Made by a program: the position numbers and the translations under genes. 64,000 nt of DNA, taken from the NCBI GenBank assembly GCA_031291575.1, contig JARLIT010000196.1:1-64000 (forward strand), in the 5' to 3' direction. Below, piece after piece: positions 1 to 64,000 of the stretch. The DNA is from Ancalomicrobiaceae bacterium. Its GTDB lineage: Bacteria; Pseudomonadota; Alphaproteobacteria; Rhizobiales; Ancalomicrobiaceae. The notes beneath the pieces were generated by a model that was not told the origin of the DNA, searched no databases, and was given only the letters and a program-made list of their open reading frames with translations. Numbering within the stretch: the first letter of the stretch is position 1; each line of letters opens with the position of its first letter.

Positions 1-1075
1 CCGACACGATGCCGAGCCGGCGGCCGGTCTCGGCGACCGACAGCGGATCGAAGTAGGCGCACTCGATGAAGACGTCGGTGGTCGCCTCGGTGCAGCCCGT
101 TGCCATACCGCCCATCACGCCGCCGATGCCGAGCGGGCCCGATTCGTCGGCGATGATGCAGGTCTTCTCGTCGAGCGCATAGCTCTTGCCATCGAGCGCC
201 AGAAGCGTTTCGCCGGCACGCGCCATCCTGGCGTGGATCGGGCCCTGGAGCTTGGCGGCATCGAACACGTGCAGCGGCCGGCCACGATCGAGCGAGATGT
301 AATTGGTCATGTCGACCAACGCCGAAATCGGCCTGAGCCCCACGGCGCGCAGGCGTTTCTGCAGCCAGTCCGGGCTGTGGCCGTTGTTCACGCCGCGGAT
401 GTAGCGGCCATGGAAGGCGGCGCAGGCGAGCGGTTCGCCGGAGGAGAAGCGCAGCTCGACCTTGATCGGAGAGGCGAAGCCGCCCGGGACCGGACGGATC
501 GGGTCGGACTTCAGTTCGCCGACGCCGGCAGCCGCGAGGTCACGGGCGATGCCGCGCACGCCGGTGCAATCGGCCCGGTTCGGCGTCAGGTTGATGTCGA
601 TGACTGGATCGGCGAGGCCGGCATAGACCGGATAGGAGACGCCGATCGGCGCGTCGGCCGGCAGATCGATGATGCCGTCATGGTCCTCGGAGAGTTCCAG
701 TTCGGCTTCCGAGCACAGCATGCCGCGGCTTTCGACGCCGCGGATGGCGCCGATGCCGAGCGTGATGGCCTTGCCGGGGATGTAGGTGCCCGGGGGTGAA
801 AATACCGATTTCATGCCGGTGCGTGCGTTCGGCGCGCCGCACACGACCTGGATCGGTTCGCCCGAGCCGATGTCGACCATGCAGACCCTGAGCCGGTCGG
901 CATTCGGGTGCTGTACGGCCGAGACCACGTAGGCGGTGACGAATGGCGCCAGCGCTTTCGCCCTGTCTTCGACGCCTTCTACCTCGAGCCCGATCATCGT
1001 CAACGTGTCGACGATCGTCTCCAGGGAGGCAGTGGTGTCGAGGTGATCTTTCAGCCAGGAGAGAGTGAATTTCAT
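1..1075 (-). CDS. pheT: Phenylalanyl-tRNA synthetase beta subunit, N-terminal part (gene runs off the left edge)
   Basis: This is the large subunit of the alpha2-beta2 enzyme that charges tRNA-Phe in the cytoplasm. About 358 residues are visible and the frame is open to base 1; the family is about 800 residues, so more than half the gene lies outside. The protein starts [14 protein letters not shown], typical of PheT. An EMAP/OB-fold tRNA-binding domain follows at about residues 40-150 ([28 protein letters not shown]), then the B3/B4 editing domain ([16 protein letters not shown]). The ATG at 1075-1073 overlaps the TGA of the upstream DUF559 gene as ATGA, so translation is probably coupled. 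pheS is the usual direct neighbour, but here two extra genes lie between the subunits. Confidence 0.97.
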
Positions 1076-1659
1076 GGGTGTGAATCTCGATCGTCTGCAG
1101 TCTGTACGATCGACCCCTCTCCCGGCCTTCGGCCACCCTCCCCCACAAGGGGGGAAGGCGAAGGAGCCGGGAGTTCAGAGCCTGTCGTCAGCCGATTTGG
1201 CGCCACAGCTCCCTCCCCCCTTGCGGGGGAGGGTGGCCGAAGGCCGGGAGAGGGGTCTACTGGGTTTCCTGTAAGCGCAGACGTTTGGAGGTTCAATCCC
1301 GCATCCGCCAGCGCAGCGAAAATCTCGTCGAGGACAGCATCGATCCGGCCGCCGATCTCTGAGTTCCAGAACCTCATAGTCGTGAAACCCTGAGCGCGGA
1401 TGAAAGCGTCACGATGGCGATCGCGGACAAGATTGGAATCGAACCCATGCTGTTCGCCATCGAGTTCTACGACCAACCGCGCTTCGAGGCAGGCGAAATC
1501 GGCGATGTATGGTCCGATGGGGACTTGCCGGCGGAACTTCACTTGGCAGAAACGGCCGGCTCGGAGCCTTGCCCAAAGCCTGACTTCGGCATCGGTCATC
1601 TCCCGCCTCAACCGGCGCGCGTTCTGACGTTGGCTATGGGTGACCGGGCGGTGCGGCAT
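1072..1659 (-). CDS. DUF559 endonuclease-domain protein inserted between pheS and pheT; C-terminal tail encoded by a palindromic repeat
   Basis: The 195-residue protein has a DUF559 (Vsr/PD-(D/E)XK-like) domain at about residues 10-118. Visible family motifs are [13 protein letters not shown] with Glu25, the block [15 protein letters not shown] with Asp54, VVELDGEQH with Glu65, Asp67 and His71, and GFTTMRFWN. Substrate and role of the family are not established; a nuclease is inferred from the fold. Residues about 135-183 are not domain sequence. They translate the palindromic repeat at 1112-1257 and read as low-complexity [15 protein letters not shown]-type peptide. The stop overlaps the pheT ATG (ATGA). 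A second repeat of the same family lies just upstream, so the domain is bracketed. No clear Shine-Dalgarno precedes the ATG at 1659, so the start is uncertain. Confidence 0.8.
1112..1257. repeat. Palindromic intergenic-type repeat, copy R1, inside the 3' end of the DUF559 gene
   Basis: Two inverted arms of about 45 bases lie at 1112-1155 and 1207-1257. Each reads ACCCCTCTCCCGGCCTTCGG, then GCCACCCTCCCCC, then an A/G-CAAGGGGGG run. The arms can fold on each other, and each arm also holds a small internal palindrome (GGCCTTCGGCC). The copy is translated as the DUF559 C-terminal tail. Related arms occur at 1689-1803. Confidence 0.85.
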
Positions 1660-1688
1660 GGCGTATTCAGATCAGTTCTGTAAGACTT

Positions 1689-1803
1689 ACCCCTGTCCCG
1701 CCCTTCGGGCACCCTCCCCCACATGGGGGGAGGGAACGTTGGGGCGAGATCGGTTCACCAGAGTTCCCTCCCCCTTGTGGAGAAGGGAAAGGGTGGGGGT
1801 TAG
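1689..1803. repeat. Palindromic intergenic repeat, copy R2, upstream of the DUF559 gene
   Basis: The left arm at 1689-1735 (ACCCCTGTCCCGCCCTTCGG onward, ending in CATGGGGGGAGGGAA) and the right arm at 1763-1803 belong to the same family as R1 at 1112-1257. It fills the space between the DUF559 gene and the 148-residue hypothetical gene. The right arm is more diverged than the left. Confidence 0.8.
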
Positions 1804-1820
1804 TCAGAGGTTCCGATCTT

Positions 1821-2267
1821 TTAATCGGGCTTGCGGCGCCTCGAGCGAAAATAGAACTGCGAAGTGGGAACTTTCTCAAGTCCAAGCTCTGAACGAAGCG
1901 CAGCTCTCAGTTCATTGAGTAGGTCCGTCAACGCTTCAGCATTCCCGATTTCGCTTGCTTCTTTTGCATACCTCTGAGCTAGCTCGACTTCGTGGCTTGT
2001 GCCTAGCAGAATTACCTCTGCCAGAGCATAGTCGAACTCACCCTTCAGTTTGTTTTCCACCTCAAGATCAAAGTTTTCTACGTTAAGAAATGCCGCGCGT
2101 TCCAAGCTCTTCCAAGCGCTGATCCGCCGCTCGATGTTTAGCCCTTCTCGCCGCTTGGTCGAATCTCGCCACAGCGTGAGAAGATGATTTACGACGGAAC
2201 CAGAGATTGCACCGACCAACGACGATGAAAGTAGCCAAGCGACAATCGTTGTTGCGTCAATCGTCAT
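1821..2267 (-). CDS. Hypothetical protein with an N-terminal membrane segment; low-GC insertion behind pheS
   Basis: I do not recognise this 148-residue protein. Residues about 6-26 are hydrophobic (VAWLLSSSLVGAISGSVV) and would make one membrane anchor. The rest is charged and probably helical, with a basic C-terminus (FRSRRRKPD). The start codon follows the pheS stop by one base (TGAGATG), so the gene is probably co-transcribed and translationally coupled to pheS. Base composition is close to half G+C, visibly lower than both flanking synthetase genes, which suggests acquisition by transfer. It lies next to repeat R2 and the DUF559 gene. Nothing in the sequence gives a function. The reading frame is convincing because of its length, coupling and coherent protein sequence. 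Confidence 0.65.
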   Translation of the reverse strand: MTIDATTIVAWLLSSSLVGAISGSVVNHLLTLWRDSTKRREGLNIERRISAWKSLERAAFLNVENFDLEVENKLKGEFDYALAEVILLGTSHEVELAQRYAKEASEIGNAEALTDLLNELRAALRSELGLEKVPTSQFYFRSRRRKPD

Positions 2268-2268
2268 C

Positions 2269-3351
2269 TCACCCGCTCACGCCTCCAAACAGCGTCGGCA
2301 CGTCGAGCGGACGGAAGCCATAGTGGCGGATCCAGCGGGCGTCGGCATCGAAGAAGGCCCGCAGATCGTTCATGCCGTACTTCAGCATGGCGATACGGTC
2401 GATGCCCATGCCGAAGGCGAAGCCCTGATACTCGGCAGGATCGATGTTGCTGAACTTCAAGACGTTCGGATGCACCATGCCGCAGCCGAGAATCTCCAGC
2501 CAATCCTTGCCCTCGCCGAACTTGATCTCGGCGCCCGACCGGTCGCAGCGGATGTCGACCTCGTAGGACGGTTCGGTGAAGGGGAAGAACGACGGACGGA
2601 AGCGCATTTCCACCTGCGGCACTTCGAAGAAGGCCTTCAGGAATTCCTCCAGCACCCATTTCAGCGTGCCGATCGTCGAGGTCTTGTCGATGACGAGGCC
2701 CTCGACCTGATGGAACATCGGCGTGTGCGTCTGGTCTGAATCGCAGCGATAGGTGCGCCCCGGGCAGATGACGCGGATCGGCGGCTTCAGCGCCTCCATC
2801 GTCCTCACCTGCACCGGCGAAGTGTGGGTCCTCAACAGCATGCGGCTGCCGTCCTCCTTCGGATTGAAGAAGAACGTGTCGTGCATCTCGCGCGCCGGAT
2901 GGCCGACGGGGAAGTTGAGCGCGGTGAAATTGTAATAGTCGGTCTCGACATCGGGCCCTTCGGCAACCGCGAAGCCCATGTCGGCGAAGATCGCCGTCAA
3001 TTCGTCTGCGACCTGAGCGATCGGATGGATGCGGCCTTCGGCTGTCGGCGTCGGCCGCAACGGCAGCGTCACGTCGACCGCCTCGCGCTTCAGCCTGTCG
3101 GCGAGCGCGGCTTCCTTCAGCGCCTCGCGCCTGACCGCGATCGCCTCGCCAACCGTCTCCTTCAAGCCGTTGATCGCCGGACCGAACGTCTTGCGTTCGT
3201 CCGGGCTCATGCCGCCAAGGAGTTTCAACTGCTCGGAGATCGAGCCCTTCTTGCCGAGGGCGGCGACGCGAACCGCTTCGAGCGCGGCTTCGTCGGCGGC
3301 CCCGGCGATCTGGGCCAGGATCTCAGTTTCGAGGGCGGCGATATGGGTCAT
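2269..3351 (-). CDS. pheS: Phenylalanyl-tRNA synthetase alpha subunit
   Basis: This is the catalytic subunit of PheRS, forming Phe-AMP and transferring Phe to tRNA-Phe. It has 360 residues, normal for bacterial PheS. The N-terminal coiled-coil domain (residues 1-85) is followed by the class II catalytic core: motif 2 in [20 protein letters not shown] and motif 3 in [17 protein letters not shown]. It lies downstream of rplT on the same strand, separated by an intrinsic terminator and about 220 bases, so it is probably transcribed from its own promoter. The next gene downstream is an accessory ORF rather than pheT, which is unusual for this normally tight gene pair. The start at 3351 gives the expected [12 protein letters not shown] terminus. 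Confidence 0.98.
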
Positions 3352-3512
3352 GAGCTGGATCTCGATGGGGCCTAAGGCCGGATGCCTTGCCCGATGCTTG
3401 AAAGGTGCGCCTTTTTAGCAGACTTTGCCGCGGCTGCCAGTCGTCGATTGTTCGCCCCAGCCTTGCCTCACCCGGCCGGGACGGGGCGTCGTCCGATCCG
3501 AAGGGGCAAACG

Positions 3513-3542
3513 CAAAAAGCCCCGCCGGATCGGCAGGGCTCC
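3513..3542 (-). terminator. Intrinsic terminator of rpmI-rplT
   Basis: Read on the minus strand, the hairpin AGCCCTGCC/GGCGGGGCT is followed by TTTTTGC. It lies just past the rplT stop and before pheS. Confidence 0.85.
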
Positions 3543-3571
3543 TTGAACTCGATGCCGACCGATGCAAACGG

Positions 3572-3946
3572 TCAGGCGGAAGCCTTGGCGAGCGCGGCCT
3601 TGGCGGCGTCGACCAGCGCCTTGAACGCTTCGGGCTGGTTGATGGCGAGGTCCGACATGACCTTGCGATCGACCTCGATGCCGGCCTTGGTGAGGCCGTC
3701 GATGAAGCGCGAGTAGTTCAGGTTCCAGTCGAGTTCGCGAACCGCGGCATTGATGCGCTGGATCCAGAGCGCGCGGAAATTGCGCTTCCTCACCTTGCGG
3801 TCGCGGTAAGCATACTGCATCGACTTGTCGACGGCAGCCTTGGCGGTGCGGATGGTATTCTTGCGACGGCCGTAGAAGCCCTTGGCGGCCTCCAGCACTT
3901 TCTTGTGCTTGGCGTGAGCGGTAACGCCGCGTTTTACACGAGCCAT
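3572..3946 (-). CDS. rplT: 50S ribosomal protein L20
   Basis: L20 binds 23S rRNA early in large-subunit assembly and, in studied bacteria, represses its own operon by binding the leader. The protein has 124 residues (family about 118), with the basic N-terminus [21 protein letters not shown] and the RNA-binding [13 protein letters not shown] and [11 protein letters not shown] segments. The start is supported by the Shine-Dalgarno AAGGAG seven bases upstream of the ATG. It follows rpmI by 53 bases on the same strand and ends at an intrinsic terminator. The C-terminus carries a short Ala-rich extension. Confidence 0.98.
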
Positions 3947-3999
3947 ATCGGATCTCCTTAATAGAAAGGTCGGTTCAAGGACCGGGCTCTACCTGGGGC

Positions 4000-4203
4000 T
4001 TACAAGCCGTTCGGCAGGAAAAACTTCCGGATATTGCGGCCGTCGGATTCACTAAGCACGGTAGTACCGCGCGCATTGCGAATGAACTTCGTCGTGCGCT
4101 TGATCATGCCATGCCGTTTTCCGGCCTGCTGCACCTTGACCTTGCCGGTGGCCGTGAGCTTGAAGCGCTTCTTGGCGCCGCTCTTGGTCTTGATCTTGGG
4201 CAT
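4000..4203 (-). CDS. rpmI: 50S ribosomal protein L35
   Basis: L35 is a small basic protein of the large ribosomal subunit. It has 67 residues (family 64-67), beginning [20 protein letters not shown] and ending RKFFLPNGL. The reading frame is open further upstream, but the family terminus and the Shine-Dalgarno GAGAGAG ahead of the ATG at 4203 fix the start. It is the first gene of a two-gene unit with rplT, and has a leader of about 180 bases from a good promoter at 4389-4417. Here it is separated from infC by an unrelated gene and a terminator, unlike the usual infC-rpmI-rplT operon. Confidence 0.97.
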
Positions 4204-4381
4204 TTTGCTCTCTCTATCGGTTGCGGCGACGTTTGGCTGTGCGTGCTTTCCGAAGAAAGCGGCACAGGCCGTGGCGGCTTCCCGCCACGTGAACCCTCGT
4301 CGCCTGGTGGCATTGGTTGCAATTGGGTTCGAGCATTCAAGAACAGACACGGCAGCCCTTTTAGCCGGACCGTTCGAAAGC
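4204..4381 (-). promoter_or_regulatory. Structured 5' leader of rpmI-rplT, candidate L20 autoregulatory region
   Basis: Transcription from the promoter at 4389-4417 would give a leader of about 178 bases. Two strong hairpins are visible: GTGGCGG/CCGCCAC with a four-base loop at 4271-4288, and GCTTTC/GAAAGC with a four-base loop at 4245-4260. L20 control of its own operon through leader RNA is known in Escherichia coli and Bacillus. Assigning that role here is inference from position and structure. Confidence 0.4.
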
Positions 4382-4388
4382 CGACGGG

Positions 4389-4417
4389 CTTATACGGGCT
4401 TCGTCATCGAAATGCAA
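4389..4417 (-). promoter_or_regulatory. Sigma-70-type promoter for rpmI-rplT
   Basis: Read on the minus strand: -35 TTGCAT (4417-4412), a 17-base spacer, -10 TATAAG (4394-4389). The expected start is near 4381. It lies in the 401-base gap between the PF06475 gene and rpmI, the rest of which shows no convincing ORF. Confidence 0.6.
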
Positions 4418-4604
4418 CAAGGGGAGAGCCGCGGACGCCGGATTCGGCCCATCCTGGTATGCGGGTTGCTTGCGCCGGCCCCCGCCGCCAAGGACCCGTC
4501 TGCGAGCATACCAGCAAGCGCACCGCCTCGAGCCCTCATCCTGCGGCCGCGCCTGGCTGACCCTGGCCTGCCCCTCTAGGCATGCCGGCAAGCACCGCTG
4601 CGGC

Positions 4605-5159
4605 CTATACCCTTTGCAGCCTCTCGCCAATTCGCACGACGATCCCCTCGTCGTCGACCTCGATCTCCTCCGGGCTGCCGTCCTCGGCCACCATCGAATA
4701 GATCCTGCCTGGCTCGGTCGCGGTCACCTTGGCTTTGATCCGCGTGACCTCCAGGCTCGGGGCAGCAATGCGGATGAAGGACAACTCCTGCGCCTTGCCG
4801 GGCTTCCATGCCATGCGCTTCAGCATCACCGACAGCGCGAACGGCGTGGCGTCGAGGCTGGCGTCGTAGCACTTCGACAGGTCGGCGCGCTTCTTGCCCT
4901 CGCCGTCGGTCCATTCGCCGTAGCCGTCGTGGCGCAGCGCAACCGTGGTGCCACCGAGACGCGTCACATGCAGGCTCCTGAGGCCAGCCCATTCGGCATC
5001 GACGACGACGCGGTATCTGAGCCCGTAGGCGGCGTCACCGTCCCCCGCGATCACGACGCCCTCTGCGGCGATGCCGGTGGCGCCGATCTTTACGACTGAA
5101 TGCTCGAGCCCACCGTCGGCGAGCGATCGCCACCTGATCGTCCGCGCCTCGTCGCTCAT
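4605..5159 (-). CDS. Putative glycolipid-binding family protein (PF06475)
   Basis: The 184-residue protein matches the pattern of the PF06475 'putative glycolipid-binding' family: an early IRWRSLADGGLEHSVV segment, YGLRYRVVVDAEW, GYGEWTDGEGKKRADLSKCY, and TPFALSVMLKRM. The family name rests on structural similarity to lipoprotein carriers; no biochemical role is established. No signal peptide is visible, so the protein should be cytoplasmic. The gene sits between infC and rpmI, splitting what is often one operon. An intrinsic terminator separates it from infC, and rpmI has its own promoter downstream, so it is probably a separate unit. The start at 5159 gives MSDEARTIRW, the usual family start. 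Confidence 0.75.
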   Translation of the reverse strand: MSDEARTIRWRSLADGGLEHSVVKIGATGIAAEGVVIAGDGDAAYGLRYRVVVDAEWAGLRSLHVTRLGGTTVALRHDGYGEWTDGEGKKRADLSKCYDASLDATPFALSVMLKRMAWKPGKAQELSFIRIAAPSLEVTRIKAKVTATEPGRIYSMVAEDGSPEEIEVDDEGIVVRIGERLQRV

Positions 5160-5208
5160 TGGCCTGATCCCATGTCCGTTTCGATTTGAGCGGCCACTAA
5201 ATCAGATG

Positions 5209-5237
5209 CAAAAAGGGCGGGAAAGCCCGCCCCTTTT
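5209..5237. terminator. Bidirectional intrinsic terminator downstream of infC
   Basis: The hairpin GGGCGGG-AAAG-CCCGCCC is flanked by an A-run on the left and a T-run on the right, so it can act on either strand. On the minus strand it ends infC before the PF06475 gene. Confidence 0.85.
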
Positions 5238-5287
5238 TCGGAGGTCGCCGCCGTTCCCGCCCAAAGCGCCAGCGCGCGGCGAAACCG

Positions 5288-5827
5288 TCAGCGCCCGGTC
5301 AGAATCATGATCATCTGCTTGCCTTCGAACTTGGCGTCCGATTCGACCTTGGCGATATCCTGCATGTCCGCCTTGACGCGGTCGAGAAGCTGGTAGCCGA
5401 GATCCTGGTGCGCCATCTCGCGACCGCGGAAGCGTAGGGTCACCTTGACCTTGTCGCCCTCCTCGATGAACGTGCGCGACTGGCGGAGCTTCACGCCATA
5501 ATCATGGTCGTCAATATTGGGACGGACCTTGATCTCTTTGATCTCGACGACCTTCTGATTCTTGCGTGCCTCGGCCGCCTTCTTCTGGGCCTGGTATTTG
5601 TAGCGGCCGAAGTCGAGGATCTTGCAGACCGGGGGCACCGACTGCGGGGCGATCTCAACCAGATCGAGGCCCGCTTCTTCCGCGCGGCTCAACGCTTCGA
5701 AGAAGGACAAGACACCGAGATTCTTGCCTTCGTCATCAATCACCTGAACCTGGGGAACTCCTCGGATCTCCCTGTTGATACGCGGCCCATCCTTGGTGGG
5801 CGGCGGCGCACGAAATGGTCTGCGAAT
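5288..5827 (-). CDS. infC: Translation initiation factor IF-3, with a non-canonical ATT start codon
   Basis: IF-3 binds the 30S subunit, checks the start codon and initiator tRNA, and keeps the subunits apart. From the ATT at 5827-5825 the protein has 179 residues, the usual family size. A start at the in-frame GTG at 5743 would remove 28 conserved residues. The upstream part reads [17 protein letters not shown] then [11 protein letters not shown], the standard alphaproteobacterial N-terminus. A Shine-Dalgarno GAGGAGA lies about eight bases before the ATT, and no ATG or GTG is available at that place. AUU starts in infC are established and allow IF-3 to repress its own translation. The C-terminal domain ([13 protein letters not shown]) is intact. 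A terminator follows. Confidence 0.93.
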
Positions 5828-6183
5828 GGTCGTTGTCTCCTCTTAAGACGCAGTCGTAAGGACGACGGGGCCGAACTGGCGACGCAACATCGTGTGCTAC
5901 ATCGCAATTACACCAAAGGCCCCGTCTGCGCATGCGCGACAGGGCAATGCCCATGGAGCCCCGGATCCGTACAACCCGTGCACTCAGAATCCGCCGAAAT
6001 TCTGCGGAAGTCAACGGTCTTTCCGGTAATGGGCGCTGCGCGCGCCAGCGCGCAATCGGGCGCGCGCGTAGCTTCGGCAACGGCATCCGGTCGGTGCGCC
6101 CCTGCTCGCCGCGCCATTGCTACCGGTCAACCGTGTCCGGTGACCCTTCTCGCAAAAAGGGTGCGCGTACCTGATCATTTGTA
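5828..6183. other. Intergenic region upstream of infC without a convincing gene
   Basis: This stretch separates infC (minus) from the divergent E1 operon (plus). It must hold the infC promoter, but I see no clear -35/-10 pair. Short ORFs here are Arg-rich with no family features and look like chance frames in GC-rich DNA. Confidence 0.5.
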
Positions 6184-6212
6184 TTGACGAACAGATAAAT
6201 GTTCACTATTGC
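6184..6212 (+). promoter_or_regulatory. Putative promoter of the E1 operon with an embedded dyad
   Basis: -35 TTGACG (6184-6189), 17-base spacer, -10 TATTGC (6207-6212). The spacer holds the inverted repeat GAACA-N6-TGTTC (6189-6204), placed where a repressor would block RNA polymerase. It lies about 130 bases before the alpha-subunit ATG. Functional assignment is inference. Confidence 0.45.
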
Positions 6213-6342
6213 AAAGCCAACAGTTGCTCCGGGATGCGAATTCAGCCGGATCGTATCATCGGACGTGGGTCCCTACCCTCGACTCCGCGATTCGGCCCTT
6301 CGAGGGCCGGTCCGGTCGCCAGTTGGAGGTCGCTCGCTGCAC

Positions 6343-7398
6343 ATGACTCCCACCACACACGTCACATCCGATCCAGACGGCGCTCCCGCCAGCCAGCCGG
6401 TCAATCCGCCGCGGGCTTTTTCGGTGTTTTCAGCCGCGGAACTGAAGACTGCGCTGAAGAAGATGTATCTCATCCGTCGCTTCGAAGAGGCGGCCGAGGA
6501 GGCCTACCAGCGCGGTCTTACCTACGGCACGATGCATCTGTCCATCGGCCAGGAAGCGAGCGCCGTCGGTGCCTGCCTGCCGCTGGGTCCGAGCGACTAC
6601 ATTACCTCGACCCACCGCGGCCACGGCCACTGCATCGCCAAAGGCGCTGATCCCAAACTGATGTTCGCCGAATTCTCCGGCAAGGAGACCGGCTACTGCC
6701 ACGGCCGCGGCGGCTCGATGCATATCGCTGATGTCGAGAACGGCAATCTCGGCGCCAATGGTATCGTCGCCGGCGGCATCCCGATCGCCGTCGGCGCCGC
6801 CTTGTCCATCAAGAAGCGCGGCTTGCCCAATGTGGCGCTGTCGTTCTTCGGTGACGGTGCGGCCAACGAGGGCGCCTTCCACGAGGCGCTGAACATCGCC
6901 TCGATCTGGAAGCTGCCGGTCATCTTCGTCTGTGAAAACAACAAGTACGCCATGTCGACATCGATCGAGCGGGCATTGTCGGTGAAGAACGTCGCCGATC
7001 GCGCGGTCGCCTATTCGATGCCGGGCGTGATTGTCGACGGCAACAGCGTGATCGACATGGCCGATGCGGTGATGGCAGCAATGGACCGGGCTCACGCCGG
7101 CTTGGGGCCGACGCTGATCGAATCGAAGACTTACCGCCTGCGCGGCCATTCCCGCTCCGACCGCAACCGCTACCGCACCCGGGAGGAGATCGAGTCCTGG
7201 GCGGCGCGCGACCCGATCGGCCGGTTCGAGGGCGACCTGATCGCCCATGGACTGGCAACGGCGGCCGACTGCATCGCCATCCGCGAGGCAGCCGAGGCGG
7301 AAATCGCCGCAGCCGTGCAATTCTCCAACGATAGCCCGCTGCCAAGCGTCGATCATCTGCTCAGCGACGTCTACACTCCGGTGGAGGCAAAGCCGTGA
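6343..7398 (+). CDS. Thiamine-diphosphate-dependent dehydrogenase E1 component, alpha subunit (acetoin/2-oxoacid type)
   Basis: The 351-residue protein is the TPP-binding alpha chain of an alpha2-beta2 E1 that decarboxylates a 2-oxoacid or cleaves acetoin. The substrate cannot be read from sequence. The TPP motif runs from [17 protein letters not shown] (GDG at 170-172) to the NN pair at 199-200. [24 protein letters not shown] and [10 protein letters not shown] are typical of the family, closer to acetoin dehydrogenase/PDH type than to branched-chain E1. The frame is open upstream to 6199, but the ATG at 6343 has GGAGGT upstream and fits the family N-terminus. The stop overlaps the start of the beta gene (GTGA), so the subunits are coupled. 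No E2 or E3 gene is adjacent. Confidence 0.9.
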
Positions 7399-8435
7399 CC
7401 GCTCCTCTGTCCGCAACTACCGGCGCCCTGCCGGTCGATCCGACCGCGACGCGCGAATTGAGTTTTGCCGAAGCGCTGCGCGAGGCCTTGGGTCAGGCGC
7501 TCGAAGCCGACGAGCGCGTGTTCCTGATGGGCGAGGACATCGCCATCTACGGCGGCGCCTTCCAGGTGACGCTCGGCCTTTTGGAACGGTTCGGCCATGA
7601 CCGGGTGATGGATACGCCGATCTCCGAATTGGGCTCCGCCGGCGTTGCGGTCGGTGCGGCACTGGCCGGTTCTAGACCCATTCTCGAATTCCAGTTCCAG
7701 GACTTCGCCACCTTGGCGATGGAACAGATCGTCAATCAGGCGGCCAAGATCCGCTTCATGTTCGGCGGAAAATGTTCGGTGCCGGTGGTGTTCCGGGCGC
7801 CGACCGGCTCGGGCACCGGTGGCGCGGCCCAGCACAGCCAGAGCCTGGAGGCCTGGTACGCGCATGTGCCGGGGCTGAAAGTGGTACAGCCGTCGAACCC
7901 CTACGATGCCAAGGGGTTGCTGTTAGCCGCGCTCGACGATCCCGATCCCGTCATGTTCTTCGAGCACAAGCTTCTCTACAAGGTGAAGGGTCATGTGCCG
8001 GAGGCGCCGTACCGCGTGCCGATCGGCAAGGCGGCGATTGCGCGTCCGGGCACGCATCTGACCATCGTTGCCTCCGCCATCATGGTGTCACGCTCGCTCG
8101 AAGCGGCCAAGGAACTGGCCGAGAAGGGCATCGACGTCGAGGTCATCGATTTGAGGACACTGCGCCCACTCGACACCGAGACGATCATTGCCAGCGTGAA
8201 GAAGACGACGCGGCTGATGTGCGTCTACGAGGGGGTGAAGACCCTCGGCATCGGCGCCGAAATCTCGGCGATGATTGCCGAGAGCGACGCCTTCGACTAT
8301 CTCGATGCGCCGATCCTCAGGCTCGGCGGGGCCGAATCGCCGATCCCCTATTCGCCGATCCTGGAAAAGGCCGCCGTGCCGCAAGTCGCCGACATCGTCG
8401 CCGCCGCCGAGCGGCTGGCGAAGAAGCGGGTGTGA
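7395..8435 (+). CDS. Thiamine-diphosphate-dependent dehydrogenase E1 component, beta subunit
   Basis: This 346-residue partner of the alpha subunit is a transketolase-like pyrimidine-binding domain plus C-terminal domain. Visible family segments are [73 protein letters not shown], and the late [16 protein letters not shown]. It starts at a GTG that overlaps the alpha stop by four bases. The N-terminal extension is only about 25 residues and holds no lipoyl domain, unlike pyruvate dehydrogenase PdhB of many rhizobia. Together with the missing E2/E3 genes this argues against the main pyruvate dehydrogenase and for an accessory enzyme such as acetoin oxidoreductase. Confidence 0.92.
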
Positions 8436-8479
8436 TGATGCGGTTGTCGTCTTCCCGGCTGAAGCCATTTACAGGCACA

Positions 8480-8612
8480 ATGTCATCCCGGCGAATACCG
8501 GGATCCACTCTGCTATCAACCGGTTAGCGCGAATGCTGGGAGGCGCAGAGCTCGCAGCACCGACATGCTGGCTGCACGGGGCGATGGATTCCGGCTTTCG
8601 CCGGAATGACAC
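8480..8612. repeat. Palindromic repeat, TGTCATCCCGGC family
   Basis: Left arm TGTCATCCCGGCGAATACCG at 8480 onward; right arm TCCGGCTTTCGCCGGAATGA, then CACC, ending 8612. Each arm also has its own small hairpin. It lies in the 337-base gap between the E1 operon and hrpB, which holds no other feature I can support. Relatives are at 54607-54737 and 58359-58491. Confidence 0.8.
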
Positions 8613-8772
8613 CGTTGGTTGATTTCGCCCGATTGCCTGACTGCGCTTGTGGTGCGCCCGTCGTCCTTCGAGGCTCAGGTTCGCCTCGCACCTCTCGGCA
8701 TGAAGGGCTTTGCCGGCCCCTCCGAAACAATCGCCCTTCTGTTCCTGCTCCGGCAAGGCTAGAACGCCGGGC

Positions 8773-11223
8773 ATGACGCTTCCGATCGACGCCGTCCTGC
8801 CCGAGCTTCTCGCCCGCCTCGACGCCTGCCCCAATGCGGTTCTCATCGCGCCGCCCGGCGCCGGCAAGACGACGCGCGTGCCTTTGGCGCTGCTCGATGC
8901 GGCCTGGCGCGGCGACGGCCGCGTCATCGTCATGGAACCGCGCCGGCTGGCCGCCCGTGCCGCAGCCGCCCGCATGGCCGCGACGCTGCGGCAGGAGGTT
9001 GGCGAGACCGTCGGCTACCGTGTCCGGCTCGACAGCCGCGTGTCGAAGCGAACCCGCATCGAGATCGTCACTGAGGGCGTCTTCACCCGGATGATCGCGG
9101 ACGATCCGTCGCTCGACGGCATCGCCGCCGTCCTCTTCGACGAGTTCCACGAGCGCAGCCTTGATGGCGATCTCGGTCTGGCGCTGGCGCTCGACGCGCA
9201 GGGGGCGCTGCGACCGGACCTCAGGCTCCTCGTCATGTCGGCGACCCTCGACGGTGCCAAAGTGGCGGCGATCCTTGGCGAGGCGTCGGAAATCGTCAGC
9301 GAGGGCCGGGCCTTTCCCATCGAGACGCGGTACCTCGGGCGCGATCAGACGGCCCGCATCGAGGTCGCCACGCTCGCGGCGGTGAAACGCGCGCTCGACG
9401 AAGAAGCCGGTTCGATCCTGGTCTTCCTGCCCGGCCAAGGCGAGATCCGCCGCCTCGTCGAACTGCTCGCGCCGCAAGTTGCCGCCGATATCGACATTGC
9501 CCCTCTCTACGGCGCGCTGTCGTCGCAGGAGCAGGATCGCGCCATCCGCCCGGCGACGCCTGGCCGGCGCAAGGTCGTCGTCGCCACGTCGATCGCCGAG
9601 ACCTCGCTCACCATCGAGGGGGTCCGTATCGTCGTCGATTCCGGCCTGTCGCGCGTTCCCGTTTACGAGCCGGCGACCGGCCTGACGCGGCTGGAGACGG
9701 TCCGCGTATCGCGAGCCTCCGCAGACCAGCGCCGTGGCCGCGCCGGCCGCACCGAGCCGGGCGTCTGCTACCGGCTGTGGCAGGAGCAGGAAACGGCATC
9801 GCTCAAGCTCTTCAACGCACCGGAAATCCTCGAAGCCGATCTCTCCTCGCTGGTGCTCGATCTCGCCGCCTGGGGCGTCCGCGACCCCTCGACGCTGTCG
9901 TTTCTCGATCCGCCGCCGACCGCCGCCTGGACTGAAGCGGTGGAGCTTCTAAGCGAACTCGATGCGCTCGACCCGGACGGCCGCCTCACTCAGACCGGCA
10001 AGGCGCTCGGCCGGCTGCCGCTGCATCCGCGCCTCGCCCACATGATCCTGAAGGCCGGTGCCGAGGGAGCCGGCCGCACCGCCGCCGAGATCGCGGCCAT
10101 CGTCGGCGAACGCGGCCTCGGCGGTACGGCCGTCGATCTCGCCGACCGGCTCGCCCGGTTCCGCAGCGATCGCTCAGCCCGCGGGACCGAAGCCCGGCAG
10201 ATGGCGGCGCGCTGGGCCGCAACAGCCGGCAGTGGCAGAGGCGATCCGTCGGCAGCCGGGAGCCCCGGCCGGCTGTTGGCGCTCGCCTATCCCGACCGCA
10301 TCGCTCAAGGCCGCGGTGCTCCCGGCTCGTTCCGGCTGGCGAACGGCCGCGGCGCGAGTGTAGAGCCGCACGAGGCCTTGGCCCGCGAGGCTTTCATCGT
10401 CGTCGCCGATCTGCAAGGCGCCGCCCAGAATGCCCGCGTCTCACTCGCCGCCGCCATCGATCTGGCCGACATCGAAGCCGAATTCGCCGGCCATATCGTC
10501 GAGGAGACCGAGGTGCGCTTCGATGCGGCGTCGGGCGGCGTGCGCGCCCGACGCTTCCGTCGCCTGTTCAAGCTCATCTTGTCGGAGCGCGTCGTCGAGC
10601 GCCCGGATCCGGATCAGGTCGCGGCGGCGCTGATCGCCGGCGTCCGCCAGAAGGGTCTCGCGTCGCTGCCCTTCTCGAAATCCGCCTTACAGCTCAGGGC
10701 CCGCGCCGGGTTTGCCCGTCGCGCCGATCCCGACTGGCCGGACCTCTCCGACGAGGCCCTGACGGCCGGACTTGAAACCTGGCTGCAGCCGGCCATCGCG
10801 GGCAAGCGCTCGCTTGCCGACATCGGGGCCGACGACATCGGCCAGGCGCTCGACAGCCTCATCGATTGGGAGCGGAAGACGCGGCTCGACCGGCTCGCCC
10901 CGACCCATTTCGCCGCGCCGTCGGGATCATCGGTGCCGATCGACTACGCGGCCGAGAACGGACCGGTGCTGTCCATCCGCGTGCAAGAGCTGTTCGGCCT
11001 CGATTCCCACCCTTCCATCGCCGACGGCCGCGTTGCCCTCCTCGTCGAACTCCTGTCGCCGGCGCACCGGCCGATCCAGGTGACGCGCGACCTGCCGGGC
11101 TTCTGGCGCGGCTCCTGGCGCGATGTGAAGGTCGAGATGAAGGGCCGCTACCCGAAACACCCGTGGCCGGACGATCCGCTTTCGGCTGCGGCCACCAGTC
11201 GAGCCAAACCGCGCGGCACTTAG
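8773..11223 (+). CDS. hrpB: ATP-dependent RNA helicase HrpB
   Basis: HrpB is a DEAH-type helicase of proteobacteria; its cellular substrate is poorly defined. From the ATG at 8773 the protein has 816 residues, matching the family (about 810-830). Walker A is APPGAGKTTRVP at residues 26-37, followed by VIVMEPRRLAARAAA (motif Ia), LFDEFHERSLDGDLG (motif II, DEFH), VMSATLDG (motif III), and DQRRGRAGRTEPGVCYRLW (motif VI). An HA2-like region and the HrpB C-terminal domain complete it. The frame extends upstream to 8710, but MTLPIDAVLPELL is the normal terminus. It stands alone between repeats and a sensor kinase on the same strand. Confidence 0.95.
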   Translation: MTLPIDAVLPELLARLDACPNAVLIAPPGAGKTTRVPLALLDAAWRGDGRVIVMEPRRLAARAAAARMAATLRQEVGETVGYRVRLDSRVSKRTRIEIVTEGVFTRMIADDPSLDGIAAVLFDEFHERSLDGDLGLALALDAQGALRPDLRLLVMSATLDGAKVAAILGEASEIVSEGRAFPIETRYLGRDQTARIEVATLAAVKRALDEEAGSILVFLPGQGEIRRLVELLAPQVAADIDIAPLYGALSSQEQDRAIRPATPGRRKVVVATSIAETSLTIEGVRIVVDSGLSRVPVYEPATGLTRLETVRVSRASADQRRGRAGRTEPGVCYRLWQEQETASLKLFNAPEILEADLSSLVLDLAAWGVRDPSTLSFLDPPPTAAWTEAVELLSELDALDPDGRLTQTGKALGRLPLHPRLAHMILKAGAEGAGRTAAEIAAIVGERGLGGTAVDLADRLARFRSDRSARGTEARQMAARWAATAGSGRGDPSAAGSPGRLLALAYPDRIAQGRGAPGSFRLANGRGASVEPHEALAREAFIVVADLQGAAQNARVSLAAAIDLADIEAEFAGHIVEETEVRFDAASGGVRARRFRRLFKLILSERVVERPDPDQVAAALIAGVRQKGLASLPFSKSALQLRARAGFARRADPDWPDLSDEALTAGLETWLQPAIAGKRSLADIGADDIGQALDSLIDWERKTRLDRLAPTHFAAPSGSSVPIDYAAENGPVLSIRVQELFGLDSHPSIADGRVALLVELLSPAHRPIQVTRDLPGFWRGSWRDVKVEMKGRYPKHPWPDDPLSAAATSRAKPRGT

Positions 11224-11353
11224 CGGCGCTTTCACATTGCTGCCGGTGGCCATCTTGCCGGTGCCGACATTAGCGCTATGACATGCTCGTGATAGGATGT
11301 GATCGCCGGTGCGCCGGGCGATCCGGGATTCGCCGGCCTCTGAAGGACTGCAA

Positions 11354-12838
11354 ATGGACGAGGAGAAGGTCGCGCCGCCGCCGTCAGCGGACAAGTCTTC
11401 ACCGGTCGGGCGCCCGCGCCGCTGGCCACGCTTCGGCCTGTCGACCAAGCTCCTCGCCCTCACCCTCGTCTTCGTCATGGCGGCGGAATTCCTGGTGCTG
11501 GTGCCGACCTTTGCCAATTTCCGCTCGAACTGGCTGAAGGACCGGCTGACCACCGCCGACATCGTCGTCTTGTCCTTAGGCGAAATGAACGACGTGCCGC
11601 GCCGGGTGCAGGACAAGCTCCTGGCCGCCACCGGAGCCCTGATGATCGCCGTGCGCGAGAAGGGGGCGCGCCGCCTTGTCGCCATGGCGGAAATGCCGCC
11701 CGACGTCAGCCGCCACATCGACATGGCCGACCGCGACATGTTCAGCGACATCCTCGATGCCTTCGACACAGTCGCCTTCGGCAACGGCCGCACGACCCAC
11801 GTCCTCGGCGCGCCGAATGCCAGCGGCCAAGTGATCGAAGTGGTGATTTCCGAAACGCCGCTGCGCGACGCCATGCTGCGCTTTGCCGGCGCCATCTTCT
11901 GGCTGTCGGTGGCGATCGCCGCCATCAGCGCGGCGCTCGTCTATTTCTCGCTGAGGGGCCTGTTCCTGCAGCCGCTGTTGCGGCTGACCCGCGCCATGGC
12001 GACGTTTTCCGCCCGCCCCGAAGATCCAGCGTCGATCATCGTGCCGTCCGGCCGCCACGACGAGGTCGGCGACGCCGAGCGGCATCTGGCCGGCATGCAA
12101 TTGGAACTCGCCGGCACCCTGCAGCAGAAGAGCCACCTCGCCGACCTCGGCCTCGCCGTCTCCAAGATCAATCACGATCTTCGCAATATGCTCGCCTCGG
12201 CACAGCTCCTGACCGAGCGACTGGCGACCATCTCCGACCCGACCGCGCAGCGGTTCGCGCCCAAACTGCTCGCCTCCATCGACCGCGCCATCGGCTACTC
12301 CCAGGCGGTGCTGAACTACGGCAAGGCGCGCGAGGCGCCGCCCGAGCGCCGGCTCGTTTCGCTGCGCCGGGTGGTCGACGACGTCGGCGACGTGCTCGGT
12401 CTTTACGGACATGCCAGCATCGAGTTCGCCGTGACGGTACCGGTCGACATCGAGGTCGACGCCGATCCGGATCATCTGTTCCGAGTGCTGATGAACCTGT
12501 GCCGCAATGCCGGACAGGCGCTGGAGGCGGACCTCGATCCGGCCATCGTCAAGCGCATCATGGTCGAAGCCACGCGAGCCGGTTCGGTGGTGACGATCCG
12601 CATTTCCGATACCGGCCCGGGCGTGCCGCAGCGGGCCCGCGAGAACCTGTTCCGCGCCTTCCAGGGTGGGGTCAGGCGTGGCGGCACGGGGCTCGGCCTC
12701 GCCATCTGCGCCGAACTCGTGCGAGCCCACGGCGGCACCATCGATCTGGTGGAAACCGCCGCCGGTGCCACCTTCGAGATCGCCATCCCCGACCGCGTCA
12801 TCGAATTGAAGCGTGGTCGCCGCAGTGGAACGCAATAA
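11354..12838 (+). CDS. Membrane sensor histidine kinase
   Basis: The 494-residue protein has TM1 at about 32-52, a periplasmic region, TM2 at about 178-198, a HAMP-like linker (LQPLLRLTRAMATFSARPED), and a kinase core. The phosphoacceptor is His274 in VSKINHDLRNML; the ATP-binding domain shows the N box (MNLCRNAGQAL), G1 (ISDTGPGVP) and G2 (RRGGTGLGLAI). No cognate response regulator gene is adjacent, so it is an orphan, and the periplasmic sensor has no recognisable fold. AAGGA lies seven bases before the ATG at 11354, which is why I prefer this start to the in-frame one at 11309. It is convergent with the large PdhS-like kinase, with a repeat between them. Confidence 0.9.
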   Translation: MDEEKVAPPPSADKSSPVGRPRRWPRFGLSTKLLALTLVFVMAAEFLVLVPTFANFRSNWLKDRLTTADIVVLSLGEMNDVPRRVQDKLLAATGALMIAVREKGARRLVAMAEMPPDVSRHIDMADRDMFSDILDAFDTVAFGNGRTTHVLGAPNASGQVIEVVISETPLRDAMLRFAGAIFWLSVAIAAISAALVYFSLRGLFLQPLLRLTRAMATFSARPEDPASIIVPSGRHDEVGDAERHLAGMQLELAGTLQQKSHLADLGLAVSKINHDLRNMLASAQLLTERLATISDPTAQRFAPKLLASIDRAIGYSQAVLNYGKAREAPPERRLVSLRRVVDDVGDVLGLYGHASIEFAVTVPVDIEVDADPDHLFRVLMNLCRNAGQALEADLDPAIVKRIMVEATRAGSVVTIRISDTGPGVPQRARENLFRAFQGGVRRGGTGLGLAICAELVRAHGGTIDLVETAAGATFEIAIPDRVIELKRGRRSGTQ

Positions 12839-12872
12839 TGGCGACCAGGGAAGACCTTCGAAAAGGAAACCG

Positions 12873-12952
12873 CGTCATTGCGAGCGCAGCGAAGCAATCC
12901 AGTCTTGCTTCCTTGGCCTTCTGGATTGCTTCTGCTCACGCTCGCAATGACG
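12873..12952. repeat. Palindromic repeat, CATTGCGAGC family, between convergent kinase genes
   Basis: Left arm GTCATTGCGAGCGCAGCGAA at about 12874, right arm GCTCACGCTCGCAATGACG ending 12952; GCAATCCAG and CTGGATTGC complete the arms. This element type is widespread in alphaproteobacterial intergenic DNA. Its place between two gene ends fits a role as transcript 3' end structure. Confidence 0.8.
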
Positions 12953-13001
12953 GATCAAAGGCTCGTTCGCTTGGTGAGGGCGTGAAAATCGGCCGCCAGC
13001 T

Positions 13002-16000
13002 TCAAGCGGCCGGGAGCACGCGCGCCACCGGGAAAGTCACCTGCACCAGCGTCCCCTGATTGACCGCACTGTCGATGCGCATGGCAGCACGGTTGGCCTC
13101 GACCAGCGCCTTGGTCAACGGCAGACCGAGCCCGGTGCCGCCGCCGCGCCCGCGGTCGGGGTGCAACTGGCGGAACGGCTCCAACGCCAACTGGATCTCG
13201 CTCTCGCTCATACCGAAGCCGGTATCGCGGACGCGGATCACCACTTCGCCCGTCTCTTCGCGCGCCGCCGAAACGATCACCTGACCGCCGGCCGGGGTGA
13301 ACTTGATGGCGTTGGACATCAGGTTGAGCATGATCTGCTTGACAGAACGCTGGTCGGCGGCGACCGGCGGCAGGCGTTGCGGCAGGCTGGAGCGGATGAT
13401 GATGCGCTCACGATTGGCCTGCGGCTGCATCATGGCGATGCAGTCGGCCAGAAGGTCGCCCAGTTGCACCGGCTCGAACTTCAGATCCATCTTGCCTGCC
13501 TCGGCCTTGGAGAGATCGAGCAGGTCGTTGACGAGACTCATGATGTGCGTGCCGGACGACTGGATGTCACGCAGATAATCCTTGTAGCGCTCGCTGCCGA
13601 TGGCGCCGAAGCGCTCGCCCAGCATGACTTCGGAGAAGCCGATGATGGCATTCAGCGGCGTGCGGATCTCGTGACTGATCTTGGCGAGGAAATCCGTCTT
13701 CTGCAGACTCGCTTCCTCGGCGCGGCGGCGGGCCGCGGTCAGTTCTTCCTCCGACTTCTTCCACTCGCGAATGTCGCGAATGACCGCACAGTATTTCGCC
13801 TCGTCGGAGCGTTCGTCGGAGATGCGGCCGATGGTGACGACCAGCGGAACCTCGCCCTCCGGATGGAGGAGGCCGAGCATCTCGCGGCCATCGTCGGCCG
13901 CTCCGCCACGCGCCGCCGCCTCGATCAGGGCGAACACGGCTCGGCGGCTCTCCGGCGCCATCAGCGTGGAAAAGTGCCGTCCGTCCGCCTCGTTGTGGTC
14001 GAGCCCGAACAGTCTTTCCACGGCGCGATTGGCCGCGGCGATGTGGCCCGTCTGATCGAGAATGACGACGCCGTCGGTGGCGACGTCGATGATGGCGTCG
14101 AGTTCGCGCATGCGAACTCGCGCGCTGGCGAGCGCCTCGATCGCCGCCTTGGCCGTCGCATCGACCGAGGCATCGACGCTGCGTTCGACGCGGCAGATGG
14201 TCATGACGAGCGCATTGGCGCCGGCCCAGGACGCCTGAGCGATCAGCACCTCGGTCGGCAGGACCTGGCCGTCGCGGGTGATCAGCGGAATCGGACGCTT
14301 CGACGAACCGGAAGCCCAGTCCTTTCCGGCGTGCGGGCCGGCAAACAGCGCATCGAGGCCGCCACGACCCGTGAGGTCAGCGAGACTCGAATAACCGGTG
14401 AGCTTCAGGAAGGCATCGTTGACGTAGGCGAGCGCATCGCCGGCAACGACGCCGACGGCGATCGGCATCTTGTCGACGATCTGCATGGCAGGCGCTTTCG
14501 CCTTCGCCTCGCCGCCGAGTTCGTCGACCAGCGTCTCAATTGAGGGATCTGGCTGCGGCGCCGCCGCGACCGGACGGATCGTTTCGATCGCGCGCGGCAC
14601 CAACTGCAAGGTGGGCCGAGCCGGTTCATCGTCCTCGTCACCCTCGAAGCGGGCGCCGAGCGCTTCGGCGATCTGGCGGAACGCATTGCGCTCCGCGTTC
14701 GACAGCCGCAGCGTCTCAGGCGAGATCTGCGCCACCGGGCGCAGCGACGTCACCTCGGACGCAAACACGGGGACATAGGCGGGAACGGGCGATACGGCTC
14801 GAGGCTCGGGCTCGGCGACTGGCGCGGCCGCCAGCACGAGCGCCTCTTCGGGCGCTTCAGCCACGCAGCCTTGGCCGAGACCTTCGGCGGCTGCCTCCTC
14901 CGGCTCCGGCCGGGCATCCGCGGTAGGAGCGGGCGCAACGTCTGCCTCGGCCAGATCTTCCTCAAGGCAAAGCGGCTCGTCGTCGTCATCCGTCTCGAGC
15001 GCATGCGCCTTGGCGATGATGAGGCCGGTCAACAGCGCATCCGGCTCGGCCGTTGCCGGTCGCACGATGCCGAAGCCGCGGTATCCGGCAAAACCGCTCG
15101 TCCGTTGCGACACCGGCATGCCGGCCAGTTCGACCTCGACCCTCAGCGCCGTGCCTTCGACCGGCCAATGCAACATCAGGCCCTGCCAAGCGGCACGACG
15201 CGACAGCGCACCCGTGAAGACGCCCTCCGGATCGAGGCAGAGGTGGTCGGAGAAGCTCTGCCAGTCGGCACCGATCTCCGGAGCCATATGTGGCCCGAGG
15301 CTTGTGGCCAGTTCCGGCCCGAAGCCGACGACACCGCCGTCCGCATCGATCTGCCAGGCGAAGCGGCTCGTCCTGCCGTCGAGATCGAATCGGAAGCCGG
15401 ACACATCCTGCGATGTCGCAAAGTCGACCGGCAGCACCTCTTCGTGCGGACCGACGTAGAGAAGGCGGCGGAACGGCGCGTCGCCGTCAACGCGGGCGAT
15501 CAGCACGTCGCGGCTGCCGCCGGAGACGCGCACGCGGCGGCGTTCGAGCCGCTCTCCGGTGGCCCGTTCGACCATGGCCTCGATCTCGTCGTGCGCACCG
15601 TCCAGCACTTGCGTGTCGCCGGTGACCGCCAGGATATCATCGGCGCCAAAGACGGTCAGCAGCTGATCCGGTGCCGCATAGAGATCGAGGGTCGCCTCGA
15701 GGCTGGATGCGGTCGCCTGATTCGCGTCCGGCAGCGTGACGACGACGACGTCGGTGCCGTCCGCCGAGGTCAGCCGCTTCAGCACAAGGGTCAGCACGAC
15801 CGGCTTGATGCCGCGATAGAAGCGGACGCGCTCGGTGGTCTGCGCCGCCGGGGCAAGGTTCGGCAGAATGCGGGCGAGGTGGCGCTCGACCGGCTCGTCG
15901 AACGGTACGGTCTTGCCAAGCGCGGCGCCGACGTCGGATATGCCGAACAGTTGGGCGGCCGCGGCGTTGAGGAACCGCAAGCCTTGCCGCTCAGCGTCGA

Positions 16001-16088
16001 CAACGATCACTGGCTCCGCAGCCGAGAAGGCGCTGGCGACTTCGGGAAAGACAACGAGTGAAAGCGACGATACCGGCGAGGCGTTCAT
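13002..16088 (-). CDS. PAS-domain sensor histidine kinase of the PdhS/PleC/DivJ family
   Basis: The 1028-residue protein has no membrane segment and should be cytoplasmic. The N-terminal third holds a degenerate sensor/PAS region (VDAERQGLRFLNAAAAQLFGI), followed by a long acidic Ala/Pro/Glu-rich linker (about residues 350-500). Two PAS domains come next (about 520-640 and 665-790), then the kinase core. His806 lies in FLAKISHEIRTPLNAIIGFS. The following YKDYLRDIQSSGTHIMSL segment is the signature of kinases that use DivK and PleD-like partners. N, G1 and G2 boxes are intact (NLMSNAIKFTP, RDTGFGMS, GGGTGLGLPL). Length and layout resemble Brucella PdhS, a polar cell-cycle kinase. A perfect CtrA box lies 46 bases upstream of the ATG. 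Confidence 0.88.
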   Translation of the reverse strand: MNASPVSSLSLVVFPEVASAFSAAEPVIVVDAERQGLRFLNAAAAQLFGISDVGAALGKTVPFDEPVERHLARILPNLAPAAQTTERVRFYRGIKPVVLTLVLKRLTSADGTDVVVVTLPDANQATASSLEATLDLYAAPDQLLTVFGADDILAVTGDTQVLDGAHDEIEAMVERATGERLERRRVRVSGGSRDVLIARVDGDAPFRRLLYVGPHEEVLPVDFATSQDVSGFRFDLDGRTSRFAWQIDADGGVVGFGPELATSLGPHMAPEIGADWQSFSDHLCLDPEGVFTGALSRRAAWQGLMLHWPVEGTALRVEVELAGMPVSQRTSGFAGYRGFGIVRPATAEPDALLTGLIIAKAHALETDDDDEPLCLEEDLAEADVAPAPTADARPEPEEAAAEGLGQGCVAEAPEEALVLAAAPVAEPEPRAVSPVPAYVPVFASEVTSLRPVAQISPETLRLSNAERNAFRQIAEALGARFEGDEDDEPARPTLQLVPRAIETIRPVAAAPQPDPSIETLVDELGGEAKAKAPAMQIVDKMPIAVGVVAGDALAYVNDAFLKLTGYSSLADLTGRGGLDALFAGPHAGKDWASGSSKRPIPLITRDGQVLPTEVLIAQASWAGANALVMTICRVERSVDASVDATAKAAIEALASARVRMRELDAIIDVATDGVVILDQTGHIAAANRAVERLFGLDHNEADGRHFSTLMAPESRRAVFALIEAAARGGAADDGREMLGLLHPEGEVPLVVTIGRISDERSDEAKYCAVIRDIREWKKSEEELTAARRRAEEASLQKTDFLAKISHEIRTPLNAIIGFSEVMLGERFGAIGSERYKDYLRDIQSSGTHIMSLVNDLLDLSKAEAGKMDLKFEPVQLGDLLADCIAMMQPQANRERIIIRSSLPQRLPPVAADQRSVKQIMLNLMSNAIKFTPAGGQVIVSAAREETGEVVIRVRDTGFGMSESEIQLALEPFRQLHPDRGRGGGTGLGLPLTKALVEANRAAMRIDSAVNQGTLVQVTFPVARVLPAA

Positions 16089-16133
16089 GTCAACCCTTGA
16101 CCGCAGCGCAGCGAATCGGGCCCCTGCGCGTCG

Positions 16134-16148
16134 TTAATGGTTCTTTAA
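16134..16148. promoter_or_regulatory. CtrA-type binding box in the pdhS-like/phasin intergenic region
   Basis: TTAA at 16134-16137, seven bases, TTAA at 16145-16148: a perfect TTAA-N7-TTAA CtrA consensus. It is 46 bases upstream of the PdhS-like kinase ATG and 170 bases upstream of the phasin ATG. Binding is inferred from the motif alone. Confidence 0.55.
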
Positions 16149-16317
16149 TATAGATTATCCGTTCGGCCGTGGCATCATCACCGCTTGCGGTCTGGCACAA
16201 TCTTGCGATTAACGATGAATCCGCGTGAATTGTCCCCTTGGGGACAGCCCCGATTCCGGCCAGACGGCGGAGAAGCGATCGCCCGCGGCGACCGCCAGAT
16301 CAACGAGGAGGAAGACC

Positions 16318-16704
16318 ATGACCGACAAGATCCCGCCGTTCGAGATCCCCGAAGCCGTGCGCTCGTTCACCGAGCAGGCCGTCGATCAGGCCAAGAAGGC
16401 GGTCGACGACGCGCTTTCGGCCGCCCGCGGCGCGCTCGACAAGGCCGAGACCTCGGCGACCGGCGCCCAGTCGAGCGCCTTCGAACTGCAGAAGACCGTC
16501 ATGGATCTGGCAGAGGAGAATGTCTCGGCCGCCTTTGCCCATGCGCAGAAGCTGACGCAGGCCAAGACCTTGCAGGATGTCGTCGATCTGCAGAATGCCT
16601 TCGTCAAGGCGCAGATGGCCGCCCTCGGCGAGCAGGCCCGGGTGATCACCGAAGCCGCCCAGAAGACGGCAAGCGAGCTCGGAGAAAAGGTGATGAAGGG
16701 CTGA
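16318..16704 (+). CDS. Phasin family protein
   Basis: The 128-residue protein is amphipathic and helical, with the phasin_2 layout: RSFTEQAVDQAKKAVDDALSA near the N-terminus and a C-terminal helix with LQDVVDLQNAFVKAQMAALGEQ. Phasins coat polyhydroxybutyrate granules and control granule size and access of enzymes. GAGGAGGAAG is placed correctly before the ATG at 16318, which decides the start; the frame is open upstream to 16225. It is transcribed divergently from the PdhS-like kinase. The intracellular PHB depolymerase gene at 48550-50046 is a likely functional partner, though it is not linked. Confidence 0.9.
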   Translation: MTDKIPPFEIPEAVRSFTEQAVDQAKKAVDDALSAARGALDKAETSATGAQSSAFELQKTVMDLAEENVSAAFAHAQKLTQAKTLQDVVDLQNAFVKAQMAALGEQARVITEAAQKTASELGEKVMKG

Positions 16705-16818
16705 TCGCCGGGTGGATCCGAACCCGACGGAGGGGTTCCCATGCGCCGCGCGGGATTGTGCACGCGGCGCCAAAACCCGATAAGCTGCCGGTTCCTTCCC
16801 CGAACCGGCGCTGACATC

Positions 16819-17595
16819 ATGATCCTGTCGTCCGACGAACTCGCCCGCTACGCCCGCCATATCGTCTTGAACGGTTTTGGCGGACCGGCCCAGCAGAAAC
16901 TCAAGGCGGCGCGCGTGCTCGTCGTCGGCGCCGGCGGGTTGGGTTCGCCGGTGATCCTCTATCTCGCCGCCGCCGGCGTCGGCACGCTCGGCATCGTCGA
17001 CAACGATAAGGTGTCGCTGTCGAACCTGCAGCGTCAGGTCATCCATTCGACCGGCGACATCGGCCGGCCGAAGGTGGAGAGCGCCTCGGCGCGTGTCGCC
17101 GCCATCAATCCGCATGTGACGGTCGAGGCAATCCCGGAGCGGCTGACCGAGGCGAACGCGGTCGATCTGATCGCCGGCTACGACGTCGTCGTCGATGGCT
17201 CGGACAATTTTGATACGCGCTACCTCGTCTCCGATGCCGCCTTCCACGCCCGCCGCCCGCTGGTGACGGCGGCGGTCTCCGAGTTCGACGGCTCGCTGAC
17301 GACGCTCGCCCCGCACCTTACCGGCCCGGACGGCACGCCGAACCCGACATACCGGTGTCTTTTCCCCGAAGCGCCGCCGGAGGGTCTGGTGCCGACGTGC
17401 GCGCAGACCGGCATCCTCGGCGCCTTGACCGGTGTCGTCGGCTCGCTGCAGGCGCTGGAAGTGTTGAAACTGGTCGCAGGCGTCGGCCAGCCGCTGATCG
17501 GCCGGCTGTTGTTGATCGACAGCCGCAACATGCTGTTCGAGACCATCCGTTACCGTTGGTCGCCGCAAAATCCCCTGTCGGGCACGCCCGATTAG
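16819..17595 (+). CDS. moeB: MoeB/ThiF-type adenylyltransferase lacking the zinc-binding cysteine pairs
   Basis: The 258-residue protein belongs to the E1-like family that adenylates the C-terminal Gly-Gly of a small carrier (MoaD in molybdopterin synthesis). It shows LARYARHIVLNGFGGPAQQKL, the nucleotide-binding VLVVGAGGLGSPVILYLA, DNDKVSLSNLQRQVIH and DGSDNFDTRY. Escherichia coli MoeB binds zinc through two CxxC pairs. Here the first is TYRC and the second is absent (RYRWSPQNP), so this enzyme should be zinc-free. The cysteine in VPTCAQTG remains. A ThiF or HesA role cannot be excluded, since no thi or moa gene is adjacent. The start at 16819 gives the usual ELARYARH terminus. Confidence 0.85.
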   Translation: MILSSDELARYARHIVLNGFGGPAQQKLKAARVLVVGAGGLGSPVILYLAAAGVGTLGIVDNDKVSLSNLQRQVIHSTGDIGRPKVESASARVAAINPHVTVEAIPERLTEANAVDLIAGYDVVVDGSDNFDTRYLVSDAAFHARRPLVTAAVSEFDGSLTTLAPHLTGPDGTPNPTYRCLFPEAPPEGLVPTCAQTGILGALTGVVGSLQALEVLKLVAGVGQPLIGRLLLIDSRNMLFETIRYRWSPQNPLSGTPD

Positions 17596-17638
17596 GCAAT
17601 CGCCGTCGGGCTAGCCGACTGGGACGGGCGTGGCGCGG

Positions 17639-18904
17639 TCAGGTGCCGAACTTGATCTTCCAGGCGACCGACAGGATGTGGATGTTGGCGTTGTAGGTGC
17701 CGGAGAACGCGTTGTTGGTCAGCGGACCGCCCTGCGCCGCAGACAGCAGCTTGTCGCCGAAGCCGTGGATGAAGGTATAGCCGAGATCGACCGAGTAGTT
17801 TTTCGCCGGGGCATAGCTGAAGCCACCGGACAGCCAGACGCGATCGGAATCCGGCAGGCGGAACGAGCGGTTGGCGTCGTCGTTGGGCGACAGTTCGTAG
17901 CCGATGCCTGCGCGCAGAGTGAGATCATCTGAGTATTTGTAGTCGGCACCCGCCGAGAAGAACCAACTGTCGTTGTAATTGTAGGGGATCGAGGTCGAGC
18001 CGCCGAGCAGGCCGGCCACGATTTGCGAGGCTGGCCCGCTGACCGGAACCGATTTCAACGTCGACCAATTGACGAACTCGCCGCCGGCCCTCACCGTCCA
18101 TTTGTCGCCGATCGCTTGGCTAAGACCAACACTGAGCGTTCCCGGCGTCTTGAGCTTGAGATCCCCGCCATAGGCGCCGGCATATGGGCCGGTAAGGATC
18201 GTTAGGGTGCCACCAATCCGGTTGGTGATGCCCGAGCGATAGCCGATGCCGAGTTCAGTGCCGGCCATCGGCTTGAACGTGGCGCCGAGCGTATAGCCCA
18301 GGCCGAGATTGTCGGTATGCCCGGCATAGGTGGAGTTGTTTGGCCCGAAAGCCGACTCGCGCAGCTCCATGTACTGCACCTGCAGACCGGCGGCGACTGA
18401 CACCATGCTGTTGATCTGGTAGGCGACGTTCGGATTGACGTCGATGGAGACCACGCGCGAGGTGCCCGCCACGCCGTAGGTGCGCAGGTTGGTGCCGCCG
18501 CCGTAGGAGGTCATCAGCCCGAACGGCGAGTTGATGCCGAGACCGACCACCCAATGGTCATCGATGCGGTAGCCGAGGTAGGACGAGGGAATGATCACGC
18601 CGATACCGACGTTGCCCTCGTTCTGCGCCGCCAGCGGACCCCGATTGAGGTTCACGTTGACGATCGGCAGGATGCCCGAAAGGTTGGATGACGTTTCGAA
18701 ACCACGGACCGAGGTCAGCGTCGCGGGGTTCCAGAACATCGCGGACAACGTGTCGTTGGCGGCCATGCCGGCAAACGCCGTGCCGAGACCCTCGGCGCTC
18801 TGCTCGCGGATGCCGAAGCCGCCTGCCGAGGCTTGGCCGACCATGGCGGCCGCGATGACAACAAAGGCTGCCGAACCGATCAACCGGGCATGGTGACGAC
18901 GCAT
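17639..18904 (-). CDS. FadL/OmpP1/TodX-type outer-membrane transport protein
   Basis: The 421-residue protein starts with a signal peptide (RLIGSAAFVVIAAAMVGQASA) and a mature N-terminus GGFGIREQSAEGLGTAFAG, the hatch of FadL porins. The family NPA motif is present in MFWNPATL. The rest alternates Gly, aromatic and polar residues as in a 14-stranded barrel and ends with a beta strand, IHILSVAWKIKFGT. Such proteins carry long-chain fatty acids or hydrocarbons across the outer membrane. AGGGGGGAAG sits before the ATG at 18904, so I reject the longer frame to 18970. The acyl-CoA ligase gene upstream on the same strand would activate the imported acid. It is convergent with moeB. Confidence 0.92.
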   Translation of the reverse strand: MRRHHARLIGSAAFVVIAAAMVGQASAGGFGIREQSAEGLGTAFAGMAANDTLSAMFWNPATLTSVRGFETSSNLSGILPIVNVNLNRGPLAAQNEGNVGIGVIIPSSYLGYRIDDHWVVGLGINSPFGLMTSYGGGTNLRTYGVAGTSRVVSIDVNPNVAYQINSMVSVAAGLQVQYMELRESAFGPNNSTYAGHTDNLGLGYTLGATFKPMAGTELGIGYRSGITNRIGGTLTILTGPYAGAYGGDLKLKTPGTLSVGLSQAIGDKWTVRAGGEFVNWSTLKSVPVSGPASQIVAGLLGGSTSIPYNYNDSWFFSAGADYKYSDDLTLRAGIGYELSPNDDANRSFRLPDSDRVWLSGGFSYAPAKNYSVDLGYTFIHGFGDKLLSAAQGGPLTNNAFSGTYNANIHILSVAWKIKFGT

Positions 18905-19301
18905 ACGCTTCCCCCCTGAAGTTCCCTCTGCTGCCTTTCGCTTTTTGGCATTTCGCGGCCGACCGCGCATTGCTGCGGCGGACCGGCCCCGGCAACAGGT
19001 CCGACGCGGAATGCATCATGAATTTGTCACACGATCAAATGACGCCGCGGCGCGCCAGCGCGCGCAGAGCGGCCCAGTGCATCCGGGCATTTTCCTTAAA
19101 ACGATGATTGTATAGAATTATTTCCGCATGATGTCGGCCGATCGTCGCCGCCGCCTGGGCCAGGGTGCCGCCGCAACGTGCGCGAAAGCAGGGCTTTGTT
19201 GCACTTCAGCAACAAATCGTCCCCGCCATCTGCGGTTGGCCGGATCGGACCGTCGCTCGCTCGAACCCCACCGGCAACCCGTTCCAAATGGCCGGCGATG
19301 A
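18905..19301. other. Intergenic region between the acyl-CoA ligase and the FadL-type gene
   Basis: There is no convincing gene in these 397 bases. The part near 19090-19130 is AT-rich (ATGATTGTATAGAATTATTT) and is the likeliest place for the fadL-type promoter. The small ORF at 19096-19287 has no family features. Confidence 0.4.
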
Positions 19302-21005
19302 TCAGGCGGTCGCCGGCGCCTCGCTCATCCCGGCCGTATCGTCAGCCTCGAACACAGCGAGCTTCATCCGCTCTTCGGCGATGAGTTCCTTCTTCGACAA
19401 TTTGCCGATCATGGTGCGCGGCAGGCCTTTGCGGATCTCGATGTCGCGCGGCATCTCGATGCGCGAAACATACTCGTTCAAATGGTTGCGCAGGTCGTCC
19501 GACGTCGCGACCATGCCCGGCTTCAGTTCGACGAAGGCCTTCGGCGCTTGGCCGCGATAGTCGTCGGGAACGCCGATGACCACCGCATCGCCGACCGCCG
19601 GATGCTGGTAGAGCGCCTCCTCGATGACCCGGGGGTAGACGTTGAAGCCGGAGGAGATGATCACGTCCTTGATGCGATCGACGAGATAGTACCAACCGTC
19701 GGCATCGCGGTAGCCGATGTCGCCCGTCTTGAGCGCGCCGTCGATGTAGGTTCTCTCCGTCTCCTCCGCCTGCTGCCAGTAGCCGCACATGATCTGCGGG
19801 CCGCGCACGCAGATTTCGCCGCGTTCACCGGCGGCCAGCAGACGGCCATCCTCGAGGGAGCGGATTTCAACCTCGGTGCCGAAGAGGTTGAGACCGATCG
19901 AACCGGGGCGGATATGATCGTCGACCGGCGTGACGGTGACGACCGGGCTCGCTTCGGTCAGGCCGTAGCCCTCGAACAACCGGCATTTGGCCAGCGCTTC
20001 GAAGCGGCGCTTGACCTCCAGCGGCAGCGGCGCGCCGCCGGAGATGCAGTGGGTGATCGAGGTGATGTCGCGCGGGTGTTTGGTGACGGCGGCGCTCAAG
20101 GCCGAATAGAGGGTGGGCACGCCGGGGAACAGCGTCGGCTTCTCGGCGCCGATGGTCTTGATCAGTTGATCGACGTCGAAGCGAGGCACCAGGATCAGCG
20201 TCGCGCCGAGACGAATGCCGAGGTTCATCACCGCCGTCATGGCGAAGACGTGGAACAGCGGCAGGATGCCGAGCACGCGTTCGCTTCCCGACTTAAGAAC
20301 GGGGAAGCACATGACGATCTGCGACACGTTGGCCGTGAGATTGGCGTGGCTCAGCATTGCCGCTTTCGGCGTGCCGGTGGTGCCGCCGGTGTATTGCAGG
20401 ACCGCGATGTCGCGGTGGGGATCGATCGGTACCGGCACGGCGCCGCCGCGGGCGAGCAACTGCCGGTAGGACATGTGGTGGCCGTCGAGCGGCATCTTGG
20501 CGAGCGTCTTGCGACGGAACAACCGCATCAGCAAGCCGGTGGTGAACGGCATCACCTTGGTCATCGGGCAGACGATGATCGTCTCCAGCGGCGTCTTGCC
20601 GATGAGGCCGGTGAGTTTCGGCAGCGTCAGGCTGAGGTCGACCGTCACCACCAGACGGGCGCCCGAGTCGTTCAGCATGAACTCGAGTTCGCGCGCCACA
20701 TAGAGCGGGTTCATGTTGACGACGATCGCGCCGACCTTCATCGCCGCGTAGTAGATGATCACCGAATAGGGCGTGTTCGGCAGACACAGCCCGATGCGGT
20801 CGCCGCGCTTGACGCCGAGGTCCTGGAAGCCGCGCGCTGCGCGGTCGACAAGCGCATCGAGGGTCCGATAGGTCCACGTCCGCCCGAGAAAGCTGATGGC
20901 ATGGTGATCGCCGAAGCGGGCGCTTGCGTCGTCGAGTAGACCGTCCAACCGCCCGACCGGGATCTGATCCCTGAGCTCGGCGGCCGTGCCGGTATGGCCT
21001 AGCAT
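19302..21005 (-). CDS. Long-chain fatty acid-CoA ligase (AMP-forming)
   Basis: The 567-residue protein makes acyl-CoA from free fatty acid, ATP and CoA, feeding beta-oxidation or lipid and PHB metabolism. Adenylate-forming motifs are intact: YTGGTTGTPKAAMLSHANL (P-loop-like A3), GYGLTEASP (A5), GEICVRGPQIMCGYW, and the C-terminal KTGDIGYRDADGWYYLVDR (A7/A8) with a late PRTMIGKLSKKEL lysine. The closest general type is FadD. The ATG at 21005 has a GGGGGG run eight bases upstream; the frame to 21050 is not supported. It lies upstream of the FadL-type porin on the same strand, which suggests coupled uptake and activation. Confidence 0.92.
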   Translation of the reverse strand: MLGHTGTAAELRDQIPVGRLDGLLDDASARFGDHHAISFLGRTWTYRTLDALVDRAARGFQDLGVKRGDRIGLCLPNTPYSVIIYYAAMKVGAIVVNMNPLYVARELEFMLNDSGARLVVTVDLSLTLPKLTGLIGKTPLETIIVCPMTKVMPFTTGLLMRLFRRKTLAKMPLDGHHMSYRQLLARGGAVPVPIDPHRDIAVLQYTGGTTGTPKAAMLSHANLTANVSQIVMCFPVLKSGSERVLGILPLFHVFAMTAVMNLGIRLGATLILVPRFDVDQLIKTIGAEKPTLFPGVPTLYSALSAAVTKHPRDITSITHCISGGAPLPLEVKRRFEALAKCRLFEGYGLTEASPVVTVTPVDDHIRPGSIGLNLFGTEVEIRSLEDGRLLAAGERGEICVRGPQIMCGYWQQAEETERTYIDGALKTGDIGYRDADGWYYLVDRIKDVIISSGFNVYPRVIEEALYQHPAVGDAVVIGVPDDYRGQAPKAFVELKPGMVATSDDLRNHLNEYVSRIEMPRDIEIRKGLPRTMIGKLSKKELIAEERMKLAVFEADDTAGMSEAPATA

Positions 21006-21265
21006 TCCTTCATCCCCCCGCCGTTCCCCGCCGATGCCCGACTGGCACAATGCGATCCTCGCGCGTCATGCCTGCACGGCGATCATCTTCGGATCGAGGC
21101 AGCCGCCGCGCACCGCCAGCGGCCGGAACCAGCATTGCCCGAACCTCTATGACAGATCTCTGAAATCTGTCATGTGCCCAGGAATGCGTCAATACGCCGA
21201 CTCTTTGTGGATAACCAGACGGAAACAAACGGAGTTTCAGCTGCAGGTTGGGCTCGTTCCCGCCG

Positions 21266-23731
21266 TCAGTTGGCGCCGAACAGTTGTCTGAGGAACCCAT
21301 CGACCGGACCGCCCGCCGGCGGAGCCCGGCGCTGGGCGTCGCCGATCGGTGCCGGCGGAATGGGCGCGCCGGCCTGACGGTCCGTTTCGGGCGACGTATC
21401 GACTGGCGGCGGCATGGGCTGCAGCGGGGCCGGGCTCGGCTGATAGGCCGGCACGTTGCGGTTGACCGAGCCGGTCGTCAGCGGTTCGCCGCGGGACGGA
21501 ACCGGCTGCGACTGCATCGGCTGCGCCGGCACCTGCAGCGTCTGCGTCTGAGGCTGCTGCTGCCACGGCTGCTGCTGTTGCGGCTGCTGTTGTTGCGGCG
21601 CGAACAGCGACGGCGGCTGGTAGACGCTGCCCGGGATCGGCACCGGCGCCTTGCCCCTGAGCGCCTCGACCATGAAGCGGTGCCAGACGATGGAGGCGAG
21701 CGATCCGCCGGTGGCGTTGTTGGTCGGCGAGGAATCGTCGTTGCCGAGCCAGACGCCCGCCGTATAGAGACCGGTGAAGCCGAGGAACCAGGCATCGCGG
21801 GAATCCTGACTGGTGCCGGTCTTGCCACCGGTCTGCCAGCCGGCGATCTGCGCCTTCTTGCCCGAGCCGGAGATCAGCGTCTCGGCCAGCATCGTGTCCA
21901 TTTCGGCGAGCGGCACGGCATCGATGACGCGGCCCGGGCCATTGCCCGTGTGCTCGAACAGCACCTTGCCGTTGGCGGTGCGGATGCGTTGGATCACGTG
22001 CGGGACGACGCCAAAGCCGCCATTGGAGAACGCCACATAGGCGCCGGTCAATTCCAGCGGCGTCACTTCCGAGGTGCCGAGCGCGATCGAGGCGTTGACC
22101 TGCAATGGCGAGGTTATCCCCAAGCGTTCGGCGACGGAGGCCACCTTCTTGGGACCGACCTCGACGGCGAGCTTGGCGGCAACCGTGTTGATCGATTGCG
22201 ACAGAGCCTCTTTCAGCGTCACCGGGCCCTTGTATTCCTTACCGAAATTCTTCGGCGCCCAACCGTGGAAGGAAACCGGCTCGTCGACCCGCACTGTCTC
22301 CGGCGTCAGCCCTGCCTCCATCGCGGCGAGATAGGTGAAGACCTTGAACGAGGAGCCCGGCTGGCGACGCGCCGTCACCGCGCGATTGTACTGGCTCTTC
22401 TCGTATTCGACGCCGCCGACCATCGCCTTAACACCGCCGGTCGCATCGAGCGCCACCAGCGCACCCTGGCTCACATCCTTTTTGTCGCCGAATTGGGCGA
22501 GCGTGCCCTGCAAGGCGGCCTCGGCGAGGAGCTGCAGATTGGAATCGACGGTCGTCTCGACGACGATGTCGGAATCGACCGAGCCGACGTAATAGGGCAA
22601 CAGGTCCATCACCCAGTCGGCGACATAGTTTTCCGAGCCGGCGTTCGGATGAGTGAACACCACGCGCGGCAAGGCGAGTGCCGCCTGGCGCTCCTTCTCG
22701 GTCAGGAACCCGGCGTCGAGCATGGCGGCAAGCACGGTCTCGGCCCGTTCGCGTGCCAACTGCGGGTTGTGCGAAGGCGCATAGCGGGACGGCGCCTTCA
22801 GGAGGCCGGCCAGCATCGCCGCCTCCATGATGTTCACCTCTTTGGCCGACTTGCCGAAATAGCGTCTGGCCGCGGCGTCGACGCCGTAGGCGCCCGCTCC
22901 CATGTAGACGCGGTTCAAGTAGAGTTCGAGGATCTGATCCTTGGAATAGGTCCGCTCCAGCCACAGGGCGAGCAGCACCTCCTGCACCTTGCGCCCAAGC
23001 GTGCGGTCGGGGGTGAGGAACAGGTTCTTGGCCAATTGCTGGGTCAGCGTCGAGCCGCCCTGCGTGCCGCGATGGCGGACGACGTTGTTGACGACGGCGC
23101 GCGCCAGCCCGATCGGATCGATGCCGAAGTGCGAATAGAACCGCCGGTCTTCGATGGCGATCAAGGCCTGCGGCAGATACGGCGGCAATTCGGACAGCTT
23201 CACCGCCTCGCCGCCGGTATCGCCGCGATTGCCCATCAACTCGCCATCGGTCGAGACGATCTTGATGTTGGGCGGCCGCTTCGGCACCGTCCATTCCGAC
23301 GTCGGCGGCAGCCGGGCGCCGTAATAGAGGACCACGCCGCCAAGTGCGATGCCGCCCCAGATCGACATCACGAAGCACCAATAGAGGATGTGGCCGAGGA
23401 AGCCGAAGAAGCCCCCGCGCGAGCGGCGGCGTTTCGGTTTGGCCGCGCGTGGTGGCGGAGCCTCGTCGACGCGCACATCCTCGACATCGCGATTGCGGCG
23501 GCTGCCGGCATCGCGGGAACTGGCGCGCAGTTCGCCCCCGTCCGCCATCAAGGTCGGCTCGATGCGGCCGCCACCCATGGAGCGCGCCGGCTTTGCCCTG
23601 ACCGGACCATCCGCGCCCGCCACATGCGAGGGACGATCGGCTGGCGACAGACGCAAATCCAGCGCGTCCGGAGCATCGTCCGGCTCGTCAAAATTCGGCT
23701 CCTGCGACCGTTCGATGCGCCGCGACCGCAT
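21266..23731 (-). CDS. Penicillin-binding protein 1A-type transglycosylase/transpeptidase
   Basis: This bifunctional inner-membrane enzyme polymerises and cross-links peptidoglycan. It has 821 residues: a basic, disordered cytoplasmic N-terminus of about 110 residues, one membrane segment (about 112-138), and the GT51 domain with catalytic Glu near 194 in AIEDRRFYSHFGID and QGGSTLTQQLAKN. The transpeptidase shows SxxK (PGSSFKVF), SxN (SQSINT) and KTGT (GGKTGTSQ). The C-terminal tail is Gln/Pro-rich with several runs of Gln. The frame allows a GTG at 23737, but AGGGG sits five bases before the ATG at 23731, which decides the start. The promoter region is shared with polA and carries a perfect CtrA box. 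Confidence 0.95.
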   Translation of the reverse strand: MRSRRIERSQEPNFDEPDDAPDALDLRLSPADRPSHVAGADGPVRAKPARSMGGGRIEPTLMADGGELRASSRDAGSRRNRDVEDVRVDEAPPPRAAKPKRRRSRGGFFGFLGHILYWCFVMSIWGGIALGGVVLYYGARLPPTSEWTVPKRPPNIKIVSTDGELMGNRGDTGGEAVKLSELPPYLPQALIAIEDRRFYSHFGIDPIGLARAVVNNVVRHRGTQGGSTLTQQLAKNLFLTPDRTLGRKVQEVLLALWLERTYSKDQILELYLNRVYMGAGAYGVDAAARRYFGKSAKEVNIMEAAMLAGLLKAPSRYAPSHNPQLARERAETVLAAMLDAGFLTEKERQAALALPRVVFTHPNAGSENYVADWVMDLLPYYVGSVDSDIVVETTVDSNLQLLAEAALQGTLAQFGDKKDVSQGALVALDATGGVKAMVGGVEYEKSQYNRAVTARRQPGSSFKVFTYLAAMEAGLTPETVRVDEPVSFHGWAPKNFGKEYKGPVTLKEALSQSINTVAAKLAVEVGPKKVASVAERLGITSPLQVNASIALGTSEVTPLELTGAYVAFSNGGFGVVPHVIQRIRTANGKVLFEHTGNGPGRVIDAVPLAEMDTMLAETLISGSGKKAQIAGWQTGGKTGTSQDSRDAWFLGFTGLYTAGVWLGNDDSSPTNNATGGSLASIVWHRFMVEALRGKAPVPIPGSVYQPPSLFAPQQQQPQQQQPWQQQPQTQTLQVPAQPMQSQPVPSRGEPLTTGSVNRNVPAYQPSPAPLQPMPPPVDTSPETDRQAGAPIPPAPIGDAQRRAPPAGGPVDGFLRQLFGAN

Positions 23732-23856
23732 GTTCACCCCTGCCAGCGTCCGCCGCTGCCGCGCCCGTGTCCGGCGCTGCCGTTCTGCGGAAACTCCCTG
23801 AGGGGCTATGCCGCAGGCCGCTCGAATTGCGACGTTAAGAGGCTAAAGATGGCGAA

Positions 23857-23871
23857 TTAAGGTTCGGTTAA
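23857..23871. promoter_or_regulatory. CtrA-type binding box between the PBP1A gene and polA
   Basis: TTAA at 23857-23860, seven bases (GGTTCGG), TTAA at 23868-23871: a perfect TTAA-N7-TTAA. It lies 126 bases from the PBP1A start and 92 bases from the polA start, which diverge from here. Binding is inferred from the motif. Confidence 0.5.
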
Positions 23872-23962
23872 GCTTCATGGCGGCAAGCGCTTCGATGCAC
23901 ATCGACGTGCATTCCAGCGGGCGCTGTGGCGCGACGGGTTCCATGTCCGTCGGTGCCCCGCT

Positions 23963-26900
23963 ATGATCCCGGCCATGACCGATGACACGCCCGCCACCAG
24001 CCCCAACCGTCCGCGCATAGCGCGGAAAAACTTCGTCACCGATGCCGCGCCGAAGGCGCCGGGACCGGGCGATCACCTGTTCCTGGTCGACGGGTCCGGT
24101 TACATCTTCCGCGCCTATCACGCGCTGCCGCCGTTGACGCGCAAGTCCGACGGGCTGCCGGTCGGCGCCGTCTCCGGCTTCTGCAACATGCTGTGGCGGC
24201 TGCTGAAAGAGGCCGAGAAGACGGACGTCGGAGTGAAGCCGACGCATTTCGCCGTCATCTTCGACGCCTCCTCCGACACGTTTCGCAACGAAATCTACCC
24301 CGAATACAAGGCACAGCGCCCCGAGCCGCCGGAAGACCTGAGGCCGCAGTTCGGCCTCTGCAGGCGCGCCGTCCAGGCCTTCAACGTCGCCTCGGTCGAG
24401 CAGTTGGGCTTCGAGGCCGACGACCTGATCGCCACCTACGCCCGGCAGGCGGTCGAAGCCGGCGCCGACGTCACCATCGTGTCGTCGGATAAGGACCTGA
24501 TGCAGCTGGTTCGCCCCGGCGTCGGCATGTACGACACGATGAAGGAACGGCGCATCGGCGAGGCGGAAGTCTTCGAGAAGTTCGGCGTCGCCCCCGACAA
24601 AGTCGTCGACGTGCAATCGCTCGCCGGTGATTCGGTCGACAACGTGCCGGGCGTGCCGGGCATCGGCATCAAGACGGCGGCGCAACTCATCACCGAGTAC
24701 GGCGATCTCGACACGCTTCTGGCCCGCGCATCCGAGATCAAGCAGCCGAAACGCCGCGAGGCGCTGACCGAACATGCCGACAAGGCGCGGATCTCGCGCA
24801 GGCTGGTGACGCTCGATACGGCGGTGCCGGTCATTACTCCGATCGAGGACCTGACGGTCGGTGCAGTCGACGGCGTCCGGCTCGTCGGCTTCTTGAAGGG
24901 CATGGAATTTTCGACGCTGACCAACCGCGTCGCTCGCGACACCGGCGCGGAGGCGGCCGAGATCGCAGCGCTGTCGGTGACGGTTGACGGCTGGGGCCGG
25001 CCTGCGTTCGCCGTCGCCGAGGCAACGGATGCGAGCGCCACAGAATCCGTTGCGGCCGAGCCGACGACCTCTCCGAATGCCGGCCCTGCGCCTGCTGTCG
25101 CGAGTTCGCCGCCAGTCGATCTGTTGACGCCGCAACTGCTGGCCGAGGCCCGCGCCGCCGAACCCACCGGCGCAATCGATACCGCCCATTACGAGACCAT
25201 CCTGTCGCTCGAGGCGCTCGACCGCTGGATCGCGCAGGCACGCGAGCAGGGCTTCGTCGCCTTCGACACCGAGACCAATTCGCTCGATGCCATGCGCGCC
25301 GATCTCGTCGGTTTCTCGCTCGCTTTGGCGCCGGGCAAGGCGGCCTACGTGCCGCTCATCCATCGCGCCGGCGGCGCCGGCCTGTTCGACGAAGGCCTCG
25401 TTGCCGGCCAGATCCCACTCGCCGATGCGTTTCTCCGGCTGAAGGATCTGCTCGGCGACGCCTCGATCCTGAAGATCGGCCAGAACCTCAAGTACGACGC
25501 CCTGGTGCTCGCCCGGCACGGCATCGAGATCCGTTCGCTCGACGATACAATGCTGATGTCCTACGTGCTCGATGCCGGCCGCTCCGGCCACGGCATGGAC
25601 GAACTATCAAAGCTCTGGCTCTCCCACGAGCCGATCACCTTCAAGTCGGTAACCGGCTCGGGCAAGAGCCAAGTGACCTTCGACGCCGTACCCCTCGAGC
25701 GCGCCACTCCTTATGCGGCGGAAGACGCCGACGTGACGCTCAGATTGTGGCGGCGCCTGAAGCCGAGGCTCGCCGCCGAAGGCATGGTGACCGTCTACGA
25801 GACCCTGGAGCGGCCGCTGGTCAATGTGCTGGTTGCGATGGAATCGCGCGGCATTTCCATCGATCGGCAGATCCTGTCGCGGCTGTCGGGGGAGTTCGCC
25901 CAAGGCGCCGCAAGGCTGGAAGCCGAGATCCACGAGCTCGCCGGCGAGGCCTTCAACGTCGGCTCGCCCAAGCAATTGGGCGACATCCTGTTCGGAAAAC
26001 TCGGCATTCCCGGTGCCAAGAAGACGCCGACGGGCGCCTGGGCGACCGGCGCCGACGTGCTGGAAGATTTGGCGGATCAAGGCCATGAACTGCCGCGCCG
26101 CATCCTCGACTGGCGCCAGCTGACCAAGCTCAAGTCCACCTATACCGATGCCTTGCCCGGCTTCGTCAATCCGACGACCCACCGGGTGCATACGTCCTAC
26201 GCGCTCGCTGCGACGACGACCGGGCGGCTGTCGTCGTCGGATCCGAACCTGCAGAACATTCCGGTCAGGACCGAGGAAGGCCGCAAGATCCGCACGGCCT
26301 TCGTGTCGATCCCCGGTCACAAGCTGATCTCGGCCGACTACAGCCAGATCGAGTTGCGCATCCTGGCGCATATGGCCGAGATCCCGCAGCTCGTGCGCGC
26401 CTTCGAGGACGGCATCGACATTCATGCGATGACGGCGTCCGAAATGTTCGGCGTGCCAGTCGCGGGCATGGATCCGTCGGTGCGGCGGCGGGCCAAGGCG
26501 ATCAACTTCGGCATCATCTATGGCATTTCCGCCTTCGGGCTGGCCAACCAGCTCGGCATCGGCCGCGAGGAGGCCGGTGCCTACATCAAGAAGTACTTCG
26601 AGCGCTTCCCCGGCATCCGCGACTACATGGACGCAACCAAGGCGGCCTGCCGCCGCGACGGGTTCGTGACGACCATCTTCGGCCGCAAGGCGCATTACCC
26701 GGAGATCACGGCGAAGAATCCGAGCGTGCGGGCCTTCAACGAACGGGCGGCGATCAATGCCCCGATCCAGGGCTCGGCCGCCGACGTCATCCGTCGGGCC
26801 ATGGTCAGGATCGAACCGGCGCTTAGCCAGGCCAAGCTGTCGGCCTCGATGCTGTTGCAGGTGCACGACGAACTGATCTTCGAGGTGCCCGAGGCGGAAG

Positions 26901-27022
26901 TAGAGGCGACGATCCCCCTCGTGCGCCGCGTCATGGAGGAGGCGGCGACGCCGGCCGTGGTGCTGAGGGTGCCGCTCAGGGTCGATGCCCGTGCCGCGTC
27001 GAATTGGGACGAGGCGCATTGA
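23963..27022 (+). CDS. polA: DNA polymerase I
   Basis: PolA fills gaps in repair and removes RNA primers. The 1019-residue protein has all three domains. The 5'-3' exonuclease begins LFLVDGSGYIFRAYHALPPL, with the H3TH VPGVPGIGIKTAAQLI. The 3'-5' exonuclease is apparently active, since FVAFDTETNSLD keeps the Asp and Glu near residue 430, and DAEDADVTLRLW is present. The polymerase shows motif A (SADYSQIELRILAHM), motif B (RRRAKAINFGIIYGISAFG) and motif C (LLQVHDELIFEV). It is somewhat longer than E. coli PolA because of an Ala-rich linker between the exonucleases. The start may be 23963 or the ATG at 23975; neither has a strong Shine-Dalgarno. It is divergent from PBP1A. Confidence 0.97.
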   Translation: MIPAMTDDTPATSPNRPRIARKNFVTDAAPKAPGPGDHLFLVDGSGYIFRAYHALPPLTRKSDGLPVGAVSGFCNMLWRLLKEAEKTDVGVKPTHFAVIFDASSDTFRNEIYPEYKAQRPEPPEDLRPQFGLCRRAVQAFNVASVEQLGFEADDLIATYARQAVEAGADVTIVSSDKDLMQLVRPGVGMYDTMKERRIGEAEVFEKFGVAPDKVVDVQSLAGDSVDNVPGVPGIGIKTAAQLITEYGDLDTLLARASEIKQPKRREALTEHADKARISRRLVTLDTAVPVITPIEDLTVGAVDGVRLVGFLKGMEFSTLTNRVARDTGAEAAEIAALSVTVDGWGRPAFAVAEATDASATESVAAEPTTSPNAGPAPAVASSPPVDLLTPQLLAEARAAEPTGAIDTAHYETILSLEALDRWIAQAREQGFVAFDTETNSLDAMRADLVGFSLALAPGKAAYVPLIHRAGGAGLFDEGLVAGQIPLADAFLRLKDLLGDASILKIGQNLKYDALVLARHGIEIRSLDDTMLMSYVLDAGRSGHGMDELSKLWLSHEPITFKSVTGSGKSQVTFDAVPLERATPYAAEDADVTLRLWRRLKPRLAAEGMVTVYETLERPLVNVLVAMESRGISIDRQILSRLSGEFAQGAARLEAEIHELAGEAFNVGSPKQLGDILFGKLGIPGAKKTPTGAWATGADVLEDLADQGHELPRRILDWRQLTKLKSTYTDALPGFVNPTTHRVHTSYALAATTTGRLSSSDPNLQNIPVRTEEGRKIRTAFVSIPGHKLISADYSQIELRILAHMAEIPQLVRAFEDGIDIHAMTASEMFGVPVAGMDPSVRRRAKAINFGIIYGISAFGLANQLGIGREEAGAYIKKYFERFPGIRDYMDATKAACRRDGFVTTIFGRKAHYPEITAKNPSVRAFNERAAINAPIQGSAADVIRRAMVRIEPALSQAKLSASMLLQVHDELIFEVPEAEVEATIPLVRRVMEEAATPAVVLRVPLRVDARAASNWDEAH

Positions 27023-27074
27023 GGCGGACGTCCGGCGGCTCTGCGTCGGGTGGCAGCGCAGCGCGCAGCTGTCC

Positions 27075-27632
27075 CTAGGCCGGGCCAACGCGTGCGGCCT
27101 CGACCAGCACGGCGACGACCGCGGCAATGCGGGCGCGGATGCCGGCGTCGGCGATCAGGCAGTCAGATCCGATCATGTCCCGGCTGACCGGAATGTCGGC
27201 CGCCGCAGCCGCCACGATCGTCGCTCCGGCCCGCTCGAGCACCAGAGCGAGCGCATGATAGGTATCCTTCGCCCCGCCCATCGCCGAAGGATTGATCCAG
27301 CCGACCGGCTTGCCATACAGCCCCGCCGAACCGACGGTCCAGTCGAGCAGGTTCTTGAACGACCCCGGCAGCGAACCGGCGTATTCCGGCGTCGAGATCA
27401 GCACGGCGTCGACCGAGCCGAGCGTTCGGCGCAAGTCCGCCACCGGCGCGGCGAGCGGTTCGCGGTCGTCGTCCGGATTGAAATGCGGCAGGCTCGCCAT
27501 GCCGGAATAGGTCGTCGCCCGCGCCGAAGCTGGCGCCAGTGCCGCGGCGGTGCCTAGTACGGCGGCATTGACGGAGCCGGCGCGCAGGCTGCCGCAAAGG
27601 AACAGAAGCGAGATGTTGGACGGTGCGGGCAT
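27075..27632 (-). CDS. NADPH-dependent FMN reductase family protein
   Basis: The 185-residue flavodoxin-like protein has LLFLCGSLRAGSVNAAVL (phosphate loop for FMN), DAVLISTPEYAGSLPGSFKNLLDW (family signature), and KPVGWINPSAMGGAKDTYHAL. Members reduce FMN, quinones or chromate with NAD(P)H. The physiological substrate is unknown here. The open frame runs to 27782, but MPAPSNISLLFLCGSLR at 27632 is the family start. The region just upstream is AT-rich with two GATAC direct repeats (27655-27659 and 27668-27672), probably core promoter. It is convergent with polA and divergent from the folate genes. Confidence 0.9.
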   Translation of the reverse strand: MPAPSNISLLFLCGSLRAGSVNAAVLGTAAALAPASARATTYSGMASLPHFNPDDDREPLAAPVADLRRTLGSVDAVLISTPEYAGSLPGSFKNLLDWTVGSAGLYGKPVGWINPSAMGGAKDTYHALALVLERAGATIVAAAAADIPVSRDMIGSDCLIADAGIRARIAAVVAVLVEAARVGPA

Positions 27633-27854
27633 GGATCTCTCGAATCGATAGGATGATACAATATATAGATACGCTCCCCACAATTCGCCGATATCTTGAC
27701 ATTCCGTCGCCGCAATCTCAGACGATCGCTTGCCGCCCGCAATGACCATATAAGGTCTATTCCGGAAAACCGGGTTTCCCAATCTCGTACCGCATTCTAA
27801 GACAGCGTCGGGTCCGCCTTCGAACGAGGCGGCCGCCCGGCCGAGGGGCGTTCG

Positions 27855-28691
27855 ATGTCTTCAACTCACCCTGCCCTTGCAGACCGCGCGCTGCTGCCCG
27901 ACCTCGGGCGACGCACGCTAGTGATGGGCATCCTCAACGTGACGCCCGATTCCTTCTCCGATGGCGGGCTGTTCGCTCCGCTCGAAGCGGCGGTGGCGCA
28001 TGCCGAGGCGATGGCGCGCGAAGGGGCCGACATCATCGATGTCGGCGGCGAATCGACCCGGCCCGGGCATGTCGCCGTCGATGCGGCCGATGAAATCGAG
28101 CGGGTCGTCCCCATCATTGCCGCCCTGTCGCCGCGAATCGGGGTGCCCATTTCGATCGACACCTACAAGGCGGCGACGGCCGCAGCGGCGCTCCGGGCCG
28201 GCGCGGCAATCGTCAACGACGTCTGGGGCCTGCAGCGAGAGCCGGAGATCGCGCGGATCGCCGCCGAATTCGGCGCTCCCGTCGTCGCCATGCACAACCG
28301 CGACACGATCGATGCCGGTCTCGACATCGTCGACGACATGAAGCGATTCTTTGCCCACTCGATCGCCATCGCAAGGCAAGCCGGCATCGCCGACCGCGAC
28401 ATCATCCTCGATCCCGGCATCGGTTTCGGCAAGAGTCCCGCTCAGAACCTCGAGGCCTTGCGCCGGCTCGGCGAACTGACGGTGCTCGGACACCCGATCC
28501 TCGTCGGCACGTCGCGCAAATCCTTCATCGGCCGCATCCTCGACAAGCCACCAAGCGAACGTGTCAACGGAACCATCGCCTCGAACGTCGCCGCCATCAT
28601 CGCCGGCGCCGCCATCATCCGCGTGCACGACGTCGCCCCGCATGTGGAAGCCGCCCGCGTCACCGACGCCATCCTGGGGAAAAACCCATGA
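27855..28691 (+). CDS. folP: Dihydropteroate synthase
   Basis: FolP condenses dihydropterin pyrophosphate with p-aminobenzoate, the step blocked by sulfonamides. The 278-residue protein shows the two signatures LVMGILNVTPDSFSDGG and ADIIDVGGESTRPG, followed by VPISIDTYKAATAAAAL, NDVWGL, and LDPGIGFGKS, with the C-terminal TSRKSFIGRILD. It is the first of three consecutive folate genes: folB starts four bases before its stop and folK overlaps folB, so one transcript and coupled translation are expected. The start at 27855 gives a short leader peptide before the TIM barrel, as in other rhizobial FolP. Confidence 0.97.
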   Translation: MSSTHPALADRALLPDLGRRTLVMGILNVTPDSFSDGGLFAPLEAAVAHAEAMAREGADIIDVGGESTRPGHVAVDAADEIERVVPIIAALSPRIGVPISIDTYKAATAAAALRAGAAIVNDVWGLQREPEIARIAAEFGAPVVAMHNRDTIDAGLDIVDDMKRFFAHSIAIARQAGIADRDIILDPGIGFGKSPAQNLEALRRLGELTVLGHPILVGTSRKSFIGRILDKPPSERVNGTIASNVAAIIAGAAIIRVHDVAPHVEAARVTDAILGKNP

Positions 28692-29056
28692 CCGATCGCA
28701 TCCTCCTCAGCCGCATCGCCGTCTTCGCCCACCACGGCGTCTTCCCCGAGGAGAGCAAGCTCGGCCAGCGTTTCTACATTTCGCTCGACTGCCGGCTCGA
28801 TCTCCGGCCGGCGGGAGAGAGCGACGACTGGTCGAAGACGGCCTCTTACGACAAGCTCGCCGAGATCGTCGTCAAGGTGGCGACCAGCGAGCGCTTCAAG
28901 TTGATCGAGGCACTGGCCGAGAAGATCGCGGCCGAGATTCTGGCGAAATCGCCGCTGATCGAGATGGTCACCGTCCGGGTGGAGAAGCCGGCCGCGCCGA
29001 TCCCGACCCTCCTCGACGGCGTCACCGTCGAAGTCGAGCGCCGCCGCCATGGCTGA
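28688..29056 (+). CDS. folB: Dihydroneopterin aldolase
   Basis: FolB converts dihydroneopterin to hydroxymethyl-dihydropterin, the substrate of FolK. It has 122 residues, normal length. The start ILLSRIAVFAHHGVFPEE carries the conserved HGV. SYDKLAEIVVKV and the catalytic-lysine region VTVRVEKPAAPIP near residue 100 are present. The ATG overlaps the folP stop (ATGA) and the 3' end overlaps folK by eight bases, the tightest arrangement in the operon. The subunit should form an octamer like its relatives. Confidence 0.95.
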   Translation: MTDRILLSRIAVFAHHGVFPEESKLGQRFYISLDCRLDLRPAGESDDWSKTASYDKLAEIVVKVATSERFKLIEALAEKIAAEILAKSPLIEMVTVRVEKPAAPIPTLLDGVTVEVERRRHG

Positions 29057-29597
29057 GGCTCACGCCATTCTCGCGCTTGGCGGCAATATCGGCGACGTCT
29101 CGACCACGATGGACGAGGCGCTAAGACGGCTGGCGACCACCAACATCCGCCTCCTCGCTCGGTCGGCCGACTACCTGACGCCGCCATGGGGCAAGACCGA
29201 CCAGCCGCCATTCCTCAATCTCTGTGCCGAAGTGGCAACGGGCCTGTCGCCAGAGGGCCTGCTGCTCGCCTGTCTGGCGGTCGAGGCGGCGCTCGGTCGC
29301 ATCCGGCGTGAGAAATGGGGACCGCGCGTCATCGACATCGACTTGATCTTCTACCGCGGGGCCGACGGTCGCGAGGTGAAGATGGCGACGGAAACGCTGA
29401 CGCTGCCGCATCCGCTTACCCTCGAACGCGCCTTCGTCGTCGTGCCGCTCGCCGAGATCGCTCCGGACCTGATCCTGTCGGGTCGACGGATCGGCGACGT
29501 GGCGGCGGAACTGCTGCCCGGCTCCGGCATCGTCCGGCTCGAGCGCGGTGCCGGGCCCAACCCAACGATCCCCGTGCCGGTTCGGTCGATCGGCTGA
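29049..29597 (+). CDS. folK: 2-amino-4-hydroxy-6-hydroxymethyldihydropteridine pyrophosphokinase
   Basis: FolK transfers pyrophosphate from ATP to hydroxymethyl-dihydropterin and supplies FolP. The 182-residue protein shows AILALGGNIGDVSTTM, TPPWGKTDQPPFLNLCAEV, the signature KWGPRVIDIDLIFY with its paired Asp residues, and LPHPLTLERAFVVVPL. It overlaps folB by eight bases and ends the folP-folB-folK unit. The 91 bases after it, shared with the convergent recF gene, contain GC-rich inverted repeats but no T-run. Confidence 0.96.
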   Translation: MAEAHAILALGGNIGDVSTTMDEALRRLATTNIRLLARSADYLTPPWGKTDQPPFLNLCAEVATGLSPEGLLLACLAVEAALGRIRREKWGPRVIDIDLIFYRGADGREVKMATETLTLPHPLTLERAFVVVPLAEIAPDLILSGRRIGDVAAELLPGSGIVRLERGAGPNPTIPVPVRSIG

Positions 29598-29688
29598 GTC
29601 CGCCCGATCGGGCAACGCCCCTGGGCGGGATAGATCCAGGGTCCGACCGGGCGATCGGCCCAGTCATTGCCGGCGTCGGGCCGGGGCG

Positions 29689-30891
29689 TCACTTCGGGCG
29701 GATTCCGCCGCCTGCGACTTCGAAGATCTGCGCGCGGCCGGCGAGGTTCCTGAACGCCGACGGGTCGGTGCCGGTCATCCAGCACTGGCCGCCGAGTGCA
29801 TCGAGCCGTTCGAACAGGCTCACGCGGCGGCGCTCGTCGAGGTGGGCGGCGATCTCGTCAAGGAGGAGGATCGGCGCCCGGCCGCGCGTCTCGGCGACGA
29901 GTTGGGCATGCGCCAGCACGAGGCCGATCAACAACGCCTTCTGTTCGCCGGTCGAGGAACGCTCGGCCAGCACACCCTTCGGCCCGTGCTCGACGATGAG
30001 ATCGGCACGGTGCGGCCCTTCGAGCGTCCGGCCAGCCCCGGCATCGCGGCGGCGCCCGTCGGCGAGAAGGCGCCGGTAGCGGTCCTCGGTGTCGCTCGCC
30101 GGGCCGCCGGCCGCTGCCATGGCCTCGATCTCGCCCTCGAGGGCGAGATCGGCATGCGGAAACGGCGAACCGTCGTCGCGGCTCGCGGCGATCAGCCGGG
30201 TGAGGCAGGCGACGGTCTCGACCCGGGCGGCGGCGATGGCAACGCCCAATTCGGCCATCTGCGCCTCGATTGCCGCGAGCCAGACGGCATCGGGGCGCTC
30301 CTCTTCCAATAGCCGGTTGCGGCCGCGCATGGTCTTCTCGAACAGCGACACGCGCGTGCCATGGCGGGGATCGAGCGCCAAGACGAAGCGATCGAGAAAC
30401 CGGCGCCGGTCGGAAGCCGGACCGGTGAACAGCCCGTCCATCGCTGGCGTCAGCCAGAGGACGGTCAGGAAATCGATGAGGTCCTCCGCCGATTTCACCG
30501 CCTCGCCGTCGATGCGGATCTGGCGCGAGCGTGTCTCGCCCTCCCCAGCTCCGACCTCGAACGCGGTGCCGAGGCGGACGAAACCGTCGCGCGCGGCAAG
30601 CCTTGCCGAAACCGTCCAGCCACCGGGCCCGCCGGAACGCGCCATGCCGTCGAGGGTCGCGCGCCGCAGGCCCCGGCCGGGCGAGAGCAGCGACACGGCC
30701 TCGAGCACGTTGGTCTTGCCGGCGCCGTTGTCACCAACCAGCACGACATGATCGGCCGACGGCCTCAGATCGAGGGCGGCGTAATTGCGGAAATCGACAA
30801 GGCCGAGCGCCGTCAATCCTGGACGCGCGCCGTCCGCCGAGGGCGGATCGGCAGGGCCTGCGTCGAGGCGCCGGACGGCCGCATCGATCAT
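29689..30891 (-). CDS. recF: DNA replication/repair protein RecF
   Basis: RecF is an SMC-like ATPase that loads RecA at gaps with RecO and RecR. The 400-residue protein has Walker A (VGDNGAGKTNVLEAV), the ABC signature (SSTGEQKALLIGL) and Walker B with the D-loop (PILLLDEIAAHLDE). An N-terminal tail of about 25 residues precedes LTALGLVDFRNY. The ATG overlaps the TGA of the DUF1192 gene as ATGA, so recF is the second gene of a coupled pair. In many bacteria recF lies with dnaA-dnaN; here it does not, so no origin is implied. Confidence 0.96.
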   Translation of the reverse strand: MIDAAVRRLDAGPADPPSADGARPGLTALGLVDFRNYAALDLRPSADHVVLVGDNGAGKTNVLEAVSLLSPGRGLRRATLDGMARSGGPGGWTVSARLAARDGFVRLGTAFEVGAGEGETRSRQIRIDGEAVKSAEDLIDFLTVLWLTPAMDGLFTGPASDRRRFLDRFVLALDPRHGTRVSLFEKTMRGRNRLLEEERPDAVWLAAIEAQMAELGVAIAAARVETVACLTRLIAASRDDGSPFPHADLALEGEIEAMAAAGGPASDTEDRYRRLLADGRRRDAGAGRTLEGPHRADLIVEHGPKGVLAERSSTGEQKALLIGLVLAHAQLVAETRGRAPILLLDEIAAHLDERRRVSLFERLDALGGQCWMTGTDPSAFRNLAGRAQIFEVAGGGIRPK

Positions 30892-31079
30892 ATCTTGAAG
30901 ACTGCGTCGGCGGCAAAACGCGAAGCGCGCTTCTTCGCCTTGTCGGCCTCGAGGCGGAGGATCTCTTCCTTCAAGATACCGACGCGTTCGTCGAGCTCGG
31001 CCTCGGACAGGAGCGACAGATCCTGCCCGATCTCGTGCACGATCTTCTTTCTCGGCCGGTCGTCATCGATAAAGGCCAT
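30888..31079 (-). CDS. DUF1192 small protein
   Basis: The 63-residue protein matches DUF1192: ELDERVGILKEEILRLEADKAKKRAS, a coiled-coil helix typical of this short alphaproteobacterial family. The role is unknown. It overlaps recF by four bases (ATGA), so it probably sets recF translation. Its upstream region (31080-31279) is shared with the divergent duplicated gene and contains a perfect CtrA box. The residue pattern and overlap make this a real gene in spite of its length. Confidence 0.85.
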   Translation of the reverse strand: MAFIDDDRPRKKIVHEIGQDLSLLSEAELDERVGILKEEILRLEADKAKKRASRFAADAVFKI

Positions 31080-31139
31080 GGCGGCAATCCATTGGTGAGC
31101 GATTCCGGCATTCTAGTCGCATGCGCCGCCGCCGCCAAC

Positions 31140-31232
31140 GCCCGCGCAGCCGGCATTGCGAGCGATGTCAGCGGAACGACGCGGACACAACCTGAAACAG
31201 ACTGAAACAGACGTTAAGCGAATGTTAACGGC
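31140..31232 (+). promoter_or_regulatory. Duplicated upstream region, copy A, with a perfect CtrA-type box
   Basis: This stretch aligns with 31948-32032. Shared blocks are CGCGCAGCC, ATTGCG-GCGAT, and ACACAA-CTGAAACA. Near the end is TTAA (31214-31217), seven bases, TTAA (31225-31228), a perfect CtrA box about 50 bases before the chosen start of the next gene. The repeated ACTGAAACAGA motif occurs twice here. Confidence 0.6.
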
Positions 31233-31279
31233 GCATGGCGCATGAAGGAAGCGCGATTCGGTCCGAAGGACTTCCCGTC

Positions 31280-31909
31280 ATGTCCACAGTCGCTGCCGCC
31301 TACACGACCAATGGCTCCTACATCAGCAGCGTCGACCAGCGCCTCTACAAGCAGAGCAACCTGCTGGGGAGCTGGAAAGGCACCATGGGCGGAAAGCCAA
31401 TCACGCTCAAGGTCACCAGCATCAAAGGCTCGACGGCCCAGGTTGAATTCGATCACGGTGCGACGAAGGAACACGGCACTGCCACCGTCAGCCAGAACAC
31501 GCTCACCTACGGCAGCATGACGATCGGCACCAAGAACGGCACGAACGGTGTCATGATCTTCACCGCCGGCACGACGCAGCAGGCCTACCAGCTCACCAAG
31601 GATACCACTGCGGACCAGCCTTCCAGCAAGCTCGTCGGCACATGGTCCGGGTCCGACCCGACGACGGGCGCCGCCATGACGTTCAATGTCAAATCGGTGG
31701 ATGGCAAGACCGCCCAAGTGGTGGCGACTGCAGGCGGCAACAAAAAGCAGACCGGAACCGCCGATGTCATGAATGATATCGTCCGCATCGGCTATACGCA
31801 GATCTCGTCAAGCGACGGCAAGACAGCTCACGCCATGTATAAGCAGGGCAACCAGTATCTCGCGCTTACCTTGACCAAGCAGAAGCCGACCGTTTCCACC
31901 ACGGCCTGA
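31280..31909 (+). CDS. Uncharacterised protein with two copies of a GTW-type beta repeat (paralog A)
   Basis: I do not recognise a family. The 209-residue protein has an N-terminal YTTNGSYIS segment, unit 1 at about 28-97 (LLGSWKGTMGGKPITLKV, GSTAQVEFDHG, GTATVSQN), and unit 2 at about 118-190 (LVGTWSGSDPTTGAAMTFNV, GKTAQVVATAGG, GTADVMND). Each unit looks like a small beta-sandwich or barrel. There is no signal peptide, no transmembrane segment and no cysteine. The protein is rich in Thr, Ser, Gly and Lys. The ATG at 31280 is preceded by GAAGGA and aligns with the start of paralog B; a longer frame from 31235 is possible. The gene and its CtrA-box promoter region are both duplicated downstream. 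Confidence 0.75.
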   Translation: MSTVAAAYTTNGSYISSVDQRLYKQSNLLGSWKGTMGGKPITLKVTSIKGSTAQVEFDHGATKEHGTATVSQNTLTYGSMTIGTKNGTNGVMIFTAGTTQQAYQLTKDTTADQPSSKLVGTWSGSDPTTGAAMTFNVKSVDGKTAQVVATAGGNKKQTGTADVMNDIVRIGYTQISSSDGKTAHAMYKQGNQYLALTLTKQKPTVSTTA

Positions 31910-31947
31910 CGGTCGACTTGCCGCTAGAACACACGGGCCGGAGTCAA

Positions 31948-32032
31948 CGCCGCGCAGCCTGGATTGCGGGCGATATCTGAGAGTACAGCGCAGACACAAA
32001 CTGAAACAAATAGTTAATCTAGTATTAGGAGC
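31948..32032 (+). promoter_or_regulatory. Duplicated upstream region, copy B, with a degenerate CtrA-type box
   Basis: This is the counterpart of 31140-31232. It ends in TTAA (32014-32017), seven bases, TTAG (32025-32028), so spacing is kept but the second half-site has one change. Paralog B starts 50 bases further on. Preservation of the box in both copies argues for function. Confidence 0.5.
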
Positions 32033-32077
32033 CGTGGGTGCATCCTCGCCGGCAATTCGTCCAGGAGGGCATTACTC

Positions 32078-32503
32078 ATGGTTACCATCGTCACGACGAA
32101 CGGATCCTATATCTCCCCCGCCAACGAGGCCGTCTACCACCAGAGCCGCCTGATCGGCACCTGGTCCGGCACAATGAACGGCCAGTCCGTCGCCTTCACC
32201 GTCAAGAACGTCAAGGGCAACCAGGCCCAAGTCGAATATACGCACGGCAGCAAGACCGACCGCGGCACCGCGACCGTCAGCGAAAACATGGTCACCTTCA
32301 ATAATGTGACGGTTGCCACCAAGAACGGTTCGCTCGGCGCGTTGGTGTTCGATTCCGGCACCATCGAAAAGAGCTACAAGGTGACTAAGACCGCGGCCCC
32401 GACGCAGACGACCACCACAGCCTCGTCCTACAAGGGTTCGGGCGGGATATCCACCTCCGCCAGTGCGACCAGCGGCGCCACCGCCGTCGATCTGCTGGCC
32501 TGA
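32078..32503 (+). CDS. Uncharacterised protein with one copy of the GTW-type beta repeat (paralog B)
   Basis: The 141-residue protein is the paralog of the preceding gene. It starts TIVTTNGSYISPANEAVYHQ and carries one repeat unit at about 25-94 (LIGTWSGTMNGQSVAFTV, GNQAQVEYTHGSKTDRGTAT). A Ser/Thr/Ala/Gly-rich tail ends ATAVDLLA, a small-plus-hydrophobic terminus that could be a secretion or assembly signal, though this is only a guess. AGGAGG lies nine bases before the ATG, which fixes the start. It shares its upstream region with paralog A, so the duplication covered promoter and gene, and the second repeat unit was gained in A or lost in B. Function unknown. Confidence 0.75.
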   Translation: MVTIVTTNGSYISPANEAVYHQSRLIGTWSGTMNGQSVAFTVKNVKGNQAQVEYTHGSKTDRGTATVSENMVTFNNVTVATKNGSLGALVFDSGTIEKSYKVTKTAAPTQTTTTASSYKGSGGISTSASATSGATAVDLLA

Positions 32504-32602
32504 GCGAAGGCGGCCGAGCGCACGGCAACTGCCATTTCCTGACAGACGCCAATGCGAGAGGACCAGCGCATTGTCTCCAAGCGCCGAGTCTGAGTCTCTG
32601 CC

Positions 32603-33121
32603 ATGGCCGATATCGTCGTCTACATCGCCCACTCCGTCGACGGCTTCATCGCCGACCGTGCCGGCGGCCTCGATTTCCTAAAACCGTTCGAGGGCTACGA
32701 TTTCGGCTATGACGCCTTCTTCGCCAAGATCGACGCCGTCGTCATGGGCGCCAACACCTACCGCGACTGCCGCACGTTCGGCGAGTGGCCCTACCCCGGC
32801 CGCTCGACCATCGTGATGACCAAAGGCCCGCCGATCGACGGCGACGGCTACGCCGTGTTCGACGATCGCACCCCGCCCGAGATCGTCGAAGACCTCATCC
32901 ATGCCGGTCGGCGCCGCGTGTTCGTCGTGGGCGGCGGCGGCGTCGTGCGCGCCTTCATCGATGCACGCCTCGTCAAAAAGCTGATCCTGTTCCAGATCCC
33001 GGTCATCCTCGGCGGCGGCGCTGCCCTGTGGCCGCCGGGCCGGCGCAAGGTGGACCTCGTCTTCGTGCATGCCACGGCGCACCGCAACGGCGTCGTCGAG
33101 ACCGAATACGAGATTGGCTAG
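32603..33121 (+). CDS. RibD C-terminal-domain/dihydrofolate-reductase-like protein
   Basis: The 172-residue protein has the fold of RibD_C and DHFR: IVVYIAHSVDGFIADRAGGLDFL at the N-terminus (NADPH site), DAVVMGANTYRDCRTFGEWPYPG, VFVVGGGGVVRAFIDARLV, and LILFQIPVILGGGAALW. Family members reduce pteridine- or pyrimidine-like substrates, but most are uncharacterised and the substrate is unknown here. It is not part of the fol operon, which ends 3 kb upstream. It starts the run of plus-strand single genes before the quinone oxidoreductase. Confidence 0.88.
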   Translation: MADIVVYIAHSVDGFIADRAGGLDFLKPFEGYDFGYDAFFAKIDAVVMGANTYRDCRTFGEWPYPGRSTIVMTKGPPIDGDGYAVFDDRTPPEIVEDLIHAGRRRVFVVGGGGVVRAFIDARLVKKLILFQIPVILGGGAALWPPGRRKVDLVFVHATAHRNGVVETEYEIG

Positions 33122-33249
33122 CGCCGTTCACGCAAAACTGACTCGGATGTTGCCCTAACTATTTGTATTCGCGCCTGTTCCTGCCCGAAATAGCTTCAAT
33201 TCCGCGGCGATTTGCTTTAGAACGCGGGCAATCCATTGGGAGCCGCGCC

Positions 33250-34248
33250 ATGTCCGAACTGCCGCAAACGATGACCGTCATCGCCATCGCCCAACCGGGC
33301 GGGCCGGAGGTGCTGGTGCCTGAGACGCGGCCGCTGCCAAGACCGGGCGCCGGGGAAATTCTCGTGCGCGTCGCCGCCGCCGGCGTCAACCGGCCGGACG
33401 TGTTCCAGCGCCAGGGAAACTATGCGCCGCCGAAGGGGACCTCCGATATTCCCGGGCTTGAATTTGCCGGCGAGGTGGTGGCGCTCGGGGCCGGTGTCGC
33501 GCGCTTCTCAATCGGGGACGAGGTGACAGCACTGACCGCCGGCGGCGGCTACGCCGAATATGCACTGGTGCACGAGACGAACGCGCTGCCTATCCCCAAC
33601 GGGATCGATGCCGTGGCGGCCGCGGCAATCCCCGAAACCTTTTTCACCGTGTGGTCGAACGTGTTCGACCGCGGCGGGCTACAGGCGGGCGAGACGTTCC
33701 TCGTTCACGGTGGCACCTCCGGCATCGGGGTTGCCGCCATCCAGCTCGCCAAGGCCTTCGGCGCACGTGTCATCGCCACCGCTGGCGGCTCGGCGAAATG
33801 CGCCGCCTGCCGCGAGTTCGGCGCAGATCTCGCGATCGACTACCACACGGCCGATTTCGTGCAGGTGGTCAAGGATTTCACTGAGGGAGAGGGCGCCCAT
33901 GTCATCCTTGACATGGTCGGCGGCGACTATATCGAGCGCAACTACCAGGCGGCGGCCGTCGAAGGCCGCATCGTGCAGATCGCATTCCTGAACGGCGCCC
34001 GCCCGCCGGTCGATTTCACCCGGCTGATGCTGAAACGGCTGACGCACACCGGCTCGACGCTGCGGATCCGTGACGTCGGTTTCAAGGCGGCCATCGCCCG
34101 AGCGCTCGAAGACAAGGTCTGGCCGCTCCTCTCCTCGGGGCAGATCCGCGTCGTCGTCGATTCGACCTTCCCGCTCGTCAACGCCGTCGACGCGCACCGA
34201 CGCATGGAGACCAGCGGGCATATCGGCAAGATCGTGCTCACGGCATAA
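33250..34248 (+). CDS. NAD(P)H-quinone oxidoreductase, zinc-independent MDR family (PIG3-like)
   Basis: The 332-residue protein starts TMTVIAIAQPGGPEVLVPE, characteristic of PIG3-type quinone oxidoreductases. It continues with AAAGVNRPDVFQRQGNYAPPKG, PGLEFAGEVVALG, ETFLVHGGTSGIGVAAIQLAKAFG (NADPH-binding), and a C-terminal HIGKIVLTA. There is no zinc-ligand cysteine cluster, as expected for this branch. GGGAG lies before the ATG at 33250, so the upstream extension to 33163 is not used. The nucleotidyltransferase gene follows after six bases and is probably on the same transcript. Confidence 0.93.
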   Translation: MSELPQTMTVIAIAQPGGPEVLVPETRPLPRPGAGEILVRVAAAGVNRPDVFQRQGNYAPPKGTSDIPGLEFAGEVVALGAGVARFSIGDEVTALTAGGGYAEYALVHETNALPIPNGIDAVAAAAIPETFFTVWSNVFDRGGLQAGETFLVHGGTSGIGVAAIQLAKAFGARVIATAGGSAKCAACREFGADLAIDYHTADFVQVVKDFTEGEGAHVILDMVGGDYIERNYQAAAVEGRIVQIAFLNGARPPVDFTRLMLKRLTHTGSTLRIRDVGFKAAIARALEDKVWPLLSSGQIRVVVDSTFPLVNAVDAHRRMETSGHIGKIVLTA

Positions 34249-34254
34249 ACCCGC

Positions 34255-34893
34255 ATGCGCGCTCCCTCCGCCGGCTCCGGCGCGCCCCCGCCGCCGCACC
34301 TCGCCTTTGCCGGATGCGGCGCGGTGGTGCAGCGCCGGGCGCTCGAGGCGATCATCCGCGCCGATACGGACCTGATGAACATCCTCACGCTTGCCCGCGG
34401 TCTCGCCCTCGCCGATTGCTGGCTCGTTTCCGGCATCCTCTATCAGACAGTGTGGAACGCGCTCACGGAGCGGCCGGCCCGTTACGGGCAGAAGGACGCT
34501 GACCTCGTCTATTTCGATGCCAGCGACCTGTCGTACGAGGCCGAAGATCGGGTGATCCGACGCGCCATCGCAGTTTTCACCGACGTTTCGCGTCCCGTCG
34601 AGGTGCGCAATCAGGCGCGGGTCCATCTCTGGTACGAGGCCCGTTTCGGTGCGCCGTATGCGCCGCTGGCGTCGGCGACGGAAAGTCTGACGCGCTATGC
34701 CGCCGTCACCCATGCGGTCGCGGTCCGCCTCGAGGCGGATGGCAGCCTGTCGATCGAGGCACCCTTCGGGCTCGAAGCGATCTTTTCGTTTCGCCTCGTC
34801 CCCAATCGCGTCATCGATAACCGTCGCACCTACGCGGCGAAGGCCGAGCGCATGGTTCGGCTGTGGCCGGAATTGACGGTCGAGGCGTGGTGA
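34255..34893 (+). CDS. Nucleotidyltransferase family protein (COG3575/PF06042)
   Basis: The 212-residue protein matches the PF06042 family: AIIRADTDLMNILTLARGL, DCWLVSGILYQTVWNALT, the DADLVYFDASDLSYEAED acidic block where nucleotidyltransferases coordinate metal, RNQARVHLWYEARFG, and a C-terminal KAERMVRLWPELTV. Most members read DIDLVYFD; the Asp residues are kept here. The substrate is not known for this family. It starts six bases after the quinone oxidoreductase, suggesting co-transcription, and converges with ptsN, whose stop is eight bases away. Confidence 0.88.
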   Translation: MRAPSAGSGAPPPPHLAFAGCGAVVQRRALEAIIRADTDLMNILTLARGLALADCWLVSGILYQTVWNALTERPARYGQKDADLVYFDASDLSYEAEDRVIRRAIAVFTDVSRPVEVRNQARVHLWYEARFGAPYAPLASATESLTRYAAVTHAVAVRLEADGSLSIEAPFGLEAIFSFRLVPNRVIDNRRTYAAKAERMVRLWPELTVEAW

Positions 34894-34900
34894 GAACGAA

Positions 34901-35368
34901 TCACGCGGCGTTCGATGCCAACGGATGGGTCAGCACGGAATAGAGCGCCGCGGAATCGCGGCACGCCCTGAGTTTGGCGGCGACCGCCGGATCGCGCAGG
35001 AGACGGGCAACCCGGGCGAGCGCCTTCAGGTGGTCGGCACCGGCGCCTTCCGGCGCCAACAGCATGAAGATCAGATCGACCGGCTGGTCATCGATCGCCT
35101 CGAAGTCGAGCGGCCGATCGAGCCGGGCAAAAATGCCGATCATGCGATCGAGGTTCGGCATTTTGGCGTGCGGGATGGCAACGCCATGGCCGACACCGGT
35201 CGAACCCAGGCGCTCACGTTGCTGCAGCGTGTCGAAGATCTCGCGCTCGGGCAGTCCGGTAACCGCGGCGGCGCGCACCGCAAGCTCCTGGATCGCCTGT
35301 TTCTTCGAATTGACCTTCAGGGCCGGCACAATCCCCTCCAGGCACAGAAGATTCGCGAAATCCATCAT
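34901..35368 (-). CDS. ptsN: Nitrogen PTS enzyme IIA
   Basis: EIIA-Ntr is the final phosphoacceptor of the regulatory nitrogen PTS and modulates potassium, nitrogen and carbon control. The protein has 155 residues with the active His67 in TGVGHGVAIPHAK; ALVDAIDDQPVDL-type sugar-PTS IIA features are replaced by FEAIDDQPVDLIFMLLAPEG as in PtsN. It is the last gene of the lptB-rpoN-hpf-ptsN run on the minus strand, the standard alphaproteobacterial order, although a gap of about 490 bases separates it from hpf, so it may have its own promoter. Two adjacent ATG codons (35368 and 35365) could start it. Confidence 0.96.
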   Translation of the reverse strand: MMDFANLLCLEGIVPALKVNSKKQAIQELAVRAAAVTGLPEREIFDTLQQRERLGSTGVGHGVAIPHAKMPNLDRMIGIFARLDRPLDFEAIDDQPVDLIFMLLAPEGAGADHLKALARVARLLRDPAVAAKLRACRDSAALYSVLTHPLASNAA

Positions 35369-35865
35369 GACTTTCCACTATTTCCCGCACCGTTTTCCAT
35401 GAAATCGGCGCGTTGTTCAAGATCGTATTGCAGGCAAAAGCCCACCGGCGGACGCATCATCTTTAGGCGCGTCAGGATAAACCCTTGTTCCGGCGATCGC
35501 TTCGACCTCTTTCGTCGCAGTCGCGGCAATTGAGCGCCATCGGCCGGTCAAATGCGCCCTCTGCGTCGAAATGCCGCAGCAACGACGACAGGCGCACCGT
35601 CCGGCGTCGGTGTGCCACGTCTCGGGGGGACGGTGCAATGAGATCGGTATGGCCGAAGCCTCCCGCGTCCCGAAAATCGGGGCCGCAGCATTTCGCAGAA
35701 CCGCCGCAGCCCTGCGGCTATCACGCGCCGTCGCGATTTCGGTGCGATTCTCCCGTCAGGGTGGGTGGGGAAACGATCCACCGGATCGCCTCCCCGCCGA
35801 ACACCCAGGATGGCTCCGGCACGCCAGCTCCCGGCTCCACCGAAGCGGGGCAGCGCCTGCCCCGA
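35369..35865. other. Intergenic region between hpf and ptsN
   Basis: I find no convincing gene in these 497 bases. The frames here are Arg/Pro/Ser-rich chance ORFs on both strands. The region must contain the ptsN promoter if ptsN is not read from hpf. The interval is longer than usual for this gene order. Confidence 0.4.
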
Positions 35866-36459
35866 TCAGACCAGCCTACCCTTGATTCCCGTCGGCAATG
35901 ACGGATCGACCCAGCCGATGTTGCCGTCGCGGCGACGGTAGACCACATTCGGCGCACCATGGCTGGCATGCAGGAACACCACGAATTCCGCTCCGGTCAG
36001 ATCGAGTTCGGCCACCGCCTCGCCGACAGACATACGCTGCAGCGTCTTGGTTGTCTCGGCGATCACCACGGGGGAATAGTCGACAGGAACCTCCTCGTCT
36101 TCTGCGGGAGCCTCGATGACGCGGTAGGTGCTTTCGATGTCGCTGGAAACCCGCTCGCGTTGGCCCGGAATGTCACGCAGCTTTCCCTTGTGCCGACGAA
36201 GCCGATTTTCCAGCCGTTCGACGGCCTGGTCGACGCTCGGATAGGGATCCTGTGCGGCCCCGACCGTCGAGACAGACACGCCCGTTTTCAGATGGATGGC
36301 GCACTCGGTCCGGAAGCCGGACCCTTCCTTCTCCACGGTGACATGGCCTTTGAAGCCGTCGGAGAAGAATTTTCCGCAAACTTCGCCGACGCGGTCAACC
36401 GTATAGCTGCGGAGCGCATCACCGATGTCGACATTCTTTCCTGAAACCCTGAGGGTCAT
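35866..36459 (-). CDS. hpf: Ribosome hibernation promoting factor, long form
   Basis: Long HPF binds 30S subunits and dimerises 70S ribosomes into inactive 100S particles in stationary phase. The 197-residue protein has the N-terminal S30AE domain (VDIGDALRSYTVDRVGEVCGKFF, GHVTVEKEGSGFRTECAIHL), a linker, and the C-terminal dimerisation domain (EAVAELDLTGAEFVVFLHASHGAPNVVYRRRDG). The frame could start at a TTG at 36465, but AGGAGG is ten bases before the ATG at 36459 and too close to the TTG. It sits between rpoN and ptsN, the usual sigma-54 neighbourhood. Confidence 0.96.
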   Translation of the reverse strand: MTLRVSGKNVDIGDALRSYTVDRVGEVCGKFFSDGFKGHVTVEKEGSGFRTECAIHLKTGVSVSTVGAAQDPYPSVDQAVERLENRLRRHKGKLRDIPGQRERVSSDIESTYRVIEAPAEDEEVPVDYSPVVIAETTKTLQRMSVGEAVAELDLTGAEFVVFLHASHGAPNVVYRRRDGNIGWVDPSLPTGIKGRLV

Positions 36460-36763
36460 GGACAAGCTTCCTCCTCTGTGTGCGGTCGCCTTTCAGCGAA
36501 CGCAACTGACGACGGCGACCAGGCCGCATATCTGATATGGGATTGCCGGCTTGCGATTTTGAGCGGGTGAAGCGTCAGTCTCGGCATTCTCATGTGCCTT
36601 GGGCGCGTTCGATCGCGGTGGCCTCGCCGAGGTCCGCGCTCGGTCGGTCTGGCCACCTGCAGACTACACTATACGTCTCGAATCCTAAATGGATCCACCA
36701 CAAACGGCTAAGGACCTCGGCAGCCTGAAAGGCGTGCAAAAACAACCATTCAAATCGTGCGCA

Positions 36764-38335
36764 TCACGCCATGATCTGCTTTTCCCGGCGGCGCTGCACC
36801 GAGGACGGGATGTTCATGGCTTCGCGGTATTTGGCGACGGTGCGCCGGGCAATGTCGATGCCGGCATCGCGCAGCATCTTGACGAGGGTGTCGTCGGACA
36901 GGATGTCGCTCGGCCGCTCCTTGTCGATCAATTCCTTGATGCGGTGGCGTACCGATTCGGAGGAATGCGCGTCGCCGCCTTCCGAGGAGGCGATCGAGGA
37001 GGTAAAGAAGTACTTGAATTCGAAGATGCCGCGGTTGGTCGCCATGTACTTGTTGGAGGTGACGCGGCTCACCGTCGATTCGTGCATGCCGATGGCATCG
37101 GCGATCATGCGCAAGTTCAGCGGGCGCAGGTACTGAACGCCGTGGGTGAGGAAGGCGTCCTGCTGGCGGACAATCTCGCTCGCCACTTTCAGGATCGTCT
37201 TGGCGCGCTGATCGAGACTTTTCACCAACCAGTTGGCCGTCTGCAGACACTCGGTCAGGTACTGCTTGTCCTTGTCGCCCTTCGCCCCCGTCGCCACGGT
37301 GGCGTAGTAGCTCTGGTTGATCAGCACCTTCGGCAAAGTCTCGGTGTTGAGCTCGACGGTCCAGCCGCCCTCGGGCGCCGGGCGGACGAGCGCGTCGGGC
37401 ACCACCGGCTGCACCAGCGTCGTGCCGAAGGCATTACCGGGCTTGGGGTTCAGCGCCTTGACCTCGGCGATCATCTCGACGAGGTCCTCGTCGTCGACGC
37501 CGCAGATGCGTTTCAACCCGGCGAAATCGCGGCGGGCGAGCAATTCGAGATTGTCGACCAGCTTCTGCATCGCCGGATCGTAGCGGTCACGTTCGATTAG
37601 CTGCAGCGCCAGGCATTCGGACAGGTCGCGAGCGCAGACCCCGGCTGGATCGAAGCGCTGCAATTCGGCCAGCACCGATTCGACGAGTTCCAGCGGGCAG
37701 CCGAGCTTCTCGGCGACACTCAACAGGTCAGTGCGCAGGTACCCGGCCTCGTCGACCGCGTCGATCAGATATTGGCCGATCAGCCGGGAGACCGGATCGG
37801 TGAAGGCGAGCGCCAGCTGCTCGGCGAGATGATCGCCGAGCGACACATCGGCGGCGACGAAAGCCTCAAGATTGTAGTCCTCATCGGAGCCGGACCCGCC
37901 GCGCGAGCCGGAATGTGCCCAGGCATCGCCGACGAGCTGGCCGGGATCGAGCAGCCGCTCGGTGGTGTCCGGCCGGTCGTCCTGGTAGAGGTTCGACAGA
38001 TCGGTGTCGAGCTTCTCGGAAATCTCGGTTGCGGTGGCGAAGCTCTGGTCGCCCCAGTCCGAACCGTCGGGATCGCTGGAAAAGTCGTCTCTGTCGCCGC
38101 CGTCGGCCGCCTCTGTGTCGGGCCGCTCGGCAGTATCGGCGCCGTTGGCCTCCGCCGCGACCGGGCGCTCTTCGGCCTCGTCGCGCTCGAGCAGGGGATT
38201 GCGCTCGAGTTCGGCCTCGACATAGGCGATCAGATCGAGGTTGCCCAGCTGCAGAAGCTTGATGGCCTGCATCAGCTGAGGCGTCATCACCAGCGACTGG
38301 CTCTGCTTGAGTTCCAGCTTGGGAGATAGCGCCAT
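36764..38335 (-). CDS. rpoN: RNA polymerase sigma-54 factor
   Basis: Sigma-54 directs RNA polymerase to -24/-12 promoters that need enhancer-binding ATPases, chiefly for nitrogen metabolism and related functions. The 523-residue protein has region I (LELKQSQSLVMTPQLMQAIKLLQ), an acidic region II (AEERPVAAEANGADTAERP, SSDPDGSDWGD), the core-binding and HTH region III, and the C-terminal RpoN box ARRTVAKYREAMNIPSS. It lies 109 bases after lptB and 304 bases before hpf. No sigma-54 promoter with correct spacing is apparent in this window. Confidence 0.98.
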   Translation of the reverse strand: MALSPKLELKQSQSLVMTPQLMQAIKLLQLGNLDLIAYVEAELERNPLLERDEAEERPVAAEANGADTAERPDTEAADGGDRDDFSSDPDGSDWGDQSFATATEISEKLDTDLSNLYQDDRPDTTERLLDPGQLVGDAWAHSGSRGGSGSDEDYNLEAFVAADVSLGDHLAEQLALAFTDPVSRLIGQYLIDAVDEAGYLRTDLLSVAEKLGCPLELVESVLAELQRFDPAGVCARDLSECLALQLIERDRYDPAMQKLVDNLELLARRDFAGLKRICGVDDEDLVEMIAEVKALNPKPGNAFGTTLVQPVVPDALVRPAPEGGWTVELNTETLPKVLINQSYYATVATGAKGDKDKQYLTECLQTANWLVKSLDQRAKTILKVASEIVRQQDAFLTHGVQYLRPLNLRMIADAIGMHESTVSRVTSNKYMATNRGIFEFKYFFTSSIASSEGGDAHSSESVRHRIKELIDKERPSDILSDDTLVKMLRDAGIDIARRTVAKYREAMNIPSSVQRRREKQIMA

Positions 38336-38444
38336 GGACGAACCGGGATCCTGTCAGGTCGAGGCGGTGTAATCGGCCCGAAGTTGGTCCGATTTTTGCG
38401 TCAGGGGTTGCGACGCAAATTGATAACCCAAGCCGACGGGCCGA

Positions 38445-39263
38445 TCAAAGGCTAAATTGCTCGCCAAGGTAAAGGCGGCGCACATCGGCGTTGTCGACGA
38501 TCTCGTTCGGCGCGCCTTCGGTCAGCACCTGGCCGTCGGCGATGATCGTGGCACGATCGATGAGGCCGAGGGTCTCGCGCACATTGTGATCAGTGATGAG
38601 GACGCCGAGGCCACGCTGGGTCAGGTGGCGCACCAGGTTCTGGATCTCGCCGACGGCGATCGGGTCGATGCCGGCGAACGGCTCGTCGAGCAGCATGAAG
38701 GAGGGGCGGCTGGCGAGCGCCCGCGCGATCTCGCAACGCCGACGTTCGCCTCCCGACAGCGAGATCGCCGGCGACTTGGCAAGATGCTCGATGCGGAATT
38801 CCGCCATCAGCCGTTCGAGATCATGACGGCGCTCGGCCCGGTTCGGCACCGTCATTTCCAGAACCGCCATGATGTTCTGTTCGACGGTCAGGCCGCGAAA
38901 GATCGAGGCCTCCTGCGGCAGGTAACCGATGCCGAGGCGCGAGCGCCGGTACATCGGCAGGCCGGTGATGTCGAACCCGTCGAGCCGGATGGTGCCGTGG
39001 TCCGGGCGGATGATGCCGGTGATCATGTAGAAGACGGTGGTCTTGCCAGCGCCGTTCGGGCCGAGCAGCCCGACCGCTTCGCCGCGATGCACCGACAGGC
39101 TCACCGTCTTGACCACCCGGCGGCGGCGATAGGCCTTGCCGACTTCGAAGACCCGCAGCCCCTGCTCGCGCTCGCGAAGCGGCGGCGCCTGTTGATCCGG
39201 CTCGAAGCCCAGATGCGCACCCTTCATGGCGTCAAGTGGCAGTGGCGGCGGTCGCTGCGGCAT
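38445..39263 (-). CDS. lptB: LPS export ABC transporter ATP-binding protein
   Basis: LptB powers extraction of lipopolysaccharide from the inner membrane with LptFG and LptC. Visible motifs are Walker A (GLLGPNGAGKTT), the Q-loop region (IGYLPQEASIFRGLTVEQN), signature (ISLSGGERRRCEIARAL), Walker B (FMLLDEPFAGIDP) and H-loop (VLITDHNVRETL). The N-terminus carries a Pro-rich extension of about 35 residues before the conserved LRVFEVGKAYRRR, as in many Hyphomicrobiales. The exact start is uncertain: ATG at 39263 (chosen), ATG at 39227 and a GTG at 39341 all lack a strong Shine-Dalgarno. lptA and lptC, usually upstream, are not present here. Confidence 0.93.
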   Translation of the reverse strand: MPQRPPPLPLDAMKGAHLGFEPDQQAPPLREREQGLRVFEVGKAYRRRRVVKTVSLSVHRGEAVGLLGPNGAGKTTVFYMITGIIRPDHGTIRLDGFDITGLPMYRRSRLGIGYLPQEASIFRGLTVEQNIMAVLEMTVPNRAERRHDLERLMAEFRIEHLAKSPAISLSGGERRRCEIARALASRPSFMLLDEPFAGIDPIAVGEIQNLVRHLTQRGLGVLITDHNVRETLGLIDRATIIADGQVLTEGAPNEIVDNADVRRLYLGEQFSL

Positions 39264-39442
39264 GGGGATTCGGGCGGTCCGAGCTCGACTATCTGGTGAC
39301 CGATATATCCGGGTGGCGCCGGCCTGTCGAGCAACCGCCACCAGCCTGCCCGGTCAGGCGAACCACAAGCCGAACGAATCGCCGATTTCTCTTGGGGTTG
39401 ATCACGACATATTGACAAACCCCTACTCATCTGCAAAAAACA

Positions 39443-39451
39443 TGATATAAT
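39443..39451 (+). promoter_or_regulatory. Extended -10 promoter upstream of a non-coding transcript
   Basis: TGATATAAT is a perfect extended -10 (TGN-TATAAT). A TTGACA at 39412-39417 is 28 bases before the TATAAT, too far for a normal -35 partner, but extended -10 promoters can do without one. The expected start is near 39458. Confidence 0.5.
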
Positions 39452-39457
39452 CTACTT

Positions 39458-39637
39458 CCGTCGATGTCGAATGAAGCGATGGCGCGTTTATTTTGGTGCA
39501 GGCGAGCATTTTCAGCTAGGACGTTCTTCACCGGAAGAGTAGTCACGTCGTTTGTTCATCAGTTATGACGCGTCCCATCGAGTTTTAGATACCTTTACAG
39601 CGACCAGAGCCCCCGCACCGGTCGCTGTATTTTTTTG
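39458..39637 (+). ncRNA. Candidate small RNA between lptB and the DUF1688 gene
   Basis: A plus-strand transcript from the extended -10 promoter would end at the intrinsic terminator at 39597-39637, giving about 180 bases. Both flanking genes are on the minus strand, so neither can use this terminator. No credible ORF is present. The 5' end (CTACTTCCG at about 39452-39460) can pair with CGGAAGAGTAG near 39530, giving a large stem-loop, and a further terminator hairpin closes the 3' end. I do not recognise an Rfam family. The transcript itself is inference from promoter, terminator and AT-rich composition. Confidence 0.45.
39597..39637 (+). terminator. Orphan intrinsic terminator on the plus strand
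   Basis: ACAGCGACC (39597-39605), a 14-base loop, GGTCGCTGT (39620-39628), then ATTTTTTTG. On the minus strand no T-run follows the hairpin, so it works only for plus-strand transcription. Confidence 0.85.
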
Positions 39638-39806
39638 TCCGGGCGGTCACGCAGGAGGGGCGCAGCAACGATGCCCGGCAATTGCGGACAGTTCTTGCCG
39701 AGAGGCCAGGGCCGATGGCACAAAATCGGCCGTCTGACGACGGCCTCCGACCTCCCAGCCGAACGAGCTATCCGGCCAGACACGTCGGCAGCGCCGCCGC
39801 CAACTC

Positions 39807-41048
39807 TTACAGAATGGTCGAATCGGGTGCGACGTTCAGCGCAGGGCGCCCGTCGCGCCGCTTTTCGCGCGCCAGACGCCGTCCGGCGGCGACCGTGCCG
39901 CCTTCCAGCACGCAGGCGAGCGGGAACGTATCGAGCTGGCGGCCGAGCCGGCGCCGGGCCCCTTCGGCGATGCGGTCGACCAGAGCGACCGTCAGAGCCC
40001 GCCATTCGACGATGATCTCATCGCCATACTGGTGCGTTGCGGTCACCGCAGCCGGATCGCGCAGACGCAAGAGCCCGAGATCGATGAGGAGGCTGCCGTT
40101 CCATGGGTCGGCGGGCGCCGTCAGGCCGTCGAGATCGACGAGATCGAAGCCGGCCCACACCAACGGCTCGATCAGGCTGTAGGTCAGCCATTGCGCCGTC
40201 TGGTGGAAGGGCACCAGACCGTCGGTGGCATCGCCAACGACGAGACGGGGATGCGGCCAGCAATCGCCGAGGGCGATGTCGCCGAGGGCGAATTGGCCGG
40301 GCATCACCGCTGTCAGTGGTCCGAGCAGCAGTTCCAACAGCCACGGCGCCTCGATGCCGTCGGGATCGGCGGCCTGCTCGAGATAGGCGATCAGCCCGCC
40401 CGGCCGCAAACCGTCGTCGACGGCGAACAGCGACGGAAACTCCGACATCATTCGGCCGAAGCGGTTGATCAGGCCGACGCGCTCCTCGAGCCCGGTGATC
40501 TGGTTCGAGCGGGACACCTGCAGGCCGTCGGCGAGTTCTGCCGGCGTCAGCCCCGCGAGCGCACGGGCATCGACCCTGAGCGGATCGTAGGGGTTCGAGG
40601 AAAAGGCGCCGCCAGCAAACATCAGCAGGCTGGCGATCGCCTCGCCTTCCGCCCGGGCAAAGGTCTCCCCGGTTGCCGCCTCGGCATAAGCCCAGCCGGG
40701 ACCGGCCAGCCCGCGCATCAGCACGCTGACGAAGGCGAGATCGACGGCGGCGGCGCCGAGCGCCTGCGGGCTCGGCCATTGCTTTAGTGCCACCAGCATG
40801 CCCCAGCGGTCGATCTCGCCGGCCTCGAAATGCCGCCAGCAGGCGTGCGGCGGCACGGAGAGATCGGCATAGGACGAGCGGATCACCCGGACGACGTAGT
40901 CGCAGACCGGGTCGAGCCTGACCAGATCGACGGCGAAATGCTGCGACATGCCCGCGATGACGTTGTTGAGCATCCGGTTGGCGCGATCACGCACCGCCGA
41001 GGCGCTCAGCAGGCGCCTTGCCGCCAGGGTCAGATTGCCGGATGCCAT
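39807..41048 (-). CDS. DUF1688 protein, URC4/Urg3 family (uracil catabolism)
   Basis: The 413-residue protein is a DUF1688 member, the family of yeast URC4, needed in the URC route of uracil degradation through UMP and ribosylurea; its exact reaction is not settled. Typical segments are [70 protein letters not shown] and [20 protein letters not shown]. It has no membrane segment or signal peptide. The ATG at 41048 is preceded by GGGAAGG; the frame to 41114 is not needed. It diverges from upp and rbsK. UPRT (URC6 in yeast) is the entry enzyme of the same pathway, which strongly supports the assignment. A URC1-like GTP cyclohydrolase gene is not in the window. Confidence 0.9.
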
Positions 41049-41358
41049 GCGTCGAAGGCCTTCCCATTCGCGCCCGCAGTCGCATCCGACGGATGACTTT
41101 CCGCAGCGTGGCAAACAGATACTGCAAGTGCCGCCGTTTGCAAATGACGCCGCCCCGCCGAGGCAGCCTCGTCAAACGACCCGCCGCGACGTCCGGCCAC
41201 GGAATCGGTGGATCGGGCAATGTCCGCATTTTGCGAAAGCGACGCGTCAGTCTAGTTTGGGGCGAAGTCTGACGGGGGCGACGGCCTGCCCCGGTGGGTC
41301 GCGCGCGGCCCAAGCCGTCCGCCGCGGCGGCCCGTGCAGCGCCACTTGGGAGAATATC
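41049..41358. other. Divergent intergenic region of the uracil module
   Basis: These 310 bases separate the DUF1688 gene (minus) from upp (plus) and must hold both promoters. I see no strong -35/-10 pair or clear operator. An overlapping frame that runs into upp has no family features upstream of the true ATG. Confidence 0.4.
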
Positions 41359-41994
41359 ATGAGTTACGAAGGTGTGACGGTCGTCGATCATCCGCTTATC
41401 CAGCACAAACTGACGATCATGCGGAACAAGGAGACCTCCACCAAGGGGTTTCGCACGCTGTTGCGCGAGATCTCGCATCTCCTCTGCTATGAGGCGACGC
41501 GCGATCTTGAGTTGACGACGATCGAGATCGAGACGCCGCTGACGAAGATGGAAGCACCGACCTTGTCGGGTAAGAAACTGGTGTTCGTGCCGATCCTCAG
41601 GGCCGGCATGGGACTCCTCGAAGGAATGCTCGATCTGGTGCCGTCGGCGCGCGTCGCCCACATCGGCCTCTATCGCGACCACACCACGCTCGAGGCGATC
41701 GAGTACTATTTCAAGGCGCCGGAAGACATCCAGGACCGATTGGTCATCATCCTCGATCCGATGCTGGCCACCGCCAATTCGGCGATCGCCGCCATCGACA
41801 GGCTGAAGCGGCGCGGCTCCTTCAACATGCGGTTCGTCTGCCTTCTCGCCGCTCCCGAGGGCCTCGCCAAGCTGCGACGCGTGCACCCGGACGTGCGCAT
41901 CTATTGTGCGGCGATCGATGAAAAGCTGAACGAGAAAGGCTACATCGTGCCCGGTCTCGGCGATGCCGGCGACCGCATGTACGGAACCAAGTGA
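41359..41994 (+). CDS. upp: Uracil phosphoribosyltransferase
   Basis: Upp converts uracil and PRPP to UMP for salvage, or, in this context, for entry into the URC degradation route. It has 211 residues, the family length. [18 protein letters not shown] is the typical N-terminus, followed by [32 protein letters not shown], the PRPP loop [17 protein letters not shown] and the C-terminal [12 protein letters not shown] uracil-binding segment. GGGAGA lies six bases before the ATG at 41359. rbsK follows after four bases. The divergent DUF1688 gene completes the module. Confidence 0.97.
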
Positions 41995-41998
41995 CGCC

Positions 41999-42919
41999 AT
42001 GATCGTCGTCTTCGGCACCATCAACGTCGATATGGTCACGGAGGTGGTCCGCTTCCCGGTCCCCGGCGAGACAATCAAAGGGCAGGACTATGTGGTGCTG
42101 CCCGGCGGCAAGGGCGCCAATCAGGCCTTGGCGGCGGCGCGCGCCGGCGCCGCGGTGCGGTTGTGCGGCGCCGTCGGCAAGGACTGGCTGTCGGAGGTGG
42201 CACTGGCCAACCTGCGTCAGGCCGGGGTCGACCTGGCGCTCGTGCAGCCCACCCGGTCGGCGACAGGCATCTGCATGATCGCCATCGACCCATCGGGCGA
42301 AAACCTGATGATCTGCGCCAATGCCGCCAACGATCGTGCCAAGACCGAATGGCTCGAGGGCGCGCTTCACCCGGGCATCACTTTCCTCACCCAGAACTCG
42401 CTTGGCACGGCCGACGTGGAAGTCTCCATCGCCATGGCGCGGGAAGCCGGCTGCCGCATCGTCTACAATGCCGCGCCGGCCGAGCGCGTCAGCGAGGCGA
42501 CGATCGCCGCCGCCGACGTGCTCATCGTCAACGAGCACGAGGCGCGCACCTATGCAGAGGAACTCGGCCTCGCAGCCGAGCCGCCAGGCTTTGCCGCATC
42601 GTTGGCAGCGCGCACCGGCAAGGCCGTCGTGGTGACGCTGGGGCCCGCCGGTGTCGTGGCGGCCTTCGACGGACGCCTCTGCCGGGCCGATCCACCGGCG
42701 ATCCAGGCGATCGATACGACCGGTGCCGGCGATGCCTTCTCCGGGGTACTCGCCGCCTCGCTCGATCTGGGCAACCCGCTCGAGAAGGCGATCCTCGATG
42801 GCATCGCCGCCGGCAGCCTCGCCTGCCTCGGCATTGGGGCACAGACCAGTTTCCGCGATCGTGCCGAAATCGAGACGCTGGCGGCCGGGTTGCACCTCGA
42901 GCCGTTGTCGCCCGGCTGA
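41999..42919 (+). CDS. rbsK: Ribokinase (PfkB family)
   Basis: The 306-residue carbohydrate kinase starts MIVVFGTINVDMVTEV and has the PfkB signatures LPGGKGANQALAAARAG (sugar site) and IDTTGAGDAFSGVLAA (anion hole and catalytic Asp), as well as VLIVNEHEA. Ribokinase is the best match in the family, though other sugars or nucleosides are possible. It is four bases behind upp. In a uracil-degrading pathway through ribosylurea, a ribokinase would return the ribose to the pentose phosphate pathway, so its linkage with upp and the divergent DUF1688 gene makes sense. That role is inference. Confidence 0.92.
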   Translation: MIVVFGTINVDMVTEVVRFPVPGETIKGQDYVVLPGGKGANQALAAARAGAAVRLCGAVGKDWLSEVALANLRQAGVDLALVQPTRSATGICMIAIDPSGENLMICANAANDRAKTEWLEGALHPGITFLTQNSLGTADVEVSIAMAREAGCRIVYNAAPAERVSEATIAAADVLIVNEHEARTYAEELGLAAEPPGFAASLAARTGKAVVVTLGPAGVVAAFDGRLCRADPPAIQAIDTTGAGDAFSGVLAASLDLGNPLEKAILDGIAAGSLACLGIGAQTSFRDRAEIETLAAGLHLEPLSPG

Positions 42920-43043
42920 CCAACGGCGGTCCGGGCCCGCCGCTCGCGCTCGACTCGGTCAAGGCCGCCGCTGGCGGGGCGCACCTTAGAGGCTTGTTAG
43001 GGCGGTCGGACTAAGGTGGCTCCCGTCGCCGGATCGGAGCCCC

Positions 43044-43592
43044 ATGCTGAAGAACGCACTGCGCATCCTGTTCGTCACCTGCTTCGTCGTGCTGCTGTCG
43101 CCGGTGTGGCTGCCCAAGCTCGTCGGCTTCACCGCCTGGGTGGTCGATCGCCCCGATTTGCCGCCGGACAAGGTCGCCGGCTACCGCACGATGGAGGCGA
43201 ATGCCGCCACGACGCCGCGCGGTCGCAGCGCCGAACTCAAGGCCGACACCCGGGGACATTTCGAGGTGCAGGCGCTCGTCAACGGCCGCGCGGTCGACGT
43301 GATGGTCGACACCGGCGCGACGAGCGTGGCGCTGCGCTACGAGGATGCCCTGCGCCTCGGCCTCAGGCCGGATCCAGACGAGTTTTCCATTCCGATTTCG
43401 ACCGCAAACGGCACCACCAAGGCGGCCCGCGCCACGCTCGCCGAGGTGCGCATCGGCGACGTCAGGGTGAAGAACGTCGAGGCGCTGGTGGTGCCGGCCA
43501 AGGCCCTCGCCACCAACCTGCTCGGCATGAGCTTCATGCGCCGCCTCGCCAAGGTGGAAATGGCCGGCGGCCGGCTGTTCCTGGAAGAGTGA
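43044..43592 (+). CDS. Retropepsin-like aspartic protease, clan AA, TIGR02281-type
   Basis: The 182-residue protein has an N-terminal membrane segment (residues 6-28, LRILFVTCFVVLLSPVWLP) and a single retropepsin domain at about 70-182. VMVDTGATSVALRYEDALRLG carries the catalytic D-T-G-A motif; LLGMSFMRRLAKVEMAGGRLFLEE is the family C-terminus. The enzyme should be anchored in the inner membrane with its domain in the periplasm and act as a homodimer, because each chain supplies one Asp. Substrates are unknown for this alphaproteobacterial type. It lies 125 bases after rbsK and about 200 bases before the PhnD-like gene. Confidence 0.92.
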   Translation: MLKNALRILFVTCFVVLLSPVWLPKLVGFTAWVVDRPDLPPDKVAGYRTMEANAATTPRGRSAELKADTRGHFEVQALVNGRAVDVMVDTGATSVALRYEDALRLGLRPDPDEFSIPISTANGTTKAARATLAEVRIGDVRVKNVEALVVPAKALATNLLGMSFMRRLAKVEMAGGRLFLEE

Positions 43593-43796
43593 GCAGCGAT
43601 GCCGCAGGCCGGCCAAACGCTCCGATGGAGCGTTTTGAGCGGCGAACGCCTCGAGCCCTGGCGCGCCCCAAGCGCGGCCCCAAGGCGCGAACTCGAGCGA
43701 GCCGAGGCAACCCCAAGCGCGGCACCGACTCATCCTCGCTTCGCCTCGCGATGCCGGCTTGACAGGCATGGCGCGACAGCGCACCCGTTTTCCGCC

Positions 43797-44750
43797 ATGA
43801 CCCGCCCCTGCCTGCTTCTCGCCTTCCTCGCGGCAGCTGCCGCCGTCCTCGCCGCTGCCGGCTTGCGCCCGGCCGCCGCCGAGACCAGTTTCGCCATCGA
43901 GCACCTGCGCATCGGCGTCGTCAGCGGCCCGTCGACCCGGCCGGTCGCCGAGCGGCTGGAGCCGTTCCGTGCCTACGTCGCGGACAAGATGGGCGTACCG
44001 GTCGACATCGTCGGGCTGAAGGACGGACAGGCGTTGATCGATGCCGCCGCCACTCACCGGATCGACTATGCCGTCTTCACCGGGGCGGCCTACGCCATGG
44101 CGGTGAAGACCTGCGGCTGCGTCGAGCCGCTCGCCGCGCCGAAATCCGTCGACGGCAGCGCCGGCATCCGCGCCATCCTGGTGGTCCGCAACGATTCCCC
44201 CTACCGCCAACCGGCCGATCTCGCCGGCAAGACCCTATCCGCTCCCGGCCCGCAATCCGTGGCGAGCCGTCTCGTCGGCTTCGCCGCACTCGCCGCCGAC
44301 GGATCGGAGCCGACGAAGCTGTTCGGCCGTATCGATACGGCGAAAGGTCCGGATGCAGCGCTGCGCGCGCTCATTGACAAGACGACCGATGCCGCGCTCG
44401 CCTGGTCGACGCTCGAGGGCGACATCGGCGAGGGCTACGACCGCGGCACGCTGCATGATCTCGTCGCCAGGCAGGCGCTCGACATGCATCAGATCCGCAT
44501 CATCTGGAAGTCGGAGCTGATCCCCAACGGACCGCACGCAGTCCGCTCCGACCTGCCGCTCACCGTGAAAAACGAGTTGCGCGATCTGCTGGTGGGTCTC
44601 GTCGATGCCGCACCAGACGCCTATGACGCGATTGAACCAACGTTCGGCGGCGGCTTCGTGCCGATCGGGCATTCGTCCTACCTGCCGCTGCTCAGGATCG
44701 TCACGCCGCCTGGCGGCAATCCGTTGGATGCGCCGCCTCGGGCGAACTGA
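43797..44750 (+). CDS. PhnD-like periplasmic binding protein (phosphate/phosphonate type), orphan
   Basis: The 317-residue protein has a clear signal peptide (LLLAFLAAAAAVLAAAGLRPAAA) and then the PhnD-type fold: LRIGVVSGPSTRPVAERLEPFRAYV, GLKDGQALIDAAATHRIDYAVFTGAAYA, and ILVVRNDSPYRQPADLAGKTLSAPGPQS. Members bind phosphonate or phosphite, or serve as sensory proteins. No permease or ATPase gene is adjacent, so transport is not assured. The longer frame from 43599 is low-complexity and the ATG at 43797 begins the signal peptide, so I prefer it in spite of a weak Shine-Dalgarno. Confidence 0.85.
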   Translation: MTRPCLLLAFLAAAAAVLAAAGLRPAAAETSFAIEHLRIGVVSGPSTRPVAERLEPFRAYVADKMGVPVDIVGLKDGQALIDAAATHRIDYAVFTGAAYAMAVKTCGCVEPLAAPKSVDGSAGIRAILVVRNDSPYRQPADLAGKTLSAPGPQSVASRLVGFAALAADGSEPTKLFGRIDTAKGPDAALRALIDKTTDAALAWSTLEGDIGEGYDRGTLHDLVARQALDMHQIRIIWKSELIPNGPHAVRSDLPLTVKNELRDLLVGLVDAAPDAYDAIEPTFGGGFVPIGHSSYLPLLRIVTPPGGNPLDAPPRAN

Positions 44751-44888
44751 TCGGCGGCGGGCCCCAGAATCGTCTCGCGCCAATGGGATCGCAATCGGGC
44801 AGAGGGCAGTCCATAGCCGGCATTGGTAACTCATTTGCCGGCTTATTTGCGCTCGGCCCATACCCCCTGGCCGCAGCGCGGCCGGGCT

Positions 44889-45287
44889 TCAGCTTGCCTG
44901 CCCCGACTTGCCGGCAAGTGCCTCCCTGGTCAAAGCGAGCTGCAGCTCGAGCTCGGTCAGATCTGGCCAGTCGCCGACAGCAAAAGGCCCCGCGCGCAAC
45001 CGAGTGGCGGCCGCGGCAATGGCTGCAAATCCGAGATTCGATGCCGCGCCCTTGAGGGTGTGGAGTGCCTCGCCCAGTTCGCTGCGATCGCGGCGCGCAC
45101 AGGCGCCGGCAGCGCGCACCATGAGCCCGGAGCAGTCGTTCCAGAAACTCGCCTCGAGTTCGATCAGAACGTCGGCGCCGAGCTCCGCGACGAGCATGCC
45201 GCGCTGGTCGAGGTCGAATACGGGAGCCCTGGGTACATCGTCACGGCACTGATGGCGACCATCGGCCGGCGGCTGCGGTTCGCTCAT
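44889..45287 (-). CDS. Histidine phosphotransfer (Hpt) domain protein
   Basis: The 132-residue protein carries an Hpt domain: FDLDQRGMLVAELGADVLIELEASF then the phosphorylatable His in LGEALHTLKGAASNLGF. Such proteins relay phosphate between response-regulator receiver domains. It lies downstream of the HD-GYP response regulator on the same strand with 78 bases between. Receiver plus Hpt suggests one phosphorelay, but the sensor kinase is not adjacent. The N-terminus (about 20 residues) is polar and unconserved, so the start is uncertain. Confidence 0.85.
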   Translation of the reverse strand: MSEPQPPADGRHQCRDDVPRAPVFDLDQRGMLVAELGADVLIELEASFWNDCSGLMVRAAGACARRDRSELGEALHTLKGAASNLGFAAIAAAATRLRAGPFAVGDWPDLTELELQLALTREALAGKSGQAS

Positions 45288-45365
45288 GTCGGTTCCTTCC
45301 CGGTGCGGCTGCTCTCAATCGCGATTGCCCCTCGCGGCCGGCGCGGCCGCGGTTCGAAGACGAGT

Positions 45366-46427
45366 TCAGGCCGCGGTCGGCCGAGCAGCGCGCGGCGTGG
45401 CCGAAGCCGGCGCTTCAAGGTTGACGATCTCGTCGTAGCGCCTCAGGAACGCATCGACGCAGGCCGGATCGAACTGGCGGCCGCGTTCGGAGACGACATA
45501 GTCGCGCGCCGCTTCGAGTGTCCACGCCCGCTTGTACGGCCGCTCGGAGATGAGCGCGTCGAACACGTCGGCGACGGCGGCGATGCGGCCGGGAATCGGG
45601 ATCGCCTCGCCGGCCAGTCCGCGCGGGTAGCCTTTGCCGTTCCAATGTTCGTGGTGGCTGCCGGCGATCTCGGCGCCGATCCTGACGAGGAGCGCATCAC
45701 TGCCCGAGAGGATCTCCTCGCCGAGCATCGCGTGCGTCTGCATGACGGCCCGTTCCTCCGGCGTCAGCGGACCAGGCTTGAACAGGATGTTGTCGGGAAT
45801 GCCCACCTTGCCGATATCGTGCATCTGCGCGGCGACCGGGATCGCCCGGCAGATGTCCGCATCAAGGCCCAGTTCCTCGGCGAGGATCCGGCAAGTTAGC
45901 CCCATGCGCCGAATGTGGCCGCCGGTCTCGGGATCACGCCCCTCCGTCGCCCGCGACAGCCGCCAGACGATTTCCTCCTCGCGCTCGACCAGCACCTTCA
46001 GCGCCTTGTCGATCTCGACCTCCAGGAAGCCGGCGCGCTGTTCGAGCTTCTGCTGCGCCTTGCGCAGGGCCAACAGGTTGACGACGCGAGCGCGGAGTTC
46101 GACCGGGTCGATGGGCTTGGCCAAGAAGTCGTTGGCACCCGCGGTGAGCGTCTCGATGCGCACGTCGCGGTCTTCCGCCGTGGTGATCATGACGATCGGC
46201 ACATGGGCGTGGCGCGGCAGAGCCCGGATGGCCCTGACAAGTTCGAGCCCGTCGACCTTCGGCATCACGAAGTCGACAAGCGCAATGTCGAAATCGAGTT
46301 CGGGAAGGCGCTGCAACGCCTCCGAGGGATCCGTAAAGCCGATCGACTGGCAATGGTCGATCTTGGCGATCAGGCACTGCAGAAGCGCAATATTGGTGGC
46401 GTTGTCATCGACGATCAGGGCTTGCAT
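45366..46427 (-). CDS. Response regulator with HD-GYP cyclic-di-GMP phosphodiesterase domain
   Basis: The 353-residue protein has a receiver domain (MQALIVDDNATNIALLQCL, phosphoacceptor Asp52 in IALVDFVMPKVDG, Lys in DFLAKPIDP), a coiled-coil linker (LRKAQQKLEQRAGFLEVEIDKAL), and an HD-GYP domain (HIRRMGLTCRILAEELGL, AAQMHDIGKVGIPDN, SHHEHWNGKGYPRGL). HD and GYP metal residues are all kept, so it should hydrolyse cyclic di-GMP in response to phosphorylation. It is followed by the Hpt gene. The layout resembles RpfG-type regulators. Confidence 0.95.
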   Translation of the reverse strand: MQALIVDDNATNIALLQCLIAKIDHCQSIGFTDPSEALQRLPELDFDIALVDFVMPKVDGLELVRAIRALPRHAHVPIVMITTAEDRDVRIETLTAGANDFLAKPIDPVELRARVVNLLALRKAQQKLEQRAGFLEVEIDKALKVLVEREEEIVWRLSRATEGRDPETGGHIRRMGLTCRILAEELGLDADICRAIPVAAQMHDIGKVGIPDNILFKPGPLTPEERAVMQTHAMLGEEILSGSDALLVRIGAEIAGSHHEHWNGKGYPRGLAGEAIPIPGRIAAVADVFDALISERPYKRAWTLEAARDYVVSERGRQFDPACVDAFLRRYDEIVNLEAPASATPRAARPTAA

Positions 46428-46668
46428 TGGAACCTCGGGCGTAAAGCGCCGTTACTCACTCCCGTATGCTCCAGAAGCGCCTCCAATGCGTTAATTCGAA
46501 TGTATAATCTTAGGCGATTTGGTCTCAATCTTTGATGGAGTAAATCATTCCGAAAGAGATATTCGCGCGCGGCCGGGGGGCGGTTTCACCGCTTGTTAAC
46601 TCTGCCGCGACGCGGCCGGATCGGCTCCGGCCGCGGATCACGCCAGGGCATCGGCGAGGCGATGCATC

Positions 46669-48351
46669 TCAGACGACGAGTTCGCCCGCGAGCGCCTTGT
46701 CGATGAGGGCAATGGTCTCCTTCAACCCGTAGAGTGCGGCAAACGAGCCAAAGCGCGGCCCGCGCTCCTGGCCCAGCAGGATCTGGTAGATCCCGGCGAA
46801 AAATTCCTGGCTGACACCCGGGCGGCCATCCGGACCGTTCTTCTTCGGATCCGGGAAGTGCGTGCGGCCGACGTCATAGGCCGCCGTCTGGATCGCCTCC
46901 GCGCCGGCTTGAGCCGGGAGCGCGGCGAGCGTGCGACGCAGCGATTGCAGGGCGACACGTTCGGCTTCGCTGGCGATGCGGAACTTTTTAGCCGGCTTAA
47001 CGAAGTCGTGATAGTAGCGGATGGCGTAGCCGATCAGGGCCCCAAGGCGCGGATGGTCCGCAGGCTCGATGCCGGGAGCATAGTCGGCCAGCATCGTCCA
47101 CAGGTCGTCCTCGCGCTCCACACTGGCCGCGTTGACGAGGTTCAACAACATGGAGAAGTTGATCGTCGTGGCCGGCGCAGCGCCGTCCACGCCGCCAATG
47201 CGCTCCGGCGCCGGCGGCTCGCCGGCGTGGATGTGCCAGACCGGATTGTTGAGGCGCTGCTCGACGGGTTGGCGCTCATAGGCCTCGAGGAATTGGGCGT
47301 ACTCGTCGACGTTCCTCGGGATCACGTCGAAATACAGCTTCTTGGCCGCCCTCGGCTCGCGGAACATGAACAGCGAGAGGCTCTCCGGCGAGGCATAGGT
47401 CAGCCACTCGTCGACGGTCAGGCCGTTGCCCTTCGACTTGGAGATCTTCTGGCCGTTCTCGTCGAGGAAGAGCTCGTAGTTGAAGCCCTCCGGCGGCCGA
47501 CCGCCAATCACCGAGGTGATCTGACTGGAGAGCCTGACCGAATCGATCAGGTCCTTGCCGGCCATCTCGTAGTCGACGCCGAGCGCCGCCCAGCGCATGC
47601 CCCAGTCGGGCTTCCACTGCAATTTCACGTGGCCGCCGGTCACCGGCGTCTCGAAGCGCTCGCCGGTCTCCGGATCGCGCCAGACAATGGTGCCGGCCGA
47701 GAGGTTCCTCTCCTCGACAGACACCTGCATGACGATGTCGGTCTTCGGGTGGACCGGGAGGAACGGCGAATAGGTCTCCTGCCGCTCGGAGCCGAGGCTC
47801 GGCAGCATGATGGCCATGATCTCGTCGTAGCGCGCCAGAATGGTCAGGAGCGCGGAATCGAAGCGGCCGGAAGTGTAATAGTCGGTCGACGAGGCGAATT
47901 CGTAGTCGAAGCCGAAGGCATCGAGGAAGGCCCTGAGCCGCGCGTTGTTGTGGTGGCCGAAGCTTTCGTGCGTGCCGAAGGGATCGGGCACGCGGGTTAA
48001 GGGACGGCCGAGATTGGCGGCGACGAGCGCCTTGTTCGGCACGTTGTCCGGCACCTTGCGCAAACCGTCCATGTCGTCGGAGAAGCACAACAGCCGTGTC
48101 TGGACCTTGTCGCCCGTCATCACGCGGAAGGCATGGCGAACCATCGACGTGCGGACCACCTCGCCGAAGGTGCCGATATGCGGCAGGCCCGAGGGACCGT
48201 AGCCGGTCTCGAACAGCACTTCCGCTTTCGGCGCTTTTTCCAACCGCGCGACGATCTTCCTCGCCTCCTCGAACGGCCAGGCCTTGGAGCGGCCGGCCGC
48301 CTCGATGATCTCGGGCGACAGGGAAAGGGCGAGCGGGGATTGCGCGGTCAT
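46669..48351 (-). CDS. lysS: Lysyl-tRNA synthetase, class I
   Basis: This is the class I LysRS found in archaea and alphaproteobacteria, unrelated to the class II enzyme of most bacteria. It has 560 residues. The ATP-binding HIGH-like motif is in [16 protein letters not shown] and the KMSKS-like motif is [27 protein letters not shown] and [16 protein letters not shown] are typical of the family. It charges tRNA-Lys with the anticodon recognised by a helical C-terminal domain. No neighbouring gene suggests a special operon. The start [10 protein letters not shown] at 48351 matches relatives. Confidence 0.96.
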
Positions 48352-48549
48352 GAGGCGTGTCCATGGGAGGAGGGGCGCGGCCGGGATCCGGCCCGGCAGG
48401 ATCGGATCCGGCAGCCGGGTCGGTTCTATCGTCCGGCGGCCGGTGCCGCAAGTTTTTCACGAGTGGATGCGACTGCCGACCGGCAAACGCGGCCATCTGG
48501 CGGGCCGAAACGGCGTCAATTCCCGCCCTTCGGCAGCCGAGCGACGGTC

Positions 48550-50046
48550 CTACACGTCGACGCCAGCCGGTTTCGCCTTGCGGGGCGCCGGTTTTCGTCT
48601 GGCGGTGGCCGGTTTTGCCGGCTCGGCCGTCCTGTCGGTCGGTTGCCATGGGGCCGACTGCACCGGGGCGGCAGCGGCGGATACGGCCGGCCGGGTTTCC
48701 AATCCCGCCGCAGCCGGCGCGCCGGCGATCGCAGAATCTGCCTCCGCCTCCGGCTCAAGTTCCTTTGCCTTCAACGCAGCCTGCACCGGTGCTGCCGTCT
48801 CGGACAGTCTGGCGTCGCGGCGGTTGAACGTCATGACGAAGTCGGCGATGCGCGGCGCAATCTCGGCGCGGAAGCGCGAGCCGTTGAAGACGCCGTAATG
48901 GCCGACCTGCGGCTGCACGTAGTCGGCGCGGCGGACGTCCGGGATATTGGCGCACAGCCGGTGCGCCGCTTGGGTCTGGCCCTTGCCGGTGATGTCGTCG
49001 AGTTCGCCCTCCACGGTCAGCAGCGCGGTCGTGTGGATGGCAGACGGATCGACCTTGCGACCGCGGTGCAACATCTCGCCCAACGGCAGCGAATGGCGGA
49101 TGAACACCGTATCGACCGTCTGCAGGTAGAATTCGGCCGAAAGGTCCATCACGGCGAGATACTCGTCATAGAAGTCGCGGTGCTTTTCCGCCGAATCGCC
49201 GTCGCCCTCGATCAGGTGGCCGTAGAATTCCCGCTGCGCGTTGAGGTGGCGGTCGAGGTTCATCGACATGAAGCCGGACAATTGCAGAAAGCCCGGATAG
49301 ACCGCGCGCATGAAGCCCGGATGCGGGAACGGCACCTGCATGATGACGTTGCGGCGGAACCAGTCGAGATCCTTGTGGACGACGAGCTTGTTGACGGCCG
49401 TCGGCGAGATGCGCGTGTCGACCGGCCCGCCCATCAGGATCATCGAGCGGGGGGCGCAGCGATCGTTGGCCTCCTCCATCAGCGCGACGGCCGCCAAAAC
49501 CGGCACCGACGGCTGGCAGACGGCGATGACGTGGGTGTCCTCGCCCAGATGGTGCAGCATGTCGATGACATAGTCGACGTAGTCGTCGAGGTCGAAGCCG
49601 CCGGCGGTCAGCGGCACCATGCGGGCATCGATCCAGTCGGTGATATAGACCTCGTGGCGGGGCATCAGCGCCTCGACGGTACCGCGCAACAGCGTCGCAT
49701 AGTGGCCGGACATCGGCGCGACGAGGAGGATCTTCGGATCCGGCCGGCGGCCGGCGGGCAGGTCCCGCTCGAAATGGATCAATCGGGCAAACGGCTTTTC
49801 CCAGACGATGCGCTCGGCAACAGCGACGCGCGCGCCGCCCACCAGGGAGGTCGGAAGTCCGAATTCGGGCTTGCCATAGCGCCGTGTCGAGCGTTCGAAC
49901 ACCTCGCAGGCTGCGGCGATCGACTTGCCGTAATGGGTATGAGCGAGCGGGTTCAACGGGTTCTTGAAGTAGAGGCGCGTGACGTCGGCCGCGGCCCGCC
50001 AGGGGCCGAGCGCTGCATGGTTCATTTCGAAGAGCTGGTAGAACAT
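48550..50046 (-). CDS. phaZ: Intracellular polyhydroxybutyrate depolymerase, PhaZ type
   Basis: The 498-residue protein is an intracellular PHB depolymerase: MFYQLFEMNHAALGPWR at the N-terminus and a lipase-box-like VIAVCQPSVPVLAAV with Cys177 in place of Ser, as established for PhaZa1 of Ralstonia. DWIDARMVPLTAGGFDLDDYVDY and QVGHYGVFNGSRFR (His region) complete the core. It mobilises stored PHB to hydroxybutyrate. After about residue 410 a Pro/Ala/Lys-rich tail ends ATARRKPAPRKAKPAG and may bind granules or DNA. The frame is open to 50190, but the ATG at 50046 fits the family start. The phasin at 16318 is a likely partner on the same granule. Confidence 0.93.
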   Translation of the reverse strand: MFYQLFEMNHAALGPWRAAADVTRLYFKNPLNPLAHTHYGKSIAAACEVFERSTRRYGKPEFGLPTSLVGGARVAVAERIVWEKPFARLIHFERDLPAGRRPDPKILLVAPMSGHYATLLRGTVEALMPRHEVYITDWIDARMVPLTAGGFDLDDYVDYVIDMLHHLGEDTHVIAVCQPSVPVLAAVALMEEANDRCAPRSMILMGGPVDTRISPTAVNKLVVHKDLDWFRRNVIMQVPFPHPGFMRAVYPGFLQLSGFMSMNLDRHLNAQREFYGHLIEGDGDSAEKHRDFYDEYLAVMDLSAEFYLQTVDTVFIRHSLPLGEMLHRGRKVDPSAIHTTALLTVEGELDDITGKGQTQAAHRLCANIPDVRRADYVQPQVGHYGVFNGSRFRAEIAPRIADFVMTFNRRDARLSETAAPVQAALKAKELEPEAEADSAIAGAPAAAGLETRPAVSAAAAPVQSAPWQPTDRTAEPAKPATARRKPAPRKAKPAGVDV

Positions 50047-50249
50047 GGCGGCCACGTCCCTCGCATCATCGCCCGAATCGGGGCTGGACCGCCCCGACGC
50101 GCCGCTTCGGTCGTCCGTGCGGCGATCCTGCCTGCCGCCGGCCCCATCAGCAATGATGACTAAGTCTGAGGGGACGCTGCGGCGCAGCATAATGACATCG
50201 GAGCAGGCTCTTCGGTCCCTGTCCAGTTGTTTTACGCATGACTACGGGC

Positions 50250-50326
50250 CTAGTGGTCCGACTCCGACATTTGCATCCCACGCGCCGCGCGCTCTTGCGC
50301 AAATGTCGGAGTCCCAGGACCACTAG
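50250..50326. repeat. Palindromic element, CTAGTGG type, copy 1
   Basis: A 77-base near-palindrome: CTAGTGGTCCGACTCCGACA then TTTG, a GC-rich loop, then CAAATGTCGGAGTC and GGACCACTAG. The ends are CTAGTGG and CCACTAG. It lies between the PhaZ gene and the ABC exporter, together with copy 2. No ORF is present in the 396-base gap. Confidence 0.85.
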
Positions 50327-50339
50327 CAATTCATTGATT

Positions 50340-50417
50340 CTAGTGGAGCTTTGAATTTGACATTTGAGTGGCTCCGCGCAACTCGCTGGGACTCAAATGT
50401 CAAATTCGCTCCACTAG
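50340..50417. repeat. Palindromic element, CTAGTGG type, copy 2
   Basis: A 78-base near-palindrome: CTAGTGGAGCTTTGAATTTG, then ACATTTGAGT, a 21-base loop, then ACTCAAATGTC, AAATT and CGCTCCACTAG. It shares the CTAGTGG ends and the ACATTTG/CAAATGT core with copy 1, but the remaining arm sequence differs. The two are 13 bases apart. Confidence 0.85.
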
Positions 50418-50442
50418 CCGGCCAATTGCGCGTGAACGCACC

Positions 50443-51297
50443 TCACTCGCCGGTCGACAGCAGCGAACCCTGTCGGCGGGCGGAGGCGAGCAACGCATAA
50501 AAGGCGACGGTGGCGGCCGCCATGAGCGCCAGATTGATGAGGAAGGCCTCGAGCATCAGGTCGGCGCGGAAGCTGTGATCGATCAGCGCGGCACGCATGC
50601 CCTCGAACACATAGGTCGGCGGCAGCATCCAGGCGACCGGCTGCACGAACGAGGGCAAGGTCGCAACCGGATAGTAGACGCAAGTGATCGGCACGATGGC
50701 GAAGATGACGGTCCAGGCGAAGCTCTCCGCCCCCATGCCCTGGCGCAGCAACAGGCCGGCAATGACGATGCCGACCGACCAGCCGGTCAGGATGAGATTG
50801 AGAAAGAACAGCGCCAATACCCAGCCGAGTCCCCAGATGTTGAAGCCGAACAGGGCGATGGCAACGAGCGAGACGGGGATCATGCCTATGGCGAGCCGAA
50901 CCAGACTGACGACCATGAGCGAGGCGATGAGTTCCGACGGCCTCAAGGGGCTCATCATCAGGTTGCCGATATTGCGCGACCACAGTTCCTCCAGAAACGC
51001 GAAGGAGAAGCCCTGCTGACCGCGAATGAGGATGTCCGACAACAGCATGGCGCCGATGATCAGTCCGGCTGCGTTGGCGAAGAAGCCGGAATGCTGCTGC
51101 ACGTAGGTCTGCACCAGCCCCCAGGTGAGGAGATTGACCGCCGGCCAGTAGATGATTTCGACGACGCGCGGCCAGGAGGAGCGTAGGAGATACCAGTGCC
51201 TGAGCACCATCGCTGCGACGCGCGCGGCGGAAAAGCCGGACTGGTGGGCATGCCGTGGCCGGTCGCGATGCGCCTCGCGCTGCACGTGCCCGCTCAT
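50443..51297 (-). CDS. ABC-2-type transporter permease
   Basis: The 284-residue inner-membrane protein has about six hydrophobic segments, such as ADLLTWGLVQTYV-type stretches, LIIGAMLLSDILIRGQQGFSFAFL, and the family LIASLMVVSLVRLAIGMIPVSLVAIALFGF. It is the permease half of an ABC-2 exporter (drug, polysaccharide or lipid type). It overlaps its ATPase gene upstream by four bases. The N-terminus is basic (MSGHVQREAHRDRPRHAHQ). The substrate cannot be told from sequence. Confidence 0.9.
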   Translation of the reverse strand: MSGHVQREAHRDRPRHAHQSGFSAARVAAMVLRHWYLLRSSWPRVVEIIYWPAVNLLTWGLVQTYVQQHSGFFANAAGLIIGAMLLSDILIRGQQGFSFAFLEELWSRNIGNLMMSPLRPSELIASLMVVSLVRLAIGMIPVSLVAIALFGFNIWGLGWVLALFFLNLILTGWSVGIVIAGLLLRQGMGAESFAWTVIFAIVPITCVYYPVATLPSFVQPVAWMLPPTYVFEGMRAALIDHSFRADLMLEAFLINLALMAAATVAFYALLASARRQGSLLSTGE

Positions 51298-52064
51298 ATG
51301 TCGCTTCCTTCTTCAGCCAGATGCGCCGCTTCGCCGCGACCGCGCGCCACGTCGAGAAAGACTTCCTCCATGTCGCTGCGGCCGTAGCGGGCGACGAGGT
51401 CGCTCGGTGAGCCCTCGTCGACCACCTTGCCCTGCTTCAGCATCACCACGTTGTCGCAGAGACGCTCGACCTCGGGCATATTGTGCGACGCAAGAAGAAT
51501 GCCGACGCCGAACGTGTGCCGGTAGGTCTCCAGCCTCGACCGTACCCAGTCGGCGGTATCGGGATCGAGCGAGGCGGTCGGCTCGTCGAGGAGGAGCACG
51601 TCCGGGTCGTTGATCAGCGCCTTGGCCAGCGCGACGCGCGTCTTTTGCCCGGCGGAGAGGCGGCCGGCGGGCCGATCCAACAGGTCGGTCAGGGCGAAGT
51701 CCTCGGCCAGCCGCCGGATGCGGTCGGAAACGTCGTCAACGCCATACAGCCGGCCAAACACGGTGAGGTTCTGCCGCACGGTCAGGCGGTGCGGCATATC
51801 GACATAGGGGCTCTCGAAATTCATGCGGTGCAGGACGCGCGAGCGTGCCACCGGCATGGCCGCGCCGAGGACGGAGATGCTGCCGCCGTCCGGCTCGATC
51901 AGCCCCATGATCATGCCGATGGTCGTCGTCTTGCCGGCGCCGTTGCCGCCGAGGAGCCCAACGGTCGCGCCGCGCGACACGGTGAAGGAGACGCCATCGA
52001 CCGCGCGGGTCTGGCGATAGATCTTGGTGAGGGCTTCGACGGCGATCGCCAGATCGGCGGGCAT
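51294..52064 (-). CDS. ABC transporter ATP-binding protein (ABC-2 exporter)
   Basis: The 256-residue ATPase has Walker A GLLGGNGAGKTTTIGMIMG, the signature RLSAGQKTRVALAKAL, Walker B VLLLDEPTASLDPD and a switch His (LLASHNMPEVERL). It belongs to the NatA/CcmA/NodI-like group that pairs with ABC-2 permeases; the permease gene follows with a four-base overlap. AAGGAAG is eight bases before the ATG at 52064, so I do not use the longer frame to 52145. It diverges from regB, with about 190 bases of shared promoter region. Confidence 0.93.
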   Translation of the reverse strand: MPADLAIAVEALTKIYRQTRAVDGVSFTVSRGATVGLLGGNGAGKTTTIGMIMGLIEPDGGSISVLGAAMPVARSRVLHRMNFESPYVDMPHRLTVRQNLTVFGRLYGVDDVSDRIRRLAEDFALTDLLDRPAGRLSAGQKTRVALAKALINDPDVLLLDEPTASLDPDTADWVRSRLETYRHTFGVGILLASHNMPEVERLCDNVVMLKQGKVVDEGSPSDLVARYGRSDMEEVFLDVARGRGEAAHLAEEGSDI

Positions 52065-52251
52065 GGACGACGGCTTCCTTATTGGATGGGCCGCACCGGA
52101 CCCGTTGCTGCGGCAATTGCCCGCCGATGACCGCGGCGGCGACACGCTATATAGGTCGATTCCGCGCGCACGTCAGTGTGATCGCCCCGGCACGGCGGCG
52201 ACGGACCACGAGCCGGCAACGGTCAATCGGACCATTCGGAAAGCAGACGTC

Positions 52252-53613
52252 ATGATCAACATGCGCTTTCTCATACCCGACCTGACCGAGCCGGGCGAGG
52301 TTTCGGCCAGGAGCCTGAAGTTCGACACGCTCGGGCGCCTGCGCTGGCTTGCCATCCTCGGCCAGGTGATCGCGCTCACCTTCGTCCAGCTCGGTCTCGG
52401 CTATACCATTCCGGTTCTCCCCTGCGTCGTGCTGATCGCCGCCTCGATCGCCCTCAATCTGGCGCTGACGCGGGCGCTGCCGGCCAACTACCGCCTGACC
52501 GGGCCCTATGCGGCGACGCTGCTCGCCTATGATGCCTGCCAGCTCGGAGCGCTCTTGTTCTTCACCGGCGGGCTCGACAATCCCTTCTCGTTCCTGCTTC
52601 TCGCCCCGGTGCTGGTCTCGGCCGCGACGCTTCCCCCTCGCGCCACGTTCCTCCTCGGCCTGCTCGTCGCCATGCTGGCGACGCTGTTGGCCATCGTGCA
52701 CTGGCCGCTGCCGTGGGGAACCGAGCCGCGACCGGTGTTGCCGCCGCTCTACCTGATCAGCATCTGGATCGCGCTTCTGTCCACCCTCGCCTTCTCCGCC
52801 ATCTACGCCTTCCGCGTCGCCGACGAAGCGCGGCAATTGGCCGATGCGCTCGCCGCCGCCGAGCTGGTGCTGGTCCGGGAGCAGCACCTCTCGGCGCTCG
52901 ACGGGCTCGCCGCGGCCGCCGCGCACGAATTGGGCACGCCGCTCGGCACCATCGCGGTGGTGGCGCGCGAACTCGAGCTCGCGCTCGAACCCGGCTCGCC
53001 CTTTGCCGAAGATGTCGCTCTTTTGCGCTCGCAATCGGACCGCTGTCGCGAAATCCTCAGGAAACTCACCCAGCTCGGCTCGGAGGGCGACCAGTACTTC
53101 GGCCGCATGGCCCTCACCCAGCTGATCGAGGAAGTGGTCGCACCGTTTCGCGGCTTCGGGCCTGAACTCGACATCGTCACGCGCGGACGCGGGCCGGAAC
53201 CGATCGGCACGCGCAATCCCGGCATCCTCTACGGGATCGGCAACATCGTCGAGAACGCCGTCGACTTCGCCAACGGTAAAGTCAGAATCGAGGCGACATG
53301 GGATGCCCGCGAGGTCGGCGTCACCATCTCCGACGACGGCCCGGGTTTCCACCCCGCCATCATCGCTCGGCTTGGCGAGCCGTTCGTCACCTCGCGCGCG
53401 GAAAAGCCCGATGCTAGGGGCAGCGACGAGGTCGGCGGCGGACTGGGGCTCGGCTATTTCATCGCCAAGACCTTCCTGATTCGCTCCGGGGCCAAGATCA
53501 CCTATTCGAACAAGCGCTTGCCGGAGACCGGGGCGATCGTGCGCATCATCTGGCCGCGCGACCGCATGGACAATCCGGCCAATCACGAGCCCCTGGGAAG
53601 CTCGAACGATTGA
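52252..53613 (+). CDS. regB: Redox sensor histidine kinase RegB/ActS/PrrB
   Basis: The 453-residue protein is a six-helix membrane histidine kinase. It keeps the RegB quinone-binding motif GGLDNPF (residues 106-112), the phosphoacceptor His225 in AAAAHELGTPL, and the redox-active cysteine at 265 in LRSQSDRCREIL. N, G1 and G2 boxes are present (IGNIVENAVDFA, DDGPGFHP, GGGLGLGYF). RegB senses the redox state of the quinone pool and phosphorylates RegA to control respiration, nitrogen and carbon genes. regA follows 271 bases downstream on the same strand. The start may be 52252 (MINMRFLIPD) or the ATG at 52261. Confidence 0.94.
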   Translation: MINMRFLIPDLTEPGEVSARSLKFDTLGRLRWLAILGQVIALTFVQLGLGYTIPVLPCVVLIAASIALNLALTRALPANYRLTGPYAATLLAYDACQLGALLFFTGGLDNPFSFLLLAPVLVSAATLPPRATFLLGLLVAMLATLLAIVHWPLPWGTEPRPVLPPLYLISIWIALLSTLAFSAIYAFRVADEARQLADALAAAELVLVREQHLSALDGLAAAAAHELGTPLGTIAVVARELELALEPGSPFAEDVALLRSQSDRCREILRKLTQLGSEGDQYFGRMALTQLIEEVVAPFRGFGPELDIVTRGRGPEPIGTRNPGILYGIGNIVENAVDFANGKVRIEATWDAREVGVTISDDGPGFHPAIIARLGEPFVTSRAEKPDARGSDEVGGGLGLGYFIAKTFLIRSGAKITYSNKRLPETGAIVRIIWPRDRMDNPANHEPLGSSND

Positions 53614-53884
53614 GCCGCGACCAGCGACAGGCGCCTCGCTCCAGGCCACAGCCTTTCAACTGACTGTTCAATGAGTTAACTGCCTGCCCGATGCCGCGGC
53701 GGCGGGCCACGGTCCCGACCCGTCTCGATTTTCTTCGGCTCGATCGGAGAATTCTCTGATTCCTTGGGCTTTTCGCCAGCCCGGGGAAACTGTATACGTC
53801 ATTCTACGGGGCGGTGTCGGGCAGAAGATCCGAGGTCCCAGGGCAAGAAAAATACTCGTCGAACGAGAAAATGGAGGAATGCCC

Positions 53885-54448
53885 ATGAGCCTGAGCGAGG
53901 TCATGTCGAGTGCGGCCATCCTGGCGGACAGGAGCCTGCTAATCGTCGACGACGACAAGCCGTTTCTGCAACGCATTTCCCGCGCGATGGAATCGCGCGG
54001 CTATATGGTGGACACGGCCGACACGGTGGCCGAGGGGCTCGCCAAGGTCGACGCACGACCGCCGGCCTATGCGGTCGTCGACATGCGGCTCGGCGACGGC
54101 AACGGACTCGACGTCATCGAGATGATTCGCTCGCGCCGGCCGGATTCCCGTGCGGTGGTGCTGACCGGCTACGGCAACATCGCCACCGCGGTGTCGGCGG
54201 TCAAGCTCGGGGCGCTCGACTACCTGTCGAAGCCATCGGATGCCGACGACCTGCACCGGGCTTTGACCCAGGATGGCGGCGACAAGGCGCCGGTTCCGGA
54301 AAACCCGATGTCGGCGGACCGGGTGCGTTGGGAACACATTCAGCGCGTCTACGAACTGTGCGAGCGCAACGTCTCGGAGACGGCACGCCGGCTCAACATG
54401 CACCGCCGCACCCTGCAGCGGATCTTGGCCAAGCGGGCGCCGAGGTAG
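53885..54448 (+). CDS. regA: Redox response regulator RegA/ActR/PrrA
   Basis: The 187-residue protein pairs a receiver domain (LLIVDDDKPFLQRI, phosphoacceptor Asp66 in YAVVDMRLGDG, LTGYGNIATAVSAVKLGA) with a C-terminal Fis-type helix-turn-helix (NVSETARRLNMHRRTLQRIL) that binds DNA. It is the partner of RegB. GGAGG is seven bases before the ATG at 53885 and only one base from the ATG at 53879, so 53885 is the better start. The senC/prrC gene often found between regB and regA is absent. A composite repeat follows the gene. Confidence 0.95.
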   Translation: MSLSEVMSSAAILADRSLLIVDDDKPFLQRISRAMESRGYMVDTADTVAEGLAKVDARPPAYAVVDMRLGDGNGLDVIEMIRSRRPDSRAVVLTGYGNIATAVSAVKLGALDYLSKPSDADDLHRALTQDGGDKAPVPENPMSADRVRWEHIQRVYELCERNVSETARRLNMHRRTLQRILAKRAPR

Positions 54449-54469
54449 ACAGATCGCGCGGCTGTGCGC

Positions 54470-54583
54470 CTAGAGCATTTCCCGCTCAGATGGAGTCATT
54501 TGAGCGGGAAATGCTTCAGATTCAATAGGTTGAGCGTGTCCTTATCGTTCGGATCGCTTCTATCCGAATGGGACACGCTCTAG
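54470..54583. repeat. Composite palindromic repeat bounded by CTAGAGC/GCTCTAG
   Basis: The element starts CTAGAGCATTTCCCGCTC, folds with GAGCGGGAAATGCT (to 54514), then has a second hairpin GAGCGTGTCC...GGGACACGCTC (54532-54580) and ends GCTCTAG. It follows regA by 21 bases. Elements that begin CTAGAGCAT are common in Hyphomicrobiales genomes. Confidence 0.8.
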
Positions 54584-54606
54584 CCGATAGGGTTGCCCAA
54601 CGGCGC

Positions 54607-54737
54607 GGTTGTCATCCCCGGCCGAGGCGCAGAATGCACCGAGGGGAAGGGGATCCAGAAGCCCCGAGCACCTGCGACGGACGTCTGGATCCCCTTCCCT
54701 CGACTTGGCTGCGCCAAGTCTCGCCGGGATGACAACC
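54607..54737. repeat. Palindromic repeat, TGTCATCCCGGC family
   Basis: Left arm GGTTGTCATCCCCGGC at 54607, right arm GCCGGGATGACAACC ending 54737, with inner arms GAAGGGGATCCAG and CTGGATCCCCTTCC. Two copies of the 9-mer CTAGCCGAT lie at 54580-54588 and 54740-54748 on either side. It occupies most of the gap between regA and mmcB. Confidence 0.8.
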
Positions 54738-54787
54738 CGCTAGCCGATCGGAAATTTCGATCGTCTGGTACCCTGCACGCCCCCCCG

Positions 54788-55288
54788 TCACATTCCGTGC
54801 GGGCCCGGATCGATCAGGCCGTAAAGCCGAGCGGCGGCAACGCGGCCGAAGCGCAGAATCATCGCTTTCCGCGTCGCTGCAGCCAGCCGGTGTTCCGGCG
54901 CCTCCCGGATGATCTCGGCGCCATAGCCATCGGCGAGGATCAGGCCGACGTCTTCGGGAAAGATGTCGAGGGCCACGCGCGGACTGGTGGCAAAATACAG
55001 CCGGTCGCAGTGGAGCCGGTAGAACGGCCATTTCTGGTCGGCGCGGAAGTCCTCCACCGACGATTTGACCTCGACGATCAGGATGCCGCCGCCTTCGGCG
55101 AGCGCGACGACATCGGCACGGCGCCCGGAGGCAAGCGGCAATTCGTCGAGCGTGGCAAATCCCAACCGGGCGAGATGCCGGCGCACGCCGCGCAAGACCA
55201 GCCGCGTCTCCTCGGGCCGGCTGGGGGCGACGTCGACGCCAGTAGCGGCTGGGTCGGCTGGGTCGGGAAAATCGTCGCTGTCGGCCAT
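54788..55288 (-). CDS. mmcB: MmcB family DNA repair protein
   Basis: The 166-residue protein belongs to the MmcB family with a PD-(D/E)XK nuclease-like core. RADVVALAEGGGILIVEVKSSVEDFRAD supplies the Asp and the E-x-K pair; FYRLHCDRLYFATSP follows. The family is linked with DNA damage tolerance in alphaproteobacteria, but the reaction is not well known. The start at 55288 follows the antiporter stop by ten bases, so both are probably on one transcript. An extended frame to 55435 reads antisense-like low-complexity sequence from the antiporter gene and is rejected. Confidence 0.85.
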   Translation of the reverse strand: MADSDDFPDPADPAATGVDVAPSRPEETRLVLRGVRRHLARLGFATLDELPLASGRRADVVALAEGGGILIVEVKSSVEDFRADQKWPFYRLHCDRLYFATSPRVALDIFPEDVGLILADGYGAEIIREAPEHRLAAATRKAMILRFGRVAAARLYGLIDPGPHGM

Positions 55289-55298
55289 GGCCCGCACC

Positions 55299-56768
55299 TC
55301 AGCGGAAGAAGATGAAGGTGACGATCGCGAACACCGGCACCAGGACGCCGACCGACCAGGCCATATAGCCGAAGAACGACGGCATCGGCACACCGGCTTC
55401 CTCGGCGATGGCACGCACCATGAAGTTCGGCGCATTGCCGATGTAGGTGATGGCGCCCATGAACACCGTACCGCAGGAAATGGCCAGCAGTGTCCGGCCT
55501 TCGGCCATCAGCGCCGTCGCATCGCCGCCGGCCAAGTGGAAGAAGGCGAGATAGGTCGGGGCATTGTCGAGCACCGAAGAGAGAAGACCGGACACCCAGA
55601 AGGTGATTGCCGCAGCGCCGGGCTCGCCCGGCCGGCCGAGGAACGCAATCAGCGGCGCGAAGGGCCCGTTGCTCCCCAGCCGCAGCAGCCCGAGGACCGG
55701 GGCGAGCGTGACGAAGATGGCGGCGAACAGGATCGCCACCTCGCGCATCGGCGCAAAGGAAAAGCCGTTGGCGGCGCGCGCCTGACGCGGCGAAAATAGC
55801 AGCGACAGAATCCCGACCAGGGCGATGGCGCCATCGCGCGCCAGATCCTCCAGGCCGACATGCGTGCCGAAGACGTCCCATGCGATGCCGGATTTCCAGG
55901 AGCCCCCGATTGGCACCAGGACGACGATCGCCAACAGGAAGAGATAGTTGATGCGACCTTCGGCGCGAACCGGTCCGGCATCGGGCGTCGGATCGGCGAG
56001 GCCTCGATCGGATGCGTCACGCCGGTAGCAGGAGCGATCGACGACATAGAAGACGGCCAGCACCAGCGCCACGACCAGCGCGGTCGGGGCCAAGAGATGG
56101 ATCGTCGGCCAGAAGAAATGCACGCCGGAGAGGTAGCCGAGGAGGAGCGGCGGATCGCCGAGGGGGGTCAGGGCGCCGCCGATATTGGCGACGAGGAAGA
56201 TGAAGAACACGACGACATGCGCCTTGTGCCGGCGCTCGTCGTTGGCGCGCAGGAGCGGGCGGATCATCACCATCGCCGCGCCGGTGGTGCCGACGAGGCT
56301 GGCCAAACCGGCACCGACGAGGAGGAGGAGCACGTTGGTCCCCGGGCTGCCGTGAATGTTGCCGGTGATCCGGATGCCGCCGGCCACGATGAACAGCGCC
56401 GTCAGCAGAATGGTGAAGGGGAGGTAGTCGGCGAGGAAGACATGCACCAGCGCGGCGCCGGTTGCCGACCAGCCGGTCAACACCCACTCGGCGGAAAGGC
56501 TCATCAGGCCGCAAACGAGAGCGACGAGACCGTAGCGTTGGTGCCAGAAGGACGGCAGCGCCGCCGGCAGAATGGCGAGAGCTGCGATCAGGGCGACGAA
56601 CGGCAGGGCCGGGATCAACCACATCGGCGACGCCACGGCGGTCGTGGTCGCAGCGGCAGCCGGTGCAGCGCCGACGAGCGCGGCAACCGGGAGAACGATC
56701 AGGCCGAGCGGCCGGCGGAAAACGGAACGGATTGCCAACGCGCTGCTCCAGACGGGACTCGGGGACAT
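55299..56768 (-). CDS. Sodium:proton antiporter of the ion-transporter superfamily (NhaD/ArsB/CitM-like)
   Basis: The 489-residue protein has about 12 hydrophobic segments. A cleavable-looking N-terminus (LGLIVLPVAALVGAAPAAAA) precedes the transporter. Repeated polar signatures of the superfamily are visible: GGIRITGNIHGSPGTNVLLLL, GTTGAAMVMIRPLLRAN, GGALTPLGDPPLLLGYL and SSVLDNAPTYLAFF with THVGL between halves. These match bacterial NhaD-like sodium:proton antiporters, though an anion cannot be excluded. The frame is open to 57017 but the ATG at 56768 (MSPSPVWSSA) gives the normal length. It diverges from the DUF952-pyrD unit, and mmcB follows after ten bases. Confidence 0.88.
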   Translation of the reverse strand: MSPSPVWSSALAIRSVFRRPLGLIVLPVAALVGAAPAAAATTTAVASPMWLIPALPFVALIAALAILPAALPSFWHQRYGLVALVCGLMSLSAEWVLTGWSATGAALVHVFLADYLPFTILLTALFIVAGGIRITGNIHGSPGTNVLLLLVGAGLASLVGTTGAAMVMIRPLLRANDERRHKAHVVVFFIFLVANIGGALTPLGDPPLLLGYLSGVHFFWPTIHLLAPTALVVALVLAVFYVVDRSCYRRDASDRGLADPTPDAGPVRAEGRINYLFLLAIVVLVPIGGSWKSGIAWDVFGTHVGLEDLARDGAIALVGILSLLFSPRQARAANGFSFAPMREVAILFAAIFVTLAPVLGLLRLGSNGPFAPLIAFLGRPGEPGAAAITFWVSGLLSSVLDNAPTYLAFFHLAGGDATALMAEGRTLLAISCGTVFMGAITYIGNAPNFMVRAIAEEAGVPMPSFFGYMAWSVGVLVPVFAIVTFIFFR

Positions 56769-56906
56769 GGAAGGTCGGCTCGCGGATCCGCATATGACGG
56801 CGCAGGCCCGCTCCTGGCAAGACGACACGGCTCCCATCTGCCGATCCCTCTTGCGGGCGCGGCGCTGATCCCTAAAAGGAAAGGGTCGCAACCGGGAGGG
56901 GCCGCC

Positions 56907-57260
56907 ATGCCAACCGAGGTGATCTACAAAATCGTTCCCGCCGGGCTTTGGCGACAGGCCGAGACCGCAGGGCGATTCACCGGCGCCCCGATCGATGTGG
57001 CCGACGGCTACATCCATTTTTCATCCCCCTCCCAGGTAAGCGAGACGGCGCGGCGGCATTTCGCCGGACAGCCGGATCTTCTCCTCGTCGCGGTCGATGT
57101 CGCGCGCCTGGGGGCCGAGTTGCGGTGGGAGCCGTCGCGCGGCGGCGACCTGTTCCCCCATCTCTATGGCACGCTTCTATTCAGTGCAGTTCGCAGCGTC
57201 GTGACCCTGCCGCTCGGGCCGGACGGGGTGCATCGGTTTCCGGAAGGGGTCGCGCCATGA
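56907..57260 (+). CDS. DUF952 domain protein
   Basis: The 117-residue protein is a DUF952 member: VIYKIVPAGLWRQAETAGRFTGAPID at the start, then DGYIHFSSPSQVSETARRHFAG, LLLVAVDVARLGAELRWE, and FPHLYGTL. The family is small, cytoplasmic and of unknown function; it resembles a glutathione-transferase-linked or ADP-ribosyltransferase-like fold only loosely. GGGAGGG is placed correctly before the ATG at 56907. Its stop overlaps the pyrD start (ATGA), and the same pairing occurs in many alphaproteobacteria, so it is translationally coupled to pyrD. Confidence 0.88.
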   Translation: MPTEVIYKIVPAGLWRQAETAGRFTGAPIDVADGYIHFSSPSQVSETARRHFAGQPDLLLVAVDVARLGAELRWEPSRGGDLFPHLYGTLLFSAVRSVVTLPLGPDGVHRFPEGVAP

Positions 57261-58327
57261 ACCTGTTTCCCCTCATTCGACCGCTGTTGTTCTCGCTGCA
57301 GCCGGAAACGGCGCACGAACTGACCATCAAGTCGCTCCGCCTGCCGTTCGTGCGCTGGTATTCCCTTCCCCAGGACAGCCGGCTGTCGAGCGAGATCCTT
57401 GGGCTCACCTTCGTCAATCCCCTCGGAACGGCGGCCGGATTCGACAAGAACGGCGTGGCCATCGACGGCACGCTGCGCTTGGGGCTGGCCTTCACCGAGG
57501 TCGGCACGGTGACGCCGAGGCCGCAGCCGGGCAACCCTGCGCCACGGCTGTTCCGCCTCGTTGCCGAACAGGCGATCATCAACCGCTTCGGCTTCAACAA
57601 TGCCGGGCATGCGGCGCTGCGCGAGCGGCTGCTGCGGCGCAGAAGGCGCGGCGGCATCGTCGGGGTGAACATCGGAGCCAACAAGGATTCGGCAGACAGG
57701 TCCGAGGACTATGCCGCCGGCATCGAGGCGTTTGCCGATCTCGCCTCCTATGCGGTCATCAACGTGTCCTCGCCCAACACTGCCGGATTGCGCGACCTGC
57801 AGACGCGCGAGGCGCTCGACCACCTGCTGCAGCGGGCCCTGACGGCGCGCGACGATGCGGCGGAACCGGGCGGGCGGCGGCTGCCGGTCTTGTTGAAGAT
57901 CGCGCCCGATCTCGACGAGGCAGGGCTTGCCGATGTCGCCGAAGTGGCGCTGGCGCGCGCGGTCGACGGGCTCGTCGTCACCAACACGACGCTGTCGCGG
58001 GAGGGGTTGACCGATCCGCAGGCGCCGGAAAGCGGTGGCCTGTCCGGCCGGCCATTGTTCGAGCACTCCACCCGTGTGCTCGCCCGCATGCGGCGGCTGG
58101 TCGGACCGGCAATGCCGATCATCGGCGTCGGCGGCATCGATTCGCCTGAGACCGCCTGGGCGAAGATCACGGCCGGCGCCAATCTCGTGCAGCTCTATTC
58201 CGGTCTCGTCTACCAGGGACCCGAACTCATCGGCCGCATCCTCGAGCATTTCCTCCGGCAACTCGATGCGCACGGCTTCGCATCGATCGGCGAGGCGACG
58301 GGAACCGAGATCGATAAGTGGCTGTAG
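57257..58327 (+). CDS. pyrD: Dihydroorotate dehydrogenase (quinone), class 2
   Basis: PyrD oxidises dihydroorotate to orotate in pyrimidine synthesis and passes electrons to the membrane quinone. The 356-residue protein has the class 2 membrane-binding N-terminal helices (MNLFPLIRPLLFSLQPETAHELTIK) and FMN-barrel motifs NPLGTAAGFDKNGVAIDG, EVGTVTPRPQPGNPAPRLFRL, INRFGFNNAGHAAL and VNVSSPNTAGLRDLQ (catalytic Ser region). The ATG overlaps the DUF952 stop. The uracil salvage genes at 41 kb belong to the same metabolic field but are separate. Confidence 0.97.
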   Translation: MNLFPLIRPLLFSLQPETAHELTIKSLRLPFVRWYSLPQDSRLSSEILGLTFVNPLGTAAGFDKNGVAIDGTLRLGLAFTEVGTVTPRPQPGNPAPRLFRLVAEQAIINRFGFNNAGHAALRERLLRRRRRGGIVGVNIGANKDSADRSEDYAAGIEAFADLASYAVINVSSPNTAGLRDLQTREALDHLLQRALTARDDAAEPGGRRLPVLLKIAPDLDEAGLADVAEVALARAVDGLVVTNTTLSREGLTDPQAPESGGLSGRPLFEHSTRVLARMRRLVGPAMPIIGVGGIDSPETAWAKITAGANLVQLYSGLVYQGPELIGRILEHFLRQLDAHGFASIGEATGTEIDKWL

Positions 58328-58358
58328 GCGGTCCGCACCGGTCGTAGGACCCCTCCCC

Positions 58359-58491
58359 GGTGTCATCCCGGCGCACGCCGGAATCCACGCGCCGTGCCTC
58401 AAACTATTGAAAAGGCGCTAGATCGCTATTTCGCAACGCAGTCCTTTCGCAGGCGATGCCAATGGATCCTGGCTTTCGCCAGGATGACACC
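58359..58491. repeat. Palindromic repeat, TGTCATCCCGGC family
   Basis: Left arm GGTGTCATCCCGGCGCACGC at 58359, right arm CTGGCTTTCGCCAGGATGAC, then ACC, ending 58491. It lies between the convergent pyrD and pdeM genes. Relatives are at 8480-8612 and 54607-54737. Confidence 0.8.
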
Positions 58492-58534
58492 CTGCTTGGA
58501 GAGCGTTGGTTCATTCGCCACCTGCGCGACGGCC

Positions 58535-59269
58535 CTACCCGGCCGACAACATGCGGCGCGGGAACGAATAGACCCGGCCGTCGCCGAGGAGAGCGACGGA
58601 GAGCGCCTCACGCCTGAACAGGCCGTGGAAGGCCGGATCCGTGACCGACAAGCCGCCGGCATAGGCGCCGAGCGCCGGGAGGATCAGCCGCTCGCCATCG
58701 CAAACGAAGCAGCGCCGCCGGACCGATTTCGGCCCGAGAAATACCCGCGCCGCCGGGTGCAGATGGCCGGCGATCTCGCCCGGGGCCGCCCCCTGCCGCG
58801 GCTCGTGCCGGAAGACCAAAGGACCGATCGCCAGTTCATCCGTTTCGATGCCGCCGACATCGGCCTCCAAGCGCGGATCATGGTTGCCGGCGATCCAGAT
58901 CCAGTCTCGCCCCGCCTGCACAGCCGTGAGCCGTTCGCGACAGGCAAGCTCCAGCCGGACCGCTCCGCCGCCGTCGTCGAAGGCGTCGCCGAGCGAAATC
59001 ACCCGCTTCGGCTCGAGAGCCGCGACCAGGCCCTCGATGAGACCGAGCGTCAACCCGGTGTCATAGGGCGGCACCATCAGTCCGCGCATCGCCATGCGCG
59101 AGCCTTTCTCCAGGTGCATGTCGGCCAGGATCAGCGTCGCCTCGCCCGGCCACCACAGCGCGCCGGACGGAAGGGCTGTGAGCGCACAGCCGGCAACGGT
59201 CAACGTCACCGATCCGGCAGCCGGATCGACGCCGGCCGGCAGTCGGGCGCGTCCTGCAACGGCAACCAT
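58535..59269 (-). CDS. pdeM: Ligase-associated DNA damage response endonuclease PdeM
   Basis: The 244-residue calcineurin-type metallophosphoesterase has the metal-binding motifs LILADMHLEKGS, VISLGDAFDDGG, IWIAGNHDPRL and AGHLHPAARV. PdeM occurs with a DNA ligase, an exonuclease and an Lhr-like helicase in DNA repair clusters; here only the helicase is adjacent. The ATG at 59269 follows the helicase stop after three bases, and the Shine-Dalgarno AGGAA overlaps that stop, so the two are coupled. It converges with pyrD. Confidence 0.93.
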   Translation of the reverse strand: MVAVAGRARLPAGVDPAAGSVTLTVAGCALTALPSGALWWPGEATLILADMHLEKGSRMAMRGLMVPPYDTGLTLGLIEGLVAALEPKRVISLGDAFDDGGGAVRLELACRERLTAVQAGRDWIWIAGNHDPRLEADVGGIETDELAIGPLVFRHEPRQGAAPGEIAGHLHPAARVFLGPKSVRRRCFVCDGERLILPALGAYAGGLSVTDPAFHGLFRREALSVALLGDGRVYSFPRRMLSAG

Positions 59270-59272
59270 TTC

Positions 59273-61807
59273 CTATCCCATGGCTTCCGCGATCAGCCGA
59301 TCGGCGGCATCGGCGAGGAGGCTCTCGTCGGCCTCCCCAGCGACCGGCACCTTGCCGATGTCGAGCATGATCGGCACGGCGAGCGGCGAGATGTGCTCGA
59401 GATCGCGATGGATGATTCGCCCCTTCACTCGCGTGAGCATATCGCCCAAGCGGCGGATGTCGAGAAGGCCGGTGGCGGCGTCGGCCCAGGTCGCCTGCAG
59501 GAGGATGTGGTCCGGCTCGTGCGAGCGCAACACGTCGTAGACGAGATCGGTGGAGACGGTCACCTGCCGGCCGGACTTCTCATGGCCCGGATGGCGCTGC
59601 TCGATCAGGCCGGCGACGACGGCGCAATTGCGGAAGGTGCGCTTCAACAGGTAGCTCTCGGCCATCCAGGCCTCGAGGTCGTCGCCGAGCATGTCCTCGT
59701 CGAACAGCGCTTGCAGCGATGGCGCACCGCGCTTGAACAGGTCGCCCATGTCGTCGGCACCCCAGATGCCGAGGGCGTAGTCGGAGGCGACGAAGCCGAT
59801 CGGCCGGGCGCGCAGCCGTTCCAGCCGCCGGGTCAGCAGCATGCCGAGGGTCTGATGGGCGAGGCGGCCTTCGAAGGGATAGGAAACCATGTAGTGGAGG
59901 TCACGGCGGGGGAACGTCTCGACGAGGAGATCGCCCCGGTTCGGCAGGATGGAGACGAGGCGCTGCAATTCCAGCCATTCGGTGACCTGGGTCGGCAGGC
60001 GGCTCCAGCTCGTGGGGTCTGCCAGCATGGTGCGCACCTTGTCGGCGAGGAAGGTCGACAAGGGAAACCGTCCGCCGGCATAGACGGGGATGCGGGGGCT
60101 GGTGTCTGCGGTGCGGGCGACGATCGCTTCGCTCTCGTGGATGAACAGGAACTTCAGCACCTCGCCGCCGAACAGGAACGTGTCGCCCGGCGCCATCGTC
60201 TCGAAGAAATACTCCTCCATCTCGCCGAGGATGCGTCCGCCGCGCGATGGAACACGCCTTTGCGGCGATCCCAGACGGACCTTCAGCTTCGGCATCTCGA
60301 CGATGGTGCCGACGTTCAGCCGCCAAACCTGTGCGATGTCGGGATGGGAGACGCGCCAGGTCCCGTCTTTCGTCTGCCGGATCTTGGCGTAGCGGTCGTA
60401 GGATTTCAGCGCATAGCCGCCGGTGGCGACGAAATCGACGACCCGGTCGAACGTCTCCCGCTCGAGATCGCGGTACGGATAGGCCGTGGTCACCTCGGCA
60501 TAGAGGTCGTCAGCGGTGAACGGCGCCGCTACCGCCATGCCGAGCACGTGCTGGGCCAGGACGTCGAGACCGCCGGCCCGGATCGGCGGCGTATCCTGGT
60601 CGCCGAGATAATTGGCATCGAGCGCCGCCTGACATTCCAGCACCTCGAAGCGGTTGGCCGGCACCAGAATGGCGCGGCTCGGTTCGTCCAGGCGGTGATT
60701 GGCGCGACCGATGCGCTGGGCGAGACGGCTAGCGCCCTTCGGTGCGCCGACATGAACAACCAGATCGACATCGCCCCAGTCGATGCCGAGGTCGAGGGTC
60801 GAAGTGGCGACAACCGCATCGAGCCCGCCGGCCGCCATCGCCGCCTCGACCTTACGGCGCTGGGCGACATCGAGAGAACCGTGGTGCAGGGCGATTTTCA
60901 GGTTGGCGTCGTTGATCGACCACAGCTCCTGGAACACCATCTCTGCCTGACTGCGAGTGTTGACGAAGATCAGCGACAGTTTCGCCTGCCGCAAGGCCCG
61001 ATAGAGGTCACCGTAGGCGTAACGGGCGGAATGGCCGGCCCAGGGGATGCGCTCCTCGGAGTGCAGAATCGTGATCTCCGGCTTGGCGCCGCCGGCAACC
61101 GTGACCAGATCGGCGAGGCACTCCGGTTCACCCGGGCGGCCCGGCATCAGCCAGGCCCGGAGTTCGTCCGGATTGGCGACGGTCGCTGACAATCCGACGG
61201 TGCGGGCATTGGGCGCGAGCCGACGCAAGCGGGCGAGGCCGAGAGCCAGGAGTTCGCCGCGCTTGGAGGTGACGAGCGCGTGCAACTCGTCGAAGATCAC
61301 GGTCTTCAGTCCGGAGAACAGCTGCTCGGCTTCGCGCGCCGCGACGAGCAGCTCGAGTTGCTCCGGCGTCGTCATCAGGATGTCGGGCGGGTCGTATTTC
61401 TGCCGCTGCCGCTTGTATGCCGGCGTGTCGCCGGTGCGGGTTTCAACGCGGATGGCGAGCCCCATCTCGGCGATCGGGCGTTCGACGTTGCGGGCGACGT
61501 CGACGGCAAGGGCCTTCAGCGGCGAGATGTAGAGCGTGTGGATGCCGCGCCGGGCAAGGCTCCTGCCCTTGGCGACAAGGCGCGACGAGCCTGAGCGGCC
61601 CGCCAGATCGACCAGCGAGGGCAGGAAGCCGGCGAGCGTCTTGCCAGCGCCGGTCGGGGCGATCAGCAGCACCGACCGGTCGGCCGCGGCCTTTTCCAGC
61701 ATGGTGAGCTGATGCTCACGGGGCACCCAGCCGCGCGCGCCGAACCACGCCCGGAACGGGGCGGGCAGCAACGGGGTCTCGGGCGCGATCGGTTCAGGCG
61801 TCGTCAC
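59273..61807 (-). CDS. Ligase-associated DNA damage response DEXH-box helicase (Lhr-like)
   Basis: The 844-residue helicase has Walker A (IAPTGAGKTLAGFLPSL), motif II (VIFDELHALVTSKRGELLAL), motif III (VGLSATVANPDEL), and C-terminal RecA motifs (VATSTLDLGIDWGDVDLVVH, RLAQRIGRANHR). Its shape is the DNA-ligase-associated Lhr branch, shorter than E. coli Lhr. It would translocate on DNA with 3'-5' polarity as part of a damage response. pdeM follows after three bases. The ligase and exonuclease genes commonly linked to it are absent from this window. Confidence 0.94.
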   Translation of the reverse strand: MTTPEPIAPETPLLPAPFRAWFGARGWVPREHQLTMLEKAAADRSVLLIAPTGAGKTLAGFLPSLVDLAGRSGSSRLVAKGRSLARRGIHTLYISPLKALAVDVARNVERPIAEMGLAIRVETRTGDTPAYKRQRQKYDPPDILMTTPEQLELLVAAREAEQLFSGLKTVIFDELHALVTSKRGELLALGLARLRRLAPNARTVGLSATVANPDELRAWLMPGRPGEPECLADLVTVAGGAKPEITILHSEERIPWAGHSARYAYGDLYRALRQAKLSLIFVNTRSQAEMVFQELWSINDANLKIALHHGSLDVAQRRKVEAAMAAGGLDAVVATSTLDLGIDWGDVDLVVHVGAPKGASRLAQRIGRANHRLDEPSRAILVPANRFEVLECQAALDANYLGDQDTPPIRAGGLDVLAQHVLGMAVAAPFTADDLYAEVTTAYPYRDLERETFDRVVDFVATGGYALKSYDRYAKIRQTKDGTWRVSHPDIAQVWRLNVGTIVEMPKLKVRLGSPQRRVPSRGGRILGEMEEYFFETMAPGDTFLFGGEVLKFLFIHESEAIVARTADTSPRIPVYAGGRFPLSTFLADKVRTMLADPTSWSRLPTQVTEWLELQRLVSILPNRGDLLVETFPRRDLHYMVSYPFEGRLAHQTLGMLLTRRLERLRARPIGFVASDYALGIWGADDMGDLFKRGAPSLQALFDEDMLGDDLEAWMAESYLLKRTFRNCAVVAGLIEQRHPGHEKSGRQVTVSTDLVYDVLRSHEPDHILLQATWADAATGLLDIRRLGDMLTRVKGRIIHRDLEHISPLAVPIMLDIGKVPVAGEADESLLADAADRLIAEAMG

Positions 61808-61881
61808 GCATCAGAGGTAGCGCATCGGAGGGGAAGATGGGAGCGCCATTGTCGGGCGGACGGACCGGCCGCACGTTCCGC

Positions 61882-62226
61882 TCACGCCTGCACCGAACAG
61901 CGGATGTCGCGGTTTTGCAGATAGATGGTGGCGGAGACCAGCCGGTTCTTGCCCACCTCGAAGGTGCAGAGCTGCCAGCGCATCTGCTCGCCGCGGAAGA
62001 GTTCGAGAACTACCTTGCCGACCTTCTGGCGGACGACGATCTGGGCTGAGGGATCAGCTGAGGCGAGGCCGGCGACCTCGACGCCGTTCAGGCGATAGCT
62101 GTCGTGCGACGTCGTCTGCGGGAAAGTCCGTTTGATCTCGACATAGCCGACCGGCTCCTCGCTCATGCAGGAGTTGAGGCCGAGCGCGATCAGTCCCGCA
62201 CTCGCCCAGGCCATCAGCTGGCTCAT
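61882..62226 (-). CDS. Small exported protein, possibly a lipoprotein, unknown function
   Basis: The 114-residue protein starts MAWASAGLIALGLNSCMSEE within a signal sequence; LNSC would act as a weak lipobox, so membrane anchoring through Cys is possible. The mature part (VEIKRTFPQTTSHDSYRLNGVEV, IVVRQKVGKVVLELFRGEQM, FEVGKNRLVSATIYLQNRDIRC) looks beta-rich and holds two Cys that could form a disulfide. I do not recognise the family. The next gene upstream on the same strand is separated by 13 bases, so both are probably one transcript. Confidence 0.65.
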   Translation of the reverse strand: MSQLMAWASAGLIALGLNSCMSEEPVGYVEIKRTFPQTTSHDSYRLNGVEVAGLASADPSAQIVVRQKVGKVVLELFRGEQMRWQLCTFEVGKNRLVSATIYLQNRDIRCSVQA

Positions 62227-62239
62227 CGCCGACCCTTCC

Positions 62240-62905
62240 TCAAATCCCCGGCGCGGGCGCCGTCACCGACTGGATCAGCGACTTCATCGAGCCGGACGCG
62301 GCCCTGACCTCGCCTGCCAGCTTCTTGATGACGTCGAGCATCTGCTGGGCGTTGTTCAGCGCCTGCAGTTCCTCGATATAGTCGCTTCTCGCCTGCACCT
62401 GACGCAACAGCTCAGTGAACTCGCGCCGGGCGCTGCCGAGATCGTCGGTGGCGCGCTTGGCCTCGGTCTCGATGCGGCGCCATTCCTTCAACAGGAACTG
62501 GCGTTCCTCGGCCGAGAACTTGGTGTCCTGGTCGAACAGCGCCTCCTTCGAGCGGGCGTAGTCGACCACCTTCTGACCGAGCGTCATCACCTTGCCGTTG
62601 TCGGCGACCTGGCCAAGGGCATCGGCGATCAGGCTCTGCAGTTCGGCAACCTGAGCACGGGCTGCTTCCGTCGAGGTCAGGCCTTCGATCTGTTTGGAGC
62701 TTTCTTCGATCTTCGACGAGAGATCGCCGAGCGACTTCTTCGCTTCCACGACGGCGCGGTTGAAATCATCGACCGGATTGGCGACCTGCGGCGCCTTGTC
62801 TGCCTCGGCGGCGACGGCGGCCGTGGTCGCGGCTCCGGAAACTGCGGCTAGGCTCAGACTGACGGAGATGAAAACGATGTTGGCAAATCGACTGCGCGCG
62901 GGCAT
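62240..62905 (-). CDS. Periplasmic coiled-coil protein, unknown function
   Basis: The 221-residue protein has a signal peptide (FANIVFISVSLSLAAVSGAATTAAVAAEA) and then a long helical region rich in Glu, Lys, Ala and Leu (FNRAVVEAKKSLGDLSSKIEE, EERQFLLKEWRRIETEAKRATDDL, SDYIEELQALNNAQQMLDVIKKL). It should be exported to the periplasm and act as a coiled-coil. The ATG at 62905 starts the signal peptide; the frame to 62947 adds a short unlikely stretch. It is upstream of the small putative lipoprotein gene with 13 bases between them. No known family is evident to me. Confidence 0.7.
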   Translation of the reverse strand: MPARSRFANIVFISVSLSLAAVSGAATTAAVAAEADKAPQVANPVDDFNRAVVEAKKSLGDLSSKIEESSKQIEGLTSTEAARAQVAELQSLIADALGQVADNGKVMTLGQKVVDYARSKEALFDQDTKFSAEERQFLLKEWRRIETEAKRATDDLGSARREFTELLRQVQARSDYIEELQALNNAQQMLDVIKKLAGEVRAASGSMKSLIQSVTAPAPGI

Positions 62906-63009
62906 GGCACGTCCTCGCTCAATGAAAGGATTTGTTAACCCTGCCAAGCGTTAGTGGCAAATCTGCGTCGAAGAGGCCCGCTCGTCGTCCGCTTCACCCG
63001 CAAGCCAAA

Positions 63010-63037
63010 CAAAAAGGCCGGGATGAACCCGGCCTTC
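63010..63037 (-). terminator. Intrinsic terminator of the small exported protein gene
   Basis: On the minus strand the hairpin GAAGGCCGGG/CCCGGCCTTT is followed by TTTTG. It lies 25 bases beyond the stop at 63062. Confidence 0.85.
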
Positions 63038-63061
63038 TCAAACCCGACGAAGCGCCAGCGC

Positions 63062-63346
63062 TTAGCGCTGATGGCAGACGCGCTTCCAATAGCGGTGGCC
63101 GTAGTCGTCCTCGTAGAGCACCTTCTTGCACACCGTCACGTCCTCCTCGTAGATGGGTGCCGGGCGCTCTTCGACATAGACGCGCTCGCGCGGCTGCGAG
63201 GCGATGATCGAACCGACGGCAACACCGCCGATGATGCCTGCTGCGATGCCGAGGCCGACGTCGTTGGCCTGAGCCTCGCTCGTCGATCCGACGAAGGCCG
63301 TGGCAATCAGCGCGGAAGTGCAGAGAGCAGCGACTAAGTTCTTCAT
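63062..63346 (-). CDS. Small exported protein with a glycine-zipper-like segment
   Basis: The 94-residue protein has a signal peptide (MKNLVAALCTSALIATAFVG, cleavage near SEAQA), a Gly-rich hydrophobic stretch (VGLGIAAGIIGGVAVGSIIA), and a polar C-terminus with CKKVLYEDDYGHRYWKRVC. The two Cys could form a disulfide. Such short proteins are common in Hyphomicrobiales, but I cannot give a function. GAAGG lies nine bases before the ATG at 63346, and an intrinsic terminator follows, so it is a monocistronic gene. Confidence 0.75.
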   Translation of the reverse strand: MKNLVAALCTSALIATAFVGSTSEAQANDVGLGIAAGIIGGVAVGSIIASQPRERVYVEERPAPIYEEDVTVCKKVLYEDDYGHRYWKRVCHQR

Positions 63347-63502
63347 AAGGTCCAACCTTCAATGGGATGACTGAGCATTTTCCGACTAACCGACAGTCTC
63401 GCCCGCCATCGTGGTGAAATCATGTCGTCCGGAGTGCAACCGGAACACGTTTACCAAACTCGAATGTTCCCGCGCGTTGATTCGCCGGTATTCGCGATGA
63501 GA

Positions 63503-64000
63503 TCAAAGCCTTCCGAACAGAACGATGAAGCCTTCGACTGGCACTCCCCGATCCATTCTGAACTCTTCTCGCGCCAAGGAGACGAGATCGAGGCCGGACC
63601 GACGCCCGACGTCGAACACGTAGTCCTGACGATGACAATAGCGCAAACTGTCCTTCAGGGAAAAGCCCGAATTGGCGGCCGCGTCGATTTGGACTTCGAC
63701 CGTGAAGGCAAGTAGGCCGCCGGGCGCGAGCACCCGGCTCGACGCCGCAACTACTGGCTGAAGATCACCCAGATAGCAGAACACATCGGCGGCGGTGACG
63801 AGATCAACCGAGCCCGCCCCCTCGCCTGCCAGCACTTCGACCACATCGCCGACGACGAGGCCATCGTAGAGCCCCTTGGCGCGGGCTGCGGCGATCATAC
63901 GGGCGGACAGATCGACGCCGATCACGTGGCCGACGCGGGAGCGGATCGTCTCCGCCATCAGACCGGTTCCGCAACCGAGATCGATGGCGCGGGCAAAGCT
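63503..64000 (-). CDS. SAM-dependent methyltransferase, C-terminal part (gene runs off the right edge)
   Basis: The frame is open at base 64000; the visible 165 residues are the C-terminal methyltransferase domain. Motif I is AIDLGCGTGLMAETI just inside the window, followed by HVIGVDLSARMIAAARAKGLYD, DLVTAADVFCYLGDLQPV (motif IV), and SRVLAPGGLLAFTVE. The pattern resembles class I methyltransferases fused to TPR repeats (COG4976), so the missing N-terminus may be a TPR region. That cannot be checked here. The substrate is unknown. Confidence 0.85.
   Translation of the reverse strand, partial: SFARAIDLGCGTGLMAETIRSRVGHVIGVDLSARMIAAARAKGLYDGLVVGDVVEVLAGEGAGSVDLVTAADVFCYLGDLQPVVAASSRVLAPGGLLAFTVEVQIDAAANSGFSLKDSLRYCHRQDYVFDVGRRSGLDLVSLAREEFRMDRGVPVEGFIVLFGRL

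Follow-up and report, generated by a model that had tools for sequence, protein, structure and literature searches.

Two adjacent genes, each preceded by a sequence resembling a CtrA binding site, raise the question of whether an uncharacterised protein family is under the control of CtrA. The window, by which we mean the whole 64,000-nucleotide stretch of DNA that was analysed, belongs to the genome of an Ancalomicrobiaceae bacterium (G000; 5.58 Mb in 388 contigs). The two genes, A and B, lie on its + strand and are flanked by DUF1192/recF and a dihydrofolate-reductase-like gene, the neighbours being named by reading. A single comparison of the A and B proteins gave 46% identity over 97 residues (E 7e-34), in agreement with the earlier note, which took them for paralogs; a domain of about 80 residues is present in two copies in A and in one copy in B. 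Both boxes were found where that note had placed them (Table 1).

Table 1. Features of the A/B locus and of the Ser/Thr-rich partner genes; positions are those of the window unless another locus is named.
Feature	Position	Strand	Remarks
Gene A	31280-31909	+	209 aa; N-terminal disordered segment and two predicted 8-stranded barrels of ~80 aa
Gene B	32078-32503	+	141-aa paralog; single barrel domain, Ser/Thr-rich tail
CtrA box A	31214-31228	+	TTAAGCGAATGTTAA; perfect TTAA-N7-TTAA, 8/8 half-site bases; box start 66 bases before ATG
CtrA-like box B	32014-32028	+	TTAATCTAGTATTAG; TTAA-N7-TTAG, 7/8 half-site bases; box start 64 bases before ATG
Homologous upstream segments: A	31128-31270	+	local alignment z 12.4
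Homologous upstream segments: B	31937-32066	+	local alignment z 12.4
GGCGCAT	31237-31243	+	at +23 relative to box start, a fixed distance; the -10 region of A may start here, function inferred
GGTGCAT, equivalent in B of GGCGCAT	32037-32043	+	read from sequence; function inferred
Direct repeat of CTGAAACA, two copies	31192-31209	-	TGTTTC on the - strand with a 10-base period; a second regulator may bind here
Single CTGAAACA in the B promoter	32001-32008	-	read from sequence
Ser/Thr-rich partner gene, L004	2975-3595
Ser/Thr-rich partner gene, L007	2246-2887
Ser/Thr-rich partner gene, L028	3093-3755

We evaluated the boxes against shuffled sequence. The window contains six sites with at most one mismatch, compared to 0.87 expected from dinucleotide shuffling, and none of 100 shuffles reached six. 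Box A was matched by none of 1000 shuffles of its own 200-base upstream region, and box B by 2.7% of the shuffles of its own. Local alignment of the two promoters scored 89 against a shuffled mean of 26.8 (0 of 300 shuffles), and the regions 31140-31232 and 31948-32032, which had been described as alignable, are indeed homologous at about 75% identity. The GGCGCAT element has identical spacing in the ortholog G001_A, and in B the element GGTGCAT stands at equal spacing. Direct repeats of TGTTTC/TGAAACA with a 10-base period adjoin the CtrA box in both lineages, Ancalomicrobiaceae and Bradyrhizobium, and lie downstream of the box in Bradyrhizobium; they might be the site of a second OmpR-type regulator.

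A CtrA ortholog is encoded in the same genome (C59:2924-3604). It scored 431 bits with the NCBIfam equivalog NF045991 (cut-off 350) and was 82% identical to the Caulobacter CtrA sequence used as query, the NCBIfam result being independent of this query. The box was not over-abundant genome-wide, with 34 occurrences compared to 33 for the reversed control, so the signal lies in the location of the boxes and not in their number. Outside ORFs of at least 100 aa we found 27 of the 31 other perfect boxes, compared to 16/31 for the reversed pattern (P=0.005); 14 of the 31 precede flagellar or chemotaxis genes, compared to none for the control set (P=2e-5), whose gene neighbours were judged by reading only. 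The boxed motility genes are flagellin, flhA, fliL/flgF, flgB-like, FlbT/FlaF and chemoreceptor genes (Pfam-based names for flagellin, FHIPEP, FlbT, FliL, FlgE/F/G and chemoreceptors; names by reading for the flgB-like gene, FlaF, FliO and some chemoreceptors). In the Bradyrhizobium genome G048 the strict pattern TTAAC-N6-TTAAC occurs at 17 places, including the family gene and, by reading, flgB/fliO and minC. The CtrA consensus, its placement at -35 and targets among mcp, flagellin and minCD genes are documented (PMC11264516, PMC4433202), the targets in S. meliloti (PMC4433202). CtrA acts both as activator and as repressor, with motility genes being activated (PMC4433202), and its activator site usually overlaps the -35 element (PMC11264516).

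Three further places with perfect boxes are recorded here in their own right. A gene for a PdhS-type histidine kinase (13002-16088, - strand), whose best NCBIfam match is PdhS over the whole length at a score below the cut-off, has a box at 16134-16148, about 46 bases upstream. Feedback of CtrA on its own pathway has been reported for Rhizobiales, and the boxed kinase gene is consistent with such feedback. Another box (23857-23871) precedes the polA gene (23963) by about 92 bases. Two boxes, 32 bases apart, are located between hemE and a PPDK-regulator-like gene, both named by reading (L039 1501-1547; G000:C332:21999-22045), an arrangement reminiscent of the hemE/origin region of Caulobacter.

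The earlier note had deduced selection from the A/B pair alone, on the ground that the boxes were retained while the surrounding DNA diverged. This argument failed, as a 7/8 match is no more than expected at 75% promoter identity (P=0.37), and the evidence for selection comes instead from orthologs. When upstream regions were compared with those of orthologs, the check that had been proposed, the box of A proved to be kept. The syntenic ortholog G001_A has the perfect box TTAAATGAATGTTAA at -66, and the first of two copies in G002, also syntenic, has the perfect box TTAAATGAGTTTTAA at -62; in the second G002 copy the match falls to 7/8 and is not significant, 12% of shuffles doing as well. A perfect TTAA-N7-TTAA was present at -77 to -130 in all 37 Bradyrhizobium orthologs examined, compared to 0.01-0.03 of 37 with shuffles. 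These 37 are the loci with an assignable start among 38 taken (L064 was left out), and they are mostly the best-scoring ones, which introduces a mild sampling bias. The Bradyrhizobium record LY.54, the upstream end of which reads the same as that of L064, has a 7/8 box, and Tv2a-2 has an 8/8 box.

With the Bradyrhizobium sequences aligned on the box, full invariance was confined to the eight half-site columns out of 135, which had a mean of 2.0 bits compared to 0.52 in the flanks. A conserved GGCCCTAATC follows 24-33 bases from the box start. If the CCTAAT conserved in these orthologs is the -10 element, the box would occupy about -39 to -25, counted from the transcription start which that element sets, a placement that fits overlap with -35. 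No box was seen in the upstream regions of the single-domain paralogs C45 and C138 or of a copy on a contig labelled Telmatospirillum. The proposal of selection for CtrA control of an uncharacterised protein is thus strongly supported for A, whose orthologs keep the box, and is weaker for the box of B specifically. We consider it well supported, from comparison of sequences, that A, whose protein family has no name, is regulated by CtrA; CtrA control of B is uncertain.

It had been suggested that the promoter was duplicated together with its gene, and the homology of the promoters agrees with this, but the coding sequences do not. In the tree, A groups with G001_A, whereas B groups with C45, C138 and the Telmatospirillum-labelled copy (support 86/87), which are dispersed single-domain paralogs. 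The four-fold sites of A and B are only 46% identical, compared to 75% for the promoters; against the G001_A promoter, that of A and that of B each show 73% identity. We rejected the idea that B is a recent copy of A because its coding sequence groups with box-less single-domain paralogs, although its promoter matches that of A. The low identity at four-fold sites and the grouping of B point to an old split of the coding sequences, with the promoter kept or copied later; the duplication itself may be old, or B may have captured, or been converted to, the promoter of A. After such duplication or copying only A might have stayed under CtrA, leaving the box of B as a decaying relic. The TTAG half-site, a degree of box retention no higher than promoter identity predicts and the absence of a box from the other single-domain paralogs all favor decay, but B keeps the box, nearly the same spacing to the ATG (64 compared to 66) and the GG(C/T)GCAT element, and we regard the relic as a serious possibility that falls somewhat short of an even chance.

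We attempted to establish how widely the family is distributed. Relatives were found in two other members of the genus of the window's genome and not in 12 further Ancalomicrobiaceae genomes. In Bradyrhizobium the family was found in 128/266 species; about half of them gave no match, which identifies the gene as accessory in that genus. It also occurs on one contig (L028) of a metagenome-assembled genome labelled Telmatospirillum, possibly from the same metagenome project. The contig may be mis-binned: its copy is 92% identical to the C45 protein of G000, which reflects either mis-binning or recent transfer. No further genus was added by searching 397 genomes from the order or 385 from the class, and within the genomes searched the family was found only in Bradyrhizobium, one Ancalomicrobiaceae genus and the Telmatospirillum-labelled contig. 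With a Bradyrhizobium copy as query, tblastn gave no match in plasmids, and with B as query no match in phages. Just upstream of each box-less single-domain paralog (C45, C138, L028) there is a gene for a Ser/Thr-rich protein (MTSI...NNWQ/TNWQ); the protein of L004 matched no Pfam or NCBIfam family above cut-off.

The family itself has no Pfam or NCBIfam assignment, as the best Pfam matches fell below the gathering score and none exceeded the curated cut-offs, and a profile search of solved structures gave a chance match only (E 0.65). An AlphaFold2 model built from 9 sequences (mean pLDDT 76.7, pTM 0.50) consists of an N-terminus modelled at low confidence, a short helix and a pair of 8-stranded barrels with a G-x-W motif near the start of each. 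Among solved structures, the folds closest to it are calycin-type barrels of short length, with VIA-align Z scores of about 8-10 (up to 10.2) and an rmsd of 2-3 A over ~80-90 residues, a range of Z that can reflect a common arrangement only. The prediction for the family is a short barrel of calycin-like form, present once or twice per protein.

By reading, the product lacks cysteine and an evident Sec signal, and all 46 homologs read are without cysteine and end in alanine. The lack of cysteine and the final alanine would suit export by a CtrA-controlled type I secretion system, with the C-terminal alanine and a frequent V-[DN]-x-[LT]-A ending as the signal, and a PrtD/HlyD operon of the same genome (L154 124-3747; G000:C176) has a perfect CtrA box about 330 bases upstream. 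However, G001 and G002 carry the family but have no PrtD homolog at E 1e-80, the C-terminal ending is not uniform in Ancalomicrobiaceae, and no exporter gene was seen linked to family genes. We consider export by this route unlikely, and the link was set aside on account of the absence of the operon from G001 and G002. A broader suggestion is that the protein is a lineage-specific CtrA output, a barrel protein of motile Bradyrhizobium and Ancalomicrobiaceae cells that is possibly displayed or released outside, with B having gained its control through the promoter of A; this we find doubtful.

We propose that A is probably a direct, positively regulated target of CtrA, transcribed along with the motility programme. 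CtrA~P would bind the TTAA-N7-TTAA upstream of A and would activate the gene, given that the position estimated from the Bradyrhizobium orthologs is the usual activator position for CtrA. Transcription would then occur in predivisional or motile cells, alongside the other genes that have this box, those for flagella, chemotaxis and the CtrA pathway. B, an older single-domain paralog that shares the promoter of A, may keep a weaker and possibly decaying CtrA input. The product may most plausibly serve the motile-cell programme by binding a ligand or a protein, a function suggested only by the genes that share the box.

Activation was weighed against the possibility that CtrA binds the box and represses the gene, with the protein being made when CtrA is low. 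CtrA can act in both ways and is reported to repress minCD in Sinorhizobium meliloti (PMC4433202), and the start of transcription at this locus is unmapped; the fixed spacing of the conserved CCTAAT nevertheless puts the box at the activator position, and many other perfect boxes precede motility genes, which are CtrA-activated elsewhere (PMC4433202), making repression quite improbable. A different regulator reading the box, with the adjacent TGTTTC repeat bound by another OmpR-type protein, is very unlikely, since in the window's genome this box also stands before flagellar, chemotaxis and PdhS-like genes, as expected of CtrA, even though the Bradyrhizobium boxes are mostly TTAAC-N5-GTTAAC and so also an inverted repeat, the TGTTTC repeats keep their 10-base period in both lineages, and Rhodobacter CenR is reported to bind TGA-N8-TGA (PMC9275681), close to but distinct from the TGA-N7-TGA here. 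CenR was rejected as the reader of the repeat, the TGA spacing being one base off the published motif (PMC9275681), and is kept as a lead. Our preferred reading remains activation of A by CtrA, and the family very probably belongs to the outputs of the CtrA programme, the one behind swimming and chemotaxis, without having been recognised as such.

With this result Bradyrhizobium, which includes symbionts of soybean and of Aeschynomene, gains a CtrA target that is conserved and open to test; a search of the open literature on CtrA binding and flagella in the genus brought up no work on its CtrA sites. Tying the uncharacterised family to the motile-cell programme also narrows the search for its function. 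The open literature yielded nothing on the family or on DUF1194 in Bradyrhizobium. In the Bradyrhizobium loci examined, the gene immediately before the family gene encodes DUF1194 (PF06707); this neighbour (E 1.3e-81 to DUF1194) is a different protein from the family and is not adjacent to it in Ancalomicrobiaceae. With the calycin-like barrels of avidin/streptavidin, fatty-acid binding proteins and Cap15, the family is predicted to have in common an up-and-down 8-stranded barrel with G-x-W in the first strand; it differs from calycins in having no detected sequence relationship to them, only ~80 residues per barrel, and two barrels in tandem. The closest regulatory comparison is the motility and chemotaxis branch of the CtrA regulon in Caulobacter crescentus and Sinorhizobium meliloti. 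The family differs from that published regulon in being unnamed as a CtrA target in the open literature searched; it resembles it in the same TTAA-N7-TTAA site, a compatible promoter placement, the presence of CtrA itself, and boxes on flagellin, flhA, fliL/flgF and chemoreceptor genes.
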